A stretch of 64,000 nt of DNA, from contig NZ_LT607409.1 of NCBI RefSeq assembly GCF_900091505.1, positions 4,960,001 to 5,024,000 on the forward strand, in the 5' to 3' direction. The stretch comes from Micromonospora chokoriensis. Its GTDB lineage: Bacteria > Actinomycetota > Actinomycetes > Mycobacteriales > Micromonosporaceae. Positions 1 through 64,000 of this stretch are shown here, piece by piece (positions within the stretch are counted from its first letter, which is position 1; the number at the start of each line of letters is the position of its first letter). Below the pieces are notes generated by a model. It did no database searches. It saw only the letters and a list, made by a program, of their open reading frames with translations, and had not been told where the DNA came from. Made by a program: the position numbers and the translations under genes.

Positions 1-1
1 C

Positions 2-397
2 AGCGAGGGCACCCCGGACGCCGCCTCGGTCGCCGTGAGCAACGACGAGGAAGAAGCGGCCCGAGGCCCCGCCGACCTGCACGCCCGATCCGCCGCCGCA
101 GTGAAGGAGGCGGGCGACCTGCTGGGACGCGGCGCGGCCCGGGACGTCGTACCCATTCCGTGGCAGGGCTGGGCCCTGCGGCGCGGTGACTTCCTGCTCA
201 CCCGCCAGTTGGAGATCGTGGTCCACTCCGACGACCTCGCGGTGAGCATCGGCGTGCCCACGCCGGAGTTCCCGGCGGAGGTCTTCGAGCCCGTCTGCGA
301 CCTGCTGGTCCGGCTGGCCGTTCGCCGCCGCGGGCAGTCCGCGCTGATCAGCGCGTTGAGCCGCAGCGAACGGGCACAGGACATCTCCGCCTTCTGA
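2..397 (+). CDS. Mycothiol-dependent maleylpyruvate isomerase-like protein, C-terminal part (5' end outside window)
   Basis: The reading frame is already open at the first base and ends at TGA 395-397, so only the C-terminal ~131 residues are visible. The stretch WALRRGDFLLTRQLEIVVHSDDLA resembles the second half of the DinB-like mycothiol-dependent maleylpyruvate isomerase family, where the first domain would carry the metal ligands and mycothiol site. A GTG at 38 (just inside the window) is only an internal codon in this reading. The family fits the mycothiol-linked dehydrogenase at 40957-42042. The catalytic half is absent here, so substrate cannot be assigned; many family members are generic thiol transferases. 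Confidence in coding is good, in function moderate. Confidence 0.7.
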   Translation, partial: SEGTPDAASVAVSNDEEEAARGPADLHARSAAAVKEAGDLLGRGAARDVVPIPWQGWALRRGDFLLTRQLEIVVHSDDLAVSIGVPTPEFPAEVFEPVCDLLVRLAVRRRGQSALISALSRSERAQDISAF

Positions 398-409
398 CCC
401 ACCGCCCCG

Positions 410-492
410 GCTTGATCGACTCGGTTTCCGTGAAGGCGCGGTATCCCAGCGCCGCCGATGCCCCGACTTCCAGGAACCCGAGTCGATCAAGC
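410..492. repeat. Palindromic element, copy 1
   Basis: Left arm 410-429 (gcttgatcgactcggtttcc) and right arm 473-492 are inverted copies with one mismatch. The interior holds gaag...ggtatccc and gccccgacttcc, which are partly complementary, so the whole 83 bp can fold as one long hairpin. It starts 13 bp after the stop of the upstream gene. Related elements lie at 11585-11667 and 34760-34842. It could act as a terminator or be a REP/MITE-like repeat; no coding capacity is apparent. Confidence 0.85.
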
Positions 493-556
493 CCGCCTGA
501 CCGGGCCGGGACCGTCGAACGACGACAGGCCGACGCGACCGACACGACCGACGTAA

Positions 557-754
557 GGCGACCGGCCGACATCACCGACGCAAGGCGACCGGCCGACGCG
601 ACCGACACCACCGACGCAAGGCGACCGGCCGACGCGACCGACACCACCGACGCAAGGCGACCGGCCGACACCACCGACACCACCGACGCAAGGCGACCGG
701 CCGACACCACCGACACCACCGACGCAAGGCGACCGGCCAACGCAGCCCACCGAA
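557..754. repeat. Tandem repeat, 36 bp unit with 27 bp variants
   Basis: Six head-to-tail units begin with ggcgaccggcc; four are 36 bp (584-727) and the first and last are 27 bp. Shortening is in steps of one internal accgacacc-type 9-mer. The open frames through it on both strands are simple products of the repeat period and are not believed to be genes. Confidence 0.85.
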
Positions 755-792
755 GGCGACAGGCCGCCGACCCGAGCGGATCGACGGCCTGC

Positions 793-860
793 GGTGGTAC
801 GACGAACGGTGGTACGACGAGCGGTGGTACGACGAGCGGTGGTACGACGAACGGTGGTGC
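793..860. repeat. Tandem repeat, 15 bp unit
   Basis: About 4.5 copies of ggtggtacgacgaac (third base positions vary between gaac and gagc) lie directly before the 3' end of citrate synthase. It is a second array, with no sequence relation to the 36 bp array just before it. Confidence 0.85.
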
Positions 861-876
861 TATAGAGCGACGGAGG

Positions 877-2160
<1,284 letters not shown>

Positions 2161-2477
2161 GTGGTTCCTCGCTTCGCCGGCAGATCTACGTTGAATTGCC
2201 TTCGCTTCTACCGTAATTGCGGCTCGGTGGCCAATGCCGGCCGTGGTTCTGCGGTGAGGCATGCGTCACCCGATTCCCGACCGGGCCGCCGGGAAACCCG
2301 CCGTCCCGCCAGCCGGGACCCGGCCGAACCGGCCGGGACGCCGACCCGCAGCAGGTCGGGCGGACACCAGGACACCAGCCCCGAGCAGGCCGGTAATCCG
2401 CGGCAGGACACCAGCCCGGAGCACGCCGGCAACCCGGACCGCGCCGGGACTCCGACCGCACCGGACCGACGGCCGGG
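2161..2477. other. Intergenic region upstream of citrate synthase
   Basis: No gene is supported. The part next to gltA (2190-2235) is lower in G+C than its surroundings and is the likely gltA promoter and leader. Further out, two imperfect ~35 bp direct repeats of caggacaccagcccngagca (around 2366-2438) are seen. Short open frames here are repeat artefacts. Confidence 0.5.
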
Positions 2478-4577
2478 TCACGACAGGGTGAGGCGTCGCA
2501 GCGTACCGTCCGGCGTGACCTGGAGGACGTCGAGCTGGTTGGCGCCGGCGCGGAACAGCGTGTCGTCGGTGAGCAGCGCGGCGAACCGGCGGCCGCCGGG
2601 GTCGGCGGGCACCGCCGGGACGACGGCCCCGATCCGGCCGTTGACGGCCACGGCCAGCAGTGTGCCGTCCGGGATCTGGTCCGGGAGGTCGCCCCAGACG
2701 AGCGCCGGGAGGGTGCCGGTGTCCGGGTCCGTGGCGGTGAACGCGGCCAGGTCGGCCACCCGGGCGTTACCGGCGACCGGGCCGGCGCGCACCTGCGTAC
2801 CGACCAGGGGGTGCGGGGTCGGCAGCGGTGGCGGGCTGGGCATCCCGCCGGGAAAGGTGGTCGGTTCGCCTGGGCGGTCGTAGAAGTGCTTCGTGCCGTC
2901 GGTGCGCGGGGCCTGCCGGGCGGAGCGGCCGTCGACGCGCCAGGGCAGCCGGATGTTGGCCTCGTCGGCGACGGTCGGCAGGAGGTCGACGTGCTCCCAG
3001 TTGCGGTCGTCCACCCGGCCGGTCTGTTGGCGGGGTTCCTTGACGAACATCGGCACCCAGGCGACCTCGCCGGCGGCGGCCTTGATCGCGTCCATGCCCC
3101 GGCCCTGCGCGCCCGGACGGAAGCTGACGCCGTGGTCGGCGGTCACCACGAGTAGGGACTGGTCGTAGAGGCCGCCGGCGCGCAGCGTCCGCAGGGTCTC
3201 GCCGATGAGCCGGTCGGTGTAGCCGAGTTGGGCGAGGTGGCGTTGCCGGGCCAGGTCGACCCAGCCGGCGCCGTCGTTGGGCAGGTCCTCGGGGGCGTCG
3301 TAGCGGGCACCCGACGGCAGGTACGCCCACGGCGAGTGCGGCATCAGCAGGTGCAGGAAGTGCAGCGTGGGCCGGGGCGCGGGTTTCAGCCCGGCCAGGA
3401 AGCTGGTGAACCGGGCCGGCTGGTTGTCGTCCAGGCTGTCCCAGCGGAACTTCGGGTCGGCCGGTACCGGCTCGGCGGCGTCCAGGCCGGCCTCGACGCG
3501 GGTCTGTTCCCGGTAGGAGTCCTCGGGGTCGACGGTGCTGTCGGTGGGCCCGGCGATCCGGCCGAGGAGCGTGCCGGTCTCCCGGACCAGCACGCCGAGC
3601 CCCTGCTCCGGGGTGACCGGTTGCTCGCACCGGCTGGGCGGGCAGAGACGGGTGATGCTCTCCTCGGCCCTGATGTCGTAGAGGCCGCCGAAGGCGGTGA
3701 AGATGTTGTCCGGGTACTGCGAGTAGTGCGGGGCCACGGGCTTCGCCGGGTAGCGGCCGGTGAGCATCGCGGGCAGCGCGTTGGGCGTCCACCCGCTGAC
3801 GCCGGTGGCGTTGCGGTACCAGGTGGAGGCGCCGGCCAGCTCCGCGAAGTGCGGGAACCGCGCCGCGTCGATCGTTCCGTCGCTGCCGAGCAGGCTGACC
3901 AGTGGCAGCTCGTCGAGGATCAGCATCACCACCGGGGGGTGCACGCCCGCACCCTGCGCGGTGCCGGCCGCGCCGCCGTCGCCGCGCGGCAGGACCACCG
4001 CGGAGGTGGGCGAGGCGACCAGGAACAGCGCCACGAAGGCGACCTGTCCGGCGGCGGCCAGGCGCAGCACCAGGCGCGGGGCCCGCCACCGCCGGTGTGC
4101 GACCGCGCCGCCGGCCCCGACCGCCAGGGCCACGACCAGCAGGGGTACGCCCCGAAGCGGCGTTCCGTGTCGGCCCACCTGCACGGCGAGGGCGGCGGTC
4201 AGCAATCCGACGAGCCCGGTGTGGGTGAGCGCGCGGACGGTCCGGCCGGCCAGTCGGCTGGCCGCCCCGAGCAGCGCCACCCCGGTCGTGGGCAGCACCG
4301 CCACCAGGGCGACCAGCAGCAGGATCTGCGCCGGATCGGCGCGGTGGAACAGGAAGAAGTCGGGGCTGCGGCCGAGCACGTCCAGCAGTGGTTGGGTGAT
4401 GACCAGCCCGACGAGCGCGGTCACCTCCAGCAGCCGACCCAGCTCACCGCGCCAGCCCCGGTCCCACCGCCCGGCAGTCGATCCGCCCGTTCGACCGGCG
4501 TTCGGGGCCGCCGACCGGTCGTCGGGGCCCGACTGCTCATCGGGCGCCGGCGTGCCGGCGGGGGCCGGTTCAGCCAC
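2478..4577 (-). CDS. Membrane-anchored sulfatase/alkaline-phosphatase superfamily protein
   Basis: 699 residues. A Pro/Asp-rich N-terminus of ~45 residues is followed by about four to five hydrophobic helices (residues ~50-210), then an extracytoplasmic hydrolase domain. That domain opens with VVMLILDELP (metal-binding aspartate), continues with SGWTPNALPAMLTGRYP (region of the nucleophile) and VVTADHGVSF (metal-binding Asp-His), all typical of the sulfatase fold. Substrate is unknown; membrane relatives include phosphoglycerol or phosphoethanolamine transferases. Start is GTG at 4577, overlapping the stop of the upstream methyltransferase by 8 bases, so translation is probably coupled. Third gene of an operon starting at 6167. 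Confidence 0.88.
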   Translation of the reverse strand: MAEPAPAGTPAPDEQSGPDDRSAAPNAGRTGGSTAGRWDRGWRGELGRLLEVTALVGLVITQPLLDVLGRSPDFFLFHRADPAQILLLVALVAVLPTTGVALLGAASRLAGRTVRALTHTGLVGLLTAALAVQVGRHGTPLRGVPLLVVALAVGAGGAVAHRRWRAPRLVLRLAAAGQVAFVALFLVASPTSAVVLPRGDGGAAGTAQGAGVHPPVVMLILDELPLVSLLGSDGTIDAARFPHFAELAGASTWYRNATGVSGWTPNALPAMLTGRYPAKPVAPHYSQYPDNIFTAFGGLYDIRAEESITRLCPPSRCEQPVTPEQGLGVLVRETGTLLGRIAGPTDSTVDPEDSYREQTRVEAGLDAAEPVPADPKFRWDSLDDNQPARFTSFLAGLKPAPRPTLHFLHLLMPHSPWAYLPSGARYDAPEDLPNDGAGWVDLARQRHLAQLGYTDRLIGETLRTLRAGGLYDQSLLVVTADHGVSFRPGAQGRGMDAIKAAAGEVAWVPMFVKEPRQQTGRVDDRNWEHVDLLPTVADEANIRLPWRVDGRSARQAPRTDGTKHFYDRPGEPTTFPGGMPSPPPLPTPHPLVGTQVRAGPVAGNARVADLAAFTATDPDTGTLPALVWGDLPDQIPDGTLLAVAVNGRIGAVVPAVPADPGGRRFAALLTDDTLFRAGANQLDVLQVTPDGTLRRLTLS

Positions 4578-6000
4578 CGATCACCGTTCGGTAGAGCGTG
4601 CGGGTGCCCGACGGCAGTTCCAGTCGCTCGGTGATCCGCCCCCGGGCGGCGAGCAGCGTCTCGAAGGCGTCGCGTCGGTAGTCCGGGAAGAGTCCGGCGG
4701 GTTTGTTGGCCAGCAGCCGGACGGCCATCGGGTCCTCCGGGTGGACGAACTCGACCACCACGGTGCCGCCCCGAGCGGTCAGCCCGGTCAGCCAGTCGAC
4801 GACCTCCGGCAGCGGTACGTTGCGCCCGATCGCCAGGTGGTGCACGACGGCCAGGGCGAGCACCACGTCGGCGGACGCCCGGTCGGCGAAGCCGGCCCGT
4901 TCGACGCCCCGCCAGCCGCCGCCCGGGGACGGGTCGGCGAGGTCCAGCACCAGCGGCAGGATCCGGCGCTGCCCCTCGGAGCGCAGCGTGCGGTACAGCT
5001 CGTCGACCACCGCCGGGTCCTGTTCGACGGCGACCACGTAGTCGGCGTGCCCCGCCGCCAGTCGGGAGTACCGGCCGTCGTTGGCCCCGAGGTCGAGCAC
5101 GAGGCGGGGGCGGGTGCCGGAGGCGACCGAGGTGACCACGAACTGTTCCTTGGCCACCCGGTCGCGGGCCGAGTAACCGCAGGTGACCTGGTAGTCCGAC
5201 CAGTGGCTGCCGGTCGGGCGGTGGTCCAGCTTGCGGACCAGTTTCTCGATGCCGCGTACGGTGGCCAGCAGCAACTCCCGAGAGAAGCCGGCGGCCCGCA
5301 GTTGGTCGCGGACCTCGGTGGTGCTGGCGGCGGCGTTGCGCTGCTGCATCGCCCCGTGCAGGTGCAGGTGGGTCAGCACCCCGGGGCGCAGTCGGCGGGT
5401 GCCGCCGAAGAGTGGTCGCAGCTCGTCGGCCTCGATGCCGTCGACGCGGGCGCGCAGCCACGGCTGGAAGTCGACGCCCAGGTGGGCGGTGAGCATCAGC
5501 GGGTAGAGCACGGTCTGACAGAACTGCCGGTAGCCGGCCCACGGTTCACCGTCGCGGACCGGTTCGAAGGAGCCGATGTCGATGAAGACCGGGTCGACGC
5601 CGCGCCACTGGAGGTTGTACGCCGAGCCGTCCTTGGTGGTGAAGCCCTCGCCGAGCGCGGCGCGCAGGATCTCCAGGTGCAGCAGCGCGGCGTCGCGCAG
5701 CATGCCGAACGACCACTCGTACGGGTGGGACACGAACGGGATGCGCTCGTGCCGCAGCACGGCGGCCCACGGGCTGCCGGTCGCGGCGGGTACCAGGGCC
5801 GGCGGGGCGTCCTCGGTGGCGCAGACCTTGCGCGCGGCGACGAGCGTCGGGAAGAACGTGCTGCCGTTGAGTGCCCGCCAGTGCGCGGCGGCCTGGGGGT
5901 CCAGCCCGCGCAGCACCTCGTCGCCGACGTGGAAGACCCGGTTGGCCGGGTCGCGGAAGGAGGCCGGCTCGGGCCGTACCTCGGTGGGTGAGATCGCCAT
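4570..6000 (-). CDS. Class I SAM-dependent methyltransferase, two-domain
   Basis: 476 residues. The C-terminal half has methyltransferase motif I (LVLDLGANDGRYSRLA), an acidic loop (VVAVEQDPAV) and a post-motif ADVVLALAVVHHLAIG. The N-terminal ~270 residues hold an uncharacterised domain with a short segment VFIDIGSFEPVRDG, as in actinobacterial proteins annotated simply as methyltransferase. The frame is open upstream to 7182, but that extension runs through a 49-codon gene and a broken glucoamylase gene, so ATG at 6000 was chosen. It sits 17 bases after the small membrane gene and overlaps the sulfatase-like gene, suggesting the three act together, perhaps on an envelope molecule (inference). 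Confidence 0.87.
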   Translation of the reverse strand: MAISPTEVRPEPASFRDPANRVFHVGDEVLRGLDPQAAAHWRALNGSTFFPTLVAARKVCATEDAPPALVPAATGSPWAAVLRHERIPFVSHPYEWSFGMLRDAALLHLEILRAALGEGFTTKDGSAYNLQWRGVDPVFIDIGSFEPVRDGEPWAGYRQFCQTVLYPLMLTAHLGVDFQPWLRARVDGIEADELRPLFGGTRRLRPGVLTHLHLHGAMQQRNAAASTTEVRDQLRAAGFSRELLLATVRGIEKLVRKLDHRPTGSHWSDYQVTCGYSARDRVAKEQFVVTSVASGTRPRLVLDLGANDGRYSRLAAGHADYVVAVEQDPAVVDELYRTLRSEGQRRILPLVLDLADPSPGGGWRGVERAGFADRASADVVLALAVVHHLAIGRNVPLPEVVDWLTGLTARGGTVVVEFVHPEDPMAVRLLANKPAGLFPDYRRDAFETLLAARGRITERLELPSGTRTLYRTVIGG

Positions 6001-6017
6001 CGTCGGTGTCGGCCCGC

Positions 6018-6167
6018 TCAGCGCTGGTCGGTGGGTTGCCGGCGGAACCGGTCGACCAGGCGTCGCCAGTAGAGTTTCGCGGCGACCGCGGCGCCGGCCA
6101 CCCCGCCGACGACCGCCTGCACGATCAGGCTGCCGGATCCCGCGTCCAGGTAGGCCAGATGTTCCAC
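6018..6167 (-). CDS. Small single-pass membrane protein (49 aa)
   Basis: Begins MEHLAYLDAGSGSLIVQ and continues with a hydrophobic glycine/alanine-rich helix (residues ~13-33) and a basic tail ending RRQPTDQR. Start GTG at 6167 is preceded by a near-perfect AAGGAG (minus strand, 6174-6179) six bases away, which strongly supports translation of this short frame. It is the first gene of the operon with the methyltransferase and the sulfatase-like protein. The LDAGSGS segment followed by a helix is reminiscent of small proteins that accompany such hydrolases. The molecular role is unknown; it may anchor or assist a partner at the membrane. Confidence 0.78.
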   Translation of the reverse strand: MEHLAYLDAGSGSLIVQAVVGGVAGAAVAAKLYWRRLVDRFRRQPTDQR

Positions 6168-6331
6168 CGATCGCTCCTTGCGCTCGCCGTCTCGACACCG
6201 GCGTCCCGAGCATGCAGCGGTGAGGCTTTTGACCCAGAAAGCCGGACTTGTCCCTCACCGTACGCCGATCGCCATCCGCGTCGCGGCCACATCGCCGGAC
6301 TCCCAGCCTCGCCACAGGATGTGACTCACAC

Positions 6332-6741
6332 GCTCCGGTCCGCCCGTCGAGGTGGTCGAGGACCCGCTCCTCGCCGGTCGTCCCGTGGATCCCGACGAGC
6401 GGGGGCAGGTCGGCACCGGCACCGGCACAGGTCGTCAGCAGGAAACGAAGGTAGCGACGGCCCTCCTCGGCGTGACCCAGCCGGAACAGGGCGAGCAGCA
6501 GCAGCGCGGCGTCGCGGTGCCAGGTGAAGCGGTAGTCCCAGTTGCGGACCCCGCCGATCTCCTCGGGCAGCGAGGCGGTGGGCGCGGCGAGCAGCGCCCC
6601 GGTCTCGTCGAAGGACAGGCCCCGCAGGACGGTGGCGCTGTGCCACCCGGCGGCGCGGGCGCCGTAGCCGGTGCGGGGCGTCACCTCGGCGCGGACCCGC
6701 ACCGCACCGTGGCGCACGGTGAGGCGGCGGACCAGCACCAT
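6332..6741 (-). pseudogene. Glycoside hydrolase family 15 (glucoamylase/trehalase-like) fragment
   Basis: A minus-strand frame reads VRRLTVRHGAVRVRAEV, then SLPEEIGGVRNWDYRFTWHRDAA, then HGTTGEERVLDHLDG. The GG.RNWDYR.TW.RDA block is the hallmark of GH15 enzymes, and ERELDHL-like text follows it in intact members. Only ~135 of about 600 expected residues remain: the N-terminal part and the whole catalytic C-terminal part, including the catalytic glutamates, are missing. The homology begins at 6741, immediately beside the FUSC fragment on the other strand, so this is a deletion junction rather than a gene. Confidence 0.75.
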
Positions 6742-6743
6742 TC

Positions 6744-7105
6744 CCGCGCGATCGTCTTCCTGGCGATCGCGGTCGCGGTGCTGGTACGCGGCACCGGGGC
6801 GCTGATGACCCAGGCCGGCGGTACGGCGGTGCTGATCGCCACCCTCACCCCGACCGTGCCCGACCTGGAGTGGCCGCGCACGATCAACGCGCTGGTGGGC
6901 GGGGCGGCCGGCCTCCCTCCGATGCTCGTGCTCCTGCCGACCAACCCGCTGCGGACGGTACGCCGGGCCGCCGAACCCGCCCTCGACCTGTTCGCCCGGG
7001 AGATGACCGCGTCGGCGCAGGCCCTCGCGCAACGACCTGCTACGGGCCACCGGCGTGCCCCGCGACGAGGCACGCCGGCTGGTGCGGGAGGCTGCCGCCG
7101 ACTGA
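6744..7105 (+). pseudogene. FUSC / aromatic-acid exporter family fragment
   Basis: The plus-strand frame reads IVFLAIAVAVLVRGTGALM, VPDLEWPRTINALVGGAAGL and VLLPTNPLRTVRRAAEPAL, which matches the membrane-to-cytoplasm transition of FUSC-like permeases. The N-terminal half is missing at the junction with the GH15 fragment. Near 7030 the reading frame shifts: the natural C-terminus (ending in RDEARRLVREAAAD and TGA 7103-7105) continues in another frame, so there is also a frameshift or small deletion. The stop lies only 9 bases from the end of the histidine kinase gene on the opposite strand. Confidence 0.7.
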
Positions 7106-7114
7106 CCGCAGCCG

Positions 7115-8620
7115 CTACCCGTCGACGGTCGGGTCCGGTACGCGGACGGTGAAGACGGTGCGCCCCGGGCGGCTGTCGACACCCACGGTCCCCCGGTGGG
7201 CCTCCACCACGGCCGCCACGATCGCCAGGCCGAGGCCGGTGCTGCCGTGCGCCCGGGAGCGGGAGCTGTCGCCGCGCGCGAACCGCTCGAACACCTCCGG
7301 TTGCAGCTCCGCCGGCACCCCGGGCCCGTCGTCGGCGACGGTGAGCACGGCGTTGGCCCCCTCGACGGCCAGTGTGGTGGTCACCGTGCTGCCCGGCGGC
7401 GTGTGCACCCGCGCGTTGGCCAGCAGGTTCGCGACGACCTGGTGCAGCCGGGCCGCATCGCCGGGCACCCGGATCGCCACCTCGGGCAGGCCGAGCTGCC
7501 AGCGGTGATCGGGACCGGCGACGTGCGCGTCGCTGACCGCGTCCACCACCAGAGCGGTCAGGTCGACCGGTTCGACGGCGAGGGGACGGCCGGTGTCGAG
7601 GCGGGCCAGCAGCAGCAGGTCGTCGACGAGCCTGGTCATCCGGGTGCTCTCCGACTCCACCCGGCGCAACGCGTGCGCCACGTCGGGGGGTACCTCGTCG
7701 CGACCGCGCCGGGCCACCTCGGCGTAGCCGCGGATCGCCGCCAGCGGAGTCCGCAACTCGTGGCTGGCGTCGGCGACGAACTGGCGTACCCGGGTCTCGC
7801 TGGCCTGCCGGGCGGCGAGCGCGTCGGCGACGTGGCCCAGCATCCGGTTCAACGCCGCGCCGACCTGACCGACCTCGGTGCGCGCGTCGGTGTCCGCGTC
7901 CGGGACCCGGACGGCGAGCGCCACCTCGCCCCGGTCCAGCGGCAGCTCGGTGACCCGGGTGGCGGTGGCGGCCACCCGGTGGAGCGGGCGCAGTGTGGCC
8001 CGGACGATCAGCGCGCCGGCCGCACCGGCGACCAGCAGCCCGACGGCGGCCACCGCGGCCTGCGCGGCCACCATCCACCAGACGGTCTCCTGCACCCCGG
8101 CCAGGGGAATCGCCACGACGCGTACCCGGCCGTCCCAGTACTGCCGGGCCACGGCCCGGTAGTCGCCGCGCGCCCCGAGGTCGACGGTGCGCGGTGCGGC
8201 GTCCACCGGCAGGCCCGCCAGCGCGGCGACGTCCCCGACCGGGACGGCCTGCTCGTCGGGGAACGGGTCGCCGCTGGACGGACTGTCGGTCAGGGTCCGG
8301 GCGCTGGTCACCCGCCCGTCGGTGATCACGGCGACCACCGTGCCCGACGGTGACCCGGGTGGCACGCCCGGCCCGTTGCCCGGGAACGCCGGCCGCCCCG
8401 GACGGTCACCCCGCATGGCCGTCGCGGGCGCCAGCTGGGCGTCGAGCCGCTCGATCAGGAAGTGCCGCAGCGCCACCGTGCTGAGGCCACCGATCGCCAC
8501 GCTGACCACCGCCAGCAGCGCGAGCAGGGCGAACACCAACCGGGTACGCAGGGAGCGGCCGGCCAGCCACCGCCGGGCGGCCCGCAACGGTCGGCGGTCA
8601 CTCGGCGGGTTTGAGGACAT
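7115..8620 (-). CDS. Two-component sensor histidine kinase
   Basis: 501 residues: TM1 (~26-48), extracytoplasmic loop of ~130 residues, TM2 (~180-207), HAMP, then the kinase core. The phosphorylated His287 lies in FVADASHELRTPLAA; the N box is HQVVANLLANARVHTP, G1 is VADDGPGVP, the F box FERFARGDSSRSR and G2 STGLGLAIVAAVVEAH. It overlaps the 3' end of the response regulator gene by 23 bases and is the second gene of that pair. The sensed signal cannot be told from the loop, which has no recognisable sensor domain. Confidence 0.95.
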   Translation of the reverse strand: MSSNPPSDRRPLRAARRWLAGRSLRTRLVFALLALLAVVSVAIGGLSTVALRHFLIERLDAQLAPATAMRGDRPGRPAFPGNGPGVPPGSPSGTVVAVITDGRVTSARTLTDSPSSGDPFPDEQAVPVGDVAALAGLPVDAAPRTVDLGARGDYRAVARQYWDGRVRVVAIPLAGVQETVWWMVAAQAAVAAVGLLVAGAAGALIVRATLRPLHRVAATATRVTELPLDRGEVALAVRVPDADTDARTEVGQVGAALNRMLGHVADALAARQASETRVRQFVADASHELRTPLAAIRGYAEVARRGRDEVPPDVAHALRRVESESTRMTRLVDDLLLLARLDTGRPLAVEPVDLTALVVDAVSDAHVAGPDHRWQLGLPEVAIRVPGDAARLHQVVANLLANARVHTPPGSTVTTTLAVEGANAVLTVADDGPGVPAELQPEVFERFARGDSSRSRAHGSTGLGLAIVAAVVEAHRGTVGVDSRPGRTVFTVRVPDPTVDG

Positions 8621-9338
8621 AGCCCGCGCCGCGCAGTGTGTGGATCATCGGCGGCCGGCCGGCGTCGATCTTCTTGCGCAGGTACGAGATGTACAGCTCC
8701 ACCACGTTGGCCTGGCCGCCGAAGTCGTAGTTCCACACCCGGTCGAGGATCTGCGCCTTGCTGAGCACCCGACGCGGATTGCGCATCAGGTAGCGCAGCA
8801 GCTCGAACTCGGTGGCGGTGAGCGTGACGAGCTGGCCGCCCCGGCGCACCTCGTGGCTGTCCTCGTCGAGGCTGAGGTCGCCGACGGTCAGCACGGCGTC
8901 CTCCCGGGCGGCGACCGCGAACCCGGAGCGGCGCAGCAGGGCGCGCAGCCGGGCGATCACCTCCTCCAGGCTGAACGGTTTGGTGACGTAGTCGTCGCCG
9001 CCGACTGTCAACCCGGCGATGCGTTCCTCGACCGCGTCGCGGGCGGTCAGGAAGAGCACCGGCACCGTCGGGGCGTCCTCGCGCAGCCGACGCAGCACCT
9101 GGAAGCCGTCCAGGTCGGGCAACATCACGTCGAGCACCACCGCGTCCGGCTGGAACTGCCGGGCGGCGCTCAACGCCGCCATCCCGTTGCCGGCGCTGCG
9201 GACCTGCCAGCCCTCGTAGCGCAGGGCCATCGACAGCAGGTCGGTGAGCGTGGGTTCGTCGTCGACCACCAGCACCCGGACGGGTTCCCCGTCGGGGCGA
9301 CGCAGCTCGATCCGGCTCGGTGCGGCCTGCCCGTTCAT
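8598..9338 (-). CDS. OmpR/PhoB-family response regulator
   Basis: Receiver domain with VLVVDDEPTLTDLL, phospho-acceptor in AVVLDVMLPDLDG, conserved Thr (FLTARD) and Lys (YVTKPF), then a winged-helix output domain (LTATEFELLRYLMRN...WNYDFGGQANVVELYISYLRKK). It is the first gene of the kinase operon. Several in-frame starts exist: ATG 9338, GTC-ATG cluster at 9344 and ATG 9353, none with a decisive ribosome binding site. ATG 9338 (MNGQAAPSRIEL) is taken. The regulon is unknown. Confidence 0.93.
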   Translation of the reverse strand: MNGQAAPSRIELRRPDGEPVRVLVVDDEPTLTDLLSMALRYEGWQVRSAGNGMAALSAARQFQPDAVVLDVMLPDLDGFQVLRRLREDAPTVPVLFLTARDAVEERIAGLTVGGDDYVTKPFSLEEVIARLRALLRRSGFAVAAREDAVLTVGDLSLDEDSHEVRRGGQLVTLTATEFELLRYLMRNPRRVLSKAQILDRVWNYDFGGQANVVELYISYLRKKIDAGRPPMIHTLRGAGYVLKPAE

Positions 9339-9457
9339 GACCATGCCGCCCATCGTGGCCGCCACGCCTGTGCCACGCCCCTGCGGAGCCTGTGTGCCGG
9401 CTGTGCGGCCGGGTCGACGGGACTCCGGCGTCGCCACCGGTCAGCCCCGCCCCGTGG

Positions 9458-9688
9458 TCACTCGGACACCCCGTACGCGTCGGTGCGCACGAAGCGCATG
9501 CTCCAACCGCCGGTGCCGTCCGGGCGGTCGCGTTCGTAGAGGTGGTCGGGGCCGGGCTGCACCGGGCCGGTGCCGTCCGGATGCCGCATGATCCAACGCT
9601 GCGGTGGGGCGCCGTCCGACCCGGCCGGCAGCAGCCGGACCAGCCCGTCCGCGGGCCCGCCGACGAAGCGTACGGTGACCTCGCTCAT
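9458..9688 (-). CDS. Small conserved-looking hypothetical protein (76 aa)
   Basis: Begins MSEVTVRFVGGPADGLVRLL and ends WSMRFVRTDAYGVSE. No membrane segment, signal peptide or recognised domain is seen. The composition (charged, aromatic residues spaced through the chain) and codon use look like a real gene, not a shadow. It is a single gene between the two-component system and the repeat array before the kinase. The VRFVGGPADG start resembles small actinobacterial proteins of unknown function. Function not assigned. Confidence 0.7.
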   Translation of the reverse strand: MSEVTVRFVGGPADGLVRLLPAGSDGAPPQRWIMRHPDGTGPVQPGPDHLYERDRPDGTGGWSMRFVRTDAYGVSE

Positions 9689-9800
9689 CGCGGCGCCTCT
9701 CGGGTGACCGTGCCGGCACAGTGAGTGACGCCGACTCTGGCTCGCAAGTTACCGCACCGGCCGCCGCGCCGCAGCGACGTGCGCGGGCCGGCCGGTCCCC

Positions 9801-9976
9801 GGTTCGCCCAGCGCGGCCTGTGCCGGTTCGCCCAGCGCGGGCTGTGCCGGTTCGGCGCGGGCTGTGCCGGTTCGCTCAGCGCGGGCTGTGCCGGTTCGGC
9901 GCGGGCTGTGCCGGTTCGCTCAGCGCGGCCTGTGCCGGTTTGCCCAGCGCGGGCTGTGCCGGTTTGCCCAGCTCGG
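9801..9976. repeat. Tandem repeat, 24 bp unit with 20 bp variants, upstream of the kinase gene
   Basis: Eight units of ggttcgcccagcgcgggctgtgcc lie head to tail; the third and fifth are 20 bp because cgcccagc is shortened to cg. They occupy most of the space between the minus-strand gene ending its promoter side at 9688 and the Ser/Thr kinase start at 10036. The unit contains gcccagcgcgggc, a short dyad. The long open frame through it on the plus strand is not believed to be translated. Confidence 0.85.
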
Positions 9977-10035
9977 CGCTCGGGTACCGCGACCTGAGCA
10001 CCCGTCGTCGGCGGGGCGTGGAGGAGGAGTGGTCG

Positions 10036-10968
10036 ATGCGCACGCTGGACGGGCGGTACCAGCTCGAGCAGCGCATCGGCGTGGGCGGCATGTCCGAGGT
10101 CTGGCGGGCACACGACCAGGTGCTGGACCGGCCGGTCGCGGTGAAGCTCATCCTGCCCGGTCCGCACCAGCAGGACAGCCCGGTGGAACGCATTCGCGCC
10201 GAGGCCCGGTCCGCCGCCCGCCTCGTGCACCCGAACGTGGCGAGTGTGCACGACTTCGGCACCTCCTCCACACTGCCCGGCCGCCCGGTGCCGTACATCG
10301 TGATGGAACTGGCCGAGGGTGAGACGCTCGCGGCGCACCTGCGGGCCGGGCCGCTGGACTGGCGGATCTCCGTGCGGGTCTGCGCGGAGGTCGCCGCGGC
10401 GCTGGCCGCCGCACACGCGGAGGGCATCGTCCATCGCGACGTCAAACCGGCGAACGTCATGCTCACCCCGGCCGGGGCGAAGGTCCTCGACTTCGGCATC
10501 GCCGTCCCCGCCGGCACCCCGGACCCGCTGCCCGACGGGATCGTGGTCGGCACCCCGGCGTACCTCGCCCCCGAGCAGCTGGACGGGGAGCCGGCCACGC
10601 CGGCCGCCGACATGTACGCCCTCGGCGTGCTGCTCTACTACAGCCTCACCGCCCGCCTGCCGTACCACGCGGTCACCGCCGGCGAACTGCTCGGCGAGCG
10701 CCGCCGACAGCCACCGGAGCGGCTACCCGCGATCGACGGGTTGCCGCCCGAGGTGGCCGACCTGTGCCACTCCTGCCTCGCCGACGAGCCCGAGCGGCGT
10801 CCGACCAGCCTGATGGCGGCACTGCTGCTGGCCGAGGCCGTGGACGCCCGGGTGTACGTGCCGATGACGATCCCCACCGCCCGGCGGCCCGCCCCGGCCT
10901 CGGCGTGGACCGAACGGGCCGCGACGGAGGTCACCGAGGCGGTGGCGGTGTTCGACGAGCAGCGCTGA
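10036..10968 (+). CDS. Serine/threonine protein kinase (soluble, kinase domain only)
   Basis: 310 residues. All Hanks-type motifs are present: glycine loop IGVGGMSEVWRA (~14-25), VAVKLI lysine (~37), catalytic loop HRDVKPANVM, DFGIA and APEQ, with a following DMYALGVLLYYSLTARLPY. It ends ~45 residues after the domain, with no transmembrane helix and no PASTA or sensor domain, so it is likely a cytosolic PknB-like kinase. The frame is open to 9721 through a tandem repeat, but ATG 10036 has GAGGAG eight bases upstream and begins the domain directly. Substrates are unknown. Confidence 0.93.
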   Translation: MRTLDGRYQLEQRIGVGGMSEVWRAHDQVLDRPVAVKLILPGPHQQDSPVERIRAEARSAARLVHPNVASVHDFGTSSTLPGRPVPYIVMELAEGETLAAHLRAGPLDWRISVRVCAEVAAALAAAHAEGIVHRDVKPANVMLTPAGAKVLDFGIAVPAGTPDPLPDGIVVGTPAYLAPEQLDGEPATPAADMYALGVLLYYSLTARLPYHAVTAGELLGERRRQPPERLPAIDGLPPEVADLCHSCLADEPERRPTSLMAALLLAEAVDARVYVPMTIPTARRPAPASAWTERAATEVTEAVAVFDEQR

Positions 10969-11036
10969 GACCGCCGGTTCCGCGTTTCGCCGGGCTGGGG
11001 CCGGGTAGCCCGCCGGTGAGCGACGGGAGATACGCG

Positions 11037-11462
11037 ATGCCGGATCAGAGTTCCTGGCTGCGTGAGGCCACAGCGACCGCCGAGGGCGGTCACGTACGTA
11101 CCGACGACGGCGGGCTCTCCACCGCGCTGGCCTCGCCGCTGGCCGCGCACTGCACGGGTCTGCGACCAGAGCAGCTGCTGGCCGCCGCCTTCGCCTCCTG
11201 CCTGCACCACGCGGCGGTGGAGGCGGCCGGTGAGATCACCAACGAGGCGCACACCGTCCAGGTGCGGGCGGAGGCGAAGCTGGGGCGCGACGACGACGGC
11301 CGGTACCGGGCCGACGTCCACGCGCAGATCAGCTCGGCGGGCCTGAGTCGGGAGCAACTGGCCGACCTGGTCGAGTACGCCGACCGGCTGTGGCCGTTCT
11401 CCAGCAGCGACGCCAGCCGCCACCGGCTGACCGTCACACCCGCCGAGAACGGCCGACACTGA
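11037..11462 (+). CDS. OsmC/Ohr-family protein lacking the second redox cysteine
   Basis: 141 residues with the OsmC fold signature: LAAHCTGLRPEQLLAAAFASCLHHAAVEAAGE, then a central VRAEAKLG strand and SSAGLSREQLADLVEYADRLWPFS. In Ohr/OsmC peroxidases the reactive cysteine (here Cys55 in FASC) pairs with a cysteine in a CPYS-like motif; here that position is Trp119 (LWPFS), so the disulfide cycle cannot work in the usual way. The start ATG 11037 follows GGGAGA. It lies ~70 bp after the kinase and may be co-transcribed. It could be a non-peroxidatic family member. Confidence 0.85.
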   Translation: MPDQSSWLREATATAEGGHVRTDDGGLSTALASPLAAHCTGLRPEQLLAAAFASCLHHAAVEAAGEITNEAHTVQVRAEAKLGRDDDGRYRADVHAQISSAGLSREQLADLVEYADRLWPFSSSDASRHRLTVTPAENGRH

Positions 11463-11584
11463 CCCGGCGGGCCACCTCGCGCGCACCGCACTGATCGCCG
11501 CGGGCCCCCGCAGTCGCCGCCGCGCGGCCCGCACTCGCCACACGCACCGCCGCGCGCAGCGCCACACGCACCGCCGCGCGCACG

Positions 11585-11667
11585 TCATGATCCACTCGAC
11601 ATTGGCGAAGTCGGGGTATCCGGGCGGCTCGGACACCCCCACTTCAGGGAACCCGAGTGGATCAAGC
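11585..11667. repeat. Palindromic element, copy 2
   Basis: The left part has tgatccactcg followed by gcgaagtcggggtatcc, and the right part has acacccccacttcagggaacccgagtggatcaagc. The outer tgatccactcg is an exact inverted match and the gaagt.gggg core matches with few changes. It is clearly related to the elements at 410-492 and 34760-34842 in arm sequence, spacing and the ggggtatcc core. Confidence 0.85.
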
Positions 11668-11750
11668 CGGTTCGGGCCGCCGAGGACCAGGGGCGATCAG
11701 CGTCGCACCAGAGGCCCAGCCCGGCGGCTTTCGCAGGGCCGGCCCGGGGA

Positions 11751-11993
11751 GCGCGGGGCACCACCAGGAGCCAAGGCCCGGCAGGCGCGGGGCACCACCA
11801 AGAGCCAAGACCCGGCAAGCGCGGGGCACCACCAAGAGACCAGGCCCAGCAGGCGCGGGGGCACCACCAGGAGACCAGGCCCAGCAGGCGCGGGGGCACC
11901 ACCAGGAGACCAGGCCCAGCAGGCGCGGGGGCACCACCAGGAGACCAGGCCCAGCAGGCGCGGGGGCACCACCAGGAGACCAGGCCCGGCAGG
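11751..11993. repeat. Tandem repeat, 34-35 bp unit
   Basis: About seven units of gcgcggggcaccaccaggagaccaggcccagcag are seen; the first three are 34 bp and more diverged, and the later four are 35 bp with an extra g (gcgcgggggc) and almost identical. The gradient from diverged to identical copies suggests recent expansion at the right-hand end. Confidence 0.85.
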
Positions 11994-12251
11994 CCGACCG
12001 ATCGGCTGTTCGGGGGAACCGCGCCTGACCGTTCGACGGACCGTCACGCAGGGCGAGGCCGGCGGGCCGGGCCACACGCTGAGCGACCGCAATCACACCC
12101 CGAATCGGAAATAACCGTCTCGCCTGTTGTGCGGTTTTGCTTCACTCCACTGCCGTTTTGCACCACCGAATCCCCCTGATCGGGGCAAAGTGTGGCGCAT
12201 GCCACCGTACCGGCGGACGATATCGAGCAATTGGGTCTTTAGCCTCGGCAG

Positions 12252-13103
12252 GTGCATCCCGACGACCCCTCCGACCAGAAGCTGACCGACGCGCGACCGA
12301 CTACCCATTCGGACGACGCCGCATCAACCGAACGGACGATCGGCCGTCACCGCGCCTCCGAGCCGCCCCGTCGCAGCCTGCTGGGCTCGACCCCGGTCCG
12401 GGTGGCGCTGGCCACCGGTGTCACCTGCTGCCTCAGCCTCGTCGCGGTAGCCAGCGCGCGGGGCAGCAGCGACGACACGTCCCGCGCCGTGGAGCCACTC
12501 GCCGAGGCGGTGGCCGACCGTGCGGCGATCGCCGACGAGCGCGCCTCGCGATCGCTGGACCGTGACATCGCCCCCGCCCGGATCCTGCCCAGCCCGACGG
12601 CGAAGCCCACGCCCAGCCCTACCGTCGCGCGCAAGGCGCCCAAGAAGCCGGTCAAGCCGCGCCGACCCCGACCGGTCGCCGGCCTCGACCAGGCGCAGAT
12701 GGACAACGCGAAGATCATCGTTGACGTCGGCCTGGACATGAAGATGCCCCGCCGCGCCCTGGTGGTGGCGCTGTCCACCGCCATGCAGGAGAGCAACCTC
12801 TACAACCTGGCCAGCGACGTCCTGCCGGAGTCGGCGAACTACCCGAACCAGGGCAGCGGGTCCGACCATGACTCGGTCGGGCTGTTCCAGCAGCGCCCGA
12901 GCAGCGGCTGGGGCACCGTGGCCGAGTTGATGCGCCCCTCGTACGCCGCGCGGGCCTTCTACACGGCCCTCAACGAGGTCCCGGGCTGGCAGGACATGAG
13001 CGTCACCTACGCCGCCCAGTCGGTGCAGATCTCCGCCTACCCCGATGCGTACGCCCAGCACGAGGAGCGGGCGACGATCGTCGCGGCGGCGCTCACCGCC
13101 TGA
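12252..13103 (+). CDS. Secreted or membrane-anchored lysozyme-like protein, paralogue 1
   Basis: 283 residues: a charged N-terminus, one hydrophobic segment (~43-67, PVRVALATGVTCCLSLVAVA), a Pro/Lys-rich linker (PSPTAKPTPSPTVARKAPKK) and a C-terminal domain with MQESNLYNL, GLFQQRPSSGWG and a final ISAYPDAYAQHE. The QES glutamate sits where the catalytic Glu lies in lysozyme-like folds, and the family resembles transglycosylases acting on peptidoglycan (inference). Paralogues are encoded at 33666-34223 and 37508-38221. The first two ATG-like options are weak; GTG 12252 has only a poor ribosome site, so the start is uncertain. Confidence 0.85.
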   Translation: MHPDDPSDQKLTDARPTTHSDDAASTERTIGRHRASEPPRRSLLGSTPVRVALATGVTCCLSLVAVASARGSSDDTSRAVEPLAEAVADRAAIADERASRSLDRDIAPARILPSPTAKPTPSPTVARKAPKKPVKPRRPRPVAGLDQAQMDNAKIIVDVGLDMKMPRRALVVALSTAMQESNLYNLASDVLPESANYPNQGSGSDHDSVGLFQQRPSSGWGTVAELMRPSYAARAFYTALNEVPGWQDMSVTYAAQSVQISAYPDAYAQHEERATIVAAALTA

Positions 13104-13133
13104 GCCGGTCACCCACGTCGCGGCCCCGCCGGG

Positions 13134-13655
13134 TCAGCGGCGATCGGAGGGTGGTTCCGCGCTCGTGTCCAGCCCGCCGACTCCCACCCGACTCCCGGGT
13201 ACGCCCGCAGCCGCGGTCGGCGTGTCGGCGGGCACCTGGTCGACGGTGAGCTGGCCCAGGATCTCGTCGACCCGGGCCTCACGCCGCCGGCGGAGGTACA
13301 GCGCCGCCTCGACGTCGCGGCGGGCCTGCACCGCCTCCGCGTACGCCTGCTCGCGTACCTGCCGGGCCTCCTCGCGGGCCTCGTCCAGCTCGACGCGGGC
13401 GCGGGCCAGGAGGTCCGCTGCCTCGCGCCGCGTCGCGTCACCGGCGTGCCGCCGGCCGGCGGTGTCGCCGAGGTCGAGCCGTCGGAGCAGCCCGCTGAGC
13501 CAGGCGGCCTCCTCGCGGATCTCGTCCCACTCACGGCTCGCGCCGGCCGCGCCCTGGGCCCGCGCCGCGAGCCGGGCCAACCGGATGCCCAGCTCGTCCA
13601 GGCAGGAATCCACCTGCCGCTGGTCGTAACCGGTCTCAACGACGGAGAACCTCAT
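13134..13655 (-). CDS. DivIVA-like coiled-coil protein
   Basis: 173 residues. The N-terminus MRFSVVETGYDQRQVDSCLDELG is the DivIVA/Wag31 N-terminal signature (a short motif around residues 4-25), followed by a long Arg/Glu/Ala-rich coiled coil (~60-140) with REEARQVREQAYAEAVQ heptads and a disordered Gly/Pro tail. In actinobacteria DivIVA family members mark curved membrane and organise polar growth; this shorter protein is more likely an accessory relative than Wag31 itself. It is convergent with the lysozyme-like gene (30 bp apart). Confidence 0.85.
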   Translation of the reverse strand: MRFSVVETGYDQRQVDSCLDELGIRLARLAARAQGAAGASREWDEIREEAAWLSGLLRRLDLGDTAGRRHAGDATRREAADLLARARVELDEAREEARQVREQAYAEAVQARRDVEAALYLRRRREARVDEILGQLTVDQVPADTPTAAAGVPGSRVGVGGLDTSAEPPSDRR

Positions 13656-13769
13656 ACTGTCGCCCCCCAGGCAGCTGCTGTTACTTCCCCATCTGGATCC
13701 TCGGCCCAGACCACGACGACCGAGGGGGTTCGGGAAAAATGTTCAGCATGCGTGCGCGGGAGTCGCGCG

Positions 13770-14216
13770 TCAGACGCGCTTGGGCAGCACCACCACCCGG
13801 CCGAAGAACTCGTCGATGCGGCGCACCACGTCGTTGAAGTCGTCCAGGTCGATCGGCTTGGTGACGTACGCGTTGGCCTGCAACGTGTAACTGCCCACGA
13901 TGTCGGTGTCGGCGTTGGAGGTGGTCAGCACGACGATCGGGATGGTCCGCAGGTCCTCGTCCTGCTTGACCGCGCCGAGCACCTGCCGACCGTCCATCCG
14001 CGGCATGTTGAGGTCGAGCAGGATCACGTCCGGCCGGCGGGCATCCTGGTGCCGGCCCTCGGCGCGGAGGAACTCCATCGCCTCCTCGCCGTCGCTGACC
14101 ACGTCGATGACCTTGTCGACGTCGGAATCCGCCAACGCCTCCTCGATCATCAGCACGTCACCCGGGTCGTCGTCGACCACGAGGATGCGTACCGGCTGCG
14201 GGCTGTCTGCACCCAT
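13770..14216 (-). CDS. Single-domain response regulator (Rcp1/CheY-like)
   Basis: 148 residues, receiver domain only: ILVVDDDPGDVLMIEEAL, phospho-acceptor DVILLDLNMPRMDG, VVLTTSNADTDI and AYVTKPIDLDDF. The insertion after the phospho-acceptor strand and the DPGD..MIEEAL start are typical of regulators paired with phytochrome-like or hybrid kinases. No output domain is present, so it acts by protein contact. The start is ATG 14216 (MGADSPQPVRILVV); the longer frame to 14258 is unlikely. It lies 67 bp after the STAS gene on the same strand and belongs to the same signalling locus. Confidence 0.92.
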   Translation of the reverse strand: MGADSPQPVRILVVDDDPGDVLMIEEALADSDVDKVIDVVSDGEEAMEFLRAEGRHQDARRPDVILLDLNMPRMDGRQVLGAVKQDEDLRTIPIVVLTTSNADTDIVGSYTLQANAYVTKPIDLDDFNDVVRRIDEFFGRVVVLPKRV

Positions 14217-14283
14217 CACTACCTGCTTCGGTCGGCGGGGACGGGACCTGACGGTCACCGCGTCGGCGGGGAAATCTAGCCCA

Positions 14284-14634
14284 TCAGAGAACGGTCTGCG
14301 ACGCCGGGTCGAGCGATCCGGGGTCGTGGCGCAACACGTCGGCGAGCCCGGTCACCCGCAACACCCGTTCGACCCGCCCGTTGGCGCCGGTGAGCCGGAG
14401 CCACCCTCCGTCGGCGGCGGCCTGGTTGTCTCCCCGGACAAAGACCGCCATGCCGGTGGAGTCGCAGAACGTGAGGTCGGTGAGGTCGAGCAGCAGCCGG
14501 GTCTCGCCGGCGGCGGCGAGATCCTCGATCGCGGTGGTCAACTGAGGGGCCGTGCTCAGGTCCAGCTCGCCGGTGAGCCGCAGCCGGGCGGCACCCCCGC
14601 CGTCGCGCTCGACGCGGCTGACACTGAACGTCAC
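14284..14634 (-). CDS. STAS-domain anti-sigma factor antagonist
   Basis: 116 residues: ARLRLTGELDLSTAPQLTTAI, then LLLDLTDLTFCDSTGMAVFV and a C-terminal LRLTGANGRVERVLRVTGLADVL. The DSTG motif holds the serine that is phosphorylated by an RsbW-type anti-sigma kinase in partner-switching systems, so this protein should be a functional antagonist. Start is GTG 14634, with GAGGGGGA just upstream. It lies downstream of the phosphatase and the B12-binding protein, which makes it a likely dephosphorylation target of the phosphatase (inference). Confidence 0.92.
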   Translation of the reverse strand: MTFSVSRVERDGGGAARLRLTGELDLSTAPQLTTAIEDLAAAGETRLLLDLTDLTFCDSTGMAVFVRGDNQAAADGGWLRLTGANGRVERVLRVTGLADVLRHDPGSLDPASQTVL

Positions 14635-14753
14635 CGTGCTCCCCCTCGCTCCACCCCGTGGTGGGACGTTTGCAGTGCGACAAGTATACGCAGAGCTGAC
14701 GCGTCGGCCGGAGGGCGCGGTGATCGACCCGGAGCGGCCGGTCGAGGGCCTCG

Positions 14754-15791
14754 TCAACGGTTGGCGACGGGCAGCGCGGCGCGGCCGAGGGCCAGCGCAC
14801 GCGCCGCTCGGGGGAAGTCACGCAACGCGACACCGAAGTGGTCGAAGGGCAGGACCACCGCCTCGGCGGGCACCCCACGACTGACCAGGATCTCCACCAG
14901 CCACTCGGCGAACTGGGTGAACAACGACGGGTCGTCGACGTAGACCGCCGCGGCCAGGAAGTCCACGATGTGACCCAGGTCGCTCACTGTCGAGTCGAGC
15001 TGGGTGGCGCTGTAGGAGCGCACCGCCGGCACCCGCTCCAGCAGGTCGGCCAACGCGCCGTCGATCAGCTCACCTCGACGCCGCACCAGGCTGGCGTACT
15101 CGTCGTCGGCCAGGTGCGCCAACCGCGCCGGCGGCACCGCGCGCAGCGCACCCTCGTCGGAGATGAGGTCGGCCGCCGCGGGGGCGTCCGGCGCCCAGGC
15201 CACGCCGAGGCGACGCGCCCACCGGCCGTCCGTGCCGAACCCACGCCCACCGACCACCACGGGTACGTCTGAACGGCGGCACGCCTCGATCATCCGGTGG
15301 GCGTACGGCAGCCGCATCGGCAGCGCGCACGCCAACGCGACAGCGTGCGCGTCGTAGCGGTGCAGGTACGACACGAGGTGGGCCGCCGGCACGCTGGCGC
15401 CCAGGAAGGTCACCTGCCAGCCGCGCAACCGCAGCACCTCGGCCACCAGCCGGGGCGGCAGCGCGTGCCACTCGCCGTCCATGCAGGCCACCACCACCCG
15501 TCCGCCGGTCGGGCGGGGGTCGACGTGCGCGACCACCGCCGCGACCACCTGCTCGCTGATGTGGGTGGCGGCGTGCTCCTGGGCGACGCTCCACTCGTTG
15601 CGCGCCCACCGCTCACCCACCTCGGCCTGGGCGGGAGCGACCAGGTCCAACAGCACCCGCTCGGCCGGTACGCCGGCGTCGAGCAGGCCGATCGCCAGGT
15701 CGATCGCGCCGTGCTCGTCGGCGTCGGCGAGGCAGTCCAGGTAGCCGGCGAAGGCCCCGGCCGGGCCGGCGGCCGTCGTGGCGGCGGTCAC
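14754..15791 (-). CDS. Cobalamin-binding photoreceptor-like protein (CarH-type B12 module without DNA-binding domain)
   Basis: 345 residues. An N-terminal helix bundle carries RWARNEWSVAQEH, i.e. W62-x9-E72-H73, the motif that caps adenosylcobalamin in CarH/LitR photoreceptors; the Rossmann-like part has DGEWHALPPR with His109 in the position of the cobalt ligand, and LGASVPA further on. There is no MerR-type DNA-binding domain; instead a ~170-residue uncharacterised C-terminal part follows. GTG start overlaps the stop of the phosphatase gene by 4 bases (GTGA), so the two are coupled. Expected role: a light- or B12-responsive input to the phosphatase/STAS partner switch (inference). Confidence 0.82.
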   Translation of the reverse strand: MTAATTAAGPAGAFAGYLDCLADADEHGAIDLAIGLLDAGVPAERVLLDLVAPAQAEVGERWARNEWSVAQEHAATHISEQVVAAVVAHVDPRPTGGRVVVACMDGEWHALPPRLVAEVLRLRGWQVTFLGASVPAAHLVSYLHRYDAHAVALACALPMRLPYAHRMIEACRRSDVPVVVGGRGFGTDGRWARRLGVAWAPDAPAAADLISDEGALRAVPPARLAHLADDEYASLVRRRGELIDGALADLLERVPAVRSYSATQLDSTVSDLGHIVDFLAAAVYVDDPSLFTQFAEWLVEILVSRGVPAEAVVLPFDHFGVALRDFPRAARALALGRAALPVANR

Positions 15792-17545
15792 GCGTCGGTC
15801 TCCCCCCGCTGGGCGATGCCGGTCAGCTCGGGCACCGAGTGCAGGTGCCGCGACCCGCGCCCGCCCGGGACGGTCGCCCGCAACGCCAGCACCGCGATGT
15901 CGTCGTGGTCGCCGTGCCCCAACCAGTCGCAGGTGACCTGCTCCACCCGCTCGGCGAGGGCCGGCGCGGGCATCCGTTGACAGCCGGTCACGGCGGCGAC
16001 GAGCCGTTCCGTGCCGAACTGCTCGTCGCCGCGTCGGCCGCCACGGGCCTCGGTCACCCCGTCGCTGTAGAGCAGGCAGGTCTCCCCCGGCGCCAGTCGT
16101 ACGGTCACCTCACCGACGCGGGGATCGGGCACCACCCCGATCAGCATGCCGCGCAGCGGCACCGCCTCCACCTCGCCGGAGGTCCGCAGCACCAGCGGCG
16201 GCAGGTGCCCGCCGCCGGCCATGGTGAGGGTCAGGCCTCCGTCGCGTCGCGGGCGGGCCACGCCGAGCACGATCGTGGCGAAGCGACCCTGGCCGTGCGC
16301 CTGGGTGGTCTCCAACAGCGCGTCGTTGAGCAACCGCAGCAACCGCCCGGGGTGCGACTCCAGCCGGTGCAACGCCTGCAGGCACTGCCGCAACTGGCCG
16401 GTGAAGACGGCCGCCTCGACACCCTTGCCGGACACGTCTCCGAGGAAGAACACCGAGCCGCCGTCGGCGAGCCGGTGGGAGCCGTAGAAGTCGCCGCCGA
16501 TGCGCAGCCCCGCCTGCGCGGGCCGGTACGCGGTGCCCCACTGCACGCCCGCGGCCTCGGCCGGCTCGACCGGCAGCAGACTGGCCTGGAGGGTGTCCGC
16601 GACCTCCGCCTGGTCACGGTAGAGCAGCGCGGTGGTCAACGCCGCGCCGGCGCGGGCCGCGAACGCGCGGATCAGGTCCACGTCGGCCTCGTCGTACCAA
16701 CGGGTCGCACGGCGGGCCACCAGCAGCACACCGACCGGCGCGTGCCGGCCGGGCAACGGGATCACCCGGGCGGCGCTCTCGGTGCCGGCGAGGGCGGGCA
16801 GCCAGCCGGCGTCGACCGCCTGCTCGACCAGCCAGTCCACCGCGTGCGGCTCGACCCCGGTCAGCCCGTCGGCGATGGCTGCCGGCAGGTCGCCGCCGGC
16901 CAGCGTCCCGCTGTCCACCGTCGGGGCCTCGTCGTCGGTGCGCGAGGCCCGCCACCAGCGGGCCCGACCGCCCCGTGGGGCGAGCACCAGCACGGCCACC
17001 TCGGCCAGGGTCGGTACGGCGAGACGGACGACCGCCGCCGCGGCCCGGTCGGGGTGCAGCGGATTGCCCAGCTTGTCGCCGACGACGGCCAGGAACGTCG
17101 AACGCGCCCGTTCGGCGAGCAACGCGTCGGCGCCGCTGACGCGGTCGGTGACGTCCTCGACGTACCAGCAGCAGCGGGCCCCGGAGAGGGGCACCCGGCG
17201 GGCGCTGAGCCGGCGCCCGCGATGGGTGAAGTCGCCCTCGGCCATCTCGGGCACACCGGCCGCGTCGAGCGTCTCGCCGGGCGTCACCTCGGGCACCAGG
17301 CGTTCCGCCACCGGGCTGACGTGCCGCACGACGCCGTCGGCGTCGCAGACGATCAGGCCCTCCCGGAAATGCTCGACGACCTCGAACCAGTCGGGGGCGG
17401 CGAGGTCGCGGTCGGGGGCGAGCGGCGGAAGCGCGGCGGCGGACCGGGGCAGCAGGCCGGCCGACCACGCCGGGGACCGTGTCGTACTCGGCGTGGGAAG
17501 CCGTCCGTCGCCCGGGTCTACGTCCCTGACGTCGGAAGCAGTCAC
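15788..17545 (-). CDS. PAS-GAF-SpoIIE (PP2C-type) serine phosphatase, RsbU-like
   Basis: 585 residues: an N-terminal PAS-like segment (EHFREGLIVCDADGVVRHVSPVAERLVPE), a GAF-like domain (~170-330, ending WYDEADVDLIRAFAARAGAAL) and a PP2C/SpoIIE phosphatase (GDFYGSHRLADGG, FFLGDVSGKGVEAAVF, GGHLPPLVL, LLYSDGVTEARG, and HDDIAVLALR) with all the metal-binding aspartates of the family. It should dephosphorylate a STAS protein to free a sigma factor. GTG 17545 has GAGG upstream. It is followed by the coupled B12-binding gene and STAS gene, and is divergent from a second STAS gene at 17717. Confidence 0.92.
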   Translation of the reverse strand: MTASDVRDVDPGDGRLPTPSTTRSPAWSAGLLPRSAAALPPLAPDRDLAAPDWFEVVEHFREGLIVCDADGVVRHVSPVAERLVPEVTPGETLDAAGVPEMAEGDFTHRGRRLSARRVPLSGARCCWYVEDVTDRVSGADALLAERARSTFLAVVGDKLGNPLHPDRAAAAVVRLAVPTLAEVAVLVLAPRGGRARWWRASRTDDEAPTVDSGTLAGGDLPAAIADGLTGVEPHAVDWLVEQAVDAGWLPALAGTESAARVIPLPGRHAPVGVLLVARRATRWYDEADVDLIRAFAARAGAALTTALLYRDQAEVADTLQASLLPVEPAEAAGVQWGTAYRPAQAGLRIGGDFYGSHRLADGGSVFFLGDVSGKGVEAAVFTGQLRQCLQALHRLESHPGRLLRLLNDALLETTQAHGQGRFATIVLGVARPRRDGGLTLTMAGGGHLPPLVLRTSGEVEAVPLRGMLIGVVPDPRVGEVTVRLAPGETCLLYSDGVTEARGGRRGDEQFGTERLVAAVTGCQRMPAPALAERVEQVTCDWLGHGDHDDIAVLALRATVPGGRGSRHLHSVPELTGIAQRGETDA

Positions 17546-17716
17546 CAGCTGAGCCTCACTCCTTGTCGTCCGCCCGTGCCCGCGCCGGAGACCGGCGCGT
17601 GGTCGAAACCCTTCAGGCCACCCTACGCCGGTCGGCCGATAGTGGCACCTCGGCGTATTCGGGGCGAACGGTCGTGCCCGCTTTGCGTTTCTGCACGCGG
17701 CTGGGAAAATGGCGGC

Positions 17717-18040
17717 ATGTCCGACCAGCTGTTGACCATCGAGGCAACCCGGCTCGACGCCGGGCACGTCCGACTCCGGCTGACCGGCGACCTCGACTAC
17801 GACACCGCCCCGGAGCTGGCCGCCGTGGCGGCCGACCTGCACGGCGACGAGGTGCTGGTCGACCTGGGCGGGGTCAGCATCTGCGACTCCTCCGGGCTCA
17901 GCGCGCTGCTGGTGGTGCAGCGCAGCGCCCGGGTGATGCACCTGACCGGGGTCGGCCCGCAGTTGCAACGGATGCTCGACCGCACCGGCCTCGCCGAGTT
18001 GCTGGCTGTCGCCGACGACGACCTCCGCGCCACCGGCTGA
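17717..18040 (+). CDS. STAS-domain protein (second antagonist)
   Basis: 107 residues: VRLRLTGDLDYDTAPELAAVAA, LVDLGGVSICDSSGLSALLVVQ, ending TGLAELLAVADDD. The DSSG motif has the phosphorylatable serine. It is divergent from the SpoIIE phosphatase and separated from it by 171 bp that contain the shared promoter region. Together with the STAS protein at 14284 it gives the locus two possible phosphatase substrates, and it may compete for the same anti-sigma kinase (inference). ATG 17717 is the only sensible start. Confidence 0.92.
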   Translation: MSDQLLTIEATRLDAGHVRLRLTGDLDYDTAPELAAVAADLHGDEVLVDLGGVSICDSSGLSALLVVQRSARVMHLTGVGPQLQRMLDRTGLAELLAVADDDLRATG

Positions 18041-18067
18041 TCGCCGACCACCCTGGAAGGGCGGGGT

Positions 18068-18100
18068 GGCCCCCGACCCTGGGACCTGGGGTCGGGGGCC
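18068..18100. terminator. Hairpin terminator between convergent genes
   Basis: A 12 bp perfect stem, ggcccccgaccc (18068-18079) and gggtcgggggcc (18089-18100), with a 9-base loop, lies between the convergent STAS gene (ends 18040) and the gene ending at 18111. There is no long T-run, as usual in high-G+C actinobacteria. Confidence 0.8.
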
Positions 18101-18110
18101 GGAGGAATGT

Positions 18111-18425
18111 CTAGGGCGCCGTCATCGGCTGGAGCCGGGGGCCGTTCTGACGCAGTTCGCCGGTCGGAGGCGGTTCGACGTCCTCGGGCTCTCCCGAGTC
18201 GGGCGTCTGGTACAGATAGCGGACGAACTGCCCACCCGCCTCGTTGTCGTCCGCGCCGGGCCACTGACCGATGCAGTCCATGCCCACCACCTCACGGCCG
18301 GTCCCGTCGGCCTCCTCCAGCAGCGCCCACAGGCTCACCGGGTAACACCTGGTGGCCTCGGGCGTGACCTGCCAGCGCGCGTACCAGCCGGGTCGGGCGG
18401 GGACGATCTCGACGATCTGCTTCAT
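18111..18425 (-). CDS. Hypothetical protein (104 aa)
   Basis: Begins MKQIVEIVPARPGWYARWQV and ends with a Pro/Glu-rich tail (GEPEDVEPPPTGELRQNG). The middle contains PVSLWALLEEADGTGREVVGMDC, a compact alpha/beta pattern, without membrane segments or a recognised domain. ATG 18425 follows a GGAAGGTCG ribosome site on the minus strand. Convergent with the STAS gene and terminated by the same hairpin. The mixed charged and aromatic N-terminus suggests a real, soluble protein. No function can be assigned. Confidence 0.75.
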   Translation of the reverse strand: MKQIVEIVPARPGWYARWQVTPEATRCYPVSLWALLEEADGTGREVVGMDCIGQWPGADDNEAGGQFVRYLYQTPDSGEPEDVEPPPTGELRQNGPRLQPMTAP

Positions 18426-18626
18426 GACGACCTTCCTTCCGCGTACCTCGGAAGAACGTTGGTCCTGAGGTGATCGTGCGGGCCGTGCGGGTGAGCACCC
18501 CTCACCCCCGCCGGATGAAGCGTCGACGAGGGCCCGCCCGACCCGGCCGGCAGTCCCCGTTTCCTTCTCATCGACGGCGGGAAGGCGACCGGCGCAGGCC
18601 ACGATCCCCAGCGGAAGGGGTGCACG

Positions 18627-19604
18627 ATGCGCAAGCAGATGGAAGGCGACAACCAGAGGCGTCGGGCGTTGGCCCGGCAGGCCCGCGAACAGAGCCGCCG
18701 GCCCAGCGAGATCGGCGCCAGCCTGAGCGCCTCCAAGCAGCTCACGAGCCTCGATGCGGGTAAGCGAGCCGGCCCACCGCCGGCCGGACCCCACAAACCG
18801 GACAGCACGCGTGGCGGCCCGGCCCCGCCGCAACTCGGCAGCGCCGACAATCCACGGCCGCGGCCGTCCCCGCCGAGCGGCGCGGCCGGCGTGAGCACGA
18901 TGGGCTACCACGACCTGGTCGACGAGGTCCGACGTCGGGCCGGGGTCGACTTCAAGACCGCCAAGGTGGGTACGGAGGCGACAGTCCTCGTCCTCGCCTT
19001 CGCCCTGGAGACCGCCGAGCGGCAGCGCCTGCTCGCGGCGGTGCCGTCGTCGCTGCACGACGTGCTGCCCGTCGACGGCATCGAACGGCACCAGGACCTG
19101 CCCGGCTTCCTGGCCGAGGTCGGCCGGATCAGCGGCAACACCCCGGAGCAGGCCCGATACCAGGCGGAGGCCACGATGGCCGCCCTCGCCGAGCAGGACG
19201 GCGGCCTGGTCGAGTCGTTGCACGTACCCGACGGGTTGCGCGACCTGCTCAATCCGCCGGAGGCCGGCGGCGGTCTGGTCGGCGCGTCCACCACCACACC
19301 CACCATGGACGCCGACGAGATCGACGCGGCGTTGGACGACCTGCCCTACTGGTCCGGCGACAGCGAGGGCCTCTACCGGGTCGTCGCGCTGCCGCCGGAC
19401 AACCTGGACCGGGTGCTGGCCCGCCTCGACCGGCTGCGCCAGGACACCGGTCGCGGCCCGAGCATCGGGCGTCCCGGCGACACCGCCGCGGTGTTGACCG
19501 TGCGGACCAGGCAGGCCAACGGTGTGACCGCGCTCGACGTGGACCTCGCCCACCAGATCGACGACGCGATCGACGAGGTGGGGGCCGGGATGGCCGGCGG
19601 CTGA
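18627..19604 (+). CDS. DUF2267 protein with C-terminal pterin-carbinolamine-dehydratase-like domain
   Basis: 325 residues. A basic, Pro-rich N-terminal ~90 residues is followed by a DUF2267 domain (YHDLVDEVRRRAGVDFKTAK ... LLAAVPSSLHDVLPVD) and then a C-terminal segment resembling 4a-hydroxytetrahydrobiopterin dehydratase (DADEIDAALDDLPYWSGDSE ... VLTVRTRQANGVTALDVDLAHQIDDAID). The catalytic HHP(D/E) motif of the dehydratase is missing: the corresponding region reads IGRPGDTAAVL, so the domain is probably structural or regulatory. ATG 18627 has GGAAGGGG nine bases upstream. A stand-alone DUF2267 protein is encoded at 28123. Confidence 0.85.
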   Translation: MRKQMEGDNQRRRALARQAREQSRRPSEIGASLSASKQLTSLDAGKRAGPPPAGPHKPDSTRGGPAPPQLGSADNPRPRPSPPSGAAGVSTMGYHDLVDEVRRRAGVDFKTAKVGTEATVLVLAFALETAERQRLLAAVPSSLHDVLPVDGIERHQDLPGFLAEVGRISGNTPEQARYQAEATMAALAEQDGGLVESLHVPDGLRDLLNPPEAGGGLVGASTTTPTMDADEIDAALDDLPYWSGDSEGLYRVVALPPDNLDRVLARLDRLRQDTGRGPSIGRPGDTAAVLTVRTRQANGVTALDVDLAHQIDDAIDEVGAGMAGG

Positions 19605-19719
19605 CCGGCCACCGTGACCCGGGCGGGCCGGCGGGCGGGGGCAGTCCCCGTCGCGCCGGTCCGTCGGCCGTGCCGGGCCGCCACCGGTGCGGACCGCCGG
19701 CTCGGTTAGCGTGCCGGTC

Positions 19720-20505
19720 ATGAACCGCGCCGCCGACCGGCTGGAACTGGTCGTCGACCCGGCCCGCCGGACCGGGCGGACACTGCTGTCCGCCGGCGTC
19801 GAACAGTCGTACGTGGACGTCGAGGACCCCCGACACCTGCACTTCGAGTACGTTCGACGGATCGCCTCCGCGATGCGGGTGGCCGCCCCGGCCGGTGCCC
19901 CGCTGCACGTGCTGCACCTGGGCGGCGGAGCGTTGACGCTGCCCCGCTGGCTGGCCGCGACCCGACCCGGCTCCCCGCAGCGGGTCGTCGAACGGGACCC
20001 GGCGGTGGTCGAGCTGGTCGCCCGGGAGCTGCCGCCGCTGCCGCCCGAGGTGCGGGTGGAGGTCGCCGACGCCCGGGACGCCCTCACCGCCACCCCGGCC
20101 GGCCGGTACGACGTGGTGGTGGCCGACATCTACCGGGCCGCCCAGATGCCCCGACACGTCCGCACCGTCGAGTTCGCCGCCGAGGTGGCCCGTGTCCTCC
20201 GCCCGGACGGGACGTACCTGGTCAACGTCACGGACCTGCCGCCGCTGGTCGCCACCCGCGCGCAGGTCGCGACGGTGCGGGCGGTCTTCGCCGACGTGTG
20301 CGTCGTCGGTGACCGGCGGATGCTGCGCGGCCGGCGGTACGGCAACCTGGTGCTGGCCGCGACGTCACGCCCCGGTGGCCTGCCGGTCGGCCGGCTGGCG
20401 GTGGCGGCCCTGCGCGACCCGGTGCCCGGTGGACTGCTGCACGCCGCCGCGCTCGACACGTTCGTGGCCGGCGCCCGTCCCGTCACCGACACCGACGACC
20501 ACTGA
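19720..20505 (+). CDS. Spermidine synthase-like (aminopropyltransferase-fold) protein
   Basis: 261 residues. The Rossmann methyltransferase-like fold is visible as HVLHLGGGALTLPRWLAATRP (motif I), then RVVERDPAVVELVARE and VEVADARDALTATPAGRYDVVVADIYR. These are the positions of the decarboxylated-SAM site in spermidine synthases. The polyamine-binding N-terminal beta domain is reduced to a short segment (SYVDVEDPRHLHFEYVRRIASAM), as in many actinobacterial fused or partial homologues, so true polyamine synthesis is doubtful. ATG 19720. It precedes the AI-2E exporter gene by 58 bp. Confidence 0.85.
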   Translation: MNRAADRLELVVDPARRTGRTLLSAGVEQSYVDVEDPRHLHFEYVRRIASAMRVAAPAGAPLHVLHLGGGALTLPRWLAATRPGSPQRVVERDPAVVELVARELPPLPPEVRVEVADARDALTATPAGRYDVVVADIYRAAQMPRHVRTVEFAAEVARVLRPDGTYLVNVTDLPPLVATRAQVATVRAVFADVCVVGDRRMLRGRRYGNLVLAATSRPGGLPVGRLAVAALRDPVPGGLLHAAALDTFVAGARPVTDTDDH

Positions 20506-20563
20506 GCACCATCACGTCCGCAATGCCGGGTTTCCGACGACCCGCGCGGGGAAGGCGCGGCGG

Positions 20564-21658
20564 ATGAGCAACGCCGACGATCGGGCGACCGCCCGCCGGA
20601 CCCTGATCGTGATCGGTCTGGTGCTGGCGAGCGCGTTCACGCTGGCGTTCGTGTACGCGACCCGCCGGGTGCTGACCTGGGCCGTGGTCGCCGCGTTCTT
20701 CGCCGTGGCGCTCAAGCCCCTCGTCGACCGGCTGCAACACCGCCTCGTCCGGCGCCGCTCAGTGGCCACGCTGCTGGTGTTCCTCGCCGCGTTCGCGCTG
20801 CTGGCGATCCTGGGCGCGCTCATCGTGGTGCCGTTGTTCGACGAGGTGGGGCGGTTCGCCGACCGGGCGCCCGGACTGTTGCACGACGCCCGCGCCGGCC
20901 AGGGCCCGCTGGGGCGCCTGCTGGAACGCACCGGGGCGCGACGCTACGTCGAGGCGCACTCCGACCAACTGCGCGACCTCGGAACCCGGCTGCGCCAACC
21001 CGCTGTGGGTGTGCTGCGGGGCGTGGTCGAGACGGTCGCCGGGCTGGTCACAGTCATCGTGCTGGCGTACCTCATGGTGTTGGAGGCCCCGCGGATCACC
21101 CGCGGCGTGCTCGCGGCGGCCGGGGACGGTCGGGGCGAGCGCCTGCGCCGGGTCGGCCGGGAGGTGTCGCGGACCGTCACCGGCTACCTCACCGGCAACC
21201 TGCTGATCAGCGTGATCTGCGGGCTGTCGACCTACCTGGTGCTGGTCCTCACCGGGGTGCCGTTCGCGGCCGTGATCGCCCTACTGGTGGCGGTGGCCGA
21301 CCTGATACCGCTGGTCGGTGCGACGCTCGGCGCGGTGATCGCGGCCGGGGCAGGGTTCCTGCACTCCCCCACCGCCGGGGTGGTGGTGCTGGTCTTCTTC
21401 GTGGTCTACCAGCAGGTGGAGAACCACCTGCTGCAACCGTTCATCCTGTCCCGGGCGGTGCGGCTCAACCCGCTGACCGTGCTGGTCAGTGTGCTGCTCG
21501 CGGCGGAACTGGCCGGTCTGCTCGGCGCGCTGCTGGCCATCCCCGCCGCCGGCATCGTCCAGACCCTGCTGCGGGAGTACGGGCCGCGCCGGCCCCGCCC
21601 CGATCCCGCCCCGCCGGGCGGTGCCCGGTCAGCGGGCCCGGCTCGCGACCTCCGGTGA
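20564..21658 (+). CDS. AI-2E family transporter
   Basis: 364 residues with about seven to eight membrane helices: two close helices at ~14-60, one at ~65-90, a soluble region of ~70 residues (RFADRAPGLLHDARAGQGPL), then TM helices with the PFAAVIALLVAVADLIPLVGATLGA signature of the family and a VVYQQVENHLLQPFILSRAV segment. Family members are bidirectional or export carriers for quorum-signal-like or Na+/H+ substrates; the substrate here is not known. The basic C-terminal tail is Arg/Pro-rich. The last 30 bases overlap the convergent NADH dehydrogenase gene. ATG 20564 follows GGGGAAGG. Confidence 0.9.
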   Translation: MSNADDRATARRTLIVIGLVLASAFTLAFVYATRRVLTWAVVAAFFAVALKPLVDRLQHRLVRRRSVATLLVFLAAFALLAILGALIVVPLFDEVGRFADRAPGLLHDARAGQGPLGRLLERTGARRYVEAHSDQLRDLGTRLRQPAVGVLRGVVETVAGLVTVIVLAYLMVLEAPRITRGVLAAAGDGRGERLRRVGREVSRTVTGYLTGNLLISVICGLSTYLVLVLTGVPFAAVIALLVAVADLIPLVGATLGAVIAAGAGFLHSPTAGVVVLVFFVVYQQVENHLLQPFILSRAVRLNPLTVLVSVLLAAELAGLLGALLAIPAAGIVQTLLREYGPRRPRPDPAPPGGARSAGPARDLR

Positions 21659-22930
21659 GGTGCTCTCCAACGGCACCGCGTTGGCCGGCACCAACCCCAG
21701 CTGCACCGCCGACCGGGTCAGCGCGGCGTCCAGGGCCCAGTCGGCGCTCACCCGCGTGCGGTTCCCCGGCATCGCCATCAGGTGGTACGCCCGGGTGACC
21801 ACCTTCGCCGGCAGCCCACCCAGGTTGACGTGCAACGGGTTCGCCGCCGCGTCCTTGCCGCCGAGGTCGACCACCCAGCCCAGGTCGTGGTGCTTGTACG
21901 GCTTGCGCCGGCCGAACCCGTACGACGCGGCGATGTTGTGCGCCGCGCGCTTGCCCTGCCGCTGCGCGTGCTGCGCCGTCATCCCGCACACCTTGCCCGG
22001 ATTGAGCAGGTCGGGCACCGCGGCGGCGTCACCGATGGCGTACACCTCCGGGTAACCGGGCACGGTGAGGAACTCGTCGGTCACCAACCGGCCCCGGTCG
22101 GTGCGCAACCCCAGCTCGTTGACGAACGGGTCGGGGCGCACCCCCACACACCACACGAGCGTGCAGGTCGGCACGTACTCACCGTCGGTCAGCTTCACCC
22201 CGTCGCAGGTGGCCTCGGCCACCGACGTGCCCATCCGGACGTCCACCCCCCGCCGGTCGAGCACCTTGTGCGAGGTGTCCGACATCCGCTTGTCCAGCTC
22301 CGGCAGCACCCGGGACGCGACGTCGAGCAGCATCCAGCGCGGGCGGACGGTGAGCCGGGGCCGCTGGGCGTGCAACGCGTCGGTGAACAACTGCCCGTGC
22401 GCGGCGACCTCGGTGCCGGTGTAACCCGCCCCGACCACCACGAACGTGGCCCGTGCCTGCTGCTCGGCCGGGTCCTCGGCCTGCTCGGCCAACTCGATCT
22501 GCCGGACGATGTGGTCGTGCAGGTAGACGGCCTCGGGCAGGCCACGGAAGCCGTGTGCGTATTCGGTCACGCCGGGGATGGGCAGCAACTTGTTGACACT
22601 GCCCACGGCGAGCACCAACCGGTCGTACGCCAGCCGGTTCTTGTCGCCCTCCGCCTGGGTGAAACCGACCCAGCGGTTCTGCAGGTCGACGTGGTCCGCC
22701 TCGCCGATCACCACCCGGACGTTCTTGAGCGTCCCGGTCAACGGCACGGCGATCCGCTTGGGCTCGACCACCCCGGCGGCCACCTCGGGCAGCAACGGCA
22801 GGTAGAGGAAGTAGTCGGTGGAGTTCAGCACCACGATCTCGGCCCGGTCCCGGGCGATCCGGCTCAACGTCTTCGCCGCGTGGTAACCGGCGAACCCGGC
22901 CCCCACGATCACCACACGAGGTTTCGTCAT
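21629..22930 (-). CDS. ndh: Type II NADH dehydrogenase (NDH-2)
   Basis: 433 residues. Two dinucleotide-binding motifs are clear: VVIVGAGFAGYHAAKTL (FAD) at the N-terminus and FVVVGAGYTGTEVAAHGQLF (NADH) near residue 165, then VYAIGDAAAVPD and a C-terminal GMTAQHAQRQGKRAAHNI region. It passes electrons from NADH to menaquinone without pumping protons, at the cytoplasmic face of the membrane. The open frame extends to 23047, but ATG 22930 begins exactly at MTKPRVVIVGAG. Its 3' end overlaps that of the AI-2E gene. The gene stands alone on this strand, with the GNAT gene upstream. Confidence 0.92.
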   Translation of the reverse strand: MTKPRVVIVGAGFAGYHAAKTLSRIARDRAEIVVLNSTDYFLYLPLLPEVAAGVVEPKRIAVPLTGTLKNVRVVIGEADHVDLQNRWVGFTQAEGDKNRLAYDRLVLAVGSVNKLLPIPGVTEYAHGFRGLPEAVYLHDHIVRQIELAEQAEDPAEQQARATFVVVGAGYTGTEVAAHGQLFTDALHAQRPRLTVRPRWMLLDVASRVLPELDKRMSDTSHKVLDRRGVDVRMGTSVAEATCDGVKLTDGEYVPTCTLVWCVGVRPDPFVNELGLRTDRGRLVTDEFLTVPGYPEVYAIGDAAAVPDLLNPGKVCGMTAQHAQRQGKRAAHNIAASYGFGRRKPYKHHDLGWVVDLGGKDAAANPLHVNLGGLPAKVVTRAYHLMAMPGNRTRVSADWALDAALTRSAVQLGLVPANAVPLESTSPEVASRAR

Positions 22931-23009
22931 TGCGGGCCGTTTCCCGTCGAAGCCCGGGACAAACGTCCAGGCCGCGCCGCCGTGGCTCGGCGGGTGGGGC
23001 AGGCGGCAG

Positions 23010-23537
23010 TCACGCGGCGGTTTGCGCGGTGATCGCCCACCGTTCATGGTCGCGCCAGGCGCCGTCGATGAACAGGTAGTCCGGGGAGAAGCCCTCCAAC
23101 CGGAAACCGAGCTTGCGGGCCACCCGCCGCGACGGCTCGTTGCCCGGCTGGATGTTCGCCTCCAGGCGGTGCAACCCGACAGTGGTGAACGCGTGGTCGA
23201 TCACCAGGGAGACGCCCGCCGAGGCGTGGCCGGTCCCGCTGAACGGCAGGAACGCCGCGTACCCCAGGAACCCGCCGCGCAGCGCGCCCAGCACGATGCC
23301 GCTGATGTTCACGTAGCCGGCGATCGCACCACTGGCCCGGTCACAGATCAGGTAGCCCGCGCTGTCGCGGCGGCGGATCCGGCGAAGGTAGAGGTCGTAC
23401 TCCTCGGGGGTGCCCGGCGCGGCCAACCACGGGTGGTGCAGGTCCCGGCTGCGCCGCACGGCGGCGACGAACTCGTCGACGTCGGCGGGCCGGGGCCGGC
23501 GGATCGCGGCGGGACCGCCGGTACGCAGGTATCTCAC
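23010..23537 (-). CDS. GNAT-family N-acetyltransferase (RimJ/RimL type)
   Basis: 175 residues. The sequence has IRRPRPADVDEFVAAVRRSR, then YLICDRASGAIAGYVNIS, SAGVSLVIDHAFTTVGLHRLEANIQPGNEPSRRVARKLGFRLEGFSPDYLFIDG and a final HERWAITAQTAA. The QPGN.PS..V..KLGFR.EG block is the acetyl-CoA-binding signature of ribosomal-protein or small-molecule RimJ/L-like acetyltransferases. GTG 23537 is taken as the start. Substrate unknown. It lies 80 bp upstream of the NADH dehydrogenase gene and may share its promoter. Confidence 0.9.
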   Translation of the reverse strand: MRYLRTGGPAAIRRPRPADVDEFVAAVRRSRDLHHPWLAAPGTPEEYDLYLRRIRRRDSAGYLICDRASGAIAGYVNISGIVLGALRGGFLGYAAFLPFSGTGHASAGVSLVIDHAFTTVGLHRLEANIQPGNEPSRRVARKLGFRLEGFSPDYLFIDGAWRDHERWAITAQTAA

Positions 23538-23673
23538 GGCCGATCACTCTGACCGACCGGGGCGGTCGTTGTCCAACCGACGCGGGGTTGCCCTTCGAGA
23601 AAGCCCAGGACGGGGCGGGTCACCCGAGTAAACCGCCGAGCCCGTCGTCGACAGTGAGTGCGACGATCAACCG

Positions 23674-24318
23674 ATGGACGACGATCTCACTGTTGCCCTG
23701 GCACGCGTGCGCGACGTGTTCGCCCGCTACCCGCGCCGGGCCGTGCTCGACGGCTGCCCGCACTGCACGGGCGACGTGCTGGTCGACGAGCACGACCTGT
23801 TCTCACTGACCATCAGGCTCGGCAACACGGTCGGCAGCCGCGACGACGTGAAGAGCCTACTCCCGGTGTTTCTTGAGTCGCTGGTCGTGTCCGAAGGCCT
23901 GTACCCCGGCGTCGTCCTGGGCAAGCTCCCCCGCGAGGGGTGGCGCACCTGGCCGCGGGACGAGCAGGAGGCCGTCGACGCGTACCTCGACGCGGTGTGG
24001 CGGTCGCTGCTCGCCCACCACCCGTCGCGACTGGGTGCCTTCGAGGACGTGGCGACGTTCCTCGACGCGGCCGGCTCGGCCGGCGAGCGCGTCGAACGAT
24101 TCCTCGATGTCTGGGACTCCACGCCCACCTCGTCGGCAGATCGTCACCTCGCCGAGATGGTCGGCAGGCTCGACTTCGGGAAAAGGAAGCCGAGCCTCCT
24201 GGGTGACTGGTTACGCCGAGAGGCGGTACGCGACCGCCTGCACCGCGCGTTCGAACGGGACCACGACTCGGCCTGGGCCGACGACCTCGCCCGGGCCTAC
24301 GACCTCCTCCGCCGCTGA
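23674..24318 (+). CDS. Hypothetical protein with CPHC motif (214 aa)
   Basis: Begins MDDDLTVALARVRDVFARYP and contains GCPHCTGDVLVDEHDLF, a CxxC pair that could bind a metal. The rest is helical with WPRDEQEAVDAYLDAVWRSLL and RFLDVWDS. No known domain is recognised, though the pattern (a CPHC element near residue 28, then alpha-helical repeats) resembles proteins found in polymorphic toxin or immunity contexts; this is only suggestive. Start ATG 23674. It is convergent with the membrane gene that follows (28 bp apart). Its codon use looks normal for the genome. Confidence 0.75.
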   Translation: MDDDLTVALARVRDVFARYPRRAVLDGCPHCTGDVLVDEHDLFSLTIRLGNTVGSRDDVKSLLPVFLESLVVSEGLYPGVVLGKLPREGWRTWPRDEQEAVDAYLDAVWRSLLAHHPSRLGAFEDVATFLDAAGSAGERVERFLDVWDSTPTSSADRHLAEMVGRLDFGKRKPSLLGDWLRREAVRDRLHRAFERDHDSAWADDLARAYDLLRR

Positions 24319-24346
24319 ATAACGTCAGCCGGTGCCGCTGAGCACG

Positions 24347-25006
24347 TCAATCCTGGCGGTCGTCGGCGGACAGCACCGGGCCGGGTTGCTTGCTGAGCGC
24401 TTCTCGCCTGCTCAGATGGCCCATCGCCAGGGCGCAGAAGATCAAGAGGGTGTTGACACCGATCATGGGAAGCCGCTCCGGAAGGCTGCTCACCGGGATG
24501 GTGCCATGAGTCTGGGAATAGGCAACGACCGTGGAATGCAGCGCTATCGCGACCAGGGCCGGGGCCACGGAGATCATCGCGAGCCACCGGAGAGGTCTGT
24601 CGAGGGCCAACCAGGTCGCGGACAGGCGTCCGATCTGAAAGATGATGATCAGAATTATCGGCAGCGCCACTGTCGTGTGCAGACGCACGGCCAGGGCGAC
24701 AGCGTGATCAGGAGATTCACCGGGCGGAATCAACGGCACGAACCCAGCGACAAACCCACCAACCACGGCGTTGACGAACCACGTCAGGGCGGCGAGCGCC
24801 AGCACCCGACGTGCCAGCTTGGCACGAGGCACCGCCTCCAGTGGTTCCGGTGGCGGCCGGTTGTCTCTTCGCGCCACGCGCCAGAGCAGCACCACGGCGA
24901 CGAACGCCGCCGCCGCGTTCGCCCAGTCATCTGCGCGGTTCTCCGCAATACCGATCTGACGCAGGGCGAGGTAGGTGGTCAGCAGGATCACCAGGGTCGC
25001 CCACAC
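24347..25006 (-). CDS. Multi-pass membrane protein, unknown function
   Basis: 219 residues with about six hydrophobic stretches: ATLVILLTTYLALRQIG, AAAAFVAVVLLWRVA, RRVLALAALTWFVNAVVGGFVAGFVPL, LPIILIIIFQIG, WLAMISVAPALVAIALHSTVVAY and LPMIGVNTLLIFCALAMGHL. No conserved family could be named. The stretch has more A/T-ending codons (att, ata, tta) than neighbouring genes, which may point to acquisition from elsewhere. GTG 25006 start. A basic tail of ~20 residues ends QPGPVLSADDRQD. Convergent with the CPHC gene. Confidence 0.78.
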   Translation of the reverse strand: MWATLVILLTTYLALRQIGIAENRADDWANAAAAFVAVVLLWRVARRDNRPPPEPLEAVPRAKLARRVLALAALTWFVNAVVGGFVAGFVPLIPPGESPDHAVALAVRLHTTVALPIILIIIFQIGRLSATWLALDRPLRWLAMISVAPALVAIALHSTVVAYSQTHGTIPVSSLPERLPMIGVNTLLIFCALAMGHLSRREALSKQPGPVLSADDRQD

Positions 25007-25114
25007 AACGGCAGTATCGTGTCGGTCGGTGAGCCCGACAAGACCTTCGACCGCCTACCGACACCTGGACGCCCCGAGACCGACGATCCCGGAGGGCGGC
25101 AGCCGACCCACTCG

Positions 25115-25408
25115 TCAGAGCGGGCCGGAGACCGGCTGCTGCATCGGCATGGGGACCTGGAGGAAGGTCGTGCCGCGCATGTCCAGCCAGGCACGGTCGG
25201 GCCCCCGGACCAGTCGCATCATCACCGCTTCGCAGGACGGGCAGCGCGCCACCAGCCCCGGGGCGTGCGAGTAGACGTGCAGGCTCGCCATCGAGCCGGT
25301 CATCCCGCAGTTCTCACAGCGGCCCATCGCGCTGCTGAGGTCCACTGTCAGCAGCTCGCGCATCGGGCCGTCGAGCATGTTGCCGTCCACGTACGACATC
25401 TCGGTCAT
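25115..25408 (-). CDS. DUF6510-like zinc-ribbon protein
   Basis: 97 residues. Two CxxC pairs, GRCENCGMTG and ARCPSCEAVM, form a likely zinc ribbon around residues 30-62; the N-terminus MTEMSYVDGNMLDGPMRELL is typical of DUF6510. It is the last gene of the three-gene group that begins with the molybdenum oxidoreductase at 26804 and lies 24 bp after the reductase gene. The association is recurrent in actinobacteria, and the protein may donate metal or act as an electron-transfer partner (inference). Confidence 0.85.
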   Translation of the reverse strand: MTEMSYVDGNMLDGPMRELLTVDLSSAMGRCENCGMTGSMASLHVYSHAPGLVARCPSCEAVMMRLVRGPDRAWLDMRGTTFLQVPMPMQQPVSGPL

Positions 25409-25432
25409 CGGATCTCCTCGACAGGGCGTGCG

Positions 25433-26212
25433 TCAGCCGGTGGGGCCGAAGCGTTCGGTCTTGACCCGCCGCGACGGATGCCCGAGCCCCACCATCAGGT
25501 CGGCGACGGTCTCCACGAACGCGGTCGGGCCGCACACGTAGGTGAGCGGTTGCAGGTCCGGCGGCCAACCGTGGGTGTTGACGTCGGCCAGCCCGATGCG
25601 GTGCGGCTCACCGCGCCAACCCTCGGGCGCCTCGCGGGTGTAGACGTACGCGACGTCCAGGCCGAAGTCGTCGCGGACCCGGCGGCGCAGCTCGTCGGCG
25701 TAGATCACGTCACCGGGGGTGCGCACCGAGTAGATCAGCCGGAACGCCGACTTGTTGCCGGCGGCGCGGCGGGCCCGGATCATCGCCATCAGCGGCACGA
25801 TCCCGGAGCCACCGGCGACGAGCTGCACCGGTGCGGTCTCCTCCGGCCGCCAGATAAACCACCCACCGAGCGGTCCGCGGACCTCCACCGGGTCGCCGTC
25901 GCCGAAGACATCGATGAGGTACGGGGACACTTCGCCGTCGTGCACGCGCTGGACGGTGACCTCGATGCGCGGGCCGCCCGGGCCGTCCACGACCGGCCCG
26001 GCGATCGAGTACGACCGGGCCGCCTGGTAGCCGTCCGCGGCGGTCAGGCGCAGGTCGACGTGCTGCCCGGGCAGGTGACCCGGCCAGTCCGGCACCTCCA
26101 GCACCAGGGTCTGTGCGGTGGGTGTCTCCACCCGGCGCTCCACCAGCCGACCGACCCGCCAGTGGTTGGCCGTCCGGGGTGGGCTGCTCGTCGCCACGGC
26201 GCGCTCAGTCAC
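25433..26212 (-). CDS. Ferredoxin/flavodoxin reductase-type oxidoreductase (FAD/NAD)
   Basis: 259 residues. The FAD-binding segment YQAARSYSIAGP (RxYS), the flavin-domain end SPYLIDVFGDGDPVEVRGPLGGWF, and the NAD(P)-binding LVAGGSGIVPLMAMIRAR plus C-terminal YVCGPTAFVETVADLMVGLG all match ferredoxin-NADP reductase-like flavoproteins. No iron-sulfur domain is attached. Its 5' end overlaps the molybdenum oxidoreductase gene by 8 bases, so it is most probably the reductase for that enzyme, or vice versa an electron acceptor in respiration. GTG or ATG at 26212 is close to the frame limit. Confidence 0.9.
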   Translation of the reverse strand: MTERAVATSSPPRTANHWRVGRLVERRVETPTAQTLVLEVPDWPGHLPGQHVDLRLTAADGYQAARSYSIAGPVVDGPGGPRIEVTVQRVHDGEVSPYLIDVFGDGDPVEVRGPLGGWFIWRPEETAPVQLVAGGSGIVPLMAMIRARRAAGNKSAFRLIYSVRTPGDVIYADELRRRVRDDFGLDVAYVYTREAPEGWRGEPHRIGLADVNTHGWPPDLQPLTYVCGPTAFVETVADLMVGLGHPSRRVKTERFGPTG

Positions 26213-26804
26213 CCTGGTACCGCTGTTCGCGCCACGGGTCGCCGTAGTCGTGGTAGCCGGCGGTCTCCCAGAACCCCGGCTCGTCCATCGTCTTGAGCCG
26301 GATGCCGCGCACCCACTTGGCGGACTTCCAGAAGTACAGGTGCGGCACCAGCAGACGCGCCGGGCCGCCGTGCTCGGCGGCGAGCGGGGCGCCGTCGAAG
26401 GTGTGCACCACCCAGGCCTGACCGCCGCGCAGGTCGTTCAGCGGCAGGTTGGTGCTGTAGCCGCCGTAGGAGTGCGCGAGCGCGAAGTGCGCTCCCGTGT
26501 CGACGTCGGCGAGCAGGGTGTCCAGGGAGACGCCCTGCCAGGTGGTGCCGAACTTGGACCAGCGGGTGACGCAGTGGATGTCCACCGTCGGCGTCTCCTG
26601 TGGCAGGGCCATCAGCTCCTGCCACGACCAGCGGTGTTCGCTGCCGTTCTCGGCGGAGATGACGAACTCCCAGGTGTCCAGGGAGACCCGGGGCGTCGGG
26701 CCCGCCGAGAGCACCGGAAAGTCCTCGGTCAGGTACTGACCGGGCGGCAGGGCCGGCTCCTGCGTGCGGGGCCGACCCTGAAAACCCGGTGACACGATTC
26801 CCAT
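26205..26804 (-). CDS. Sulfite-oxidase-like molybdopterin oxidoreductase (YedY/MsrP family)
   Basis: 199 residues, the cofactor domain alone. VDIHCVTRWSKFGTTWQGV contains the cysteine that ligates molybdenum, followed by FALAHSYGGYSTNLPLNDL and PARLLVPHLYFWKSAKWVRGI, typical of the SUOX fold. No Tat signal is seen, unlike periplasmic MsrP, so it is probably cytosolic. The immunoglobulin-like dimerisation domain of true sulfite oxidases is missing. It starts the operon with the flavin reductase and the DUF6510 protein. The reaction is unknown; sulfoxide or nitrogen-oxide substrates are possible. Confidence 0.9.
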   Translation of the reverse strand: MGIVSPGFQGRPRTQEPALPPGQYLTEDFPVLSAGPTPRVSLDTWEFVISAENGSEHRWSWQELMALPQETPTVDIHCVTRWSKFGTTWQGVSLDTLLADVDTGAHFALAHSYGGYSTNLPLNDLRGGQAWVVHTFDGAPLAAEHGGPARLLVPHLYFWKSAKWVRGIRLKTMDEPGFWETAGYHDYGDPWREQRYQGD

Positions 26805-26879
26805 TGCACAGTCGTACCACCCGCGCCGGTGGGGGCGGGACGTTTCCCGCGTACCCCCTCGTGGCCCGGCGCGGCGCGG

Positions 26880-27905
26880 TCAGTGCCGTTCGGCGACGAC
26901 CTCGCGGTCCTTCGGCAGGTCGCCGCCGCGGGTGGCGCGCAGGCTGGTCAGCGTGACCACCACCAGCACACCGATGATCACGCCGAGCGAGGCAAGGGTG
27001 GGGATCTGCGGCACGCTGTCCCAGATGCCGTGCGCCCAGTGCAGACCCAGCTTGAGGCCGATGAACGCCAGGATGACGGCCAGGCCGTAGCTGAGGTGCA
27101 CCAGCCGGCTCAACGCCGCGTGCAGGACGAAGTAGAGCGCCCGCAGGCCGAGCAGGGCGAACGCGTTGGTGGCGAAGACCAGGTACGGGTCCTCGGTGAT
27201 GCCGTAGACCGCCGGCACCGAGTCGACGGCGAAGACGACGTCGGTGGCCAGCACCGCGACCACCACCAGGGCGAACGGGGTGAGTGCCCGCTTCGCGCCC
27301 TGCCGGACGGTCATCCTGGTGCCGTGGTATTCGTCGACTACCGGCATGATCTTGCGGAGCAGCTTCACCACCCGCATGTTGTTGATGTCGACTTCCTGCT
27401 GGTGCCCGGACAGGGCGTCACGCAGCAGCTTCACCGCCGTGGCGATGAGGATGATCGCGAAGAGCAGGAAGGCGAAGTCGAGGGTCTGCAACGCGGCCGC
27501 GCCGAGGGCGATGAAGACGGCCCGCAGCACCAGCGCGCCGGCGATGCCGTAGAGCAGCACCCGCTGGGCCAGCACCGCCGGCACCGCGAACGCGGCCAGC
27601 AGCAGCATGAAGACGAAGAGGTTGTCGACCGAGAGCGACTTCTCCACCAGGTAACCGGTCAGGTATTCCACGCCCTGCTGGGAGCCGTAGCGGGACCAGA
27701 TCCAGGCACCGAACGCCAGGGGCAGGGCGATGTAGAACGCCGACCAGCCGATGGCCTCCCGCATGGACACCTCGTGCGGGCGTCGGGTGACCAGGAAATC
27801 GAGCACCAGCAGCAGGATCACGCCGATGATCGTGGCCGCCCACAGCGTGGGCGTGCCGACCGACGACAGGTCACTGGCGGCGGACAGGTACGACACTTCG
27901 CTCAT
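26880..27905 (-). CDS. TerC/Alx-family membrane protein, probable manganese exporter
   Basis: 341 residues with about nine membrane helices. Acidic residues typical of the family are inside helices: LSVDNLFVFMLLL and TDVVFAVDSVPAVYGITEDPYLVFATN, where the aspartates are expected to bind metal. Alx and MntP-like relatives export Mn2+, and the probable manganese riboswitch just upstream supports this. Two start options exist: ATG 27929 with GAAGGAG and ATG 27905 with GAGGAG at better spacing. The latter was chosen, since the upstream AAGGAG lies inside the riboswitch core. It is not in an operon with the molybdenum oxidoreductase. Confidence 0.9.
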   Translation of the reverse strand: MSEVSYLSAASDLSSVGTPTLWAATIIGVILLLVLDFLVTRRPHEVSMREAIGWSAFYIALPLAFGAWIWSRYGSQQGVEYLTGYLVEKSLSVDNLFVFMLLLAAFAVPAVLAQRVLLYGIAGALVLRAVFIALGAAALQTLDFAFLLFAIILIATAVKLLRDALSGHQQEVDINNMRVVKLLRKIMPVVDEYHGTRMTVRQGAKRALTPFALVVVAVLATDVVFAVDSVPAVYGITEDPYLVFATNAFALLGLRALYFVLHAALSRLVHLSYGLAVILAFIGLKLGLHWAHGIWDSVPQIPTLASLGVIIGVLVVVTLTSLRATRGGDLPKDREVVAERH

Positions 27906-27911
27906 TGGGGT

Positions 27912-28035
27912 CTCCTCGAACACCGTCATGTTCGAGGTCTCCTTCACCCATCACCGTGATGGGCAACCACCCGAGGCGCGCCGGGCGCGCCGTACTGACC
28001 GGAATGGTTTTTGGGAAGTACTCCCCTCGCACGAC
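27912..28035 (-). promoter_or_regulatory. yybP-ykoY-type (manganese) riboswitch in front of terC, with Shine-Dalgarno-sequestering hairpin
   Basis: Read on the minus strand, the leader shows cgaggggagtactt (28016-28029, compare the conserved GGGGAGUA), ccggtcagtacgg, a GC hairpin (ggcgcgcc / ggcgcgcc) and gaaggagacctcg (27933-27945). The 5' cgagg (28025-28029) pairs with 3' cctcg (27933-27937) as the closing helix. The same cctcgaaca (27929-27937) can instead pair with tgttcgagg (27914-27922), whose end overlaps the terC ribosome binding site (27912-27917). The two structures exclude each other, which predicts that metal binding opens the site and turns translation on. The assignment is by motif reading only. 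Confidence 0.7.
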
Positions 28036-28122
28036 AAGGTTAGGCGAGGCCGAATCACCGTGCCAAGCGGGACATCGATGGTTGCCCTGGTAAACAGCTG
28101 TGTGCGGCCGGGAGGACCGCTG

Positions 28123-28533
28123 TCAGGCACGACGAAGCGTCACGCCCGGCGCCAGAGCCTGCTCGACCAGACCCCGGTAGTCACGCGGCAGCTGGGTCAC
28201 CACGTCGTCGAACTCCCCCCCGGTGATCGCCTCGCGCAGGGTGGTGAAGACCGCCCGGACGGCGTCGTCGGCGGCCGGCTCCTCCACACCGGCACGCAAC
28301 GCGACCCGCGCGACGAACTCGGCCGCACCGAACCGGTCGGCCTGCTCCGTGCTCGGGCTCGGCTTGAGCACCAACTGCAACGGCTGCGGCAGTTGCACGG
28401 CCAGGTCCAGGACCTCACCGCCGGTCAACCGCTCGGCGAACGTCTCCAACACCGCCCGGGTCAGCTCCACCGCCCGCTCGGACGACGTCGCGGTGCGCTG
28501 GGAAACCTGGTCGATGAAGGTGTCGTAGTTCAT
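28123..28533 (-). CDS. DUF2267 protein
   Basis: 136 residues in two repeats of a helical hairpin unit: MNYDTFIDQVSQRTATSSERAVELTRAVLETFAERLTGGE and AAEFVARVALRAGVEEPAADDAVRAVFTTLREAITGGE, each ending in a QLP segment (VQLPQPLQLVL, VTQLPRDYRGLV). This is the DUF2267 architecture. Functions are unknown; some members are linked to stress responses. ATG 28533 has GAGGGAG at good spacing. It is divergent from the DUF2795 gene at 28689, across 155 bp that must contain both promoters. Confidence 0.88.
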   Translation of the reverse strand: MNYDTFIDQVSQRTATSSERAVELTRAVLETFAERLTGGEVLDLAVQLPQPLQLVLKPSPSTEQADRFGAAEFVARVALRAGVEEPAADDAVRAVFTTLREAITGGEFDDVVTQLPRDYRGLVEQALAPGVTLRRA

Positions 28534-28688
28534 CGCGTACTCCCTCTGGGCTCGCGTCGGCGTCTGCGACTACCCGCCGCGACCCGGCGGAAACGGCGGG
28601 GTTTCCTGCGCCCGGCGGGCGTGACCGGCCGGCGGGCGGGTAACCGCCGCCGGTCGTCACCACACCGATGCCCGAGGGAGCTCCTGCC

Positions 28689-28961
28689 ATGGCGAGTTAC
28701 GCCGAGGTTCTGCAGTACCTGTCGAGCCTGGACTACCCGGCCGAGAAGGCCGACGTGGTCCGTGAGGCCGAGCGGGAGGGCGCCCCACCGGACGTGCTGA
28801 AGGCCCTGCGCGCGTTGCCGCCGGTGGACTACGCCAACGGCACCGAGGTCGCCCGGTCGGCCGGCATCGAGGCGGCACCCGAGGTCGGCGCCGCCCAGCG
28901 GGCCGAACAGGCCCGGGACAAGAAGCACAACCGGGTCTCGCAGCACCTGCGCGGCATCTGA
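28689..28961 (+). CDS. DUF2795 protein
   Basis: 90 residues: MASYAEVLQYLSSLDYPAEKADVVREAEREGAPPDVLKALRALPPVDYANGTEV, the usual DUF2795 domain (a degenerate helix repeat often found in actinobacteria), then a charged tail ending NRVSQHLRGI. The domain is of unknown function. ATG 28689 follows GAGGGAG. The gene lies divergently from the DUF2267 gene, a frequent pairing suggesting a shared stress or desiccation role (inference). Confidence 0.9.
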   Translation: MASYAEVLQYLSSLDYPAEKADVVREAEREGAPPDVLKALRALPPVDYANGTEVARSAGIEAAPEVGAAQRAEQARDKKHNRVSQHLRGI

Positions 28962-29003
28962 CCCCGCGGTGACGTCGACCGCCCGGACCCGGACTCGTCA
29001 CCG

Positions 29004-29669
29004 GTGACCCACACCAGCCCGTCCCGGCCCATGGAGGTGCGTTTCCCCGCCGCGCGGCAGCTCGCCGTGGTGGCGGTGGTCGGCGTCGTCGCCGGCGCCC
29101 TCTTCGCGCTGCTGCTGCCACTGCCCCTCGCCGCACTGGCCGGCTGGGACGTGGGCGCCCTGAGCTGGCTCGTGCTGGTGTGGCTCAAACTCTGGCCGAT
29201 GGACGCCGAGCGGACCGCCCAGCTGGCCGTGCACGAGGACCCGAACCGGGCGGTCCGCGACGCGCTCCTGCTGGTCGCCTGCCTGGCCAGCCTGCTGGCC
29301 GTGGGGTTGGTCGTGGCCAGCGCCCAGAGCGCGCCTCCCGGCCTCACCCGCGAGCTGCACAGTGGGCTGGGCGTGCTGAGCGTGATCCTCTCCTGGTTCG
29401 TGGTGCACACCCTGTTCGCCGCCCGGTACGCCCGGATCTACTACACCGGCCCGGACGGCGGGGTGAACTTCAACCAGCCCGAGCCGCCCAGCTACTCCGA
29501 CTTCGCGTACGTCGCGTTCACCATCGGGGCGACGTTCCAGGTGTCCGACACCAACCTGACCAGCAACGAGATGCGCCGTACGGTGCTGCGGCACTCGATG
29601 GTGTCGTACCTGTTCGGGGCGTTCATCATCGCCGTGACAGTGAACCTGCTGGCGGGCCTCGCGCGCTGA
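29004..29669 (+). CDS. DUF1345 membrane protein
   Basis: 221 residues. About five to six helices are visible (LAVVAVVGVVAGALFALLL, ALSWLVLVWLKLW, ALLLVACLASLLAVGLVVA, GVLSVILSWFVVHTLFA, MVSYLFGAFIIAVTVNLLAGL). Between the fourth and fifth lies ARIYYTGPDGGVNFNQPEPPSYSDFAYVAFTIGATFQVSDTNLTSNEMRRTVL, which is the signature of DUF1345. GTG 29004 was used; ATG 29031 is an alternative. The family is uncharacterised. It lies 42 bp after the DUF2795 gene on the same strand and could be in one transcript. Confidence 0.9.
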   Translation: MTHTSPSRPMEVRFPAARQLAVVAVVGVVAGALFALLLPLPLAALAGWDVGALSWLVLVWLKLWPMDAERTAQLAVHEDPNRAVRDALLLVACLASLLAVGLVVASAQSAPPGLTRELHSGLGVLSVILSWFVVHTLFAARYARIYYTGPDGGVNFNQPEPPSYSDFAYVAFTIGATFQVSDTNLTSNEMRRTVLRHSMVSYLFGAFIIAVTVNLLAGLAR

Positions 29670-30016
29670 GCCGTTCCTCGCGGTGCGGCCTGCCAGGGCC
29701 GCGCTCCTCGCGGTGCGGTCTGTGTCGGGGGGCCGCGTTTCTCGTGGCGCGGTCTGCTGGGCGGCTGTGGCGGCCCCGGCGGCGACACGGGGCGACGCTC
29801 GCACGAATCGCCGGGACAGGCGGGCGCCCCCTGGTCACGAACCGCGACCTGGGGCGCCACGCATGCCTGCCCAGGCGGTGAACCGCACCCGAACCGGGTG
29901 CCGTCACCAGGCGGTGGAGGGCCGCTCGAACCGAGCGGTCAACACTGCCGGGTCCAACCATACGACAGAACATCCTCCGTTCGGTCAGTATTTGGCGAAG
30001 TGTGGGCCACGGCACG
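29670..30016. other. Intergenic region with degenerate direct repeats
   Basis: No gene is supported. At 29675-29760 imperfect copies of ctcgcggtgcggtctg are found. From ~29940 the sequence is lower in G+C (catacgacagaacatcctccgttcggtcagtatttggcgaag). This could be a promoter for nothing obvious or an old gene end. The genes on both sides are convergent, so no promoter is required here. Confidence 0.4.
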
Positions 30017-30685
30017 TCATGATCGGCCGGTCACCTCCGCGTACCGGTGCTCAAGATCGACCCGCGCCAGCGCCCCCACCAGCCAGGCGAGCTGCTCCGA
30101 CTCCCCACTGGCTAGACCGGCCAGATCGTCCGCCGACCTGCCCAGTCCCAGCCGACGAGCCGCCGCCAACGCACGCCGGTCGGCCACCGGGGCCACCTCC
30201 CGCCACAACGCCTGCGCCTCCCGGAGGAACAGGTCGACGACCTGGCCGTCGACACCGGGCAGCTCGGTGAGGAGCTCCCGCTCCCGAGCCGGATCGTGGT
30301 GCGCCAACGCCCGCAACCGGCGCAGATCGCCCCGGTACCGGTCGACCACTGTGCGACCCAGGTCACCCAGCACGGCGGCGAGGGCGTCCACGTCGCCCCG
30401 CTGACCGCTGGCACGCAGCACCCGCACCCGGTCCTCGTGCAGCGAACGGGCCAACCCCGCCGCGCTGTCCCAGCCCTCGTCGCGCAACGCCCGGGCACCG
30501 TCCACCGCCCGGCGGAAGTCACCCCGACGGGCCAGCAGCACCGCCAGGTAGAGCACCTGGAACAGGCTCGCCGGGTTGTTGGTCACCCGAAAGCCGTACT
30601 GCTCGGCGAAGCCCCGCCCGGTGCCGGCGAGCCGGCGCGCCAGGCGCTTCCGGTCCGCCATCGGGGTGATCAGAGTGGTCGGCAT
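30017..30685 (-). CDS. Endonuclease III-like / HhH-type protein
   Basis: 222 residues from ATG 30685. The chain is all alpha: ADRKRLARRLAGTGRGFAEQYG, NNPASLFQVLYLAVLLARRGDFRRAVDGARALRDEGW and, near the C-terminus, LLTELPGVDGQVVDLFLREAQALWREVAPVADRRALAAARRLG. The LPGV..Q..DLF..E helix-hairpin-helix resembles the DNA-contacting element of the endonuclease III superfamily. The iron-sulfur cluster motif and the Lys-Asp catalytic pair are not seen, so DNA repair activity is uncertain. GTG 30712 would add nine residues. It lies next to the tandem array at 30762. Confidence 0.75.
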   Translation of the reverse strand: MPTTLITPMADRKRLARRLAGTGRGFAEQYGFRVTNNPASLFQVLYLAVLLARRGDFRRAVDGARALRDEGWDSAAGLARSLHEDRVRVLRASGQRGDVDALAAVLGDLGRTVVDRYRGDLRRLRALAHHDPARERELLTELPGVDGQVVDLFLREAQALWREVAPVADRRALAAARRLGLGRSADDLAGLASGESEQLAWLVGALARVDLEHRYAEVTGRS

Positions 30686-30761
30686 GCCGGCGACTACCCG
30701 CGCGACCGACACGTCACACGCGGGGTGCAGTCACGGGGCGATCAGCTCAGCCGGCCGGTCA

Positions 30762-30887
30762 GCTCTTGTCGGCCCGTCAGGTCTTGTCGGCCCGTCAGGT
30801 CTTGTCGGCCCGTCAGGTCTTGTCGGCCCGTCAGGTCTTGTCGGCCCGTCAGGTCTTGTCGGCCCGTCAGGTCTTGTCGGCCCGTCA
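30762..30887. repeat. Tandem repeat, 18 bp unit, seven copies
   Basis: Six copies of ggtcttgtcggcccgtca are identical; the first unit (gctcttgtcggcccgtca, 30762-30779) has one change. It lies between the HhH-like gene and the 3' end of the pirin gene. Eighteen is divisible by three, so both strands stay open and give false peptides of six-residue period. Confidence 0.9.
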
Positions 30888-30901
30888 GGTCGGCCGGTCG
30901 G

Positions 30902-31876
30902 TCAGCCGTGCAGGCCGCCGGTGCGGTCGCGGGCCTTGAGGCGCGTGGTGGGCAGGGCGGGCGCCGGCAGCGGCGGCGCCGCATCGTCGGCGACCACGCC
31001 GAAGCGCGCGTCCCCCGCCATCCAGTCCTCCCGGGCGGCGACGATCTCCTCGTGCGACCGGCCGACGAAGTTCCACCACATCACCAGCGGCTCCTCGAAC
31101 GGCGTGCCGCCCAGCAACAGCAACCGGGCCCCCGACCCTCCCCGCACGGTCAGCTCGCGGCGGCCCGTACCCAGGTAGAGCAACGCCCCCGGCTCGAACC
31201 CCACCCCGGCGGCCTCCGCCGAACCGGACATCGCCAGCACGGCGTACTCGAAATCGGGCCGCAACGACAACGTCGTCGGCGCCTCACCACCCAGCTCCAG
31301 CTGCACCCCCACCAGCGGGGTGTGCACCACCGCCGGTGACCGCCGCCCACCGAACTCACCGACCAGCACCGTGACGTCCACCTCGCCGTCGCGCCAGCGC
31401 GGCAGGTCGGCGTGGTGCGCGAAGTCGGCCGCCCCGGCACGCGCCGAGTCGGGCAACGCCACCCAGAGCTGTACGCCGTGCATCACCGGTGGATGCACGG
31501 CCGGCGACCGCTCGGAGTGGGCGATGCCGTTCCCGGAGGTCATCACGTTCAACTGACCGGGCCGGATCGGCTGTACGTTGCCGAGGCTGTCCCGGTGCAG
31601 GATCTCGCCCTCCAGCAGCCAGGTCACCGTCTGCAAACCGGTGTGCGGGTGCGGTGGCACCTCCATGCCGGGCCGCTGCGCCACATCGTCCGGGCCGAAG
31701 TGGTCGACGAAACACCACGCGCCGACCATGCGGCGGGGACGCTGCGGCAACAGTCGCCGCACTGTGGTGTACCGCCCCAACGGCACGTCGTGGCCGGGCA
31801 ACAGCACGCTGCCGGGATCCACGTCGGCCACGCCAGGTGGTCGGGTCTGCGCCAGCATCGACTCGGTACGCTCCAC
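30902..31876 (-). CDS. Pirin-family protein
   Basis: 324 residues. The N-terminal cupin carries VGAWCFVDHFGP, EVPPHPHTGLQTVTWLLEGEILHRDSLG and a later SGNGIAHSE, giving the metal-binding histidines and glutamate of pirins. The C-terminal cupin has WWNFVGRSHEEIVAAREDWM. Some pirins are quercetinases, others act as redox-sensing cofactors; which applies cannot be said. GTG or ATG start at 31876 and a Met at residue 7 are alternatives. It is a monocistronic gene flanked by tandem repeats on both sides. Confidence 0.92.
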   Translation of the reverse strand: MERTESMLAQTRPPGVADVDPGSVLLPGHDVPLGRYTTVRRLLPQRPRRMVGAWCFVDHFGPDDVAQRPGMEVPPHPHTGLQTVTWLLEGEILHRDSLGNVQPIRPGQLNVMTSGNGIAHSERSPAVHPPVMHGVQLWVALPDSARAGAADFAHHADLPRWRDGEVDVTVLVGEFGGRRSPAVVHTPLVGVQLELGGEAPTTLSLRPDFEYAVLAMSGSAEAAGVGFEPGALLYLGTGRRELTVRGGSGARLLLLGGTPFEEPLVMWWNFVGRSHEEIVAAREDWMAGDARFGVVADDAAPPLPAPALPTTRLKARDRTGGLHG

Positions 31877-31921
31877 CGCCCGACTGTACGCTCACGCCCA
31901 CCCACGGCCGCAGCGCTTCGG

Positions 31922-32222
31922 TTCGGCGACTGCTCGGCTCACCGGCCGCGGTCCAGCGTGCCGGCCGCTGGAACGGCTCGCGGTGGTCGTCGACTGCTCG
32001 GGTCTACGGGCTGCGGTCGTTCGCCGCTCGGTTCACCGGCGGCGGTTCTCGGCCGCTCGGTCTATCGGGCTCGGTCTTCGGCCGCTCGGTTTATTCGCGG
32101 CGGCCATCGGCCGCTCAACTCACCGGCCGCGGTCACCGGCCGCTCGGCTCACCGGCCGCTCGGTCTATCGGCGGCGGCCATCGGCCGCTCGGCTCACCGG
32201 CCACGGTCATCGGCCGCTCGGT
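31922..32222. repeat. Degenerate interspersed repeat of cggccgctcgg / accggccgcgg
   Basis: This 300 bp gap is filled by imperfect 20-30 bp units combining tcggccgctcggtctatcggc, ggctcaccggccgcgg and ggcggccatc. The units are too variable for a fixed period, with the clearest copies at 32090-32225. The cggccg palindrome recurs about every 15-30 bp. No gene is supported; the array runs up to the stop codon of the next gene. Confidence 0.7.
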
Positions 32223-33191
32223 CTATCGGTCACCGGCGGACACCGTCACCCGGTCCGCTCCCGCGACCAGGTCCACGTAGAGCCGTTCGGTCGCCCGGTC
32301 CCAACCCGGCGTACCGAGGACCGCACCCGCGCCCACCCCATCCCAGCGGTCGGGGCCCACCGCGACCGAACCGGCGCCCGCCCCCACGCGAACCCGCACC
32401 GGCGTCTCCCTCGCCGGCCGGATGTCGAGCTGACTGGTTCCACCAACGAGTCGTACCGTCAGGATGCTGGCGCCCTCCTCGCTGCCGGCACCGGTGCTGG
32501 CCGCGGTCACCGGCGGCAGCAGGACCTCGGTGTGAGCCGACCCGCCGGCGAGTTCCACGCCCAGCAACCGGGCCCGGGTCAGGTCCAGCACCTGACGGCT
32601 CACCCCGCCGACGAGGTGCAGACGCCAGGCGACCCGCTCGTTGAGCAGAACCCGGACGGCCCGCGGGCCACGCTCCCCGGACTCCGCGAGCTCGAGTCGG
32701 ACGGTCTCCCCGGAGACGCTCGGTCGACCCACCACTGACGAGTCGGCCGGGCTGCTGATTCGGTACAGGTCGTTGCCCAGCTCGGCCATCCGCAGGTCGA
32801 ACGAGGACACCCCGTCCGCGAGCACGAAGGTGCCTCTCTGCCGACCCGCCAGTGGCGCTGTGAGCAGCCGATCGTCGGCAGCCGTATCGGGTCGACCGTC
32901 AGCCGCGCCCGGATCGGCAACGCCTCCCGCGCGCCCAACACCGTCGGGGCGCGTGCCGTCGGGGCGCGTGCCGTCGGGGCGCGTGCCGTCGGTTCCACCG
33001 GCGTGGGTCGCGCCGAGTCGCCCGGGGTCTGCGATGACCACCGCCACCGCAGCCGCGCCCAGCAGCAGCACGAAAGCCGCCGCAGCCACCAGTAGGCGGG
33101 ACCCCGTGGACCACCGCAGCGGTACGTCGTCACCGGCCGGTTCCGGCGGCGCCTCCGGTTCACGGTTCGTGCCGTACCCCACCGCGGTCAT
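32223..33191 (-). CDS. Membrane-anchored, adhesin-like beta-rich protein
   Basis: 322 residues. A soluble acidic N-terminus (~30), a single TM helix (~32-55: GSRLLVAAAAFVLLLGAAAVAVVIA), an exposed low-complexity linker with three perfect DGTRP repeats, then a ~220-residue domain of repeated short beta-strands (SSFDLRMAELGNDLYRISSPADS, TVRLELAESGERGPRAVRVLLNERVAWRLHLVGG) in the style of beta-helical auto-adhesin domains. The C-terminus ends DLVAGADRVTVSAGDR. ATG 33191 follows GAGGGA. Its function is unknown. The promoter side contains the perfect hairpin at 33290. Confidence 0.82.
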   Translation of the reverse strand: MTAVGYGTNREPEAPPEPAGDDVPLRWSTGSRLLVAAAAFVLLLGAAAVAVVIADPGRLGATHAGGTDGTRPDGTRPDGTRPDGVGRAGGVADPGAADGRPDTAADDRLLTAPLAGRQRGTFVLADGVSSFDLRMAELGNDLYRISSPADSSVVGRPSVSGETVRLELAESGERGPRAVRVLLNERVAWRLHLVGGVSRQVLDLTRARLLGVELAGGSAHTEVLLPPVTAASTGAGSEEGASILTVRLVGGTSQLDIRPARETPVRVRVGAGAGSVAVGPDRWDGVGAGAVLGTPGWDRATERLYVDLVAGADRVTVSAGDR

Positions 33192-33289
33192 GCCCCTGTC
33201 CCTCCGCCGGTCCCCGACGGGAGGTACGTACCCGCCAGCCGATCGGATCACTCCGCGCCACCAGCGCGACTCCACTACATCGCCGAACG

Positions 33290-33342
33290 CGAGATCTTGG
33301 ACAGTTTCCGTTCTCGCGTAACGGAAACTGTCCAAGATCTCG
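33290..33342. repeat. Perfect 23 bp inverted repeat (7-base loop)
   Basis: Left arm cgagatcttggacagtttccgtt... occupies 33290-33312 and the exact reverse complement 33320-33342, with ctcgcgt between them. It is 100 bp upstream of the adhesin-like gene. It is much less G+C-rich than its surroundings, which, with the perfect match, suggests selection or recent insertion; sequence is unrelated to the three 83 bp palindromes except for the central ggtttccg/ggaaac theme. Confidence 0.95.
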
Positions 33343-33378
33343 GTACAGAGGTGGCGTCACCCACGTTCGCGTGGCAGG

Positions 33379-33560
33379 GTGCCGGTGCCGGTGCCGGTGC
33401 CGGTGCCGGTGCCGGGGCCGGGGCCGGGGCCGGGGCCGGGGCCGGGGCCGGGGCCGGTGCCGGGGCCGGGGCCGGGGCCGGGGCCGGGGCCGGGGCCGGG
33501 GCCGGGGCCGGGGCCGGGGCCGGGGCCGGGGCCGGGGCCGGTGGCGGTGCCGGTGGCGAG
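33379..33560. repeat. Hexanucleotide repeat (GGTGCC)n-(GGGGCC)n
   Basis: Six units of ggtgcc are followed by about twenty units of ggggcc (33413-33540) with a single ggtgcc interruption, then ggtggcggtgcc. The G-rich strand could form G-quadruplexes. Frames stay open on both strands, but the products are low-complexity dipeptide repeats and no gene is called. Confidence 0.95.
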
Positions 33561-33606
33561 GCGGGGCCGGGGCGGGTGCCGGGGCCGGTGCGTGGTGGTG
33601 GATATG

Positions 33607-33645
33607 CCGCTGGCCGGCACCCCGGGTGTGGGTGCCGGCCAGCGG
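33607..33645. terminator. Hairpin terminator of the lysozyme-like gene
   Basis: A perfect 16 bp stem, ccgctggccggcaccc (33607-33622) and gggtgccggccagcgg (33630-33645), with a 7-base loop. It lies 21 bp downstream of the stop of the minus-strand gene at 33666 and would terminate it. Confidence 0.85.
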
Positions 33646-33665
33646 TCGGATGGTTTCGGTGGGGG

Positions 33666-34223
33666 TCAGCTGTTCCAGTACTGGCCGACCAGGTCGGTGG
33701 CCTGCTGCTCCCACTGCGCGTACGCGTCCGGGTAAGCCGACACCTGCACGGTCTGCGCCGCGACGGTCAGCGGCATGTCCTGCCACCCGTCGACCTGCTT
33801 CAGACCCTTCAGGAACGCCGTCGTCGAGTAGGCCGGGTCGGTGATCTGCTCCGGCGTACCCCAACCCGAGCTCGGGCGCTGCTGGAACAGGCCCAACGAG
33901 TCGTGGTCGTTGGCGTCGCCGAGGTGGCCCAGGTTCTCCAACTTCGACTCCTGCAGACTCGTCGCGATCGAGATCACCGCGGCCCGCTCCGGCAGACCGG
34001 CCTTCTTCGTCGCGGCGATGATCGCCTTCACGTTCGCGGTCTGCTCACCGTCCAGGGAGATGCGCGACTGCTCGCCCTGCGGCTTCGACACACCCGCCTG
34101 CACGGCGGCGGCGGGCTTGGCATCCACGGGGTTAGCGTGGGCGGCGATCGGACCGGCGAACACACCACCGGCGAACGCCAGACCCGCAACGGACAGCACA
34201 CTCTTACGCATGATCGTGTTCAT
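33666..34223 (-). CDS. Secreted lysozyme-like protein, paralogue 2
   Basis: 185 residues with a signal peptide (MRKSVLSVAGLAFAGGVFAGPIAAHANP; cleavage expected near AHA-NP). The catalytic-like domain has AVISIATSLQESKLENLGHL, HDSLGLFQQRPSSGWGTPEQI and the conserved ending TVQVSAYPDAYAQWEQQATDLVG. Compared with paralogue 1 it has no proline linker. Its function as a peptidoglycan-active enzyme is inferred from the lysozyme-like motif. ATG 34223 follows GAAGGAG. It ends before a strong terminator hairpin and has a 370 bp non-coding region on its 5' side containing direct repeats. Confidence 0.88.
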   Translation of the reverse strand: MNTIMRKSVLSVAGLAFAGGVFAGPIAAHANPVDAKPAAAVQAGVSKPQGEQSRISLDGEQTANVKAIIAATKKAGLPERAAVISIATSLQESKLENLGHLGDANDHDSLGLFQQRPSSGWGTPEQITDPAYSTTAFLKGLKQVDGWQDMPLTVAAQTVQVSAYPDAYAQWEQQATDLVGQYWNS

Positions 34224-34354
34224 GAGGGAAGCTCCTTCGGGGGTAAAGACACCCGCCCAAGGGGACACGGGTGAGAGCACCTCGTCCGGCGCTGCAACAA
34301 AAGCCTTGAAGAGGGGATCATCGGCAGCCGACCAGCAGCGGGCTCGCGGCGCCG

Positions 34355-34590
34355 GGTCCCTGTGCAACGACCCGGGGGTCGGGGTCATTCCCAGGGGCGG
34401 ACCGTCCGCTGGCACCCGGTGAAGCGGGGTGCGGGTCGGGCCGGGGTCCAGATGTAACGACCAGGGGCCGGGGTCATTCCGGGGTCGGCCCATCCGCCGG
34501 TGAAACGGGGCGCCGGTCGGGCCGGGGTCCAGGTGTAACCACCCGGGGCCGGGGGTCATTCCCGGGGGCGGACCATCGCGCCGACAGGCC
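34355..34590. repeat. Tandem repeat, 82-89 bp unit, about 2.7 copies
   Basis: Units start ggtcc.tgtgcaacgaccc at 34355, ggtccagatgtaacgacc at 34444 and ggtccaggtgtaaccaccc at 34526. Each contains a ccgggg(g)tc(g)gggtcatt segment and ends with gaaacggggcgccggtcgggccgg or a variant. The units differ at ~10-20% of positions, so this is an older expansion than the short arrays. Confidence 0.8.
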
Positions 34591-34759
34591 GCGGTCCTGC
34601 GATCGTCAGGGTGTGTAACGACCCCGACCCGGCCAGCATTCCGGCCGACACGTGCCCCCGACCACACGCCGATACCACCCACGCCGGACAACACACACGG
34701 CCCCACCTGACCCGAGGCACCAAACCACCCCGACCGGCAGGCAGAACACTCCGACTCAC

Positions 34760-34842
34760 GCATGATCCACACGACTTCACCGAAGTCGGGGTATCCGCGA
34801 GGGATTGATACCGCGACTTCACCGAAACCGAGTCGATCATGC
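34760..34842. repeat. Palindromic element, copy 3
   Basis: Left half gcatgatccacacgacttcaccgaagtcggggtatcc (34760-34796) and right half ggtatc...cgacttcaccgaaaccgagtcgatcatgc (reading as the inverse) are inverted copies with scattered mismatches. This copy preserves best the core gaagtcggggtatcc. Related to 410-492 and 11585-11667. Confidence 0.88.
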
Positions 34843-34979
34843 CCGTGCGGGAGGTTCGGGCGGCGTTGCGCCGGCAAGGGTCGAGGCTCGGGCGGCGCTG
34901 TGCCCTCCGGGGTCGAGGTTCGGGCGACGTTGCGGCAGCGGGGGTTCGGGCGGCGTTGCGCCATCGGGATCGAGGGTTG

Positions 34980-35185
34980 GCCGCCAGTCGGCCAAGCGCC
35001 CAAGCGGACGCCCCGGCCAAGCGGCCAAGCGGACGCCCCGGCCAAGCGGACGCCCCGGCCAAGCGGGGACGCCCCGGCCAGTCGGCCAAGCGCCCAGGCG
35101 GGCGCCCCGGTCAAGCGGACAACACGGTCAAGCGGACAACACGGCCAAGCGGCCAAGCGCCCACGCGGACGACACGGCCAAGGGA
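34980..35185. repeat. Degenerate tandem repeat ggccaagcgg(acgcccc)
   Basis: About eleven imperfect units of ~18 bp (ggccaagcggacgcccc) with 8-9 bp contractions (ggccaagc). The right part (35100-35170) has a variant ggtcaagcggacaacac. It follows copy 3 of the palindrome by ~140 bp. No gene. Confidence 0.75.
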
Positions 35186-35239
35186 AGAACCGGCCGACCG
35201 AGCCGGACCGGGACGGGGATGACGGGGTGACGCGCTCGT

Positions 35240-35551
35240 TCAGGTGGCGAGGCGGGAGCTGACTTTCGCGGCACAGGTGCCCAGGACCGTCTGGGCGTCC
35301 AGCCCCAGACTCTCGATGGCCACCAACGCGGTGAAGGCGACGTCTGCCAACTCGGCGGCGACGTCCTCGTGGGTGTGGGTGACGCCCTTGCGCGGGTTCT
35401 GTCCGAGCAGGCCGATCCAGGCGGCGGACGCCTCCCCCGCCTCCTCGGTCAGCTTCAGGATGCGGCAGGTCAGTTCGGTCTGCCCGGTGCCGTTCGCGTT
35501 GTCCAGCCAGCTCCGCGACGCGCGGGCCGCCTCCCAGATCGACTCGTCCAC
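35240..35551 (-). CDS. MazG-like nucleotide pyrophosphohydrolase (short)
   Basis: 103 residues. TCRILKLTEEAGEASAAWIGLLGQN and VTHTHEDVAAELADVAFTALVAIESLGLD are the two helical elements of the all-alpha NTP pyrophosphatase fold: EEAGE and ExxD (EDVAAELADV) hold the Mg2+-binding acidic residues. Such short forms usually clean damaged or non-canonical nucleotides. GTG 35551 is the start (MDESIWEAARAS). The gene stands alone between two repeat-rich regions. Confidence 0.88.
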   Translation of the reverse strand: MDESIWEAARASRSWLDNANGTGQTELTCRILKLTEEAGEASAAWIGLLGQNPRKGVTHTHEDVAAELADVAFTALVAIESLGLDAQTVLGTCAAKVSSRLAT

Positions 35552-35647
35552 GGCGACAAGTCAACCCGACAGGTCTGCCTGCTCAGGCAGCCGGGTACCG
35601 GTGCCGGGCAGCTCACCGATCAGCACGCCCGCTGACCCGGCGCCGCC

Positions 35648-35860
35648 AGCGCTCTGCGTCTCGCGCGCACGCACGGCCAGGCGCACGCAGAGCAAGGCGC
35701 ACGCGCAGCCAGGCGCACGCACGGCCAGGCGCACGCAGGGCAAGGCGCACGCGCAGCCAAGCGCACACCCGGCCAGGCGCACGCAGGGCAAGGCGCACGC
35801 GCAGCCAAGCGCACGCACGGCCAAGCGCACACGCAGCCAGCCACACCCACGGCCGGGCCC
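35648..35860. repeat. Tandem repeat, ~48 bp unit of gcgcacg motifs
   Basis: Four imperfect units of ggcgcacgcagggcaaggcgcacgcgcagccaagcgcacgcacggcca. The 10-mer aggcgcacgc or agcgcacgca recurs every 10-12 bp inside each unit, so the array has a nested period. Confidence 0.75.
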
Positions 35861-35974
35861 ACGCGCGGCCGGGTCGACGCGGGCATGGGCTCGCCGCGCC
35901 GGCCGCACCAGCGGCGTAGCACCCGGGCCTGATCAGCCGGACAGTCGGGCTTGACCGGCCGATCAGCACAACCA

Positions 35975-36003
35975 TTGACACTGGTCGACGGCGGTCCTAG
36001 GTT
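35975..36003 (+). promoter_or_regulatory. Sigma-70-like promoter of the secreted hydrolase gene
   Basis: TTGACA at 35975-35980 and TAGGTT at 35998-36003 are separated by 17 bp, a near-consensus housekeeping promoter. Transcription would start around 36010, ~70 bases before the ATG at 36079. Confidence 0.7.
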
Positions 36004-36078
36004 CAGGGCGCTACCGGCCGGTAGGCAACCGTCCCGCCTGGTCGCCCCCGGGCGACGTCCGTCCGATGGGAAGCATCG

Positions 36079-37449
36079 ATGCTGTCCGCACCCGTTCGTA
36101 CCCTCCGCCGGCTGCTCGCCGCCACCGCGACGCTGACTCTGGCGGTCGGGCTGGCCGGTGCCGCGCCGGCCTCCGCCACCGGCCGTGACCCGAGGGGCGG
36201 GGAGCCGCTACCCGGGTACACCATCGAGAATCCGCCGTTGACGCCGCTGGTGGTGGGCGGCAAGCCGACGACGGTACGTCAGGGCGTGCACCGCCACGCC
36301 GGGTACGTCATCGAGGTTCCCGCCCGGTGGAACGGCGACCTGGTGTTGTGGGCGCACGGCTACCGCGGTCAGGGCACGGTGCTCTCGCCGGAGCCGCCGG
36401 GCTTCGGGCTGCGCGAGCGACTTCTGGAGCAGGGGTACGCCTGGGCGTCGTCCTCGTACGACCGCAACGGCTTCGACATCCGTTCGGGGGTGCTGGGCAC
36501 GAAGGATCTCGCCGACCACTTCGGGCGGACGATCCGCCGGCCGCAGCACACGTACGTCGCCGGGGTGTCGATGGGTGGGTACGTCATCGGTCGTTCGCTG
36601 GAGCAGTACCCCGGCTTCTACGACGGGGCGCTGCCGTTGTGCGGGGTGCTCGGCGACCAGACGCTGTTGGACTTCTACCTGGACTACAACCTGGTGGCGC
36701 AGACCCTCGCCGGGGTGCCGGCGTACCCGACGCCGGCCGACTACCTGACGAACGCCGTACCCCGGATCCAGGTGGCGCTCGGTCTTGCCGGGCTGACCCC
36801 CACCGGGCCGGACACCACCACGGACCGGGGTAAGCAGTTGCGGGCCATCACGGTGAACCGTTCGGGCGGGCCGCGTCCGGGCGCGGACGCGGCGTTCGCG
36901 GTCTGGAAGGATTTCCTCTTCTCGATCAGCGTGCCCACCGGGAGCGGCAACTCCCCCGCCCAGCGGCCCGGTCAGTTGTCCACCAACCTGCTCACCCGAT
37001 ACACCCCGAACAGCCCGGTGAACGTCAACGCGGCCGTGCGGAGGGTCGCGCCGGAGAACCCGGTGCAGCGGCTCCTGCCGACCCTGACCGAGGTGCCGCG
37101 GATCGCGGGTCGGCCCACCGCGCCGGTGCTCAGCCTGCACGGTCTCGGTGACCTGTTCGTGCCGTTCAGCATGGAGCAGGCGTACGCCGCGGACGTGGCG
37201 CGGCACGGCCGCAGCAAACTGGTGGTCCAACGGGCCATCCGGGCCACGCAGCACTGCGAGTTCACCCCGGCCGAGGCCGGCGCCGCCTGGGACGACCTGG
37301 TGTCCTGGGTACGCACGGGCAAGCGCCCGGCCGGCGACACCGTGACCGACCCGGCGGTGGTGGCGCGACCCGACTACGGCTGCCGGTTCAGCGACCGGGA
37401 GGCGTACGCCGCCGGCGTCGGCACCCGCCGCCTCTATCCGGCCTGCTGA
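36079..37449 (+). CDS. Secreted alpha/beta hydrolase
   Basis: 456 residues with a signal peptide (RRLLAATATLTLAVGLAGAAPASA). The fold is read from DLVLWAHGYRGQG (oxyanion region), AGVSMGGYVIGRSL (nucleophile elbow, Ser), VLSLHGLGDLFVPFSM (acid) and RATQHCEFTPAE (His). It has a large insertion between strands (LDYNLVAQTLAGVPAYPTPADYL...). The substrate is unknown; it may be an esterase, peptidase or amidase acting outside the cell. ATG 36079 with GGGAAG upstream and a clear promoter at 35975. It is convergent with the third lysozyme-like gene. Confidence 0.9.
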   Translation: MLSAPVRTLRRLLAATATLTLAVGLAGAAPASATGRDPRGGEPLPGYTIENPPLTPLVVGGKPTTVRQGVHRHAGYVIEVPARWNGDLVLWAHGYRGQGTVLSPEPPGFGLRERLLEQGYAWASSSYDRNGFDIRSGVLGTKDLADHFGRTIRRPQHTYVAGVSMGGYVIGRSLEQYPGFYDGALPLCGVLGDQTLLDFYLDYNLVAQTLAGVPAYPTPADYLTNAVPRIQVALGLAGLTPTGPDTTTDRGKQLRAITVNRSGGPRPGADAAFAVWKDFLFSISVPTGSGNSPAQRPGQLSTNLLTRYTPNSPVNVNAAVRRVAPENPVQRLLPTLTEVPRIAGRPTAPVLSLHGLGDLFVPFSMEQAYAADVARHGRSKLVVQRAIRATQHCEFTPAEAGAAWDDLVSWVRTGKRPAGDTVTDPAVVARPDYGCRFSDREAYAAGVGTRRLYPAC

Positions 37450-37459
37450 GACACGACGA

Positions 37460-37491
37460 CGCCGGCCGGTCCCCGTGGGAACCGGCCGGCG
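37460..37491. terminator. Bidirectional hairpin terminator
   Basis: An 11 bp perfect stem, cgccggccggt (37460-37470) and accggccggcg (37481-37491), with a 10-base loop, lies between the convergent hydrolase (ends 37449) and the secreted protein gene (ends 37508). Confidence 0.82.
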
Positions 37492-37507
37492 CGTGTGTGT
37501 GCGGGTG

Positions 37508-38221
37508 TCACCAGAGCTGCTGGACGATGTCCGCCGCCTGCTCCTCCCACTGCGCGTACGCGTACGGGAACGCGGAGACCTGGACGGTCTGCGCGGCGGT
37601 GGTCAGCGGCAGGTCCTGCCAGCCGCCGACGTTCTTGAGTGCGCTGAAGAACGCGGTGGCGGAGTACTCCGGGTCGGTGATCTGGTCGGGCGTGCCCCAA
37701 CCGGACGACGGGCGCTGCTGGAACAGGCCCTGCGAGTCGTGGTCGTTGTACGCGCCCAGGTGGCCGAGGTTGTAGAGCTTCGACTCCTGAAGCGAGGTGG
37801 CCACGCCGATCACCGCGCCCCGGTCACCGACGCCGGTCTTCTTGGCGGCGTCGACGATGTGCCGGGCGTTGGCGAGCTGCGCGTCGTCGAGCGGGATGCG
37901 CGACTGGGCGCCTTCGATGCCGTGCGGGATCAGCTGGGCTCGGCTGGGCTTGCCGGCCGGCGGCTTGCCGGTGGCGGAGCCGGTGGTGAGGCCCGACTCG
38001 ACGGGCTGGTCGTCCTGCTGAGCCGACGTGGCGGCCTTGCCGGTGGCGAGGTCGATGGCGGCGACGGCGCCCTGGTGGGGCCCGGTGGTGACCGGAGCGG
38101 CGGCTGCGGTCGGCGCGAGGGCCAGGCCGCCGAGGGCGGCCACGCCCGCGACGCTCAGCGCGGTCTTGCGGTACGAGTCCTTAGCGATGGCGGGGAGCCA
38201 TCGAGTGAAGTCGACCTTCAC
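37508..38221 (-). CDS. Secreted lysozyme-like protein, paralogue 3
   Basis: 237 residues. GTG 38221 with AAGGG upstream; signal peptide (KTALSVAGVAALGGLALAPTAAAAP). A ~60-residue Pro/Thr/Gln linker separates it from the domain: AVIGVATSLQESKLYNLGHL, DSQGLFQQRPSSGWGTPDQI and TVQVSAFPYAYAQWEEQAADIV. The sequence is closest to paralogue 2 in the window, and the two genes have the same terminator arrangement. Presumed peptidoglycan hydrolase acting on the cell wall (inference). Confidence 0.88.
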   Translation of the reverse strand: MKVDFTRWLPAIAKDSYRKTALSVAGVAALGGLALAPTAAAAPVTTGPHQGAVAAIDLATGKAATSAQQDDQPVESGLTTGSATGKPPAGKPSRAQLIPHGIEGAQSRIPLDDAQLANARHIVDAAKKTGVGDRGAVIGVATSLQESKLYNLGHLGAYNDHDSQGLFQQRPSSGWGTPDQITDPEYSATAFFSALKNVGGWQDLPLTTAAQTVQVSAFPYAYAQWEEQAADIVQQLW

Positions 38222-38657
38222 GATGGTTGCCCTTTCGATCGTGCGGAGCGCTCCGGGGTGAACACTCCTCGGGAGATGACCGCGGAAAGGGGTTTGGGCT
38301 CCGGCGGTACGGGGGACACAACCAGGTTCACGTGTCGGTCATTCCGGAAATGGCTTCACGCCGGCCCGCTGCGGTCCCGGTCACGGGGCAGAACCGGACA
38401 GACGCGGCTTGGCACCCATCGGACCTGACGATGGTGACGCAGGGTGATAGCGGCGGTCGGAGACGGAACGTCGTCCACACCCTTTGCTCTGCATCCCTAT
38501 AGGCACCAGACACCGCGCGTGACGGCGGTGCGGAACGCCTCCGGCGGGCAGCAACCGCTCGTTCGCCGCTCGGGAGACGTGGTGCGGATCCGGGTGCAAA
38601 GCAAAGGGGGGATGCACCGAGGTGGGAGGCGGGCGGCTAGCGGGGTGGGCGCTACCG
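38222..38657. other. Intergenic region with large inverted repeat
   Basis: Contains the upstream region of the minus-strand secreted gene (38222-38330), then a 130 bp imperfect inverted repeat (separate entry). No gene is supported. The two open frames here are short and unlikely to be real. Confidence 0.5.
38480..38612. repeat. Imperfect inverted repeat, ~130 bp, tttgct(c/t)tgca arms
   Basis: Left arm ccctttgctctgcatccctataggcacc (38480-38507) resembles the reverse complement of the right arm ggtgcggatccgggtgcaaagcaaaggg (38581-38608), with about 20 of 28 positions matching and ~70 bp between. The arms are lower in G+C than surroundings. It may be a MITE-like or REP-like element; no transposase is nearby. 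Confidence 0.6.
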
Positions 38658-39308
38658 TCAGTGAACGGGGGGCCCAGCACTGTGTGTGAGGTTGGCGTGC
38701 GGCTCGCCGTAGCGGACGAGAACATGCCAGAGTTGCTTGAGGTGCTGGAGGGCTTCCGCGACCGGGCCTCGGTCGGCCCACCGCTCCGGCTCGGTGACGA
38801 CCACCGACACCGCGCCTTGCCCGACCAGCGCCGCGTGCACCGGTTCGCCCGGTCGAGCGAACTCATGATGCAGCCGCGCCGCCAGCACCGGAGTCGCCGG
38901 CCCTCGGAGGTCGGCGTCGACCCGATTGACGAGCAACGCGAAACCCGGGTGCCACAGCAGCGGGAAACCGTGCCGCTCGGCGATTGATTCCAACGTCGCG
39001 CCGGTCGGGGCACCGGCGAGGGCCGGGTCCACCACCAGTTCCTCGACATCGCGCGCGACGTCGAGGGTGCCGTGGATCTGGGCCTCCACGTAGTCGTCGA
39101 GCGCGCGACCGACAGCGGCCGGCGTGGTCGGTACGTCCCGCACCGTCGCAACGATGGTGCCGACGTCCGTTCCGGCGCGTCCCAGCCACTCACCGGTGGC
39201 GACGACACCGGCCAGGAGCCCGGCGAGGACCGCCTCGAAGGCGTCGGCGGTGCCGCAGGTGACAGGAACCGAATCGGGGACAGGCGCCGTCGGCGTGACC
39301 GAGCAGGT
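38658..39308 (-). pseudogene. DUF3626-like protein, 5'-truncated remnant
   Basis: A minus-strand frame open from ~39308 to TGA 38658 reads TADAFEAVLAGLLAGVVATGEWLGRAGTD, then ALDDYVEAQIHGTLDVARDVEELVVDP, LRGPATPVLAARLHHEFARPGEP and ends EALQHLKQLWHVLVRYGEP. The last part is the characteristic DUF3626 C-terminus. The first ~150 residues of DUF3626, including the histidine motif, are absent; a TGA lies just upstream in frame. A GTG at 39143 could begin a 161-residue product, but because homology extends further upstream, a remnant is more likely. Confidence 0.65.
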
Positions 39309-39331
39309 TCAATCCGCCGTACGTGGGGCGG

Positions 39332-39802
39332 TCAGTTGTCGCTGTCAGGGCCGGGTTCCGCACCCCGCGTCCCCGCCCGCACGTCCGGCGTGAGCAGTTC
39401 CTGGAAGACGGTGATGTGCAGGCCGGCGGGGGCGTCGATGCGGGAGTTGAGAGAATCCCACGGGGTACGCGTCGGCGGCGCGACCTCGCTCGCCCCGGCG
39501 GCGACCAGGCGGGAGGTGGTCGCCTCGGCGTCGTCCACCTCGAAGGCCACCCGCATCCGCGGGGCGACCTGCCGTCCCACCTCGACCTCGTCGATCATGC
39601 GTTTCTGGGCCGGGTTCGCGAGTTCGAGGGTGGCACGGCCGGCGTCGAGGATCATCACCCGGGCGTCGCCGTCGCCGACGAACTCTGCCTCCTCGGGCAG
39701 GCCGAGCGCGTCCCGGAAGAACGCGACGGCGGCCTCGTAGTCGTCGGCCTCCACCACGAGGCGCAGCTGACGGACGACAGGTGCGGGGTGCTCGGCGGCC
39801 AT
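39332..39802 (-). CDS. VOC-superfamily (glyoxalase-like) protein
   Basis: 156 residues. Two beta-alpha-beta-beta-beta modules: LRLVVEADDYEAAVAFFRDALGLP and MRVAFEVDDAEATTSRLVAAGASEVAPPTRTPWDSLNSRIDAPAGLHITVFQELL. Metal ligands expected at His/Glu positions are not obvious in the first module (RLVVEADD), so a classic glyoxalase activity is doubtful. ATG 39802 (MAAEHPAPVVRQLRLVV). It is divergent from TrmO with a 48 bp gap. The 5' neighbour on this strand is the DUF3626 remnant. Confidence 0.88.
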   Translation of the reverse strand: MAAEHPAPVVRQLRLVVEADDYEAAVAFFRDALGLPEEAEFVGDGDARVMILDAGRATLELANPAQKRMIDEVEVGRQVAPRMRVAFEVDDAEATTSRLVAAGASEVAPPTRTPWDSLNSRIDAPAGLHITVFQELLTPDVRAGTRGAEPGPDSDN

Positions 39803-39850
39803 GCGCGCGATCCTAACGCCGTAGGCTCGCACCGTCGGGAAGGGAGCGTC

Positions 39851-40279
39851 ATGGCCGGGACCCCGCACGACGAGACGTACCCCCTGCGCCCGGTCGGCCG
39901 GGTCGCCTCGCCGCTGACGGACACGGCGGACGCTCCGCGCCAGGGTGACGAGGGCGCCCCGACCGCCTGGTTGATCTTCGACCCGCAGGTCGGCCCGGCT
40001 CTGCGCGACCTGCGGAAGGGCGCGGAGCTGCTGGTGCTGACCTGGTTGGACCGCGCCCGCCGCGACGTGCTGGTGGTGCACCCGCGCGGCGACCAGAGCC
40101 GGCCGGAGACCGGGGTGTTCCGCACCCGGTCCCCGCACCGGCCCAACCCGATCGGCCTGCACCGGGTGCGGGTCCTGGGCGTGGACGGGCTGCGCGTCGA
40201 GGTGGCCGACCTGGAGGCCCTCGACGGCACCCCGATCCTGGACGTCAAGCCGGTGCTGGGCGCGGTCGACGAACGCTGA
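39851..40279 (+). CDS. trmO: tRNA N6-threonylcarbamoyladenosine methyltransferase TrmO
   Basis: 142 residues. VGRVASPLTDTADAPRQG, DVLVVHPRGDQSRPETGVFRTRSPHRPNPIGLHRVRVLGVDG and LDVKPVL are the conserved elements of the UPF0066/TsaA family; the GVF.TRSPHRPNPIG block binds S-adenosylmethionine. It methylates t6A37 in tRNAs reading ACN and related codons. ATG 39851, preceded by AAGGGAGC. It lies divergent to the VOC gene and convergent with the metallo-hydrolase. Confidence 0.93.
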   Translation: MAGTPHDETYPLRPVGRVASPLTDTADAPRQGDEGAPTAWLIFDPQVGPALRDLRKGAELLVLTWLDRARRDVLVVHPRGDQSRPETGVFRTRSPHRPNPIGLHRVRVLGVDGLRVEVADLEALDGTPILDVKPVLGAVDER

Positions 40280-40327
40280 ACCGCACAGCGGCCCACGAGC
40301 GCTGAACCGGGCACCCGCACGCGGGGC

Positions 40328-40957
40328 TCAGTGGCCGCGCGCCAGCCACTCCTCAAGGTGCGGGGCCTCCGCGCCGATGGTGGTGTCGTCGCCGTGGCCG
40401 GTGTGCACGACCGTCTCCGCCGGCAGGGTGAGCAGGCGGGTACGGATCGACCTGACGATGGTGCCGAAGTCGCTGTACGAGCGACCTGTCGCACCCGGGC
40501 CGCCGGCGAAGAGCGTGTCCCCCGTGAAGACCACGCCCAGGTCCGGGGCGTGGAAGCTGCACGCCCCTGGGCTGTGCCCGGGGGTGTGCAGCACCCGCAG
40601 CGTCGTGCCGCCCACCTCGATGCTCTGCCCGTCGTGCAGTTCGCCGTGCGGCGGCAGGTGCGGGTGGACCAGGTCCCACAGCACCCGGTCGGCGGCGTGC
40701 AGCAACACCGGCGCGCCGGTGGCCTCGGCCAGCTCTGGTGCCACCCGGACGTGGTCGTCGTGGGCGTGGGTGGCCAGGATCGCGCGGACCCGCCGGTCAC
40801 CCACCAGGGCGAGGATCGCGGCGGCGTCATGCGGGGCGTCCAGGACGACGCACTCGCTGTCGTCACCGATCACCCAGACGTTGTTGTCCACGTCGAAGGT
40901 CTGTCCGTCCAGCGAGAACGTGCCGGCGGTGACCGCGCGGTCGATGCGGGCGCCCAT
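40328..40957 (-). CDS. MBL-fold metallo-hydrolase, mycothiol detoxification partner
   Basis: 209 residues. ILATHAHDDHVRVAPEL (HxHxDH), LHTPGHSPGACSFH and VFTGDTLFAGGPGATGRSY are the metal-binding motifs of the glyoxalase II-like branch, with the final HTGHGDDTTIG histidine. The gene overlaps the mycothiol formaldehyde dehydrogenase stop by one base (TGATG), a coupled pair. The likely role is hydrolysis of S-formyl- or S-acyl-mycothiol produced by the dehydrogenase (inference from the pair). The start is ATG 40957. Confidence 0.92.
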   Translation of the reverse strand: MGARIDRAVTAGTFSLDGQTFDVDNNVWVIGDDSECVVLDAPHDAAAILALVGDRRVRAILATHAHDDHVRVAPELAEATGAPVLLHAADRVLWDLVHPHLPPHGELHDGQSIEVGGTTLRVLHTPGHSPGACSFHAPDLGVVFTGDTLFAGGPGATGRSYSDFGTIVRSIRTRLLTLPAETVVHTGHGDDTTIGAEAPHLEEWLARGH

Positions 40958-42042
40958 CAGAACACCACCACCGAGCGCAGCACGTCGCCGTGGTGCATCC
41001 GCTCGAACGCGTTCTCGACCTGGTCGAGCGCGATCTCCTCGGTGACGAACGCGTCGAGGTCGAGCCGGCCCTGCAGATACAGCTCGGTGAGCATGGGGAA
41101 GTCCCGGCTGGGCAGACAGTCGCCGTACCAGCTCGACGTGAGGGCGCCGCCGCGTCCGAAGACGTCCAGCAGGGGCAGCTCGACCTGCATCTGCGGGGTC
41201 GGCACGCCGACCAGCACCACGGTGCCGGCCAGGTCGCGGGCGTAGAACGCCTGCTTCCAGGTCTCCGGCCGACCCACCGCGTCGATCACCACGTCGGCGC
41301 CGAACCCGCCGGTGGCGGCACGGATCGCCTCCACCGGGTCGGTCTCCGAGGCGTTGACCGTGTGCGTGGCTCCGAACCTGCGGGCCCAGTCCAGCTTGCG
41401 GCTGTCGGTGTCCACGGCGACGATCGTGGTGGCCCCGGCGAGGAGGGCACCGGCGACAGCGGCGTCTCCGACACCGCCGCAGCCGATCACCGCCACCGAG
41501 TCGCCCCGGGTGACGTTGCCGGTGTTCATCGCCGCGCCCAGCCCCGCCATCACCCCGCAGCCGAGCAGACCCACGGCAGCGGGTCGGGCGGCCGGGTCCA
41601 CCTTGGTGCACTGCCCGGCGTGCACCAGGGTCTTTTCGGCGAACGCGCCGATCCCCAGCGCCGGGGCGAGTTCGGTGCCGTCGGTGAGCGTCATCCGCTG
41701 CTTCGCGTTGTGGGTGTTGAAGCAGTACCAGGGGCGGCCCCGGCGACAGGCGCGGCAGTCGCCGCAGACCGCACGCCAGTTGAGGACCACGAAGTCGCCC
41801 GGGGCGACGTCGGTGACGCCCTCGCCGACCTGCTCCACGATGCCCGCCGCCTCGTGGCCCAGCAGGAACGGGTAGTCGTCGTTGATGCCGCCCTCGCGGT
41901 AGTGCAGGTCGGTGTGGCAGACACCGCAGGACTGGATCCGGACGACGGCCTCACCGGGGCCGGGATCGGGCACCACGATGGTGGTGACCTCGACCGGCGC
42001 GCCCTTGCTGCGGGAGATGACTCCCCGGACTTGCTGGCTCAC
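40957..42042 (-). CDS. mscR: S-(hydroxymethyl)mycothiol dehydrogenase
   Basis: 361 residues, zinc-dependent medium-chain dehydrogenase. Catalytic zinc ligands lie in [17 protein letters not shown] and [14 protein letters not shown]; the structural zinc loop is [15 protein letters not shown] (four Cys); NAD binding uses [19 protein letters not shown]. Mycothiol-dependent formaldehyde dehydrogenases (AdhE2/MscR) have the same pattern and length. It oxidises hydroxymethyl-mycothiol formed from formaldehyde. Start GTG 42042 with a strong AGGAGG five bases upstream. Operon with the metallo-hydrolase. Confidence 0.93.
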
Positions 42043-42226
42043 TTCGCCTCCTGCTGGTGGTCTGCGGCAGGGCCGGGGGCCGAGCGGGGCGGGGGTGCCA
42101 CGGGCTCGGCGCTGGGCCCTCGGCGAACCTACCGCGACCACCACGGCCAGCCCAGCCCGCCCGGCGGTTATCGCGGGCGGTCCGGGGTACGCGGGCCGCA
42201 TTCGACCACGGCCAACGGGAGTGACC

Positions 42227-42649
42227 ATGAAACTCGCACACCTGCCGCTACGGGTCAGCATCGGTGCGTACTTCCTCAACTCGGGTCTGGGAAAGCGCAC
42301 CCTGGAGGGCACCGCCGCGGAGGGCTTGCACGGGATGGCGGTGGCCGCCATGCCCCAGCTCGGTCAACTGGAGCCGGCGCGCTTCGCCAAGCTGCTGTCG
42401 TACTCGGAGATCGCCCTCGGGGCCGCGCTGGTCGCGCCGTTCGTTCCGGCGCCCCTGGTCGGGCTGGGTCTGACCGCGTTCGGCGCGGGCCTGGTGCAGC
42501 TGTACCTGAAGACGCCGGGAATGCGGGAGCCCGGCAGCATCCGCCCGACCCAGCAGGGTGCGGGGTTGGCCAAGGACGTCTGGCTGGTCGGCGCGGGGTT
42601 GACCCTGGTGCTGGAGGGGCTGACCCACGGTCGTCGGCGGCGCTCCTGA
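42227..42649 (+). CDS. DoxX-like membrane protein
   Basis: 140 residues with four hydrophobic segments: [59 protein letters not shown] and [17 protein letters not shown]. Between them [19 protein letters not shown] and [19 protein letters not shown] are soluble loops. The arrangement resembles the DoxX/DoxD family of small membrane proteins associated with redox enzymes, but the match is not strong. ATG 42227 with GGGAG. It is divergent from the mscR operon and 20 bp upstream of LtrA. Confidence 0.8.
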
Positions 42650-42668
42650 TCCCCCTCGGGGAGCGCAG

Positions 42669-43850
42669 TTGACCGGCTCCGGCTCGGTGCGGCCGTTCTA
42701 CCGGCCGATGCGGCCCCATCGCCGCAACGAGCCGCACCGCGCGTCCACGCCGCTGGAACTCTTCTTCGACCTGTGCTTCGTGGTGGCCGTGGCGCAGGCC
42801 GCCGGCAACCTGCACCACGACGTCTCCGACGGTCACGTCGGCCACGCGCTGACCAGCTACCTGATGGTCTTCTTCGCCATCTGGTGGTCGTGGATGAACT
42901 TCACCTGGTTCGCCTCGGCGTACGACACCGACGACGACGTCTACCGGATCACCACGCTGGTGCAGATCGCCGGAGCGTTGATCATCGCGGCCGGCGTGAC
43001 CCGGGCGTTCACCGACGGCGATTTCAGCGTCATCACCTACGGGTACGTGGTGGTGCGGCTGGCCGCTGTCGTGCACTGGACCCGAGCCGCCGTCGGCGAC
43101 CTCGCGCACCGGGCGGCGGCGCGCCGCTACGCGATCGGCGTGACGGTCGTGCAGCTCGGATGGCTGCTGCGTCTGTCGCTGCCCGACGAGTGGGGCCTCG
43201 CGTCGTTCGTGCTGCTGGGGCTGGCCGACCTGGCGGTGCCGGCGGTCGCCGAACGCCCCGGCATGACCCCGTGGCACCCGGCGCACATCACCGAACGGTA
43301 CGGGCTGTTCACCCTGATCGTGCTCGGTGAGGCGGTGGCTGCCGTCTCGTTGGCGATCCAGGACGGACTCAACGCCGGCGAACACGACCTCTGGTCGCTC
43401 GCGGCGGCGGGCGCGGTCATCGTGTTCGCGCTCTGGTGGCTCTACTTCGACCGGCCGAACCAGGCGCCGGACCGGATGCCGTACTCCCTCGTCTGGGGCT
43501 ACGGCCACTACCTGGTGTTCGCGTCGATCGCCGCGATCGGTGCCGGGCTGGGCGCGGCGGTGGACGTCGACCGGGGCCTCGCGCACATCTCCCCGACCGT
43601 CGCCGGGTACGCGGTGGGCATCCCCGTCGCGGTCTTCCTGCTCACGATCTGGGTGCTGCACGTCCGCCGGCAGCAGCACGGCGGTGTGGTCGTGGCCTTC
43701 CCGGTCGTCGCGCTGCTGGCGTTGCTCGCGCCGCTCGGCCCGACCCCGGTGTATGTCCTCGCGGCCCTGCTGGTCGCCCTGGTGACGGTGACCGTGCTGC
43801 TGCGCGGGCGGGACGTCGGGCCCAGCGCGACGGTGGCCGACCCGGCCTAG
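42669..43850 (+). CDS. LtrA-family membrane protein (low temperature requirement protein A)
   Basis: 393 residues. The N-terminus contains RRNEPHRASTPLELFFDLCFVVAVAQAA, the hallmark of LtrA (bacterial low-temperature requirement protein), and about ten membrane helices follow, including MVFFAIWWSWMNFTWFASAYDTDD and GLFTLIVLGEAVAAVSLAIQ. The biochemical role is not known. TTG 42669 is used because GGGGAG lies six bases upstream; ATG at 42708 is a shorter alternative. Likely in one operon with the DoxX-like gene. Confidence 0.9.
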   Translation: MTGSGSVRPFYRPMRPHRRNEPHRASTPLELFFDLCFVVAVAQAAGNLHHDVSDGHVGHALTSYLMVFFAIWWSWMNFTWFASAYDTDDDVYRITTLVQIAGALIIAAGVTRAFTDGDFSVITYGYVVVRLAAVVHWTRAAVGDLAHRAAARRYAIGVTVVQLGWLLRLSLPDEWGLASFVLLGLADLAVPAVAERPGMTPWHPAHITERYGLFTLIVLGEAVAAVSLAIQDGLNAGEHDLWSLAAAGAVIVFALWWLYFDRPNQAPDRMPYSLVWGYGHYLVFASIAAIGAGLGAAVDVDRGLAHISPTVAGYAVGIPVAVFLLTIWVLHVRRQQHGGVVVAFPVVALLALLAPLGPTPVYVLAALLVALVTVTVLLRGRDVGPSATVADPA

Positions 43851-43862
43851 CGGCGTCGACGG

Positions 43863-44780
43863 TCACGCCACCTCACGGGCCGGGTCGACAGCGGCGTCGG
43901 CGGCGGGGCGTGGCGCGGGCACGCCGGGAGCGGGCGTCGGGGTCGGGCGGACGACGCCCCGGTTCAGGCCGGTGACCAGGAGCCGGTTGTACGAGGCCGG
44001 CAGCACCCGGGCCAGCAGGTCGGGCAGCTTCGCCGACCAGCCGATCAGCACCCGGCCCCGACGCCGCTCGACGCCACGCAGGATCACCTCGGCGGCCCGC
44101 TCCGGCGCGATGGTGAGCAGCTTCTCGAACTGTGCCCGGCCGGCCGCGTACTCCTCGTGGGAGACGCCGCTGCCGATGCGGGCGTTCTCGGTGATGCGGG
44201 TGCGGATCCCGCCCGGGTGCACCGACGTCACCCCGATGCCGTCGTCGACCAGTTCGTGGCGCAGCGCCTCGGTGAGGCCGCGTACGGCGAACTTGCTCGC
44301 CGAGTAGGCGGCCTGCCCGGCCGGCGCGATCAGCCCGAACAGGCTGGAGATGTTGACCAGGTGCGCGCCGCGTTCCGCCCGGAGGGTGGGCAGCAGCGCG
44401 TGGGTCAGCTGCGCCACGGCCCGGAAGTTGACGTCGATCACCCAGCTGAACTCGTCGAACGTCACCTGGTCGAACCGGCCCCCGAGGCCGACGCCGGCGT
44501 TGTTCACCAGCAGGCGTACGCGCGGGTGCCGCCGGCCGATCTCGGCGGCCACCTGGGCGGTGGCCGTCGCGTCGGCGAGATCCACCAGGTACGTGCGCAC
44601 CCGGCGGTCCGGGTGCGCCGCGCGGATCGCGGTGACGACGGCGTCCAGCCGTTCCGCGTCGCGGTCCAGCAGCACCAGGTCGCTGCCCCGGCGGGCCAGC
44701 GCGTGCGCCAACGCGGCACCGATGCCGCTGGCCGCTCCGGTGACCACGGCCGTGGCCCCGGCGAACTCGAACCTCTGCAC
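43863..44780 (-). CDS. Short-chain dehydrogenase/reductase (SDR)
   Basis: 305 residues. TAVVTGAASGIGAALAHALAR is the NAD(P) motif, LLVNNAGVGLGGRF the NNAG motif, and NISSLFGLIAPAGQAAYSASKFAVRGLTEALRHEL gives Ser, Tyr and Lys of the catalytic triad. A long C-terminal extension ends in a Pro/Ala-rich stretch. It is directly downstream of the flavin monooxygenase gene (21 bp) and very probably co-expressed; a Baeyer-Villiger type monooxygenase paired with an alcohol dehydrogenase suggests a ketone- or hydroxy-compound pathway (inference). GTG 44780 with GAGGAG. Confidence 0.93.
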   Translation of the reverse strand: MQRFEFAGATAVVTGAASGIGAALAHALARRGSDLVLLDRDAERLDAVVTAIRAAHPDRRVRTYLVDLADATATAQVAAEIGRRHPRVRLLVNNAGVGLGGRFDQVTFDEFSWVIDVNFRAVAQLTHALLPTLRAERGAHLVNISSLFGLIAPAGQAAYSASKFAVRGLTEALRHELVDDGIGVTSVHPGGIRTRITENARIGSGVSHEEYAAGRAQFEKLLTIAPERAAEVILRGVERRRGRVLIGWSAKLPDLLARVLPASYNRLLVTGLNRGVVRPTPTPAPGVPAPRPAADAAVDPAREVA

Positions 44781-44801
44781 GGGGTGCTCCTCTCCTGGCG
44801 G

Positions 44802-46310
44802 TCAGCGACGCTCGGACGACACGGGAGGCCGGGTGCCGGTGGGCGCGTCGGTCCCGCCGGCCCGGGAGAACCGCACACCCTCGTCGGTGAGCCTGCCGTG
44901 GCGCATCAGCAGCACGTCGCGGGGGTAGTTCTGGTGCAGCCGCCACGGCGCGTTGGAACCCTGTCTGGGTAGCGCGTCGACGGCGCGCAGCACGTAGCCG
45001 GAGCGCAGGTCGATCAGCGGCGCCCGCCCGTCGTCGGGTGGCGGGAGCGGCGTGACGACCTGCTGGCCGGTGCGGTCCAGGTGCCGCAGCAGACGGCAGA
45101 CGTACCCGGCGACCAGGTCGGCCTTGAGTGTCCACGACGCATTGGTGTAGCCGAGGGTCAGCGCGAAGTTCGGCACCCCGGAGAGCATCATGCCCTTGTA
45201 GGCGACGGTGCTGGCGAGGTCGACGTCGACACCGTCCACGCGCAGCGTCAGGCCACCGACGGCGAGCAGGTTGAGCCCGGTCGCGGTGACCACGATGTCG
45301 GCGGGCAGCACGTCGCCGGAGGTCAGCCGGACACCGTCCGCGGTGAAGGTGTCGACGGTGTCGGTGACCACCGACGCCCGGCCCTGCCGCACGGCGGTGA
45401 ACAGGTCACCGTCGGGTGCGACGCAGAGCCGTTGGTCCCACGGGTCGTAGCGGGGTGAGAAGTGCCGGTCCACGTCGTACCCGAGCGGGAGCCGACCGGT
45501 GGCGGCCCGGCGCAGCCGCCGCCGCACCAGGCCGGGCGCACGCCGGCTGAGCTGGTAGGTGAGTGTGGACAGCAGCACGTTCTTCCAGCGAACCACCCGA
45601 TACGCGACGCTCGCCGGCAGCCGGCGCCGCAACGCGTCGGCCAGCCGGTCGCGCGAGGACAACGCCATGACGTACGTGGGTGAGCGTTGCAGCATCGTCA
45701 CGTGCGCGGCCCGCTGCGCCAACGCCGGCACCAGGGTCACCGCGGTGGCGCCGCTGCCGATGACCACCACCCGCTGACCGGTGTGGTCGAGGTCGGCGGG
45801 CCAGTGCTGCGGGTGCACCAGCCGCCCGGCGTACGCGTCGACGCCGGGCAGCGGCGGGGTGTAGCCCTCGTCGTAGCGGTAGTAGCCGGTGCAGGCGAAC
45901 AGGAACGAGCAGGTCAGCACCACGGTCTCGGCGGTGTCGGCCCGCTGCGCGTACACCGTCCAGCGGGCGGTGGCGCTGTGCCACTCGGCGCGTAGCACCC
46001 GGTGCCGGAAGCGGATGTGCCGCTGCACGTCGTACTCCCGGGCGGTCTCGCGGATGTACTCCCTGATGGTCGTGCCGTCGGCGATGGCCTTGGGCGCGGT
46101 CCAGGGCTTGAACGCGTAGCCGAGGGTGAACATGTCCGAGTCCGAGCGGATGCCCGGGTAGCGGAACAGGTCCCAGGTGCCGCCGACGGCGTCGCGTGCC
46201 TCCAGCACCGCGTACGTCCTGCCCGGGCAGTCCCGGGTCAGGTGACAGGCCGCGCCGACGCCGGACAGGCCGGCACCGATGATCAGCACGTCGACGTGGT
46301 CGGAGGCCAT
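44802..46310 (-). CDS. Flavin-containing monooxygenase (Baeyer-Villiger type)
   Basis: 502 residues. VDVLIIGAGLSGVGAACHL (FAD), GGTWDLFRYPGIRSDSDMFTLG (typical of BVMO/FMO: GGTW..NRYPG and the DS region), VVVIGSGATAVTLVP (NADP) and DIVVTATGLN. The fingerprint FxGxxxHxxxWP is present in variant form as YAGRLVHPQHWP. Substrates of relatives are ketones or sulfides. ATG 46310 with GGAGGG upstream. Its stop is 21 bp before the SDR start, so the two form an operon. Confidence 0.92.
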   Translation of the reverse strand: MASDHVDVLIIGAGLSGVGAACHLTRDCPGRTYAVLEARDAVGGTWDLFRYPGIRSDSDMFTLGYAFKPWTAPKAIADGTTIREYIRETAREYDVQRHIRFRHRVLRAEWHSATARWTVYAQRADTAETVVLTCSFLFACTGYYRYDEGYTPPLPGVDAYAGRLVHPQHWPADLDHTGQRVVVIGSGATAVTLVPALAQRAAHVTMLQRSPTYVMALSSRDRLADALRRRLPASVAYRVVRWKNVLLSTLTYQLSRRAPGLVRRRLRRAATGRLPLGYDVDRHFSPRYDPWDQRLCVAPDGDLFTAVRQGRASVVTDTVDTFTADGVRLTSGDVLPADIVVTATGLNLLAVGGLTLRVDGVDVDLASTVAYKGMMLSGVPNFALTLGYTNASWTLKADLVAGYVCRLLRHLDRTGQQVVTPLPPPDDGRAPLIDLRSGYVLRAVDALPRQGSNAPWRLHQNYPRDVLLMRHGRLTDEGVRFSRAGGTDAPTGTRPPVSSERR

Positions 46311-46368
46311 GACGTCCCTCCATCCGGGCGGTGGACGGACCCTAACACCGCGCCCGGACGGCCGGCAC

Positions 46369-46830
46369 CTACTGGTCGGACGCGCGGGTGAAGATCATGA
46401 TCCAGTTGGTTTCCCAGGTCTGCTCGCCGTCGACGGAGAACGCCTGCTCCCAGCGGGCCGTGGTCGCGCTGATGTCCGACCAGATGAACCGGCACCGCAC
46501 CGGCCGTCCCTCGTGCTGGTCGTCGGCGTAGAAGTGGCCGACCCCGTCGACGAAACGGCCCACCATCGGCGGCTGTTCGAGCACCCCGCCGCCGCTGGTC
46601 ATCCAGTAGATCGACCACTCCTGCCGGGTCGGGTCGAAGATCCGGATCGTCGCGCCGGCGGAGCCCCTGGTCGGGAACGTGATCTCGTCGAAGTGGCCGC
46701 CGCCGGCGAAGAAGCCGTGCGCTACCGACACCCCGGGGAACTCCTCCCACTCGTCCGAGCCGACCAGCCGCTCGCGCAGCCGCCGGTTGACGACGTTCCA
46801 GGTGCCGGTGAAGAAGTCGAAGTCGCCCAT
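46369..46830 (-). CDS. Hypothetical protein, lipocalin-like/DUF1579-type beta barrel
   Basis: 153 residues: MGDFDFFTGTWNVVNRRLRERLVGSDEWEEFPG, ATIRIFDPTRQEWSIYWMTSGGG, VGHFYADDQHEGRPVRCRFIWSDIS and RWEQAFSVDGEQTWETNWIMIFTRAS. The G.W.V..R......W.EF pattern with alternate beta strands suggests a small-ligand-binding calycin fold. It overlaps the upstream gene by one base (TGATG), so the pair is coupled, and the promoter carries the WYL-type palindrome (47333-47349). It may be a target of the WYL regulator. Confidence 0.85.
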   Translation of the reverse strand: MGDFDFFTGTWNVVNRRLRERLVGSDEWEEFPGVSVAHGFFAGGGHFDEITFPTRGSAGATIRIFDPTRQEWSIYWMTSGGGVLEQPPMVGRFVDGVGHFYADDQHEGRPVRCRFIWSDISATTARWEQAFSVDGEQTWETNWIMIFTRASDQ

Positions 46831-47309
46831 CAGTGGCCCACCGGCCCTTCCGCTCGCGTGTCGCTCAGATAGTCGGTCAGGTCGGGGCTCTCCGGCACCA
46901 GCATGTGTCGGACCCAGGCGGCCCGCTCGTGCTCCAGCACCGACAACTCCCACACGCAGCCCATCCCGGGCCGGCGCAGTGGGACGAAGTGTGTCGGGTC
47001 GTCGTCGGGGCAGTCCAGGGCCGGGTGTCCGGCCACCGCGACGCGGATCTCCACCGCGTTGTCGAACATCCAGGTGTACGCCAGCAGGTAGGCGCCGGTG
47101 TCCGCGCCCCGGTGCAGCACCACCCACCCGGCGGCCGGGGTGCCGTCGTCCACGACGTCGGCCAGCAACGCGGGCAGCAGGTCGTACGCCGCCTTCTCCA
47201 CCTCCGGCTCGATACGCTGTTCCGGCTGGTCGATGTGGTAACGCTTGAGCTGCCGACCGTCCACCGTGACGAGTCCCGGCGTGCGCAGATCCTTGTTCCG
47301 AAAGGCCAT
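46830..47309 (-). CDS. Hypothetical protein (159 aa) in the WYL-regulated pair
   Basis: Begins MAFRNKDLRTPGLVTVDGRQLKRYHIDQP, with helical middle (EVEKAAYDLLPALLADVVDDG) and central AAGWVVLHRGADTGAYLLAYTWM. It ends with ERAAWVRHMLVPESPDLTDYLSDTRAEG. Neither membrane helices nor known catalytic motifs were found. ATG 47309 directly follows a TACTGT -10-like box, so the transcript may be leaderless. First gene of a coupled pair divergent from the WYL regulator at 47354, 44 bp apart. Confidence 0.85.
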   Translation of the reverse strand: MAFRNKDLRTPGLVTVDGRQLKRYHIDQPEQRIEPEVEKAAYDLLPALLADVVDDGTPAAGWVVLHRGADTGAYLLAYTWMFDNAVEIRVAVAGHPALDCPDDDPTHFVPLRRPGMGCVWELSVLEHERAAWVRHMLVPESPDLTDYLSDTRAEGPVGH

Positions 47310-47332
47310 GTCGGGACAGTAGGACCACTCTC

Positions 47333-47349
47333 CTGACAGCTAGTGTCAG
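47333..47349. promoter_or_regulatory. Operator palindrome between the divergent WYL regulator and its neighbour genes
   Basis: CTGACA (47333-47338), five bases, TGTCAG (47344-47349): a 17 bp dyad four bases before the GTG start of the regulator (47354) and 23 bases before the ATG of the opposite gene. The right arm overlaps a TAGTGT box, suitable as a -10 of a leaderless message. Autoregulation by the WYL protein is the simplest reading. Confidence 0.65.
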
Positions 47350-47353
47350 TGAA

Positions 47354-48331
47354 GTGCGGGCCAGTCGACTTCTCTCCGTCCTGATGCTGCTCCAGACACA
47401 CGGTCGGCTCACCGCCGCGCAGCTCGCCGACCGGTTGGCCGTCTCCACCCGCACCATCTACCGCGACGTGGAGGCGCTGCACGCCGCCGGCATCCCGCTG
47501 TACGGAGAGGCCGGGCACGCCGGCGGCTACCAACTGGTCGACGGCTGGCGGACCCGGCTGACCGGGCTGACCGCCGAGGAGGCCGACCGGCTGTTCCTGG
47601 CGGGCCTGCCCGGCCCGGCCGACGAGTTGGGCTACGGCGACGTGGTGGCAGCGCTGCAACTCAAGCTGCACGCCGCGCTCCCCGCACCGCTGCGCGACCG
47701 GGCCACCCGACTGCAGCAACGCTTCCACCTCGACGCGCCCGGCTGGTACGCCGACGGGGACGCCTCGCCGGAGTTGGCGCGTACGGCCGAGGCGGTCTGG
47801 CGGCAGCACCGCGTCGAGGTGCGCTACCGGAGCTGGAACGGTGAGGTGACCCGGGTGCTGGAGCCGTACGGCCTGGTCCTCAAGGGTGGTCGGTGGTATG
47901 TGGTGGCCGATCAGCCCGGCCGGGGCGCGCCGGCGACGTACCGGGTCAGCCAGATCCTCGCCCTGACTGCGCTCCCGCAGGAGTTCGACCGGCCCGCCGA
48001 CTTTGACCTGCCGTCGTGGTGGCGGGCGCACGTGGTGCGGTTCCGCGCCCGGCTGCACCGCGACGAGGCCACCGTACGGCTCTCCCCCGGCGGTCGCGCC
48101 CGGCTGCGGGAGATCGCCGGGGATCCCGTGGTGACAGCTGTGGAGGCCGGCGCCGGGCCGCCGGACGCGCACGGCTGGGTGACCGCGGTGCTGCCGATCG
48201 AGTCGCTCACCCATGCCCACGGTGAGCTGCTGCGCCTCGGCGCCGACGTCGAGGTGCTGGCCCCGGCGGCGTTGCGCGAACGCCTGGCCGCCACGGCGGC
48301 CGGCCTCGCCGCGCTCTACCGCGCCGGCTGA
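47354..48331 (+). CDS. WYL-domain transcriptional regulator with HTH (YafY/DeoR type)
   Basis: 325 residues. N-terminal winged helix: RLLSVLMLLQTHGRLTAAQLADRLAVSTRTIYRDVEALHAAGIPLYGE (STRTIYRDVEAL is the recognition helix). The central WYL region has VRYRSWNGEVTRVLEPYGLVLKGGRWYVVADQ, then a C-terminal WCX domain with ...WVTAVLPIESLTHAHGELLRLGADVEVL. WYL regulators respond to nucleotides or stress ligands. GTG 47354. The dyad operator lies just upstream and the gene is divergent from two small genes. Confidence 0.93.
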   Translation: MRASRLLSVLMLLQTHGRLTAAQLADRLAVSTRTIYRDVEALHAAGIPLYGEAGHAGGYQLVDGWRTRLTGLTAEEADRLFLAGLPGPADELGYGDVVAALQLKLHAALPAPLRDRATRLQQRFHLDAPGWYADGDASPELARTAEAVWRQHRVEVRYRSWNGEVTRVLEPYGLVLKGGRWYVVADQPGRGAPATYRVSQILALTALPQEFDRPADFDLPSWWRAHVVRFRARLHRDEATVRLSPGGRARLREIAGDPVVTAVEAGAGPPDAHGWVTAVLPIESLTHAHGELLRLGADVEVLAPAALRERLAATAAGLAALYRAG

Positions 48332-48340
48332 GCGGACCGA

Positions 48341-48359
48341 CACCTCCACATTGGAGGTG
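48341..48359. terminator. Hairpin downstream of the WYL gene
   Basis: cacctcc (48341-48347) and ggaggtg (48353-48359), a perfect 7 bp stem with 5-base loop, 10 bp after the stop of the WYL gene. It may attenuate read-through into the pseudo-ATPase operon. Confidence 0.5.
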
Positions 48360-48424
48360 CCCGAGGGCATCGATTGTCGGCACGGTGTGCCACCCTGGGT
48401 GCGGTCTCCCAGCGGTCACCGGAG

Positions 48425-49057
48425 GTGAGGGTCACGTTACGGCTACGCGCACTGGTCGCCGTCCCCGGCACCGGGCCGGTGACCCTGGACGTCCCCGCCG
48501 GCACGCTCGCCGCCCTGGTCGCCCCACCCCGGTTCGGCACCGCTGTCGCCCGGGTGCTGGTCGGCCTCGCCGCTCCGGTGACCGGTCGCATCCTGGTCGG
48601 TGACCGGGACGTCACCGCCCTGCCCCCGCCGCGCCGGCAGATCGGCTACGTGCCGGCCGGCGGCGCGCTCCTGCCCCAGCTGAACGTGCGCCGCAACATC
48701 GAGTACGGCCAGCGCAAACGCGAACGGGTGCACGAGGTGGCCGACGACTGGACGACCACTGTCGTCGACCGGCTGGAGTTGGCGCTGTCGCTGACCCTGC
48801 TGCCGCACCAGATCTCCGCCGCCCAACGGTTCCGGGTGGCCCTGGCCCGGGCGGCGGCCTGCCTGCCCGAGGTGCTCGTGGTCGACCTGCCGGCGGGTTC
48901 GGCCGGCGACAGTCGCCTCGCCGACCTGATGCCCCGGCTCTCCCCACCCGAGGCCCCCGGGGTGGCGGTGCTGGTCTGCACCGCCGACCCGGGCACCCTG
49001 GCCGAGATCCCGGTGCGGCACGAGTTGGTCACCGAGCCGAGCGAGGCGACCCGATGA
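48425..49057 (+). CDS. ABC-ATPase-like protein with all catalytic motifs lost (pseudo-ATPase)
   Basis: 210 residues with the order of a MalK-type ATPase: VTLDVPAGTLAALVAPPRFGTAVARVLVGLAAPVTGRILVGDRDVTALPP. Walker A (GxxGxGKST) is replaced by APPRFGTAV (residues 33-41), the Q-loop by IGYVPAGG (73-80), the signature LSGGQ by QISAAQ (129-134), Walker B VLVVDLP lacks the catalytic Glu and the H-loop reads VCTADP. The fold is kept although no ATPase function can remain, so a structural or regulatory role is likely. Start GTG 48425 (a TTG at 48374 is an alternative). Its stop overlaps the next gene by 4 bases (ATGA). Confidence 0.85.
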   Translation: MRVTLRLRALVAVPGTGPVTLDVPAGTLAALVAPPRFGTAVARVLVGLAAPVTGRILVGDRDVTALPPPRRQIGYVPAGGALLPQLNVRRNIEYGQRKRERVHEVADDWTTTVVDRLELALSLTLLPHQISAAQRFRVALARAAACLPEVLVVDLPAGSAGDSRLADLMPRLSPPEAPGVAVLVCTADPGTLAEIPVRHELVTEPSEATR

Positions 49058-50334
49058 GACCGACCGCCCGGACGAGCCGTCGTGCCCTGCTGCGCGCCGC
49101 CGCCGCGGGCGTCGCCGCCGTGGCCGCCGGCTGCTCCGGCGGGACCCGGTCGGTGCAGGTCGCGGTGGTCTGGAGCACCAGCGAGCTGGACCGGTTCCGC
49201 CAGGTCGTCGGCGACTACTCCGGCGGTTCGGTGCAGGTGGTCAGCGCCGGCAACGACATCGACGCGTTCCTGCGGGCCCGGCACCTCGCGGGCACCAGCC
49301 CGGACGTGGCGATCCTGCCCCGCCCCGGCCTGGTCACCGAGTACGCCCAGCGGGGTTGGCTGAGCCCGGTGCGTCCGTCCAGCGAGTACGCGGTGCCCGA
49401 CGGGCTGGGTGACCTGCTGACCGCCGACGGCCGGCGCTACGGCGTGTGGGTCAAGGCGGCGCACAAGTCGTTGGTTTGGCACCTGCCGTCGATGCTGCCC
49501 GAGCCGCCGACCGACTGGGACGGGCTGGTCGAGCGCACCCGGCGGCTCGGCGCGAACGCCCGGCGTGCCGGTGGCCCGGCGCCGTTGGCCATCGGCGCCG
49601 CGGACGGCTGGGTGCTCACCGACTGGTTCGAGAACGTGCTGGCCGACGTGGCACCCGAGAGCTACGACGCTCTCGCCCGTCCGGACGCGGACTGGCAGGG
49701 CAGGCCGGTGCGGGACGCCCTGGACCGGCTGGCCGAGCTGTGGAGCGTCGACGGCGCGTTCCTGGGCGGCGGCCGTCGTGCCCTGCTCACCCAGTACGAG
49801 GAGTCGGTGATCCAGGTGGTGTACTCCCGGCGTGCGGTGATGCTCTGCGGAGCGGACTTCACCGCCGACGTCGTCGGCCCGTTCCAGCGCGGTCCGGAAG
49901 CGCCCACCACGTTCCCGTTCCCGGGCACCCGACCCGAGGGCGGCCCGTTGATCGTCGGCGGGGACGCGGCGGTGGCGTTCGCGGGCTCCCAGGGTGGGGT
50001 GGAGCTGGTCCAGTGGCTCACCAGGGCCGATTCGTTCCGGCCCTGGCTGCGCGCCGGTGGCTACCTGTCGCCCAACACCAACGTGCCGATCAGCAGCTAC
50101 GCCGACGAGGTCGGTCGGAAGCTCGCCCAGGAGATGCAGGCGCCCGGCACGCTGCGCTTCGACCTCTCCGACCAGTTGCCGGGCGCGTTCACCGGCTCGG
50201 ACGGCGTCGGCATCTGGCGCATCATGCAGGGCTTCTTCGCCGACGTCACCGACGGTGTCGGCGCAGGCGAGGCGATCCGCCGCGCCACCGGTCAGCTCGC
50301 CCTGGCGGCCCGCAACGCGGGCGGCGGCCGATGA
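49054..50334 (+). CDS. Extracellular solute-binding lipoprotein (ABC type, sugar-like)
   Basis: 426 residues. An Arg-Arg-containing signal (TSRRALLRAAAAGVAAVAAGCSGG) ends in a lipobox with Cys27, so it is a lipoprotein and perhaps Tat-exported. The mature part has VQVAVVWSTSELDRFRQVVGDYSG, the PPTDWDGLVERTRRL region and IVGGDAAVAFAGSQGGVELVQWL, as in family 1 extracellular binding proteins. The ligand is not known. It overlaps the pseudo-ATPase by 4 bases and the permease gene by 4 bases (ATGA), so the three are translated together. Confidence 0.92.
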   Translation: MRPTARTSRRALLRAAAAGVAAVAAGCSGGTRSVQVAVVWSTSELDRFRQVVGDYSGGSVQVVSAGNDIDAFLRARHLAGTSPDVAILPRPGLVTEYAQRGWLSPVRPSSEYAVPDGLGDLLTADGRRYGVWVKAAHKSLVWHLPSMLPEPPTDWDGLVERTRRLGANARRAGGPAPLAIGAADGWVLTDWFENVLADVAPESYDALARPDADWQGRPVRDALDRLAELWSVDGAFLGGGRRALLTQYEESVIQVVYSRRAVMLCGADFTADVVGPFQRGPEAPTTFPFPGTRPEGGPLIVGGDAAVAFAGSQGGVELVQWLTRADSFRPWLRAGGYLSPNTNVPISSYADEVGRKLAQEMQAPGTLRFDLSDQLPGAFTGSDGVGIWRIMQGFFADVTDGVGAGEAIRRATGQLALAARNAGGGR

Positions 50335-52097
50335 GCCAGCCACGGGTCCTCGGCGAGCTGGCCGTACTCGACGACGTCGGGCCGCCCCGACGGGGGCGTG
50401 CCTATCCGGCGGCGGGTGCGACCTCGGCGCTGTTGCTGCCGGCCGCCGTGCTGCTCGGTGGGCTGGTGCTGTGGCCGGTGCTGCGGACCATGCACGCCAG
50501 CGTCACCACCGACGGCCGCTGGGTCGGCGCGGAGCACTTCCGGACGGCGCTCGCCGCCCCGGGCACGGGCGCGGTGGTCGGCCGGACGGTGCTGTGGGCA
50601 CTGCTGGTGCCGGCGGTGGTGACCGCGCTGGGCTACCTGCTCGCCGCCGCGTCCCGCCGCTCCGAGGAGGGCGGCCTGATCCGGTTGATCCTCCTGGTGC
50701 CGGTGGCGTTGCCGCTGGTCGTCACGGGGGTCACCTTCCGGTTGATGTACGACCCCGACCCGAGCCGAGGGTTGGCCACCCTGGTCGCCGCCCGCCTGAC
50801 CGGCCGCTCGGCCGAGGACGCGCCGCAGTTGCTCGGGCCGGGGCTGGTCACCGTGGCGTTGATGTCGGCGTTCGTCTGGGCCTGGGTGGGCCTGGCCGTG
50901 CTGGTGTTCCGATCCGCGCTGGACACGGTGCCGCCGAGCCTCGCCGACGCGGTCCGCGCCTACGGCGGGCGGCGTCGGCACGTCCTGTGGGACGCCCAGT
51001 GGCGGCCCCTGCTGCTGCGTACCACGGCTGTGGTCTTCGCGTTGGTGGCGGTCGGCACCAGCCGCACGTTCGACCTGATCCTGGTGATGACCCCCGGCTC
51101 GGTCCGGGACGAGGCGTCGGTGCTCGCGCTGCGGATCTGGCAGACCTCGGGGGGCACCACCACCGGCGACGGCGCCGCGCTCGGCGTGGTGTGGCTGGTG
51201 GCGGTCGTCGGCGGGATCATGGTGGCCGCGCTCTTCGTCCGACAGGCCTGGCCGCCGCCGCGCGCCGAGGCGGCCCCGCCGCCGGGCCCGGTCGCCCCGC
51301 CCCGGCGGGTCATCCGGCTGATCGCGGTCGGCGCGGCGGTGGCGTGGCTGGTGCCGCTCGTGGTGCTGGTCGCCACCTCGGCACACGGCAGGGTGGACGC
51401 CGCGGCGCGTGGTTGGTGGTCGACGGCGCCCGACGGCGAGTCCTACCGGAATGTGGTCACCGGCACCGAGTTGTGGCGCACGTTGGGCTTCACGTTGCTC
51501 CTGGCCACCGCGGTGACCGCCACGGTGCTGGTGGTCGCGCTGCTGGCCGCGTACCCGCTGGCCTGGTTGACCGGGCCGGCCGCGCAGGCCACCGGGCTGC
51601 TGCTGCTGGCCGCCAGCGTCGTGCCGATCCAGGTCATCGCCGGCCCGGTCAACGAGGTGCTCGGCCTGGTGCTGTCCTCCGGCACCTCCCAGGGCCTGGC
51701 CCTGGTGCACACCGCGTTGGGTGTGCCGTTTGCCGTGCTGGTGCTGCGCAACGCGTTCGCCGACCTGCCCGTCGAGCAGGTGCGCGACGCCCGACTGGGC
51801 GGCCGTCGGTGGTGGCACACCATGCGACGGCTGGCCCGGCACAACCTGTCGGCGGTGGTGGCGGTGTCCGTGCTGGAGTTCGTCCAGGTCTGGAACGACC
51901 TGGTGGTGGGTCGGCTGTTCAGCGGGTCGGGGGCGTCGCCGCTCGGGCCGTTCCTGGCCGAGCAGACGCGCAGCTTCGTGAGCAACAGCGGCGCGCTGGC
52001 CGCCAGCTCGGTGCTCGCCTCGGTGCTGCCGGTGGTGCTGGTGGTGGTGTCGCGGCGGCACCTGGTCGCCGGGCTCGTCTCCGGGGGTGTGCGCTGA
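50331..52097 (+). CDS. ABC permease, two halves fused in one polypeptide
   Basis: 588 residues. The N-terminal half (~30-310) has six helices with SRRSEEGGLIRLILLVPVALPLVVTGVTF and a coupling segment SLADAVRAYGGRRRHVLWDAQWRP; the C-terminal half (~330-588) repeats the fold with RNAFADLPVEQVRDARLGGRRWWHTMRRLARHNL. The two resemble MalF and MalG-type binding-protein-dependent permeases, joined by a Pro-rich linker (PPPRAEAAPPPGPVAPP). EAA-loop motifs are diverged (A..AYGG, AR.GG). Upstream solute-binding protein and pseudo-ATPase are overlapping, so the ATPase for this pump is missing or elsewhere. Confidence 0.9.
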   Translation: MSQPRVLGELAVLDDVGPPRRGRAYPAAGATSALLLPAAVLLGGLVLWPVLRTMHASVTTDGRWVGAEHFRTALAAPGTGAVVGRTVLWALLVPAVVTALGYLLAAASRRSEEGGLIRLILLVPVALPLVVTGVTFRLMYDPDPSRGLATLVAARLTGRSAEDAPQLLGPGLVTVALMSAFVWAWVGLAVLVFRSALDTVPPSLADAVRAYGGRRRHVLWDAQWRPLLLRTTAVVFALVAVGTSRTFDLILVMTPGSVRDEASVLALRIWQTSGGTTTGDGAALGVVWLVAVVGGIMVAALFVRQAWPPPRAEAAPPPGPVAPPRRVIRLIAVGAAVAWLVPLVVLVATSAHGRVDAAARGWWSTAPDGESYRNVVTGTELWRTLGFTLLLATAVTATVLVVALLAAYPLAWLTGPAAQATGLLLLAASVVPIQVIAGPVNEVLGLVLSSGTSQGLALVHTALGVPFAVLVLRNAFADLPVEQVRDARLGGRRWWHTMRRLARHNLSAVVAVSVLEFVQVWNDLVVGRLFSGSGASPLGPFLAEQTRSFVSNSGALAASSVLASVLPVVLVVVSRRHLVAGLVSGGVR

Positions 52098-54478
52098 CCA
52101 GGCCGGGCGGTGGCCGCCGCAGCCCGCGCTGGCCGGCGCTGATCGCGATCGGCGGGGTGGTCAGCGGCGTCCTCGCCAACGTGGTCAGCAACCTCGCCAG
52201 CAACCTGCTCTCCGAGTTGGCGGCCAGCGTGCTCGGCCCGACGAGCATCGCGCTCGCCGTCGGCGGCATCGTGGGCTTCGTCGTGTACGAGGTCCGTCGC
52301 CGCCGGGCGGAACGGGACGTCGACCCGGAACCGACGGACGTGCTCACCACCCCGGCCGCCGGCGCCCCGAACCTGCCCTACACGGCCGAGTTCACCGGTC
52401 GCGGCGAGCACGTCGAGGCGGTCGTCGCGCTGCTCTCCCGGGAACACGCGGTGGCGGTGTTGGGCCGCCGGGCGGTGGGCACCTCGGCGTGCGCCGTCGC
52501 GGCCGCGAACCTGTGCCGGGACGACTTCCCGGACGGGCAGTACTACCTCGACCTGCGCCGACACGGCCGACCCCGCTCGGCCCAACAGGTGCTCACCGCG
52601 CTGGCCCGGATCTTGGGCACCGCCCCGCCGACCTCCGGCCGACCGGACGCGCTCGTCGCCGCCGCCGACGCGGTGCGCGGCCAGCTCGACGGCCGCCGGA
52701 TCCTGCTGGTGCTGGACAACGTCGACCGGCCCGACCAGGTCCGGCCCCTCCTGCCGCCCACCGCGCGCACCTGCCGGCTGCTGCTCGCCGGCGGCCCGGC
52801 GCTGACGGGGCTCAAGGGCGTGGTCGCACACTGGATCGCCGAGCCGGGCACCTCCGAGGCGGTCGAGTTGTTCGCCACCGCGGGCGGGGCCGCACCCGCC
52901 GCCCGGGTCCGCCGTGCCGATCCGCGCACCGACCCGGCGGTACGCGACATCGTCGACCTGTGCGGCCGACAGCCCCGCACCGTCCGCGCGCTCGGTTATC
53001 GCACCGCGCAGCACGGCTGGCGACATGCCGACGTGCTGGACGCGCTGCGCCGCGCGGTGCAGACGCCACCACACCAGCGGCTCGCCGTGTCACCGGCCGC
53101 GCGTCTGATCACCGAACGGGACACCGCGTACCGGTCGTTGAGCCGCGAGGCGCGACGGTTGTACCGGGTGATGTCACTGATCCCCGCCCCGGTGGACCGG
53201 CCCACCATCGCCGCGCTGGCCGGCCGGCACCCCGAGCGGGTGACCGCGCTGCTCGACCAGTTGGCCGCCGGGGCGTTCGTGGTCGGCGCGCCCGGCGACC
53301 GGTACGAGATCCGCCCGCTGCTCGCCGACAGCGCCCGTCTGCACCTGCGCGACGCCGATCCGGTCCGGGCCCGGGTCGCCGCGCAGGCCCGGTTGACCCG
53401 GCACCTGGCCCGCCGGGCCGAGCGGCACGCCGCCAACCTGGCGGTGCTCGGCGCACCACCGGACCGGGAGTGGTCGCTGCCGCTGGACGACGACCCGTAC
53501 GGCTGGTTCGACCTGCACCAGGAGTTGCTGCTGGCGGTGGTGCGGGTGCCGTCCGGCGCGGCCGAGACACTGCCCCGACGGGTCCGCCGGTGGTGGTTCC
53601 GGCTGGCCGTGGCGCTCTGCGGGTGGCTGGCGTACGCCGAGCGGCTCGACGAGTGGGAGCAGGTCTGCCGCACCGTGCTGGCCACCCCGACCGCCGACGA
53701 CCGACCGGAGATCGCCGGGTGGGCGCACAACGAACTGGGTGTGCTGCGTCGACGTCGGCACGATCCGCACGGGGCGGCAGCCGCGCTCACCCTCGCGGTG
53801 AACGAGCGCGGACGCGGGGGCACCGCCCAGGCCCGGATGAACCTCGGCCTGGCCCTGCTGGATCTGGGGCAGCTGGACGACGCGGTGGAGCACCTGGAGA
53901 TGTCCCGGAGGCACCGCTCCGGGGCGGACCGGGCCGGGCACGCCCTCACCGACCTGGGTCTCGGCGCGGCGCAGCTCGCCCGGGGTGAGTTGGACAGCGC
54001 ACACCACCACCTGGTGCGGGCGGCGAACACCTTCCGGTCGGTGGGCGACGCCCGGGGGTACGCGGCGGCGTTGACCAACCTGGTGCTGGTGCACGCGGGT
54101 CTCGGCGAACACCTGGACGCCGCGCAGGCGTGGCGGGCGGCGCTGCGCGAGTACGAGTCGGTCAACGACCCGACGAGTCGGGCGACGGCCCTGCTCAACG
54201 CCGGGGCGACGCTGCTGACCAGCACGCCGGGGCAGGCGCGGGTGGCGTACGACCTGCTGGCCGAGAGCCGACGGCTGCGCGAGGAGACGCAGCCCACGGC
54301 GGGGCTGGCACGCACCCTGCTCTACCTGGGTGACGCCTGCACGGCGCTGGGCGAGCACGCCGACGCGCGGCGGCACTGGGCGGACGCGGCGACGGTCGCC
54401 GAGGAGGTCGCCGACGGGCAGGCACTGGCCGCCGCCGACGCCCGGCTGGACAACGACGCCGCGGACCGCGTGACGTAG
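52094..54478 (+). CDS. Membrane-anchored NB-ARC/TPR-like protein with mutated P-loop
   Basis: 794 residues if it begins at CTG 52094, whose CTGA overlaps the permease stop as ATGA and GTGA do at the other junctions of this operon. GTG 52157 is the first conventional start, but would cut into the first membrane helix and lose the basic residues before it. Layout: two helices (~13-64), a STAND/NB-ARC-like ATPase with AVAVLGRRAVGTSACAVAAANL (GxxxxGK[ST] changed to GT S) and RRILLVLDNVDR (Walker B), LYRVMSLIPAPVDRPTIAALAG winged-helix-like region, then about eight TPR units (~590-790, e.g. ARMNLGLALLDLGQLDDAVEHLE). The missing Lys suggests no ATP hydrolysis. Confidence 0.82.
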   Translation: MTRPGGGRRSPRWPALIAIGGVVSGVLANVVSNLASNLLSELAASVLGPTSIALAVGGIVGFVVYEVRRRRAERDVDPEPTDVLTTPAAGAPNLPYTAEFTGRGEHVEAVVALLSREHAVAVLGRRAVGTSACAVAAANLCRDDFPDGQYYLDLRRHGRPRSAQQVLTALARILGTAPPTSGRPDALVAAADAVRGQLDGRRILLVLDNVDRPDQVRPLLPPTARTCRLLLAGGPALTGLKGVVAHWIAEPGTSEAVELFATAGGAAPAARVRRADPRTDPAVRDIVDLCGRQPRTVRALGYRTAQHGWRHADVLDALRRAVQTPPHQRLAVSPAARLITERDTAYRSLSREARRLYRVMSLIPAPVDRPTIAALAGRHPERVTALLDQLAAGAFVVGAPGDRYEIRPLLADSARLHLRDADPVRARVAAQARLTRHLARRAERHAANLAVLGAPPDREWSLPLDDDPYGWFDLHQELLLAVVRVPSGAAETLPRRVRRWWFRLAVALCGWLAYAERLDEWEQVCRTVLATPTADDRPEIAGWAHNELGVLRRRRHDPHGAAAALTLAVNERGRGGTAQARMNLGLALLDLGQLDDAVEHLEMSRRHRSGADRAGHALTDLGLGAAQLARGELDSAHHHLVRAANTFRSVGDARGYAAALTNLVLVHAGLGEHLDAAQAWRAALREYESVNDPTSRATALLNAGATLLTSTPGQARVAYDLLAESRRLREETQPTAGLARTLLYLGDACTALGEHADARRHWADAATVAEEVADGQALAAADARLDNDAADRVT

Positions 54479-54518
54479 GTCGCTCGGCTTGGCCGGTGGC
54501 GCGCCTCTGGGAGACTCT

Positions 54519-55138
<620 letters not shown>

Positions 55139-55142
<4 letters not shown>

Positions 55143-56560
55143 CCGCCCCGACGGCCACGATCGCCGGCACGTCGACCGGCGTGCCCAGCGCGCGGCAGCT
55201 GCGCACGCGCCTGCGCAAGGCGCGCAGCCGACACCACGACCATTCGCTCAGCGACGTGCTGGGCGACGCGTACGTCATCGTCCTGTTCACGGGCATGTAC
55301 GGGTGGTTCGCGGTCAGCGCCAGCCGTGACCTGCTGGACTCCCCCACGGTGGGGCAGGCCGAGCCGGGTGTGCGTTGGTGGTTGGCGGTCGCGGCGCTGC
55401 TGGCCGGTGCCGGCCTCGCCTGGCGGGGTCTGCGCGCGCTCGGCCCGCTGCTGGTCACCCCGGCGACGCAGAGCTGGGCGACCAGCGCGCCGGTGGACCG
55501 GCGGGCGTGGCTGGCGCCGCGCTTCGCCCTCCTGCTGGTGGGCGCGGCGGCCGGCACCGCGACGCTCGGGGCGGCCGTGGCGGCGCTCGGCGGTGTCAGC
55601 GACCCGGGTGCCCTGGGCTGGGCGGCGGCGGCCGGCGCGGGGTGGGGCGCGGCAGCGCTGGCGCTCAGCGTCGTCGCCCAGAGCAGCCGGGCCGGTCGAC
55701 GGTGGCCGATGCTGATCGGCGCGGTCCCGCTGGTCGCGGCCGCCGTGATCACCGGCGCGGTGGTGTTCGTCGGGGGCCTGGGCGACGCGTTGCCCCGACC
55801 GGCGGCGACGCCCACCATCGCGCTGTTCGCCGTGGCGGTGCCGTTCGTGGGCGTGGGCACGGTCCTCGCGGTACGCGCGCTGCCCCGCGTCGACCGGGCC
55901 ACGCTGACCACCGGCGCCCAGTTCGCCAACGCCGCCTCCACGGCCATGATCCTGCTGGACCCGAGTCTCCTCGCCGGGCTGGTGGAGAGCCGGCGGTGGC
56001 GTCGGGTCGGCAAGGTCCGCAGCAGCCGGTTCCGGCCCGGTCCGGGCTGGTGGGCGCTGCTCCAGGCCGACGTCCGACGCCTGCGCCGTCACCCGAGCGC
56101 GGTGCTGATCTGGGCGGCGCTGATCGGGGTGCAGTATGCTGCCGCGCTCGCCATGCCCGGGTTGGCCGGGGCCGCTCAGGTGGTGTTCGCGTACCTCGCC
56201 GTCGACCGGCTGACCGGTGGTCTGCGGTCGATCAGCCGCTCACCCGGGCTGCGTCGGGCGCTCGGGGGCAGCGACAACCTGCTGCGCGGCATCCACGTGG
56301 TGGTGCCGGCCGTCGGCGCGGCTCTGTGGTGGTTGCTGACAGTGCCGACCGTCGATCCGGGGCCGGCGTGGCTCGCGCCGACGCTGGCGCTCGGGGTGGT
56401 GGCCGCCGCGTTCCGGGCCGGCACCCGCCCACCGATCGACTACGGCGGCGCGACTGTCAACACCCCGTTCGGGATGGTCCCTGTCGACCTGCTGCGCCAG
56501 GGCTCACGGGGGCCGGCGCTGCTCGCCGTGCTCGTCCTGGTCCAGCTGTTCCTGGGCTGA
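55139..56560 (+). CDS. DUF6297 multi-pass membrane protein, ABC permease-like
   Basis: 473 residues with about twelve helices. The N-terminal part (LSDVLGDAYVIVLFTGMYGWFAVSASRDLL) and the last third (LLQADVRRLRRHPSAVLIWAALIGVQYAAALAMPGLAGAAQVVFAYLAVDRLTGGLRSISRSPGLRRALGG) fit the DUF6297 family, which resembles the permease of ABC-2 export systems. It pairs with the intact ATPase, with overlapping stop/start. Export substrate unknown. The preceding operon may or may not be transcribed with it (gap 40 bp after 54478). Confidence 0.9.
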
Positions 56561-56616
56561 CCGGCCCGCTCCCTCGACCGGCCGGCCCGCACGGTCGCCG
56601 CCACCGGTGTGGTCCC

Positions 56617-57219
56617 TCAGGCGGTATCGCCGGGTGCGAGGTGGCGGTAGCCGGGGATCGTCTCGCCGAACCAGCCGGCGACGCTGGCCAGGCCACGCTC
56701 GTTGAGCTGCGCGTCGTGGATCGGGTGGGCCGCGGCGGCACCGACGGCGGCGGCGAATCGGATCGCCTCGTCGAGGCGCAGCCACGACCCCTGGGCCGGG
56801 ACGAGCAGTGTGCGGACCGGCTCGTCCGGAACGTGCAACGAGTCACCGGGGTGGTAGAGCCCGTCACCGACCAGGTAGCCCAGGTTGGGGCAGTCCGGCT
56901 GCCCCTCGTGGATCGCCGCGTGCCGGCCGCCGTGTGCACTGACCTCGATGCCGGCCGCCGTGAAGCGTTGCCCCGCGCGGACCCGGGTCACCGGCAGCGG
57001 CGCGAGGTCGGGCAGTCGGGCACCCTCCGGGGCGTACACGGGGACGCCCAGGCCGGCGAGGCGCAGCACGTCCACGTGGTCGGTGTGCTCGTGGGTGACC
57101 AGGACGGCGTCCGCGCCGACCAGGGCACGTGGCTCGCTCCACGTCCCCGGGTCGATCACCAGCACCCCGCCGTCGTGCTCGACCCGGACGCAGGCATGGG
57201 TGAACCGCGTGATCCGCAT
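56617..57219 (-). CDS. MBL-fold metallo-hydrolase (UlaG-like)
   Basis: 200 residues. VTHEHTDHVDVLRLAGLGVPVYAPEG contains HxHxDH; HGGRHAAIHEG, YHPGDSLHVPDE and GAAAAHPIHDAQLNERG contribute further histidines and aspartate. The start MRITRFTHACVRVEHDGGVLVIDPGTWSE is typical of the small hydrolases that open cyclic or lactone-type phosphates. The gene is alone on this strand, convergent with the DUF6297 gene. ATG 57219. Confidence 0.9.
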   Translation of the reverse strand: MRITRFTHACVRVEHDGGVLVIDPGTWSEPRALVGADAVLVTHEHTDHVDVLRLAGLGVPVYAPEGARLPDLAPLPVTRVRAGQRFTAAGIEVSAHGGRHAAIHEGQPDCPNLGYLVGDGLYHPGDSLHVPDEPVRTLLVPAQGSWLRLDEAIRFAAAVGAAAAHPIHDAQLNERGLASVAGWFGETIPGYRHLAPGDTA

Positions 57220-57275
57220 CGGACGACCGTACGCCGTCGGCGCGTGACGCGTGGACCGCCACGGGGGCGGTGCCG

Positions 57276-57884
57276 TCACAGCGGTTCGACCGCCGCCGTC
57301 CGCAGGATGTAGACGAACTGGGCGGCGAACGCGACGAGCGCCGCCACCACCCCGGCCGGGATCGCCAGCACGTGCCCGAGCCCGGCCAGTCCGACCAGCA
57401 GGGCGACAGCGAGGCCGAGCAGCACCGCGTTCACGGCACCGACCAGCGCGGCGGTGGTGAGCAGAAACTCCCACCAGCCACGCTTGATGCCGACCAGCTT
57501 CCAGGCCGAGCGCATCGTGCCCTCGTCGGTGACCGCGTCGCTGAAGAACTCGTGCTCGCTGGCGAACCGGTGGTGGTAATAGGCGCGGATGCGTTGGATC
57601 CGCCGCAGGTCCAACGCGTTCTCGACGGTGGTCTCGACCAGCCGCAGGAAGGTCAGCAACCCGACGACGAGCAGGGTCGGGAGCACCGCGCCGAGGTACG
57701 GCCGGAGCAGCGTCTCGTTGGTGGCCACGAAACCGAGCCCGATCAGGGCTGCCGACAGGACGGACAGGAAGATCGTGGCCCGGCCGGTGGCCTCGGCGAT
57801 CGTGCCGGCGCGGGCGCTCTCCAACGCGTAGTGCTCGGTGGTCAACGCGCTGAGCAACGCCTGCTCACGTTCGCTGTCGTCCAC
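57276..57884 (-). CDS. Uncharacterised membrane protein (202 aa)
   Basis: GTG 57884 with GGAGGG upstream (MDDSEREQALLSALTTEHYALES). Four to five hydrophobic segments: ATIFLSVLSAALIGLGFVA, YLGAVLPTLLVVGLLTFLRLVETTVENALDLRRIQRIRAYY, a soluble loop HHRFASEHEFFSDAVTDEG, and WEFLLTTAALVGAVNAVLLGLAVALLVGLAGLGHVLAIPAGVVAALVAFAAQFVYIL. The early TTEHYALESARAGTIAEATGRA motif before TM1 suggests a family of unknown function with a short cytosolic helix. It is divergent from the next gene. Confidence 0.85.
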   Translation of the reverse strand: MDDSEREQALLSALTTEHYALESARAGTIAEATGRATIFLSVLSAALIGLGFVATNETLLRPYLGAVLPTLLVVGLLTFLRLVETTVENALDLRRIQRIRAYYHHRFASEHEFFSDAVTDEGTMRSAWKLVGIKRGWWEFLLTTAALVGAVNAVLLGLAVALLVGLAGLGHVLAIPAGVVAALVAFAAQFVYILRTAAVEPL

Positions 57885-58063
57885 CGCGCCTACCCTCCGT
57901 GGTCGCGCCACCCCGTTACCGTCACCCTATGAGGGGTGGAGTCGGTCCGGGCGGCGAAACCGTCGCCCCCGAACGGGACAGCGGCCGGCGAAGCCGGCAC
58001 GTATCGTCCGCGTTTCGGATCGGTGGGCGGCGGCCGGGACGGCCGATGGCGGAAGGGGGTCGG

Positions 58064-59161
58064 ATGCCGGGGTGGGCTGGTCGAGGTGGCCGGCAGCGGC
58101 GCGCCTTCGGCGTCGGTGGGGCGCTGCTCGGGATCGCCGTCGCGATGCTGCTGGGCGCCTGGCGCAGCACCGGGTTCCTCAGCGACCTGCTGCTCAACCT
58201 CGGGGCCAGCGTGGTGCTCGCGGCCATCTCGTACGTCATCTTCGACCCGCTGTTCGAGGAGGCCCGCAAGGCCAGGGTGCAGGAGCACCTCAGCTTCGAC
58301 CAGCAGGCCTTCGTGACGCGGCTGCACCGCTCCGGCCGCCGGGTCCGCATCCTGGACACCTGGACCATCCTGCTGGAGCAACGGCACCGCGAGGAGACCC
58401 TGACCGCGATCCGGGCCGCGCTGGCCAACGGCGCGCAGGTGCAGTTGCTCCTGCTCGACCCGGACTGCACCGCCGCCCAGCAGCGCTCCGAGGAGCTGGA
58501 GCGGCAGCGGGTGGACGTGCCGCGGCAGATCCGCACCAACCTGCGTCACCTCGCCGCCTTCGCCGACGCCCTCGACAGCCGTCTGCGGCACCGCCTCCAG
58601 GTCCGGCTCTACGACGCCTCACCGTCGATCCAGCTCTACCAGTGGGACGGGCGGGCGTTGATCTCGTTCTTCCCGATCGGGAAGTTGTCGTTCAACGTTC
58701 CCCAACTGGAAGTCGACATGGACAGCCCGTGGGGCGGGTTCGTGCACGCCCGGTTCGAGGAGCTGTGGGAGCACGACCAGGCCACCCTGGACCTGGAACG
58801 GTACTGGTCGGTCACGGTCACCCTGCGCCACGACGACTCGGACGTGGTGGAGGTACGGGTGCCGTACGTGACGGTGGACGGGCAGCACTTCGTCGACTGC
58901 CGTGGCTTCCGGGTGACCGGGCCGCTGACCGTGCGAGCCGTGTTGCCGCCCCGCGCACCCGGGGCGGCGCCCGCCGTGTTCGCGCTGGCCGAGCCGGCCG
59001 ACGGTGACCACACGCCGGCCGAGGTCGTGAAACGCCACTTCGATCAGAAGTACGGCCACGACGACGGCGGCCGGGCTGTCTACCGACTGGTGCCGCCGCC
59101 GGGCGCCTCCCGTACCCCGGAACCTCGTTCCGCGGCGGCCGGGGACAACCACGGACGGTGA
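58064..59161 (+). CDS. Membrane-anchored PLD-like (HKD-lacking) protein, DUF5919-type
   Basis: 365 residues from ATG 58064 (AAGGGG upstream). Two helices (GVGGALLGIAVAMLLGAW and LLLNLGASVVLAAISYVIFDPLF) precede a cytosolic region: LSFDQQAFVTRLHRSGRRVRILDTWTILLEQRHREETLTAIRAALANGAQVQLLLLDPD and later RLQVRLYDASPSIQLYQWDGRALISFFPIGKLSFNVPQ. This resembles the N-terminal half of phospholipase D-fold proteins, but no HxKxxxxD is present. Longer starts at 57899/57929 are possible. Divergent from the membrane protein at 57884, 180 bp apart. Confidence 0.82.
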   Translation: MPGWAGRGGRQRRAFGVGGALLGIAVAMLLGAWRSTGFLSDLLLNLGASVVLAAISYVIFDPLFEEARKARVQEHLSFDQQAFVTRLHRSGRRVRILDTWTILLEQRHREETLTAIRAALANGAQVQLLLLDPDCTAAQQRSEELERQRVDVPRQIRTNLRHLAAFADALDSRLRHRLQVRLYDASPSIQLYQWDGRALISFFPIGKLSFNVPQLEVDMDSPWGGFVHARFEELWEHDQATLDLERYWSVTVTLRHDDSDVVEVRVPYVTVDGQHFVDCRGFRVTGPLTVRAVLPPRAPGAAPAVFALAEPADGDHTPAEVVKRHFDQKYGHDDGGRAVYRLVPPPGASRTPEPRSAAAGDNHGR

Positions 59162-59230
59162 CCCCCGACGGTCCGCTCGGTTCGGTACGCGGAACAATGA
59201 AGGCCTCGCCCGCACCAGGAGGACGTCCGC

Positions 59231-60118
59231 GTGTCACCCAGCCCCGCACCGCCGCCGCAGTCGGCGCAGTTACGCGCGGACTGCGGGCGCTGCTTCGGGC
59301 TGTGCTGCGTGGTGCCCGCCTTCGCCGCGTCGGCCGACTTCGCTATCGACAAGCCGGCCGGTCGGCCGTGCCCCCACCTGGGCCCGGACCACAGCTGCGG
59401 CATCCACACCGAGCTGCGGCAACGCGGCTTTCCCGGCTGCACGGTGTTCGACTGCTTCGGCGCCGGGCAGCAGGTCGCGCAGGTCACCTTCGGCGGGCGG
59501 GACTGGCGGGACGCGCCGGAGACGTTGCCGGCCATGGCGGAGGCGTTCGCCGTGCTGCGCCCCCTGCACGAACTGCTCTGGTATCTCGACGCGGCGGTGG
59601 CGCTGCACCCGCCGGCCGACCTGCGCGACGAGCTGGAGCACGCCCGCACCGAGACCGCCGTGCTCACCGCCGGTGACGTGGCGCAGCTACGCGCGGTGGA
59701 CGTCGCCGCGCAAAGGGCCCGGGTCAACCCTCTGCTGTCGCGGGCCGGCGACGTGGCCCGCTCCCCCGGCGGCGTCGACCACCGGGGCGCGCACCTGCTC
59801 GGCGTCGACCTGCGCCGGGTCGACCTGCGCCGGGCCAACCTGCGCGGGGCGCTGCTGATCGGCGCCGACCTGCGCGACGTCGACCTGGGTCTCGCCGACG
59901 TCACCGGGGCGGACCTGCGCGGGGCCGACCTGCGCGGGGCGGATCTGCGCCGTGCTCTCTTCCTGCATCAGGCGCAACTGGACGCCGCGCGGGGTGACGC
60001 GCGTACCGGCCTGCCGGCGACGCTCACCCGGCCGGCGCACTGGACGGCGCTGCCGCTCACCCCGGTCCGGCAGCCGTCGCGGGCCGGCACTGCCGCCCGG
60101 CGCAGCCGACGACGCTGA
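59231..60118 (+). CDS. Pentapeptide-repeat protein with N-terminal Cys cluster
   Basis: 295 residues. GTG 59231 after AGGAGG. The N-terminus has CGRCFGLCCVVPAF and PCPHLGPDHSCGIHTELRQRGFPGCTVFDCFGAG, a cysteine-rich cluster like that of YkgJ-type Zn/Fe-chelating proteins. A helical middle part is followed by about 15 pentapeptides (GAHLLGVDLRRVDLRRANLRGALLIGADLRDVDLGLADVTGADLRGADLRGADLRRAL), which form a right-handed beta-helix. Such helices sometimes mimic DNA and protect gyrase. The function here is not known. Confidence 0.9.
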   Translation: MSPSPAPPPQSAQLRADCGRCFGLCCVVPAFAASADFAIDKPAGRPCPHLGPDHSCGIHTELRQRGFPGCTVFDCFGAGQQVAQVTFGGRDWRDAPETLPAMAEAFAVLRPLHELLWYLDAAVALHPPADLRDELEHARTETAVLTAGDVAQLRAVDVAAQRARVNPLLSRAGDVARSPGGVDHRGAHLLGVDLRRVDLRRANLRGALLIGADLRDVDLGLADVTGADLRGADLRGADLRRALFLHQAQLDAARGDARTGLPATLTRPAHWTALPLTPVRQPSRAGTAARRSRRR

Positions 60119-60249
60119 GAATCCGTCGGCCGCGAACACCCTCGAATCACGCGCCCGACCACCGCCTGACGACGCCCCGCGAGGTTTCGGTCGGGACGAC
60201 GCCGGGTAGCCAGCGCCGACGCTGACCGGTATCGACGGGGGGGCACGGC

Positions 60250-60486
60250 GTGGGTTTCCGAAAACGCGACGGTGAGCTGCCGGGCGACCCGCAGCACAGC
60301 GAGGACGAGGCCGGCCAAGTGCCGCTGGTGCAGGTCGAGGCGGACACCGAGGTGCCGGCGCCGGCCGACACCGACGTGCGCCCGGACATCGTGACCGAGG
60401 ACAACAGCTCGGGCATGACCGGTGGCTCGTCCGGCAGCAGCGGCGGCGGGTCCAGCATGCCGGGGCACCCGGACGCGACCCGCTGA
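60250..60486 (+). CDS. Small acidic, Ser/Gly-rich hypothetical protein (78 aa)
   Basis: MGFRKRDGELPGDPQHSEDE, then QVEADTEVPAPADTDVRPDIVTED, then a Ser/Gly linker and MPGHPDATR. No fold predicted; the composition looks like an intrinsically disordered protein. GTG 60250 has a G-rich stretch upstream as ribosome site. Convergent with rnhA (3 bp apart). It may be a small regulator or structural protein, but it could be a non-coding artefact of the region. Confidence 0.6.
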   Translation: MGFRKRDGELPGDPQHSEDEAGQVPLVQVEADTEVPAPADTDVRPDIVTEDNSSGMTGGSSGSSGGGSSMPGHPDATR

Positions 60487-60489
60487 CGG

Positions 60490-60963
60490 TCAGCGGCCGG
60501 CGAGCGCGGCCCGCGCCTCGGTCATGCCCTTGTTGGCCAGCCCGTCGGCCCGCTCGTTCTCCGGGTGACCGTTGTGCCCCTTCACCCACAGCCAGGTGAC
60601 CTGGTGCCGCTCGCAGGCCGCCTCCAGCCGCTGCCACAGGTCGGCGTTCTTCACCGGCTGCTTGGCGGCGGTCTTCCAGCCGTTGCGCTTCCAGGACGCC
60701 AGCCAACTGGTGATGCCGTTGCGCACGTACGTGCTGTCGGTGTGCAGCTCCACGGTGACCGGCCGGTTCAGGCTCTCCAACGCCTGGATGGCCGCCATCA
60801 GCTCCATCCGGTTGTTGGTGGTCGGCGTGGCCTCGCCGCCGCACAGCTCCCGCTCGTGGTCGCCGTAGCGCAGCAGGGCACCCCAACCGCCCGGCCCGGG
60901 GTTGCCACTGCACGCCCCGTCGGTCCAGATCTGCACGCCCCTGCCGGCCGCCGCGTCCACCAT
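60490..60963 (-). CDS. rnhA: Ribonuclease HI
   Basis: 157 residues. Catalytic acidic residues lie in [20 protein letters not shown] (Asp), [13 protein letters not shown] (Glu), [14 protein letters not shown] (Asp) and [14 protein letters not shown] (Asp). The family-typical [17 protein letters not shown] carries the His and the last Asp. It cleaves RNA in RNA-DNA hybrids. ATG 60963 (VDAAAGRG) is chosen; TTG 60972 is an alternative. Stand-alone gene, 97 bp upstream of lycopene cyclase stop. Confidence 0.95.
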
Positions 60964-61060
60964 GCCCGGCAACCTACCGCGCGGTGACGTCGTCCTCGCT
61001 GCCCGGGGGCCGGGCGCGCCGCCGCCGTCGGGGCGGATGCGGCGGTGGGCGCGCAGGCCG

Positions 61061-62296
61061 CTACGGGCTGGGCTCCGCGCCGACCACGGCGGGCGGGACG
61101 GCCGGCACGGGTCGGGTGGGTCGCAGCCGGTCGCGGACGCGGTGCGCCGCGTCGCCGGCGGTGGCGGCGATCATCGGGAGCAGCCGGGTGGAGTTCATGA
61201 TGGCGATCTCCTCGGCCGGGGTGGTCACCCCGTCGAGGAAGCGCAGCACCCGCTCGGCGGGGTTGCGGTCGAAGAGCCGGTCGAAGAAGTCCGGGCCACC
61301 GACCCCGCCCCGGTCGAGCGCCCGCAACGCCACCGCGTCCATCCAGCGGTGCCGACGGGGGTACGCCGCCTGAGGCACCGGCGGTCGCCCCGCCGCGAGG
61401 GCGCGGGCCACCTGGTCGGCCTGGCGGTACATGGCGGAGAAGGTGAATCCGGTGGAGGGGCGGGTCGCGCCGCCGGCCGTACCGAGTCGGACCACCCGGG
61501 GCGACGGGCGGGCCGGAAACGGTGCATCGGTCATCGGAATCACCCCGTTCTCCACCTCGCGTACCCGCAGTCCGGCCGGGTCCAAACCGAGCAGGTCCCG
61601 GTAGCCGGCCAGCGCCGCGTCGTACCCGGCGTCGGTGAGCAGGTCGGGTGAGAACTCGGTGTACTCGACCAGGGCGTAACGGTCGCTCACCGGCAGCACG
61701 TACCCGAAGGAGACGCCCCGGGGCGGCTGCGGGGTGCGGAAGTCCATCAGCACCGCGCGCGTCGGGTCGAAGACGGGTCGGTCGGCCTTCAACCACCAGC
61801 CGCGGAAGTGCTGCAACCAGGTGGTGCGACCGGCGCGCGCCGGTGGGCGGGGGCGCGAGTCGAGCACCCATCCGGCCCGCACTGTGTGCCCGTCGCCGGT
61901 GCGGACCCGCACCCGGGTGCCGTCGTCGGTCACGGTGTCGGCGGGCGCGACGATCCGGGTCGCGTCGAGCCGGCGCTCGGCCGCGGCAGCCCGGTCGTAG
62001 ACCGGGCCGGAGCGGAGCATGGCGTACCGCAGCGGGGTCAGGTCCAGGACGCGGCGTCGCGCCGCGGTGGCCACCTCGACCTGTTGCCAGCTCGCGCTGA
62101 GCAGCGGGTCGAGGTCGGTGCCCGGGTGGCCCCAGAACGCCCAGGTGCGGTCCTGACCACGCCGGCGGACCGGGTCGACGACGGCGATGCGCAGGTCGTG
62201 GACGCCGTGCCGGTCCAGCGCGGCGAGCAGCAGGGACGCCGCGCCGCCGCCGCCGAGCAGCGCGAGGTCGACGTCCAGCGGCGCGGATTCGGTCAC
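61061..62296 (-). CDS. crtY: Lycopene beta-cyclase (CrtY/CrtL type)
   Basis: 411 residues. [19 protein letters not shown] is the FAD/NAD-binding start; then [71 protein letters not shown] and [17 protein letters not shown] with [15 protein letters not shown]. These are the conserved motifs of CrtY. It converts lycopene to beta-carotene at the membrane. No other carotenoid gene is seen in this window, so it is isolated from crtE/B/I. Start GTG 62296 (an upstream GTG at 62305 is possible). Confidence 0.93.
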
Positions 62297-62369
62297 CCGC
62301 CCCACGCTGCCACATCGCTGCGCGGCCGGTCACGCCGCTCCGGCCGGAGCGCGGTGCGACACTTGACGA

Positions 62370-62414
62370 GCAACCTTCTGGTTGCCTATCTTGATGGGCA
62401 ACCAGACGGTTGCC
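62370..62414. promoter_or_regulatory. Two operator palindromes before the ArsR-type gene
   Basis: GCAACC-TTCT-GGTTGC (62370-62385) and GGCAACC-AGAC-GGTTGCC (62397-62414), 12 bp apart, form two dyads with the same core (CAACC N4 GGTTG). The second ends 13 bp before the GTG start 62428. They are almost certainly the binding sites of the encoded ArsR-type regulator, giving autorepression. Confidence 0.85.
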
Positions 62415-62427
62415 TGTTGGGGGGTCG

Positions 62428-63255
62428 GTGGACGAGGCGTTCCGGGCACTGGCCGACCCCAGCCGACGTGAGCTGCTCGACCGACTCAACGCGCGCAACG
62501 GCCAGACCCTGCGGGAGCTCTGCGACGGGCTGGCGACGACCCGGCAGGCCGTCAGCAAGCACCTCTCGGTCCTGGAGGCGGCCAACCTCGTCACGAGCGT
62601 GCGGCGAGGCCGGCAGAAGGTGCACTACCTCAACGCCGCCCCGATCAACGCCATCGCCGACCGGTGGCTCAGCCGCTACGACAGTGAGCGCGCGTCCGCC
62701 CTCGCCGACCTGACCAGCGCATTGGAGCGACAACCCATGGAGAGCCCGACCTTCGCCTACACGACGTACGTCACCACCACCCCACAGCGACTGTGGGCCG
62801 CGCTCATCGAACCGGCGTTCACCCGTCGCTACTGGGGTGGGATCGCGCTCGTGTCGGACTGGCAGGTCGGGTCGCCAGTGCTGTGGCAGGACGCGCCCGG
62901 CGACGAGCCCCGCGACCTCGGCCAGCGGGTGCTGGCCGCGGAGCCGTACCGCCTGCTCTCCTACAGCTGGCACGGCTTCCAACCCGAGCACGCCGAGCAC
63001 TTCGGCTGGTCCGCCGAGGAGCTGGCCGCCCGCCTCGGCGAGCGTCGGTCGACAGTGACGTTCGAGATCGAGCCGCACGGCCCGGCGGCCGTCCGGCTGA
63101 CCGTGATCCACGACGACTTCTCCCCGGACAGCGAGATGCACCGGGCGATCAGCGGCCAACTCGACGGCAGTGGAGGCTGGCCGGAGCTGTTGGCCAGCCT
63201 CAAGACGCTCCTCGAAACCGGCGAGCCGATGCCCGAGCCGACGCCGGCGGGCTGA
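62428..63255 (+). CDS. ArsR-family regulator fused to SRPBCC (AHSA1-type) domain
   Basis: 275 residues. N-terminal winged helix: DEAFRALADPSRRELLDRLNARNGQTLRELCDGLATTRQAVSKHLSVLEAANLVTSVRRGRQKVHYLN. The C-terminal SRPBCC/AHSA1 domain starts FAYTTYVTTTPQRLWAALIEPAFTRRYWGG and ends with HGPAAVRLTVIHDDF. Fusions like these in actinobacteria bind small molecules through the SRPBCC cavity to regulate the promoter. GTG 62428 follows a GGGGGG site and the two operator palindromes. Divergent from crtY, whose start is 131 bp away; crtY may be part of the regulon. Confidence 0.9.
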   Translation: MDEAFRALADPSRRELLDRLNARNGQTLRELCDGLATTRQAVSKHLSVLEAANLVTSVRRGRQKVHYLNAAPINAIADRWLSRYDSERASALADLTSALERQPMESPTFAYTTYVTTTPQRLWAALIEPAFTRRYWGGIALVSDWQVGSPVLWQDAPGDEPRDLGQRVLAAEPYRLLSYSWHGFQPEHAEHFGWSAEELAARLGERRSTVTFEIEPHGPAAVRLTVIHDDFSPDSEMHRAISGQLDGSGGWPELLASLKTLLETGEPMPEPTPAG

Positions 63256-63533
63256 CCGGACGCCCAGCCGGCGTATTTCCGTCAATACCTCGCCATCGAC
63301 CCAGCCGCGACAGCCCGACATCGACCGGAGGACCGGCGCTGCTCGGACCGTCCGGGGCTTTGCGCAGCTCTCCCCGCCTTCGGGTGGACACGTGACGGCA
63401 ACGAGGAATTCTCATTTTCACCTGATCGTGGGCCCAACCCACCTAGTGTTGGGCACACCGGTGCTAGTCACGGAGTTGGCCACCCGAACGACGTCCCACG
63501 CAGTCAGCGGACGAAAAGTGAGGGAAGACGCGT

Positions 63534-64000
63534 ATGAAGGTCTCAACAGCACTCTGCTCGGCGGCGCTCGGCGTGGGCCTCGGCACACTCCTGCTGCCAG
63601 GCGCCGCACTGGCCGACACCACCGTGTCACCGGCCACCACCCCGGTCGGAGGGACCGTCGTGCTCACCGCGACGACCTGCAACCCGAAGTCGGGTGACGC
63701 CCTGTTCCGGGTCACCGGCCCCAACCGCGACCAGAACGTCAGGTCCACGACGGCCGCCGCCGGCGGCGGGCTGAGCGCCGAACTCTTCACCGCCGGGTTC
63801 ACCCTGGGCACGTACACGGTGGCCGCGACCTGCGGCGACGGCAGCTCGGCAGGCAGCGCGACGTTCACCGTCACCCCGATCGGCGGCGCGCCCGCCGGCT
63901 CCGGCGGCGACAGCCGCGACAACGGCGCCCTGGCCGCCGGAGGCACACTGCTCGGCACCGCCCTGGCCGGCGCGGTGATCCTGATCCGCCGGCGTCGCCC
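63534..64000 (+). CDS. Secreted or wall-anchored protein, 5' part (3' end outside window)
   Basis: Visible 155 residues: signal peptide (MKVSTALCSAALGVGLGTLLLPGAALA) with cleavage near ALA-DTT, an Ig-like or beta-sandwich domain (VSPATTPVGGTVVLTATTCNPKSGDALFRVTG) with two cysteine pairs, a Ser/Gly-rich linker, and a C-terminal membrane helix LAAGGTLLGTALAGAVILIRRRR. The order signal-Ig-helix-Arg cluster resembles actinobacterial surface anchors. GAGGGAAG lies upstream of ATG 63534. Probably nearly complete, as the Arg cluster usually ends the protein. Confidence 0.8.
   Translation, partial: MKVSTALCSAALGVGLGTLLLPGAALADTTVSPATTPVGGTVVLTATTCNPKSGDALFRVTGPNRDQNVRSTTAAAGGGLSAELFTAGFTLGTYTVAATCGDGSSAGSATFTVTPIGGAPAGSGGDSRDNGALAAGGTLLGTALAGAVILIRRRR

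Follow-up and report, generated by a model that had tools for sequence, protein, structure and literature searches.

A SpoIIE-type phosphatase and a photocobilin, a B12-dependent photoreceptor with a bilin-binding globin, are encoded as a coupled pair in the soil actinobacterium Micromonospora chokoriensis, within the 64,000-nucleotide stretch of DNA that we analyzed (the window), and likely head a partner-switching pathway in which the photocobilin acts on the co-encoded phosphatase. A link between photocobilins and SpoIIE/STAS proteins had been suggested previously; what is new here is that the linkage to SpoIIE extends across the class Actinomycetes, is absent from 14 full-length loci outside it and traces to nearly a single clade.

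Organization of the locus

The features of the locus are the following:

13770..14216, minus strand: single-domain response regulator (REC), 148 aa, Rcp1/RcpA-like (REC, 3.7e-21)
14284..14634, minus strand: downstream STAS anti-anti-sigma protein, 116 aa (STAS_2, 1.7e-17; TIGR00377, 75 bits, over the cut-off)
14754..15791, minus strand: photocobilin (B12 and bilin-globin photoreceptor), 345 aa (phmmer to 8J2W, AF2, Foldseek)
14772..15104, minus strand: C-terminal bilin-binding globin of the photocobilin, approximately residues 230-340 (alignment, AF2, Foldseek)
15465..15473, minus strand: ExH motif (E107/H109), with H109 the predicted lower axial Co ligand (alignment to SasPcob H108)
15573..15608, minus strand: Wx9EH motif (W62, E72, H73; sequence and alignment)
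15788..15791, minus strand: GTGA, the 4-nt overlap of the SpoIIE stop (TGA) and the photocobilin start (GTG; sequence)
15788..17545, minus strand: SpoIIE/PPM phosphatase, 585 aa (Pfam SpoIIE, 2.9e-41)
15875..16546, minus strand: PPM (PP2C-type) catalytic domain, phosphatase residues 334-557 (Pfam, AF2 model, Foldseek)
16634..17053, minus strand: GAF-like domain, phosphatase residues 165-304 (model; Pfam GAF_3 7e-4, below the cut-off)
17153..17389, minus strand: PAS-like domain, phosphatase residues 53-131 (model secondary structure; Pfam PAS_4 0.034, below the cut-off)
17717..18040, plus strand: divergent STAS anti-anti-sigma protein, 107 aa (STAS_2, 7.5e-14)

This layout bears out an earlier note on the same DNA, which had described a translationally coupled SpoIIE phosphatase and Wx9EH-bearing B12 protein, STAS antagonist genes on both sides and a single-domain response regulator behind, the last lying just outside the module that the note had delimited (14284-18040). 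Both STAS proteins exceed the Pfam STAS/STAS_2 cut-offs and carry a D-S-[ST]-G motif, the serine of which (S59 and S58, respectively) we take from the role of the family to be the phosphorylated site; hence the locus encodes putative phosphorylatable antagonists of the kind used in partner switching. The REC protein has 5TE9 as its top phmmer match, followed by RcpA (1K68, 5.7e-35) and Rcp1 (1I3C, 2e-34).

Unlike the RsbU/RsbP systems of Bacillus subtilis, the operon in the window contains no recognized kinase or sigma factor gene. None of the Pfam-scanned genes of the locus matches the HATPase_c_2 anti-sigma kinase domain (PF13581) over the cut-off; candidate stand-alone PF13581 kinases are encoded elsewhere in the genome, as are all three SigB/F/G-type sigma factors detected over the cut-off. 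A histidine kinase at 7115-8620 has a PF13581 match below the cut-off.

A full-length photocobilin upstream of the STAS gene

Sequence and predicted fold identify the B12 protein as a photocobilin over its full length, including the C-terminal globin. Both B12-related domains (PF02607 and PF02310) are above their Pfam cut-offs, and the protein matches 8J2W with a phmmer E-value of 1.3e-101 across residues 18-341. Its AF2 model (pLDDT 91.5) aligns with 8J2W by Foldseek at TM-scores of 0.88/0.92 and 55% identity. Photocobilins are a recently described family, with the structures 8J2W, 8J2X and 8J2Y solved in 2024 (PMC10979010), and the C-terminal region of about 170 residues that the earlier note had called uncharacterized is their known photoglobin or bilin-binding domain. 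The note was correct in seeing a CarH-type B12 domain lacking MerR: the Wx9EH motif is present, and no MerR match was found by Pfam, an absence on which we rejected a MerR-type CarH identity. The CarH family model NF052513 requires 400 bits, and the protein scores 65.

All seven chromophore residues checked against SasPcob are kept. These include H109, the counterpart of the lower axial Co ligand H108 (PMC10979010), and, in the biliverdin pocket, D271 and W297 (SasPcob D270 and W296). W62, E72 and H73 are invariant in two alignments of homologs (A1, 25 rows; A3, 31 rows), neither of which contains the degraded homolog L054. One relative (L240) scores 21.6 bits against the Pfam Phycobilisome model, slightly below its cut-off of 22.2. 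The predicted input is AdoCbl and possibly biliverdin, with sensitivity to green and red light; the AdoCbl input proposed previously is in line with this, while a restriction to blue/green light is not, given the globin with its possible biliverdin.

An adenosyltransferase gene is present in the genome. A PF01126 profile search of it returned no heme oxygenase, and no PHY domain was found in it. In a sample of 197 genomes of the class, PF01126 occurs in 14 of 30 genomes with photocobilin (two of the matches being weak) and in 54 of the 167 others, which does not support this heme oxygenase as a co-occurring partner.

The phosphatase

The AF2 model of the SpoIIE protein (mean pLDDT 83.1) orders it into a PAS-like domain, a helix, a GAF domain, a long helical linker and the PPM domain, and its Foldseek matches include the RsbU-type phosphatase domains of SiaA, RssB and Rv1364c. 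Five aspartates (352, 370, 495, 548 and 549), presumably those of the PPM metal site, are invariant across 31 linked homologs, and the protein is accordingly predicted to be a PPM phosphatase with a metal-binding catalytic domain. The closest SpoIIE paralog in the same genome (L252:8676-10286) has no photocobilin alongside, and therefore this type of SpoIIE can apparently work without one; an unlinked paralog from the same genome outscores 35 of 45 photocobilin-linked SpoIIE proteins over the full length. Upstream of the SpoIIE gene, a conserved block is visible in the promoter-region alignment.

Conservation of the pair across Actinomycetes

SpoIIE lies directly upstream of the photocobilin, usually overlapping it, in 27 of 31 testable loci from a class-wide sample of Actinomycetes, and in all of the best 80 named photocobilin loci, which are mostly close relatives. 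This count set aside one locus in which the photocobilin begins at a contig edge (L055); the tandem second copies in L036 and L037 were counted with their own locus here and as separate rows in the tree. With 15 SpoIIE matches in the 6.9 Mb genome of M. chokoriensis, adjacency at such frequencies is not due to chance. In most Micromonospora loci the gap between the two genes is -3, and a relative of the divergent STAS gene is present; within the named set the downstream REC gene is confined to Micromonospora-type loci and is therefore an add-on. A kinase-domain ORF, adding an RsbW-like kinase, occurs just upstream of SpoIIE at four loci (L041, L043, L063 and L064), the order in L041 being STAS-kinase-SpoIIE-photocobilin.

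Beyond the class the picture differs. Of 56 matches, we discarded 30 that ended before position 260 of the 344-position model as covering the B12 domain alone, which left 12 full-length matches within the class and 14 outside it; none of these 14 has SpoIIE upstream, and a diguanylate cyclase (GGDEF) is often found there instead. This gene-neighborhood exchange has the appearance of an effector swap. On the tree, the SpoIIE-linked photocobilins form nearly one clade, with SasPcob inside, and the linkage requires two changes as opposed to a mean of 15.2 in shuffled data (0 of 500 shuffles as low). Distances between photocobilins parallel those between their SpoIIE partners (56 pairs; Mantel r 0.887, including the contribution of common ancestry; highest value in 2000 permutations, 0.19). 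Two genomes contain two systems, and there each photocobilin follows the SpoIIE of its own system.

Because the linkage is so frequent within the class, lacking in the 14 loci outside it, nearly confined to one clade and accompanied by kinase genes at some loci, standalone photocobilins of the Actinomycetes probably have SpoIIE as their native effector. The earlier note had thought the arrangement new and only partly described. It is indeed partly described, through a network-based link (PMC10979010), and is far from unique, the operon being conserved class-wide. We somewhat favor a broader scenario, in which SpoIIE is the native and ancestral effector: a B12 and bilin photoreceptor, which controls diguanylate cyclases in related lineages, would have been re-wired nearly once to PPM phosphatases in Actinomycetes, so that light would govern sigma-factor partner switching in many genera, both spore-forming and mycobacterial, with Micromonospora adding a second antagonist and an Rcp-type regulator to make a two-input switch.

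A proposed mechanism and its alternatives

We posit that in the dark the photocobilin would bind adenosylcobalamin, and biliverdin if available, as a dimer, by analogy with SasPcob; light would break the Co-C bond, release adenosine and dissociate the dimer, as has been shown for SasPcob. Acting in trans, the photocobilin may bind the PAS/GAF/helical-linker part of SpoIIE and alter the dimerization that turns the PPM domains on. As in known systems, the phosphatase would then dephosphorylate one or both STAS proteins, and the dephosphorylated STAS would liberate a sigma factor held by an RsbW-like kinase whose gene lies elsewhere. In Micromonospora, the added Rcp-type response regulator is perhaps a second input. 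Of the sensory input to partner switching proposed by the earlier note, the genetic wiring to a SpoIIE/STAS module stands, while we infer the contact of the two proteins, the light control of the phosphatase, its sign and its output. The direction of control is unpredictable because, in the published trans assay, the effect of SasPcob changed sign depending on whether biliverdin was present (PMC10979010).

The photocobilin could instead report adenosylcobalamin supply or redox state, its apo or holo condition setting SpoIIE activity. AdoCbl binding alone lowers the diguanylate cyclase activity of AbDPcob relative to the apo protein (PMC10979010), and the bilin-position Asp270 equivalent is changed in 9 of 34 class homologs, most of which retain SpoIIE; the lack of PF01126 heme oxygenase and PHY domain matches in the genome points the same way. 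We nevertheless think this unlikely, as W62/E72/H73, invariant in A1 and A3, are marks of light-dependent CarH-type domains and the adenosine-pocket Trp is kept in 33 of the 34. A mainly structural role for the photocobilin, as a phosphatase subunit in which light or B12 sensing is secondary or lost, is brought to mind by L054, in which the equivalents of W61, H108, D270 and W296 (four of the seven chromophore residues) are gone and the gene still adjoins SpoIIE. Loss of B12 photochemistry thus need not break up the pair; however, with such degradation in just one of 34 class homologs, we give this reading very little weight.

Mere co-transcription, with the photocobilin targeting a diguanylate cyclase, the STAS or the REC protein, would accord with the activation of a diguanylate cyclase by SasPcob in vitro (PMC10979010) and with the PAS/GAF sensors that the modeled SpoIIE carries itself. 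Against it stand the class-wide linkage, the conserved order and the near-single gain on the tree. Moreover, at loci without SpoIIE another signaling enzyme (GGDEF, EAL or HATPase) often adjoins the photocobilin, as expected if the neighbor is the effector; we hold co-transcription alone to be quite improbable. That the protein is simply the subunit of a corrinoid methyltransferase or mutase, placed near SpoIIE by accident, is scarcely credible and was rejected: there are weak corrinoid-protein matches, but TIGR02370 reaches 28 bits against a cut-off of 215, the photocobilin match is full-length including the globin (E 1e-101) and accompanied by the Wx9EH motif, and no corrinoid methyltransferase gene was found among the scanned neighbors.

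Relationship to known systems

The closest characterized relative is SasPcob of Saccharothrix syringae (8J2W/8J2X), which is 55% identical to the window protein over its whole length and has the same B12 and globin residues. STAS and SpoIIE proteins were suggested as interactors of this standalone photocobilin from a protein-interaction network, whereas the published trans assays used the diguanylate cyclase of another organism (PMC10979010). AbDPcob (8J2Y; 36% identity) likewise places a dimer-type signaling enzyme under a photocobilin, but its cyclase is fused in the same chain, as opposed to the SpoIIE in trans of the window; AbPcob differs in having the bilin Asp replaced by His (PMC10979010). 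Control of a diguanylate cyclase by photocobilins, also in trans, has been published, and the function of the standalone forms has been called 'less clear' (PMC10979010). The conserved pair offers them a testable native partner, and therefore a direct assay becomes possible, namely phospho-STAS hydrolysis in the dark versus the light. Should our proposal hold, green/red light sensing by B12 and bilin would join the known inputs of partner switching.

In the RsbP/RsbQ pair, a separate sensor protein is encoded with the phosphatase; the same is seen in the window, but the sensor is a photocobilin. YtvA-type stressosomes feed light into a sigma-factor partner switch via a flavin LOV-STAS sensor, the kind of input proposed here but with a chromophore different from B12/bilin. 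The sensor domains, long helical linker and adjacent STAS genes also recall the RsbU/RsbP-type PPM phosphatases of B. subtilis (PMC12143880). That work further proposes a common, exchangeable coiled-coil dimer control for PPM and GGDEF enzymes, and the apparent GGDEF-to-SpoIIE exchange beside one sensor fits such a toolkit. CarH/LitR proteins share the Wx9EH-bearing B12 domain, the Foldseek alignments showing about 31% identity, but have a MerR domain; the window protein lacks MerR and has an additional globin. A MerR-B12 protein is separately encoded elsewhere in the M. chokoriensis genome (L065:9088-10071).

A photocobilin gene coupled to a SpoIIE phosphatase gene

The locus comprises a minus-strand series of genes and a divergent STAS gene, all Pfam-confirmed:

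Genes of the locus (window coordinates, strand, product)
17545-15788, minus: SpoIIE phosphatase, 585 aa; first of the series
15791-14754, minus: B12 protein, 345 aa; second in the series
14634-14284, minus: STAS gene; third in the series
14216-13770, minus: response regulator; last in the series
17717-18040, plus: second STAS gene, divergent

The SpoIIE and B12-protein genes adjoin, the GTG start of the latter forming a GTGA overlap with the TGA stop of the former in the sequence; this bears out the coupling proposed in the earlier note, whose placement of STAS genes on both sides and of a response regulator behind likewise agrees with Pfam. PAS and GAF matches of the phosphatase are below the Pfam cut-off only. 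Among named genomes the closest relatives by sequence are Micromonospora spp. of the class Actinomycetes (85-89% protein identity); the host genome itself is a single 6.9 Mb contig. An alignment with 12 relatives displays a conserved block upstream of SpoIIE at window 17546-17716 (GGCGTAGGGTGG...AGTTTTGAC in relatives). Short G+C-rich repeats between a kinase gene and the next gene (window 11585-12096), whose translations read GTTRRPGPAG-like, are probably noncoding tandem repeats.

In phmmer searches of the PDB, residues 18-341 of the B12 protein match 8J2W/8J2X (E about 1e-101) and residues 10-319 match 8J2Y (E 1.5e-48), respectively the photocobilins SasPcob and AbPcob (PMC10979010). Its AlphaFold2 model (pLDDT 91.5) superimposes on 8J2W with TM 0.88/0.92 and 55% identity, and all seven SasPcob residues picked for comparison from PMC10979010 are kept (W61, E71, H72, H108, H137, D270 and W296 as W62, E72, H73, H109, H138, D271 and W297). 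The PDB match, extending to residue 341 of the protein, the model fit and the kept residues, D271 and W297 among them, therefore identify the C-terminal region, previously taken for uncharacterised, as a bilin-binding globin. A relative from outside the class (L240; such handles denote loci of the comparison) scores 21.6 bits against Pfam Phycobilisome, just under the 22.2 cut-off. The bilin-binding globin was reportedly named photoglobin earlier, by Schneider in 2022, and the photoglobin paper is said to have analysed gene neighbourhoods, where SpoIIE may already be listed. A photocobilin-SpoIIE/STAS link has also been proposed from an interaction network in PMC10979010, the sole paper with such a link that came up in literature searches on photocobilin, photoglobin, cobalamin with SpoIIE and light, and broader subjects. 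For both reasons, novelty is claimed here just for the counts that establish how far the operon is conserved, for the class boundary and for the tree.

Conservation and phyletic limits of the linkage

An even sample of 197 Actinomycetes genomes (E<=1e-20) yielded photocobilin matches in 30, with 34 matches in 32 loci (L033-L064), and a same-strand SpoIIE gene lies directly upstream in 27 of the 31 testable loci (L055, which begins at a contig edge, was left out). Where it is lacking, the photocobilin start is overlapped by a GGDEF gene and its end by an ABM gene (L059), G6PD lies upstream and GGDEF-EAL downstream (L061), a HATPase_c_2 kinase and a KaiC-family protein follow downstream (L058:1083-4247), or no partner was recognised in the neighbourhood (L057). 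In L058 the light receptor thus adjoins a clock-type ATPase. The order STAS, HATPase_c_2, SpoIIE, photocobilin in L041 and the kinase-domain ORF just upstream of SpoIIE in L043, L063 and L064 make these gene sets those of a partner-switching module. L036 and L037 have one SpoIIE gene followed by two tandem, diverged photocobilin genes, both with the chromophore residues kept, and the products might form a heterodimer.

Among the best 80 of 547 relatives reported by a scan of the genome collection, SpoIIE is directly upstream in all 80 loci (from coordinates in L169, L147 and L160), which are not independent because they are mostly from Micromonospora; 22 of these best 80 come from outside that genus, with Streptomyces, Mycobacterium, Actinoplanes and Microbispora among the genera represented. 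Within the same best 80, at a phmmer threshold of E<=1e-4 that weak relatives may escape, a downstream response regulator occurs in 57 of 58 Micromonospora-type loci as opposed to 0 of 22 others (the exception, L183, ends inside the photocobilin), and a downstream STAS gene in 52 of 58 as opposed to 10 of 22. This distribution marks the regulator as something that the genus has added. Its resemblance is to the phytochrome response regulators Rcp1/RcpA, but a search of the host genome for a PHY domain found none.

Across the phylum (396 genomes, E<=1e-30), 49 genomes have photocobilin matches, and the 14 full-length ones outside the class (L238-L251) include none with SpoIIE in the neighbourhood, L241 and L250 starting <1 kb from a contig end. 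Upstream of these photocobilins lie GGDEF genes (L239, L244, L245, L247), GGDEF with an intervening ABM gene (L238, L241), ABM (L242) or an EAL protein (L243); no partner was recognised near L240, L246, L248 and L249, the GGDEF match in the L249 neighbour having an E-value of only 0.11. The photocobilin-GAF-ANTAR fusion at L250:997-2778 suggests RNA antitermination under light control. In L251 a heliorhodopsin gene (L251:8295-8972) lies directly downstream of a divergent photocobilin.

Tree and co-variation

In an IQ-TREE phylogeny of 50 photocobilins, SpoIIE linkage requires 2 changes against a shuffled mean of 15.2 (0 of 500 shuffles as low), and the linked proteins approximate one clade (support 94/93) into which SasPcob and the long-branched L061 also fall. 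When the tree is drawn with a midpoint root, this clade is sister to a GGDEF-rich group with AbPcob (weak support, 65/87). Photocobilin and SpoIIE distances, with shared species history retained, correlate at Mantel r 0.887 (56 pairs) and 0.798 for distant pairs (permutations <=0.19), and in two genomes with two systems each, the nearest relatives of every photocobilin copy come from the same, or almost the same, loci as those of its SpoIIE. Two cases speak against strict dependence. A close SpoIIE paralogue elsewhere in the host genome (L252:8676-10286, C1 near 2.477 Mb; 308 bits, GAF and weak PAS matches) has no photocobilin among its neighbours and is followed by a second SpoIIE gene, and the L054 photocobilin (L054:8635-9642), in which the equivalents of W61, H108, D270 and W296 are gone and so just three of the seven chromophore residues are left, still adjoins SpoIIE.

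Possible mechanism and chromophore supply

The phosphatase model runs from a PAS-like domain through helix 133-159, GAF and helix 286-322 to PPM, with domain packing unsure because of a pLDDT of 83.1 and pTM of 0.56. RsbU is reported to be switched through its helical linker, which forms a coiled coil and thereby dimerises the PPM domains, and the same source proposes that sensors can be swapped among PPM, GGDEF and kinase outputs (PMC12143880); in light, photocobilins activate a diguanylate cyclase (DGC), in trans too (PMC10979010). In the simplest model, the photocobilin would bind near the sensor/linker part of SpoIIE and thereby alter dimerisation. The sign of control is not predictable, as SasPcob had opposite effects on the DGC with and without biliverdin (PMC10979010).

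A PduO-type adenosyltransferase gene in the host genome makes AdoCbl plausible in this organism. A search for PF01126 heme oxygenase in the same genome found none; in the class sample it occurs in 14 of 30 photocobilin genomes versus 54 of 167 others. Small ABM-fold monooxygenases adjoin photocobilins in four loci (L059:9795-10100, L238:8260-8613, L241:2-634 and L242:6993-7328). They weakly match the heme-degrading HmoB/MhuD/HmuQ, far below the NCBIfam cut-offs (through NCBIfam alone for L059 and L241), and offer a lead to a possible non-canonical bilin source.

Follow-up and report, generated by a model that had tools for sequence, protein, structure and literature searches.

The closest described relatives of the locus analysed here are the CUT1 type-I importers, i.e. 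MalEFGK2 and systems with UgpC/MalK-type ATPases and NgcE- or GlcS-like binding proteins. The locus is like them in the gene order of its live sisters, in the fold of its ATPase-like protein and in its permease and binding-protein families, but it differs in having a dead ATPase with no C-terminal domain, fused permeases that have lost both coupling motifs, and an additional STAND/TPR gene. In heterodimeric ABC exporters one of the two halves commonly has a degenerate nucleotide site, and in Streptomyces MsiK is an ATPase shared between importers. Sugar importers often share one borrowed ATPase (PMC7658222), and those served by multitask ATPases (MsmX, MsmK and MsiK) resemble the locus in that no working ATPase is encoded next to the importer genes. 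In Escherichia coli MalT is tethered to the membrane by the MalK of the idle maltose transporter, and is freed on transport of sugar (PMC10427625); PH0952 is a STAND protein with a TPR sensor that is related to MalT (PMC6468293). The MalFGK2-MalT system offers a second likeness, in that a MalFGK-type complex is paired at the membrane with a STAND protein whose sensor is TPR-like (PMC10427625, PMC6468293). The differences are that MalFGK2 pumps and MalK hydrolyses ATP, while MalT is soluble, with an intact P-loop and a DNA-binding domain.

The window, i.e. the whole stretch of 64,000 nt that was analysed, comes from Micromonospora chokoriensis, and the four-gene block that it contains lies on a complete chromosome of 6.9 Mb. 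The block occupies positions 48425-54478 of the forward strand, and the stop codon of each gene overlaps the start of the next. P1 (48425-49057) encodes a pseudo-ATPase of 210 aa, P2 (49054-50334) a solute-binding lipoprotein of a sugar-binding family, P3 (50331-52097) a fused two-domain permease of MalF/MalG type, and P4 (52094-54478) a probable membrane-anchored STAND protein comprising an NB-ARC domain with an altered P-loop and a TPR array. The overlaps are ATGA at 49054, ATGA at 50331 and CTGA at 52094; these had been reported in the original prediction, and coordinates, frames and overlaps all proved correct. In two close relatives all four genes are jointly absent, the flanking WYL gene and ABC exporter gene being directly adjacent, and homology to the window restarts at the final codons of P4. 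This absence as a block defines the extent of the unit, which by sequence is gained or lost as a whole. Directly downstream on the same strand (54522-56560) is an intact ABC exporter pair, with Walker A GPNGSGKTT followed by a membrane protein. A functional tie to the exporter or to the WYL regulator was rejected, because these are adjacent in the closer species only and both persist in relatives that lack the block. The rplU-rpmA-obg housekeeping genes adjoin the operon in two genomes.

P1 matches Pfam ABC_tran with 47 bits. An AlphaFold2 model (pLDDT 88) has the fold of a nucleotide-binding domain, and its best Foldseek matches are domains of CysA/MalK type (CysA, PH0203 and MalK). At the former Walker A (48515-48550) P1 has LVAPPRFGTAVA, aligned where live relatives have LVGPSGCGKTTAL (GPSGCGKTT in the live sister ATPases), and further on VPAGGALLP stands against VFQSYALYP. 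The former ABC signature (48812-48826) reads ISAAQ for LSGGQ. In the Walker B region VVDLP replaces LMDEP, so that its end (48884-48889) is Asp-Leu for Asp-Glu and the catalytic Glu is lost. The H-loop is absent, as is the C-terminal domain of about 190 residues found in live relatives. The same losses run through the family. All the dead-type orthologues read have lost the Walker A Lys and the H-loop, LSGGQ has become LSxxQ or similar, and Leu or some other residue has replaced the Walker B Glu. None of them keeps the motifs expected of the ATPase of an ABC importer, namely an intact Walker A, Q-loop, signature, Walker B Glu and H-loop. The remainder of the domain is conserved, GALLPHLTVxxNIEYG most strongly, and this probably corresponds to the part of MalK that borders the cleft receiving the coupling helix of the permease (PMC7658222). 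Judged from these alignments, P1 is dead by loss of its catalytic motifs, and is conserved rather than decaying. Loss of all catalytic motifs in P1, and of the P-loop Lys in P4, had been read from the single sequence; both are borne out by alignment and conserved in orthologues.

Close orthologues of P3 occur in 67 of the 160 genomes of the genus Micromonospora. A scan of named genomes added occurrences in Actinoplanes, Amorphoplanes, Rugosimonospora, Dactylosporangium, Lentzea, Umezawaea and Nocardia, and one genome from another order of the class also carries the system. The original prediction would have failed if orthologues carried an intact Walker A or if synteny broke down. Neither is the case: the four-gene order is the same in all loci not cut by a contig end, those of Nocardia excepted, and none of about 65 four-gene loci (a count in which some species or genomes figure twice, being present in two collections) has an intact Walker A. 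Median dN/dS over 14 relatives is 0.20 for P1, 0.34 for P2, 0.17 for P3 and 0.22 for P4, values indicating purifying selection on each of the four genes. Motifs have been lost in two ATPase-like proteins, and the P4 gene has an apparent frame-shift in one relative (L081, about 5867), while in another P4 is damaged or has diverged strongly (L117, 8785-10982), with P1-P3 intact in both. One might take this as a sign that the genes are decaying relics, yet identical losses are fixed across several families and one further order, frames are intact and dN/dS is well below 1, so that this explanation can be given almost no weight; decay of a single copy is likewise rejected by the conservation in orthologues and by dN/dS. 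Spread on plasmids was rejected, there being no match among 72,556 plasmids, and so was a role in defence, for which PADLOC returned a weak TPR match only.

Live sisters were reached by a search with a profile of the binding protein. In the nearest of these the genes run ATPase, binding protein, permease 1, permease 2, the permeases being separate, and the ATPase is about 400 aa long with GPSGCGKT and LSGGQ intact. P3 joins the two permease halves, Pfam BPD_transp_1 matching two stretches of it, so that the block does contain the two such domains and the solute-binding protein that characterize type-I importers. Start codons in automatic gene calls are approximate, and in fourteen loci they had been placed too far upstream; as a single open frame spans both halves there, these loci are counted as fused. 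The fused permease of one Rugosimonospora locus (L137, about 7882-8150) has a longer linker between the halves than the others, with 655 aa in total.

Comparison with the split permeases reveals that both coupling helices of P3 are degenerate. The first half has DAVRAYG for EAARxDG (50946-50966), and in the second the EAARMDG region is replaced by QVRDARLG (51777-51800). The EAA motif (EAARxDG) is present in both permeases of all 23 split loci, of which 12 have a live ATPase encoded next to them and 11 have none. Not one of about 95 fused loci, again with some species or genomes counted twice, has it in either half. It has been lost furthest in the Nocardia-type permeases. The original prediction spoke of a complete importer, and in this respect it has to be amended, since the coupling motifs are degenerate as well as the ATPase.

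These data bear directly on whether the system might still use ATP for import, drawing in trans on a shared ATPase of MsiK type, with P1 and P4 as regulators. The genome has intact MalK/MsiK-like ATPases, 57% identical to that of the live sister, the ligand site of P2 is conserved, and multitask ATPases, MsiK in Streptomyces among them, do serve importers that have none of their own (PMC7658222). The 11 split loci that have no ATPase gene next to them are presumably driven in this way, but they keep both EAA motifs, which every fused locus has lost. Two of them (L202 and L204) are in other genomes of the same genus (G005 and G096), where a split copy of the importer family has both EAA motifs intact and no ATPase gene; in G005 this copy exists alongside the dead, fused unit. 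Moreover, the docking site would be taken by P1 itself. That the motor and its docking motif have been lost together argues against a borrowed motor, and we consider a powered importer unlikely.

In a maximum-likelihood tree of the binding proteins all fused/dead loci form one clade with support of 100/100 and the live importers fall outside it; the root of this tree is uncertain because the outgroup branches are long, and one unrelated binding protein on a long branch inside the dead clade was disregarded. The Nocardia-type loci nest within the fused/dead clade. They have kept P2, P3 and the transmembrane TPR protein, the latter with no NB-ARC domain, and the ATPase gene is absent. In four Nocardia-type genomes the best ATPase matches outside the locus are all intact, ordinary ATPases, and there is no relocated dead ATPase among them. 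Near six of the Nocardia-type loci (L142, L145, L149, L152, L154 and L157) there is a flavin monooxygenase gene, whose product is about 60-64% identical to that encoded at 44802-46310 of the window, together with an SDR gene. A tie to this pair was rejected as background, since the monooxygenase is found in 146 of the 160 genus genomes regardless of the block; being near-universal in Micromonospora, it may be co-located with the Nocardia-type loci by chance.

Three things together indicate that the system does not pump: the ATPase is dead across deeply diverged lineages, both coupling helices are gone, and one lineage has lost the ATPase gene of the locus. These sequence comparisons lend good support to the view that the block, by itself, does not pump, and to this extent the original proposal of sensing rather than pumping has been strengthened; its other half, sensing with a TPR output, we infer.

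P2 belongs to Pfam SBP_bac_8, and its profile matches in the PDB are oligosaccharide-binding proteins. It has a Tat-type twin Arg and a lipobox Cys; R9, R10, C27 and the pocket motifs are invariant among orthologues. The ligand-site motifs KAAxKSxxW and GAADGWxLTDWFENV are common to dead-type P2 and the binding proteins of live importers. The ligand is most likely an oligosaccharide or glycan fragment similar to that of the live relatives.

P4 matches Pfam TPR_12, and has weak full-length NCBIfam matches to STAND proteins of AfsR/HaaT type: 116 bits over 14-784 for NF041717 (HaaT), where the curated cut-off is 1125 bits, and 103 bits for AfsR, where it is 1430 bits. Its best sequence match in the PDB is the solved AfsR structure 8k60. 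The AlphaFold2 model (pLDDT 84) is closest by Foldseek to the STAND-TPR protein PH0952 (6mfv), with matches also to Apaf-1 and NLRs, so that model and sequence both point to the NB-ARC, winged-helix and TPR architecture of STAND ATPases. The altered P-loop (52463-52486) reads GRRAVGTS, with Lys changed to Thr. Wherever the NB-ARC domain is present in orthologues GTS replaces GK[ST], except for GSS in one genome and one frame-shifted copy, whereas all 29 AfsR/HaaT-like proteins from relatives that were compared with it have GK[ST]. Walker B (LLVLDNV) is mostly retained. P4 also differs from AfsR and HaaT in that we found neither a SARP domain in it nor RiPP genes adjoining it, and a role in RiPP maturation via HaaT was rejected on the latter ground and on the low score. 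No DNA-binding or enzymatic output domain was recognised in searches of Pfam and NCBIfam. Hydropathy indicates N-terminal hydrophobic segments (52139-52288) that are a probable membrane anchor, modelled as helices 17-35 and 50-74 in a part of low confidence; basic residues follow them, so the NB-ARC and TPR parts are probably cytosolic. The start of P4 is uncertain, being CTG (52094) here and in a few close relatives, whereas the others have GTG or ATG at that position. In one genome an NB-ARC/TPR protein with an intact P-loop (GAPGAGKT; L197, 2413-4773) is encoded convergently to a live sister importer.

All fused loci not cut by a contig end have the transmembrane TPR protein, and not all have the ATPase. 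A constant core of this protein and the permease would suit an envelope scaffold, in which P2 grips a glycan outside, P3 provides an anchor and the TPR protein serves inside as an assembly platform for wall or secretion machinery, with no signalling; TPR arrays commonly act as scaffolds, and the operon is beside rplU-rpmA-obg in the two genomes mentioned above. We nevertheless regard a scaffold as rather unlikely, as the STAND architecture with Walker B retained suggests descent from a switch, P2 retains the small-ligand pocket of an importer, and presence in only 67 of 160 genus genomes is not what a core structural role would lead one to expect. P3 might instead be an ATP-independent channel or facilitator that is fed by P2 and gated by P1 and P4. 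A permease with no motor could in principle leak substrate, and P3 is the most constrained of the four proteins (dN/dS 0.17), but a channel leaves no role for the STAND/TPR protein found in all loci. We know of no precedent for a type-I importer fold acting in this way, and think it very unlikely.

We prefer, with a probability of about 0.58, an importer-derived receptor that does not pump and would relay ligand occupancy to a membrane STAND/TPR partner, in a manner analogous to MalFGK2-MalT. The inference of sensing with a TPR output gains from the constancy of the TPR protein rather than the ATPase, and from the MalFGK2-MalT precedent (PMC10427625, PMC6468293). A type-I (CUT1-like) sugar importer would have become, on a single occasion in the history of the actinobacteria, a receptor-like membrane complex. 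The lipoprotein P2 would still bind ligand outside the cell, and when loaded would dock onto P3, altering its shape. At the inner face this change could be relayed to P1, retained as a structural wedge, and to membrane-anchored P4, which would release or recruit a partner via its TPR array, much as MalFGK2 holds and releases MalT but with no hydrolysis of ATP. In the simplest reading the ligand-driven conformational change would have been kept and transport given up. Complex formation, ligand class, direction of the signal and output are the predicted parts of this proposal, and neither partner, ligand nor regulon emerged from the sequence and model analysis. What counts against a receptor, besides the lack of a recognised output domain in P4 and the intact MalK-like ATPases of the genome, is that P1 ends before the C-terminal domain by which MalK contacts MalT, so the contacts must differ from those of MalK and MalT.

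The original prediction knew of no description of such a locus. Literature searches on inactive ABC importers and pseudo-ATPases, in which subscription journals were thinly covered, likewise found nothing relevant. To our knowledge an importer family whose live sisters share its gene order, but in which the sole ATPase is wholly dead and the matching coupling helices are lost, is undescribed. A broader proposal, to which we give somewhat less than even odds, is that these loci are a widespread actinobacterial class of ATP-free receptor made from a whole ABC importer, in which the pseudo-ATPase and the pseudo-STAND switch were inactivated ancestrally and discarded in one lineage, and the permease transduces an extracellular glycan signal to a cytosolic TPR platform.

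The natural series from live to dead to deleted ATPase allows one to ask what an importer does when it has no motor, and the family links importers with proteins of STAND/NLR type, as MalK-MalT does. It is also a warning for annotation, in that the ABC transporter genes here should not be taken to mean nutrient uptake. Many soil actinobacteria keep a four-gene relative of a sugar importer that has very probably given up pumping sugar, and that may sense it instead.
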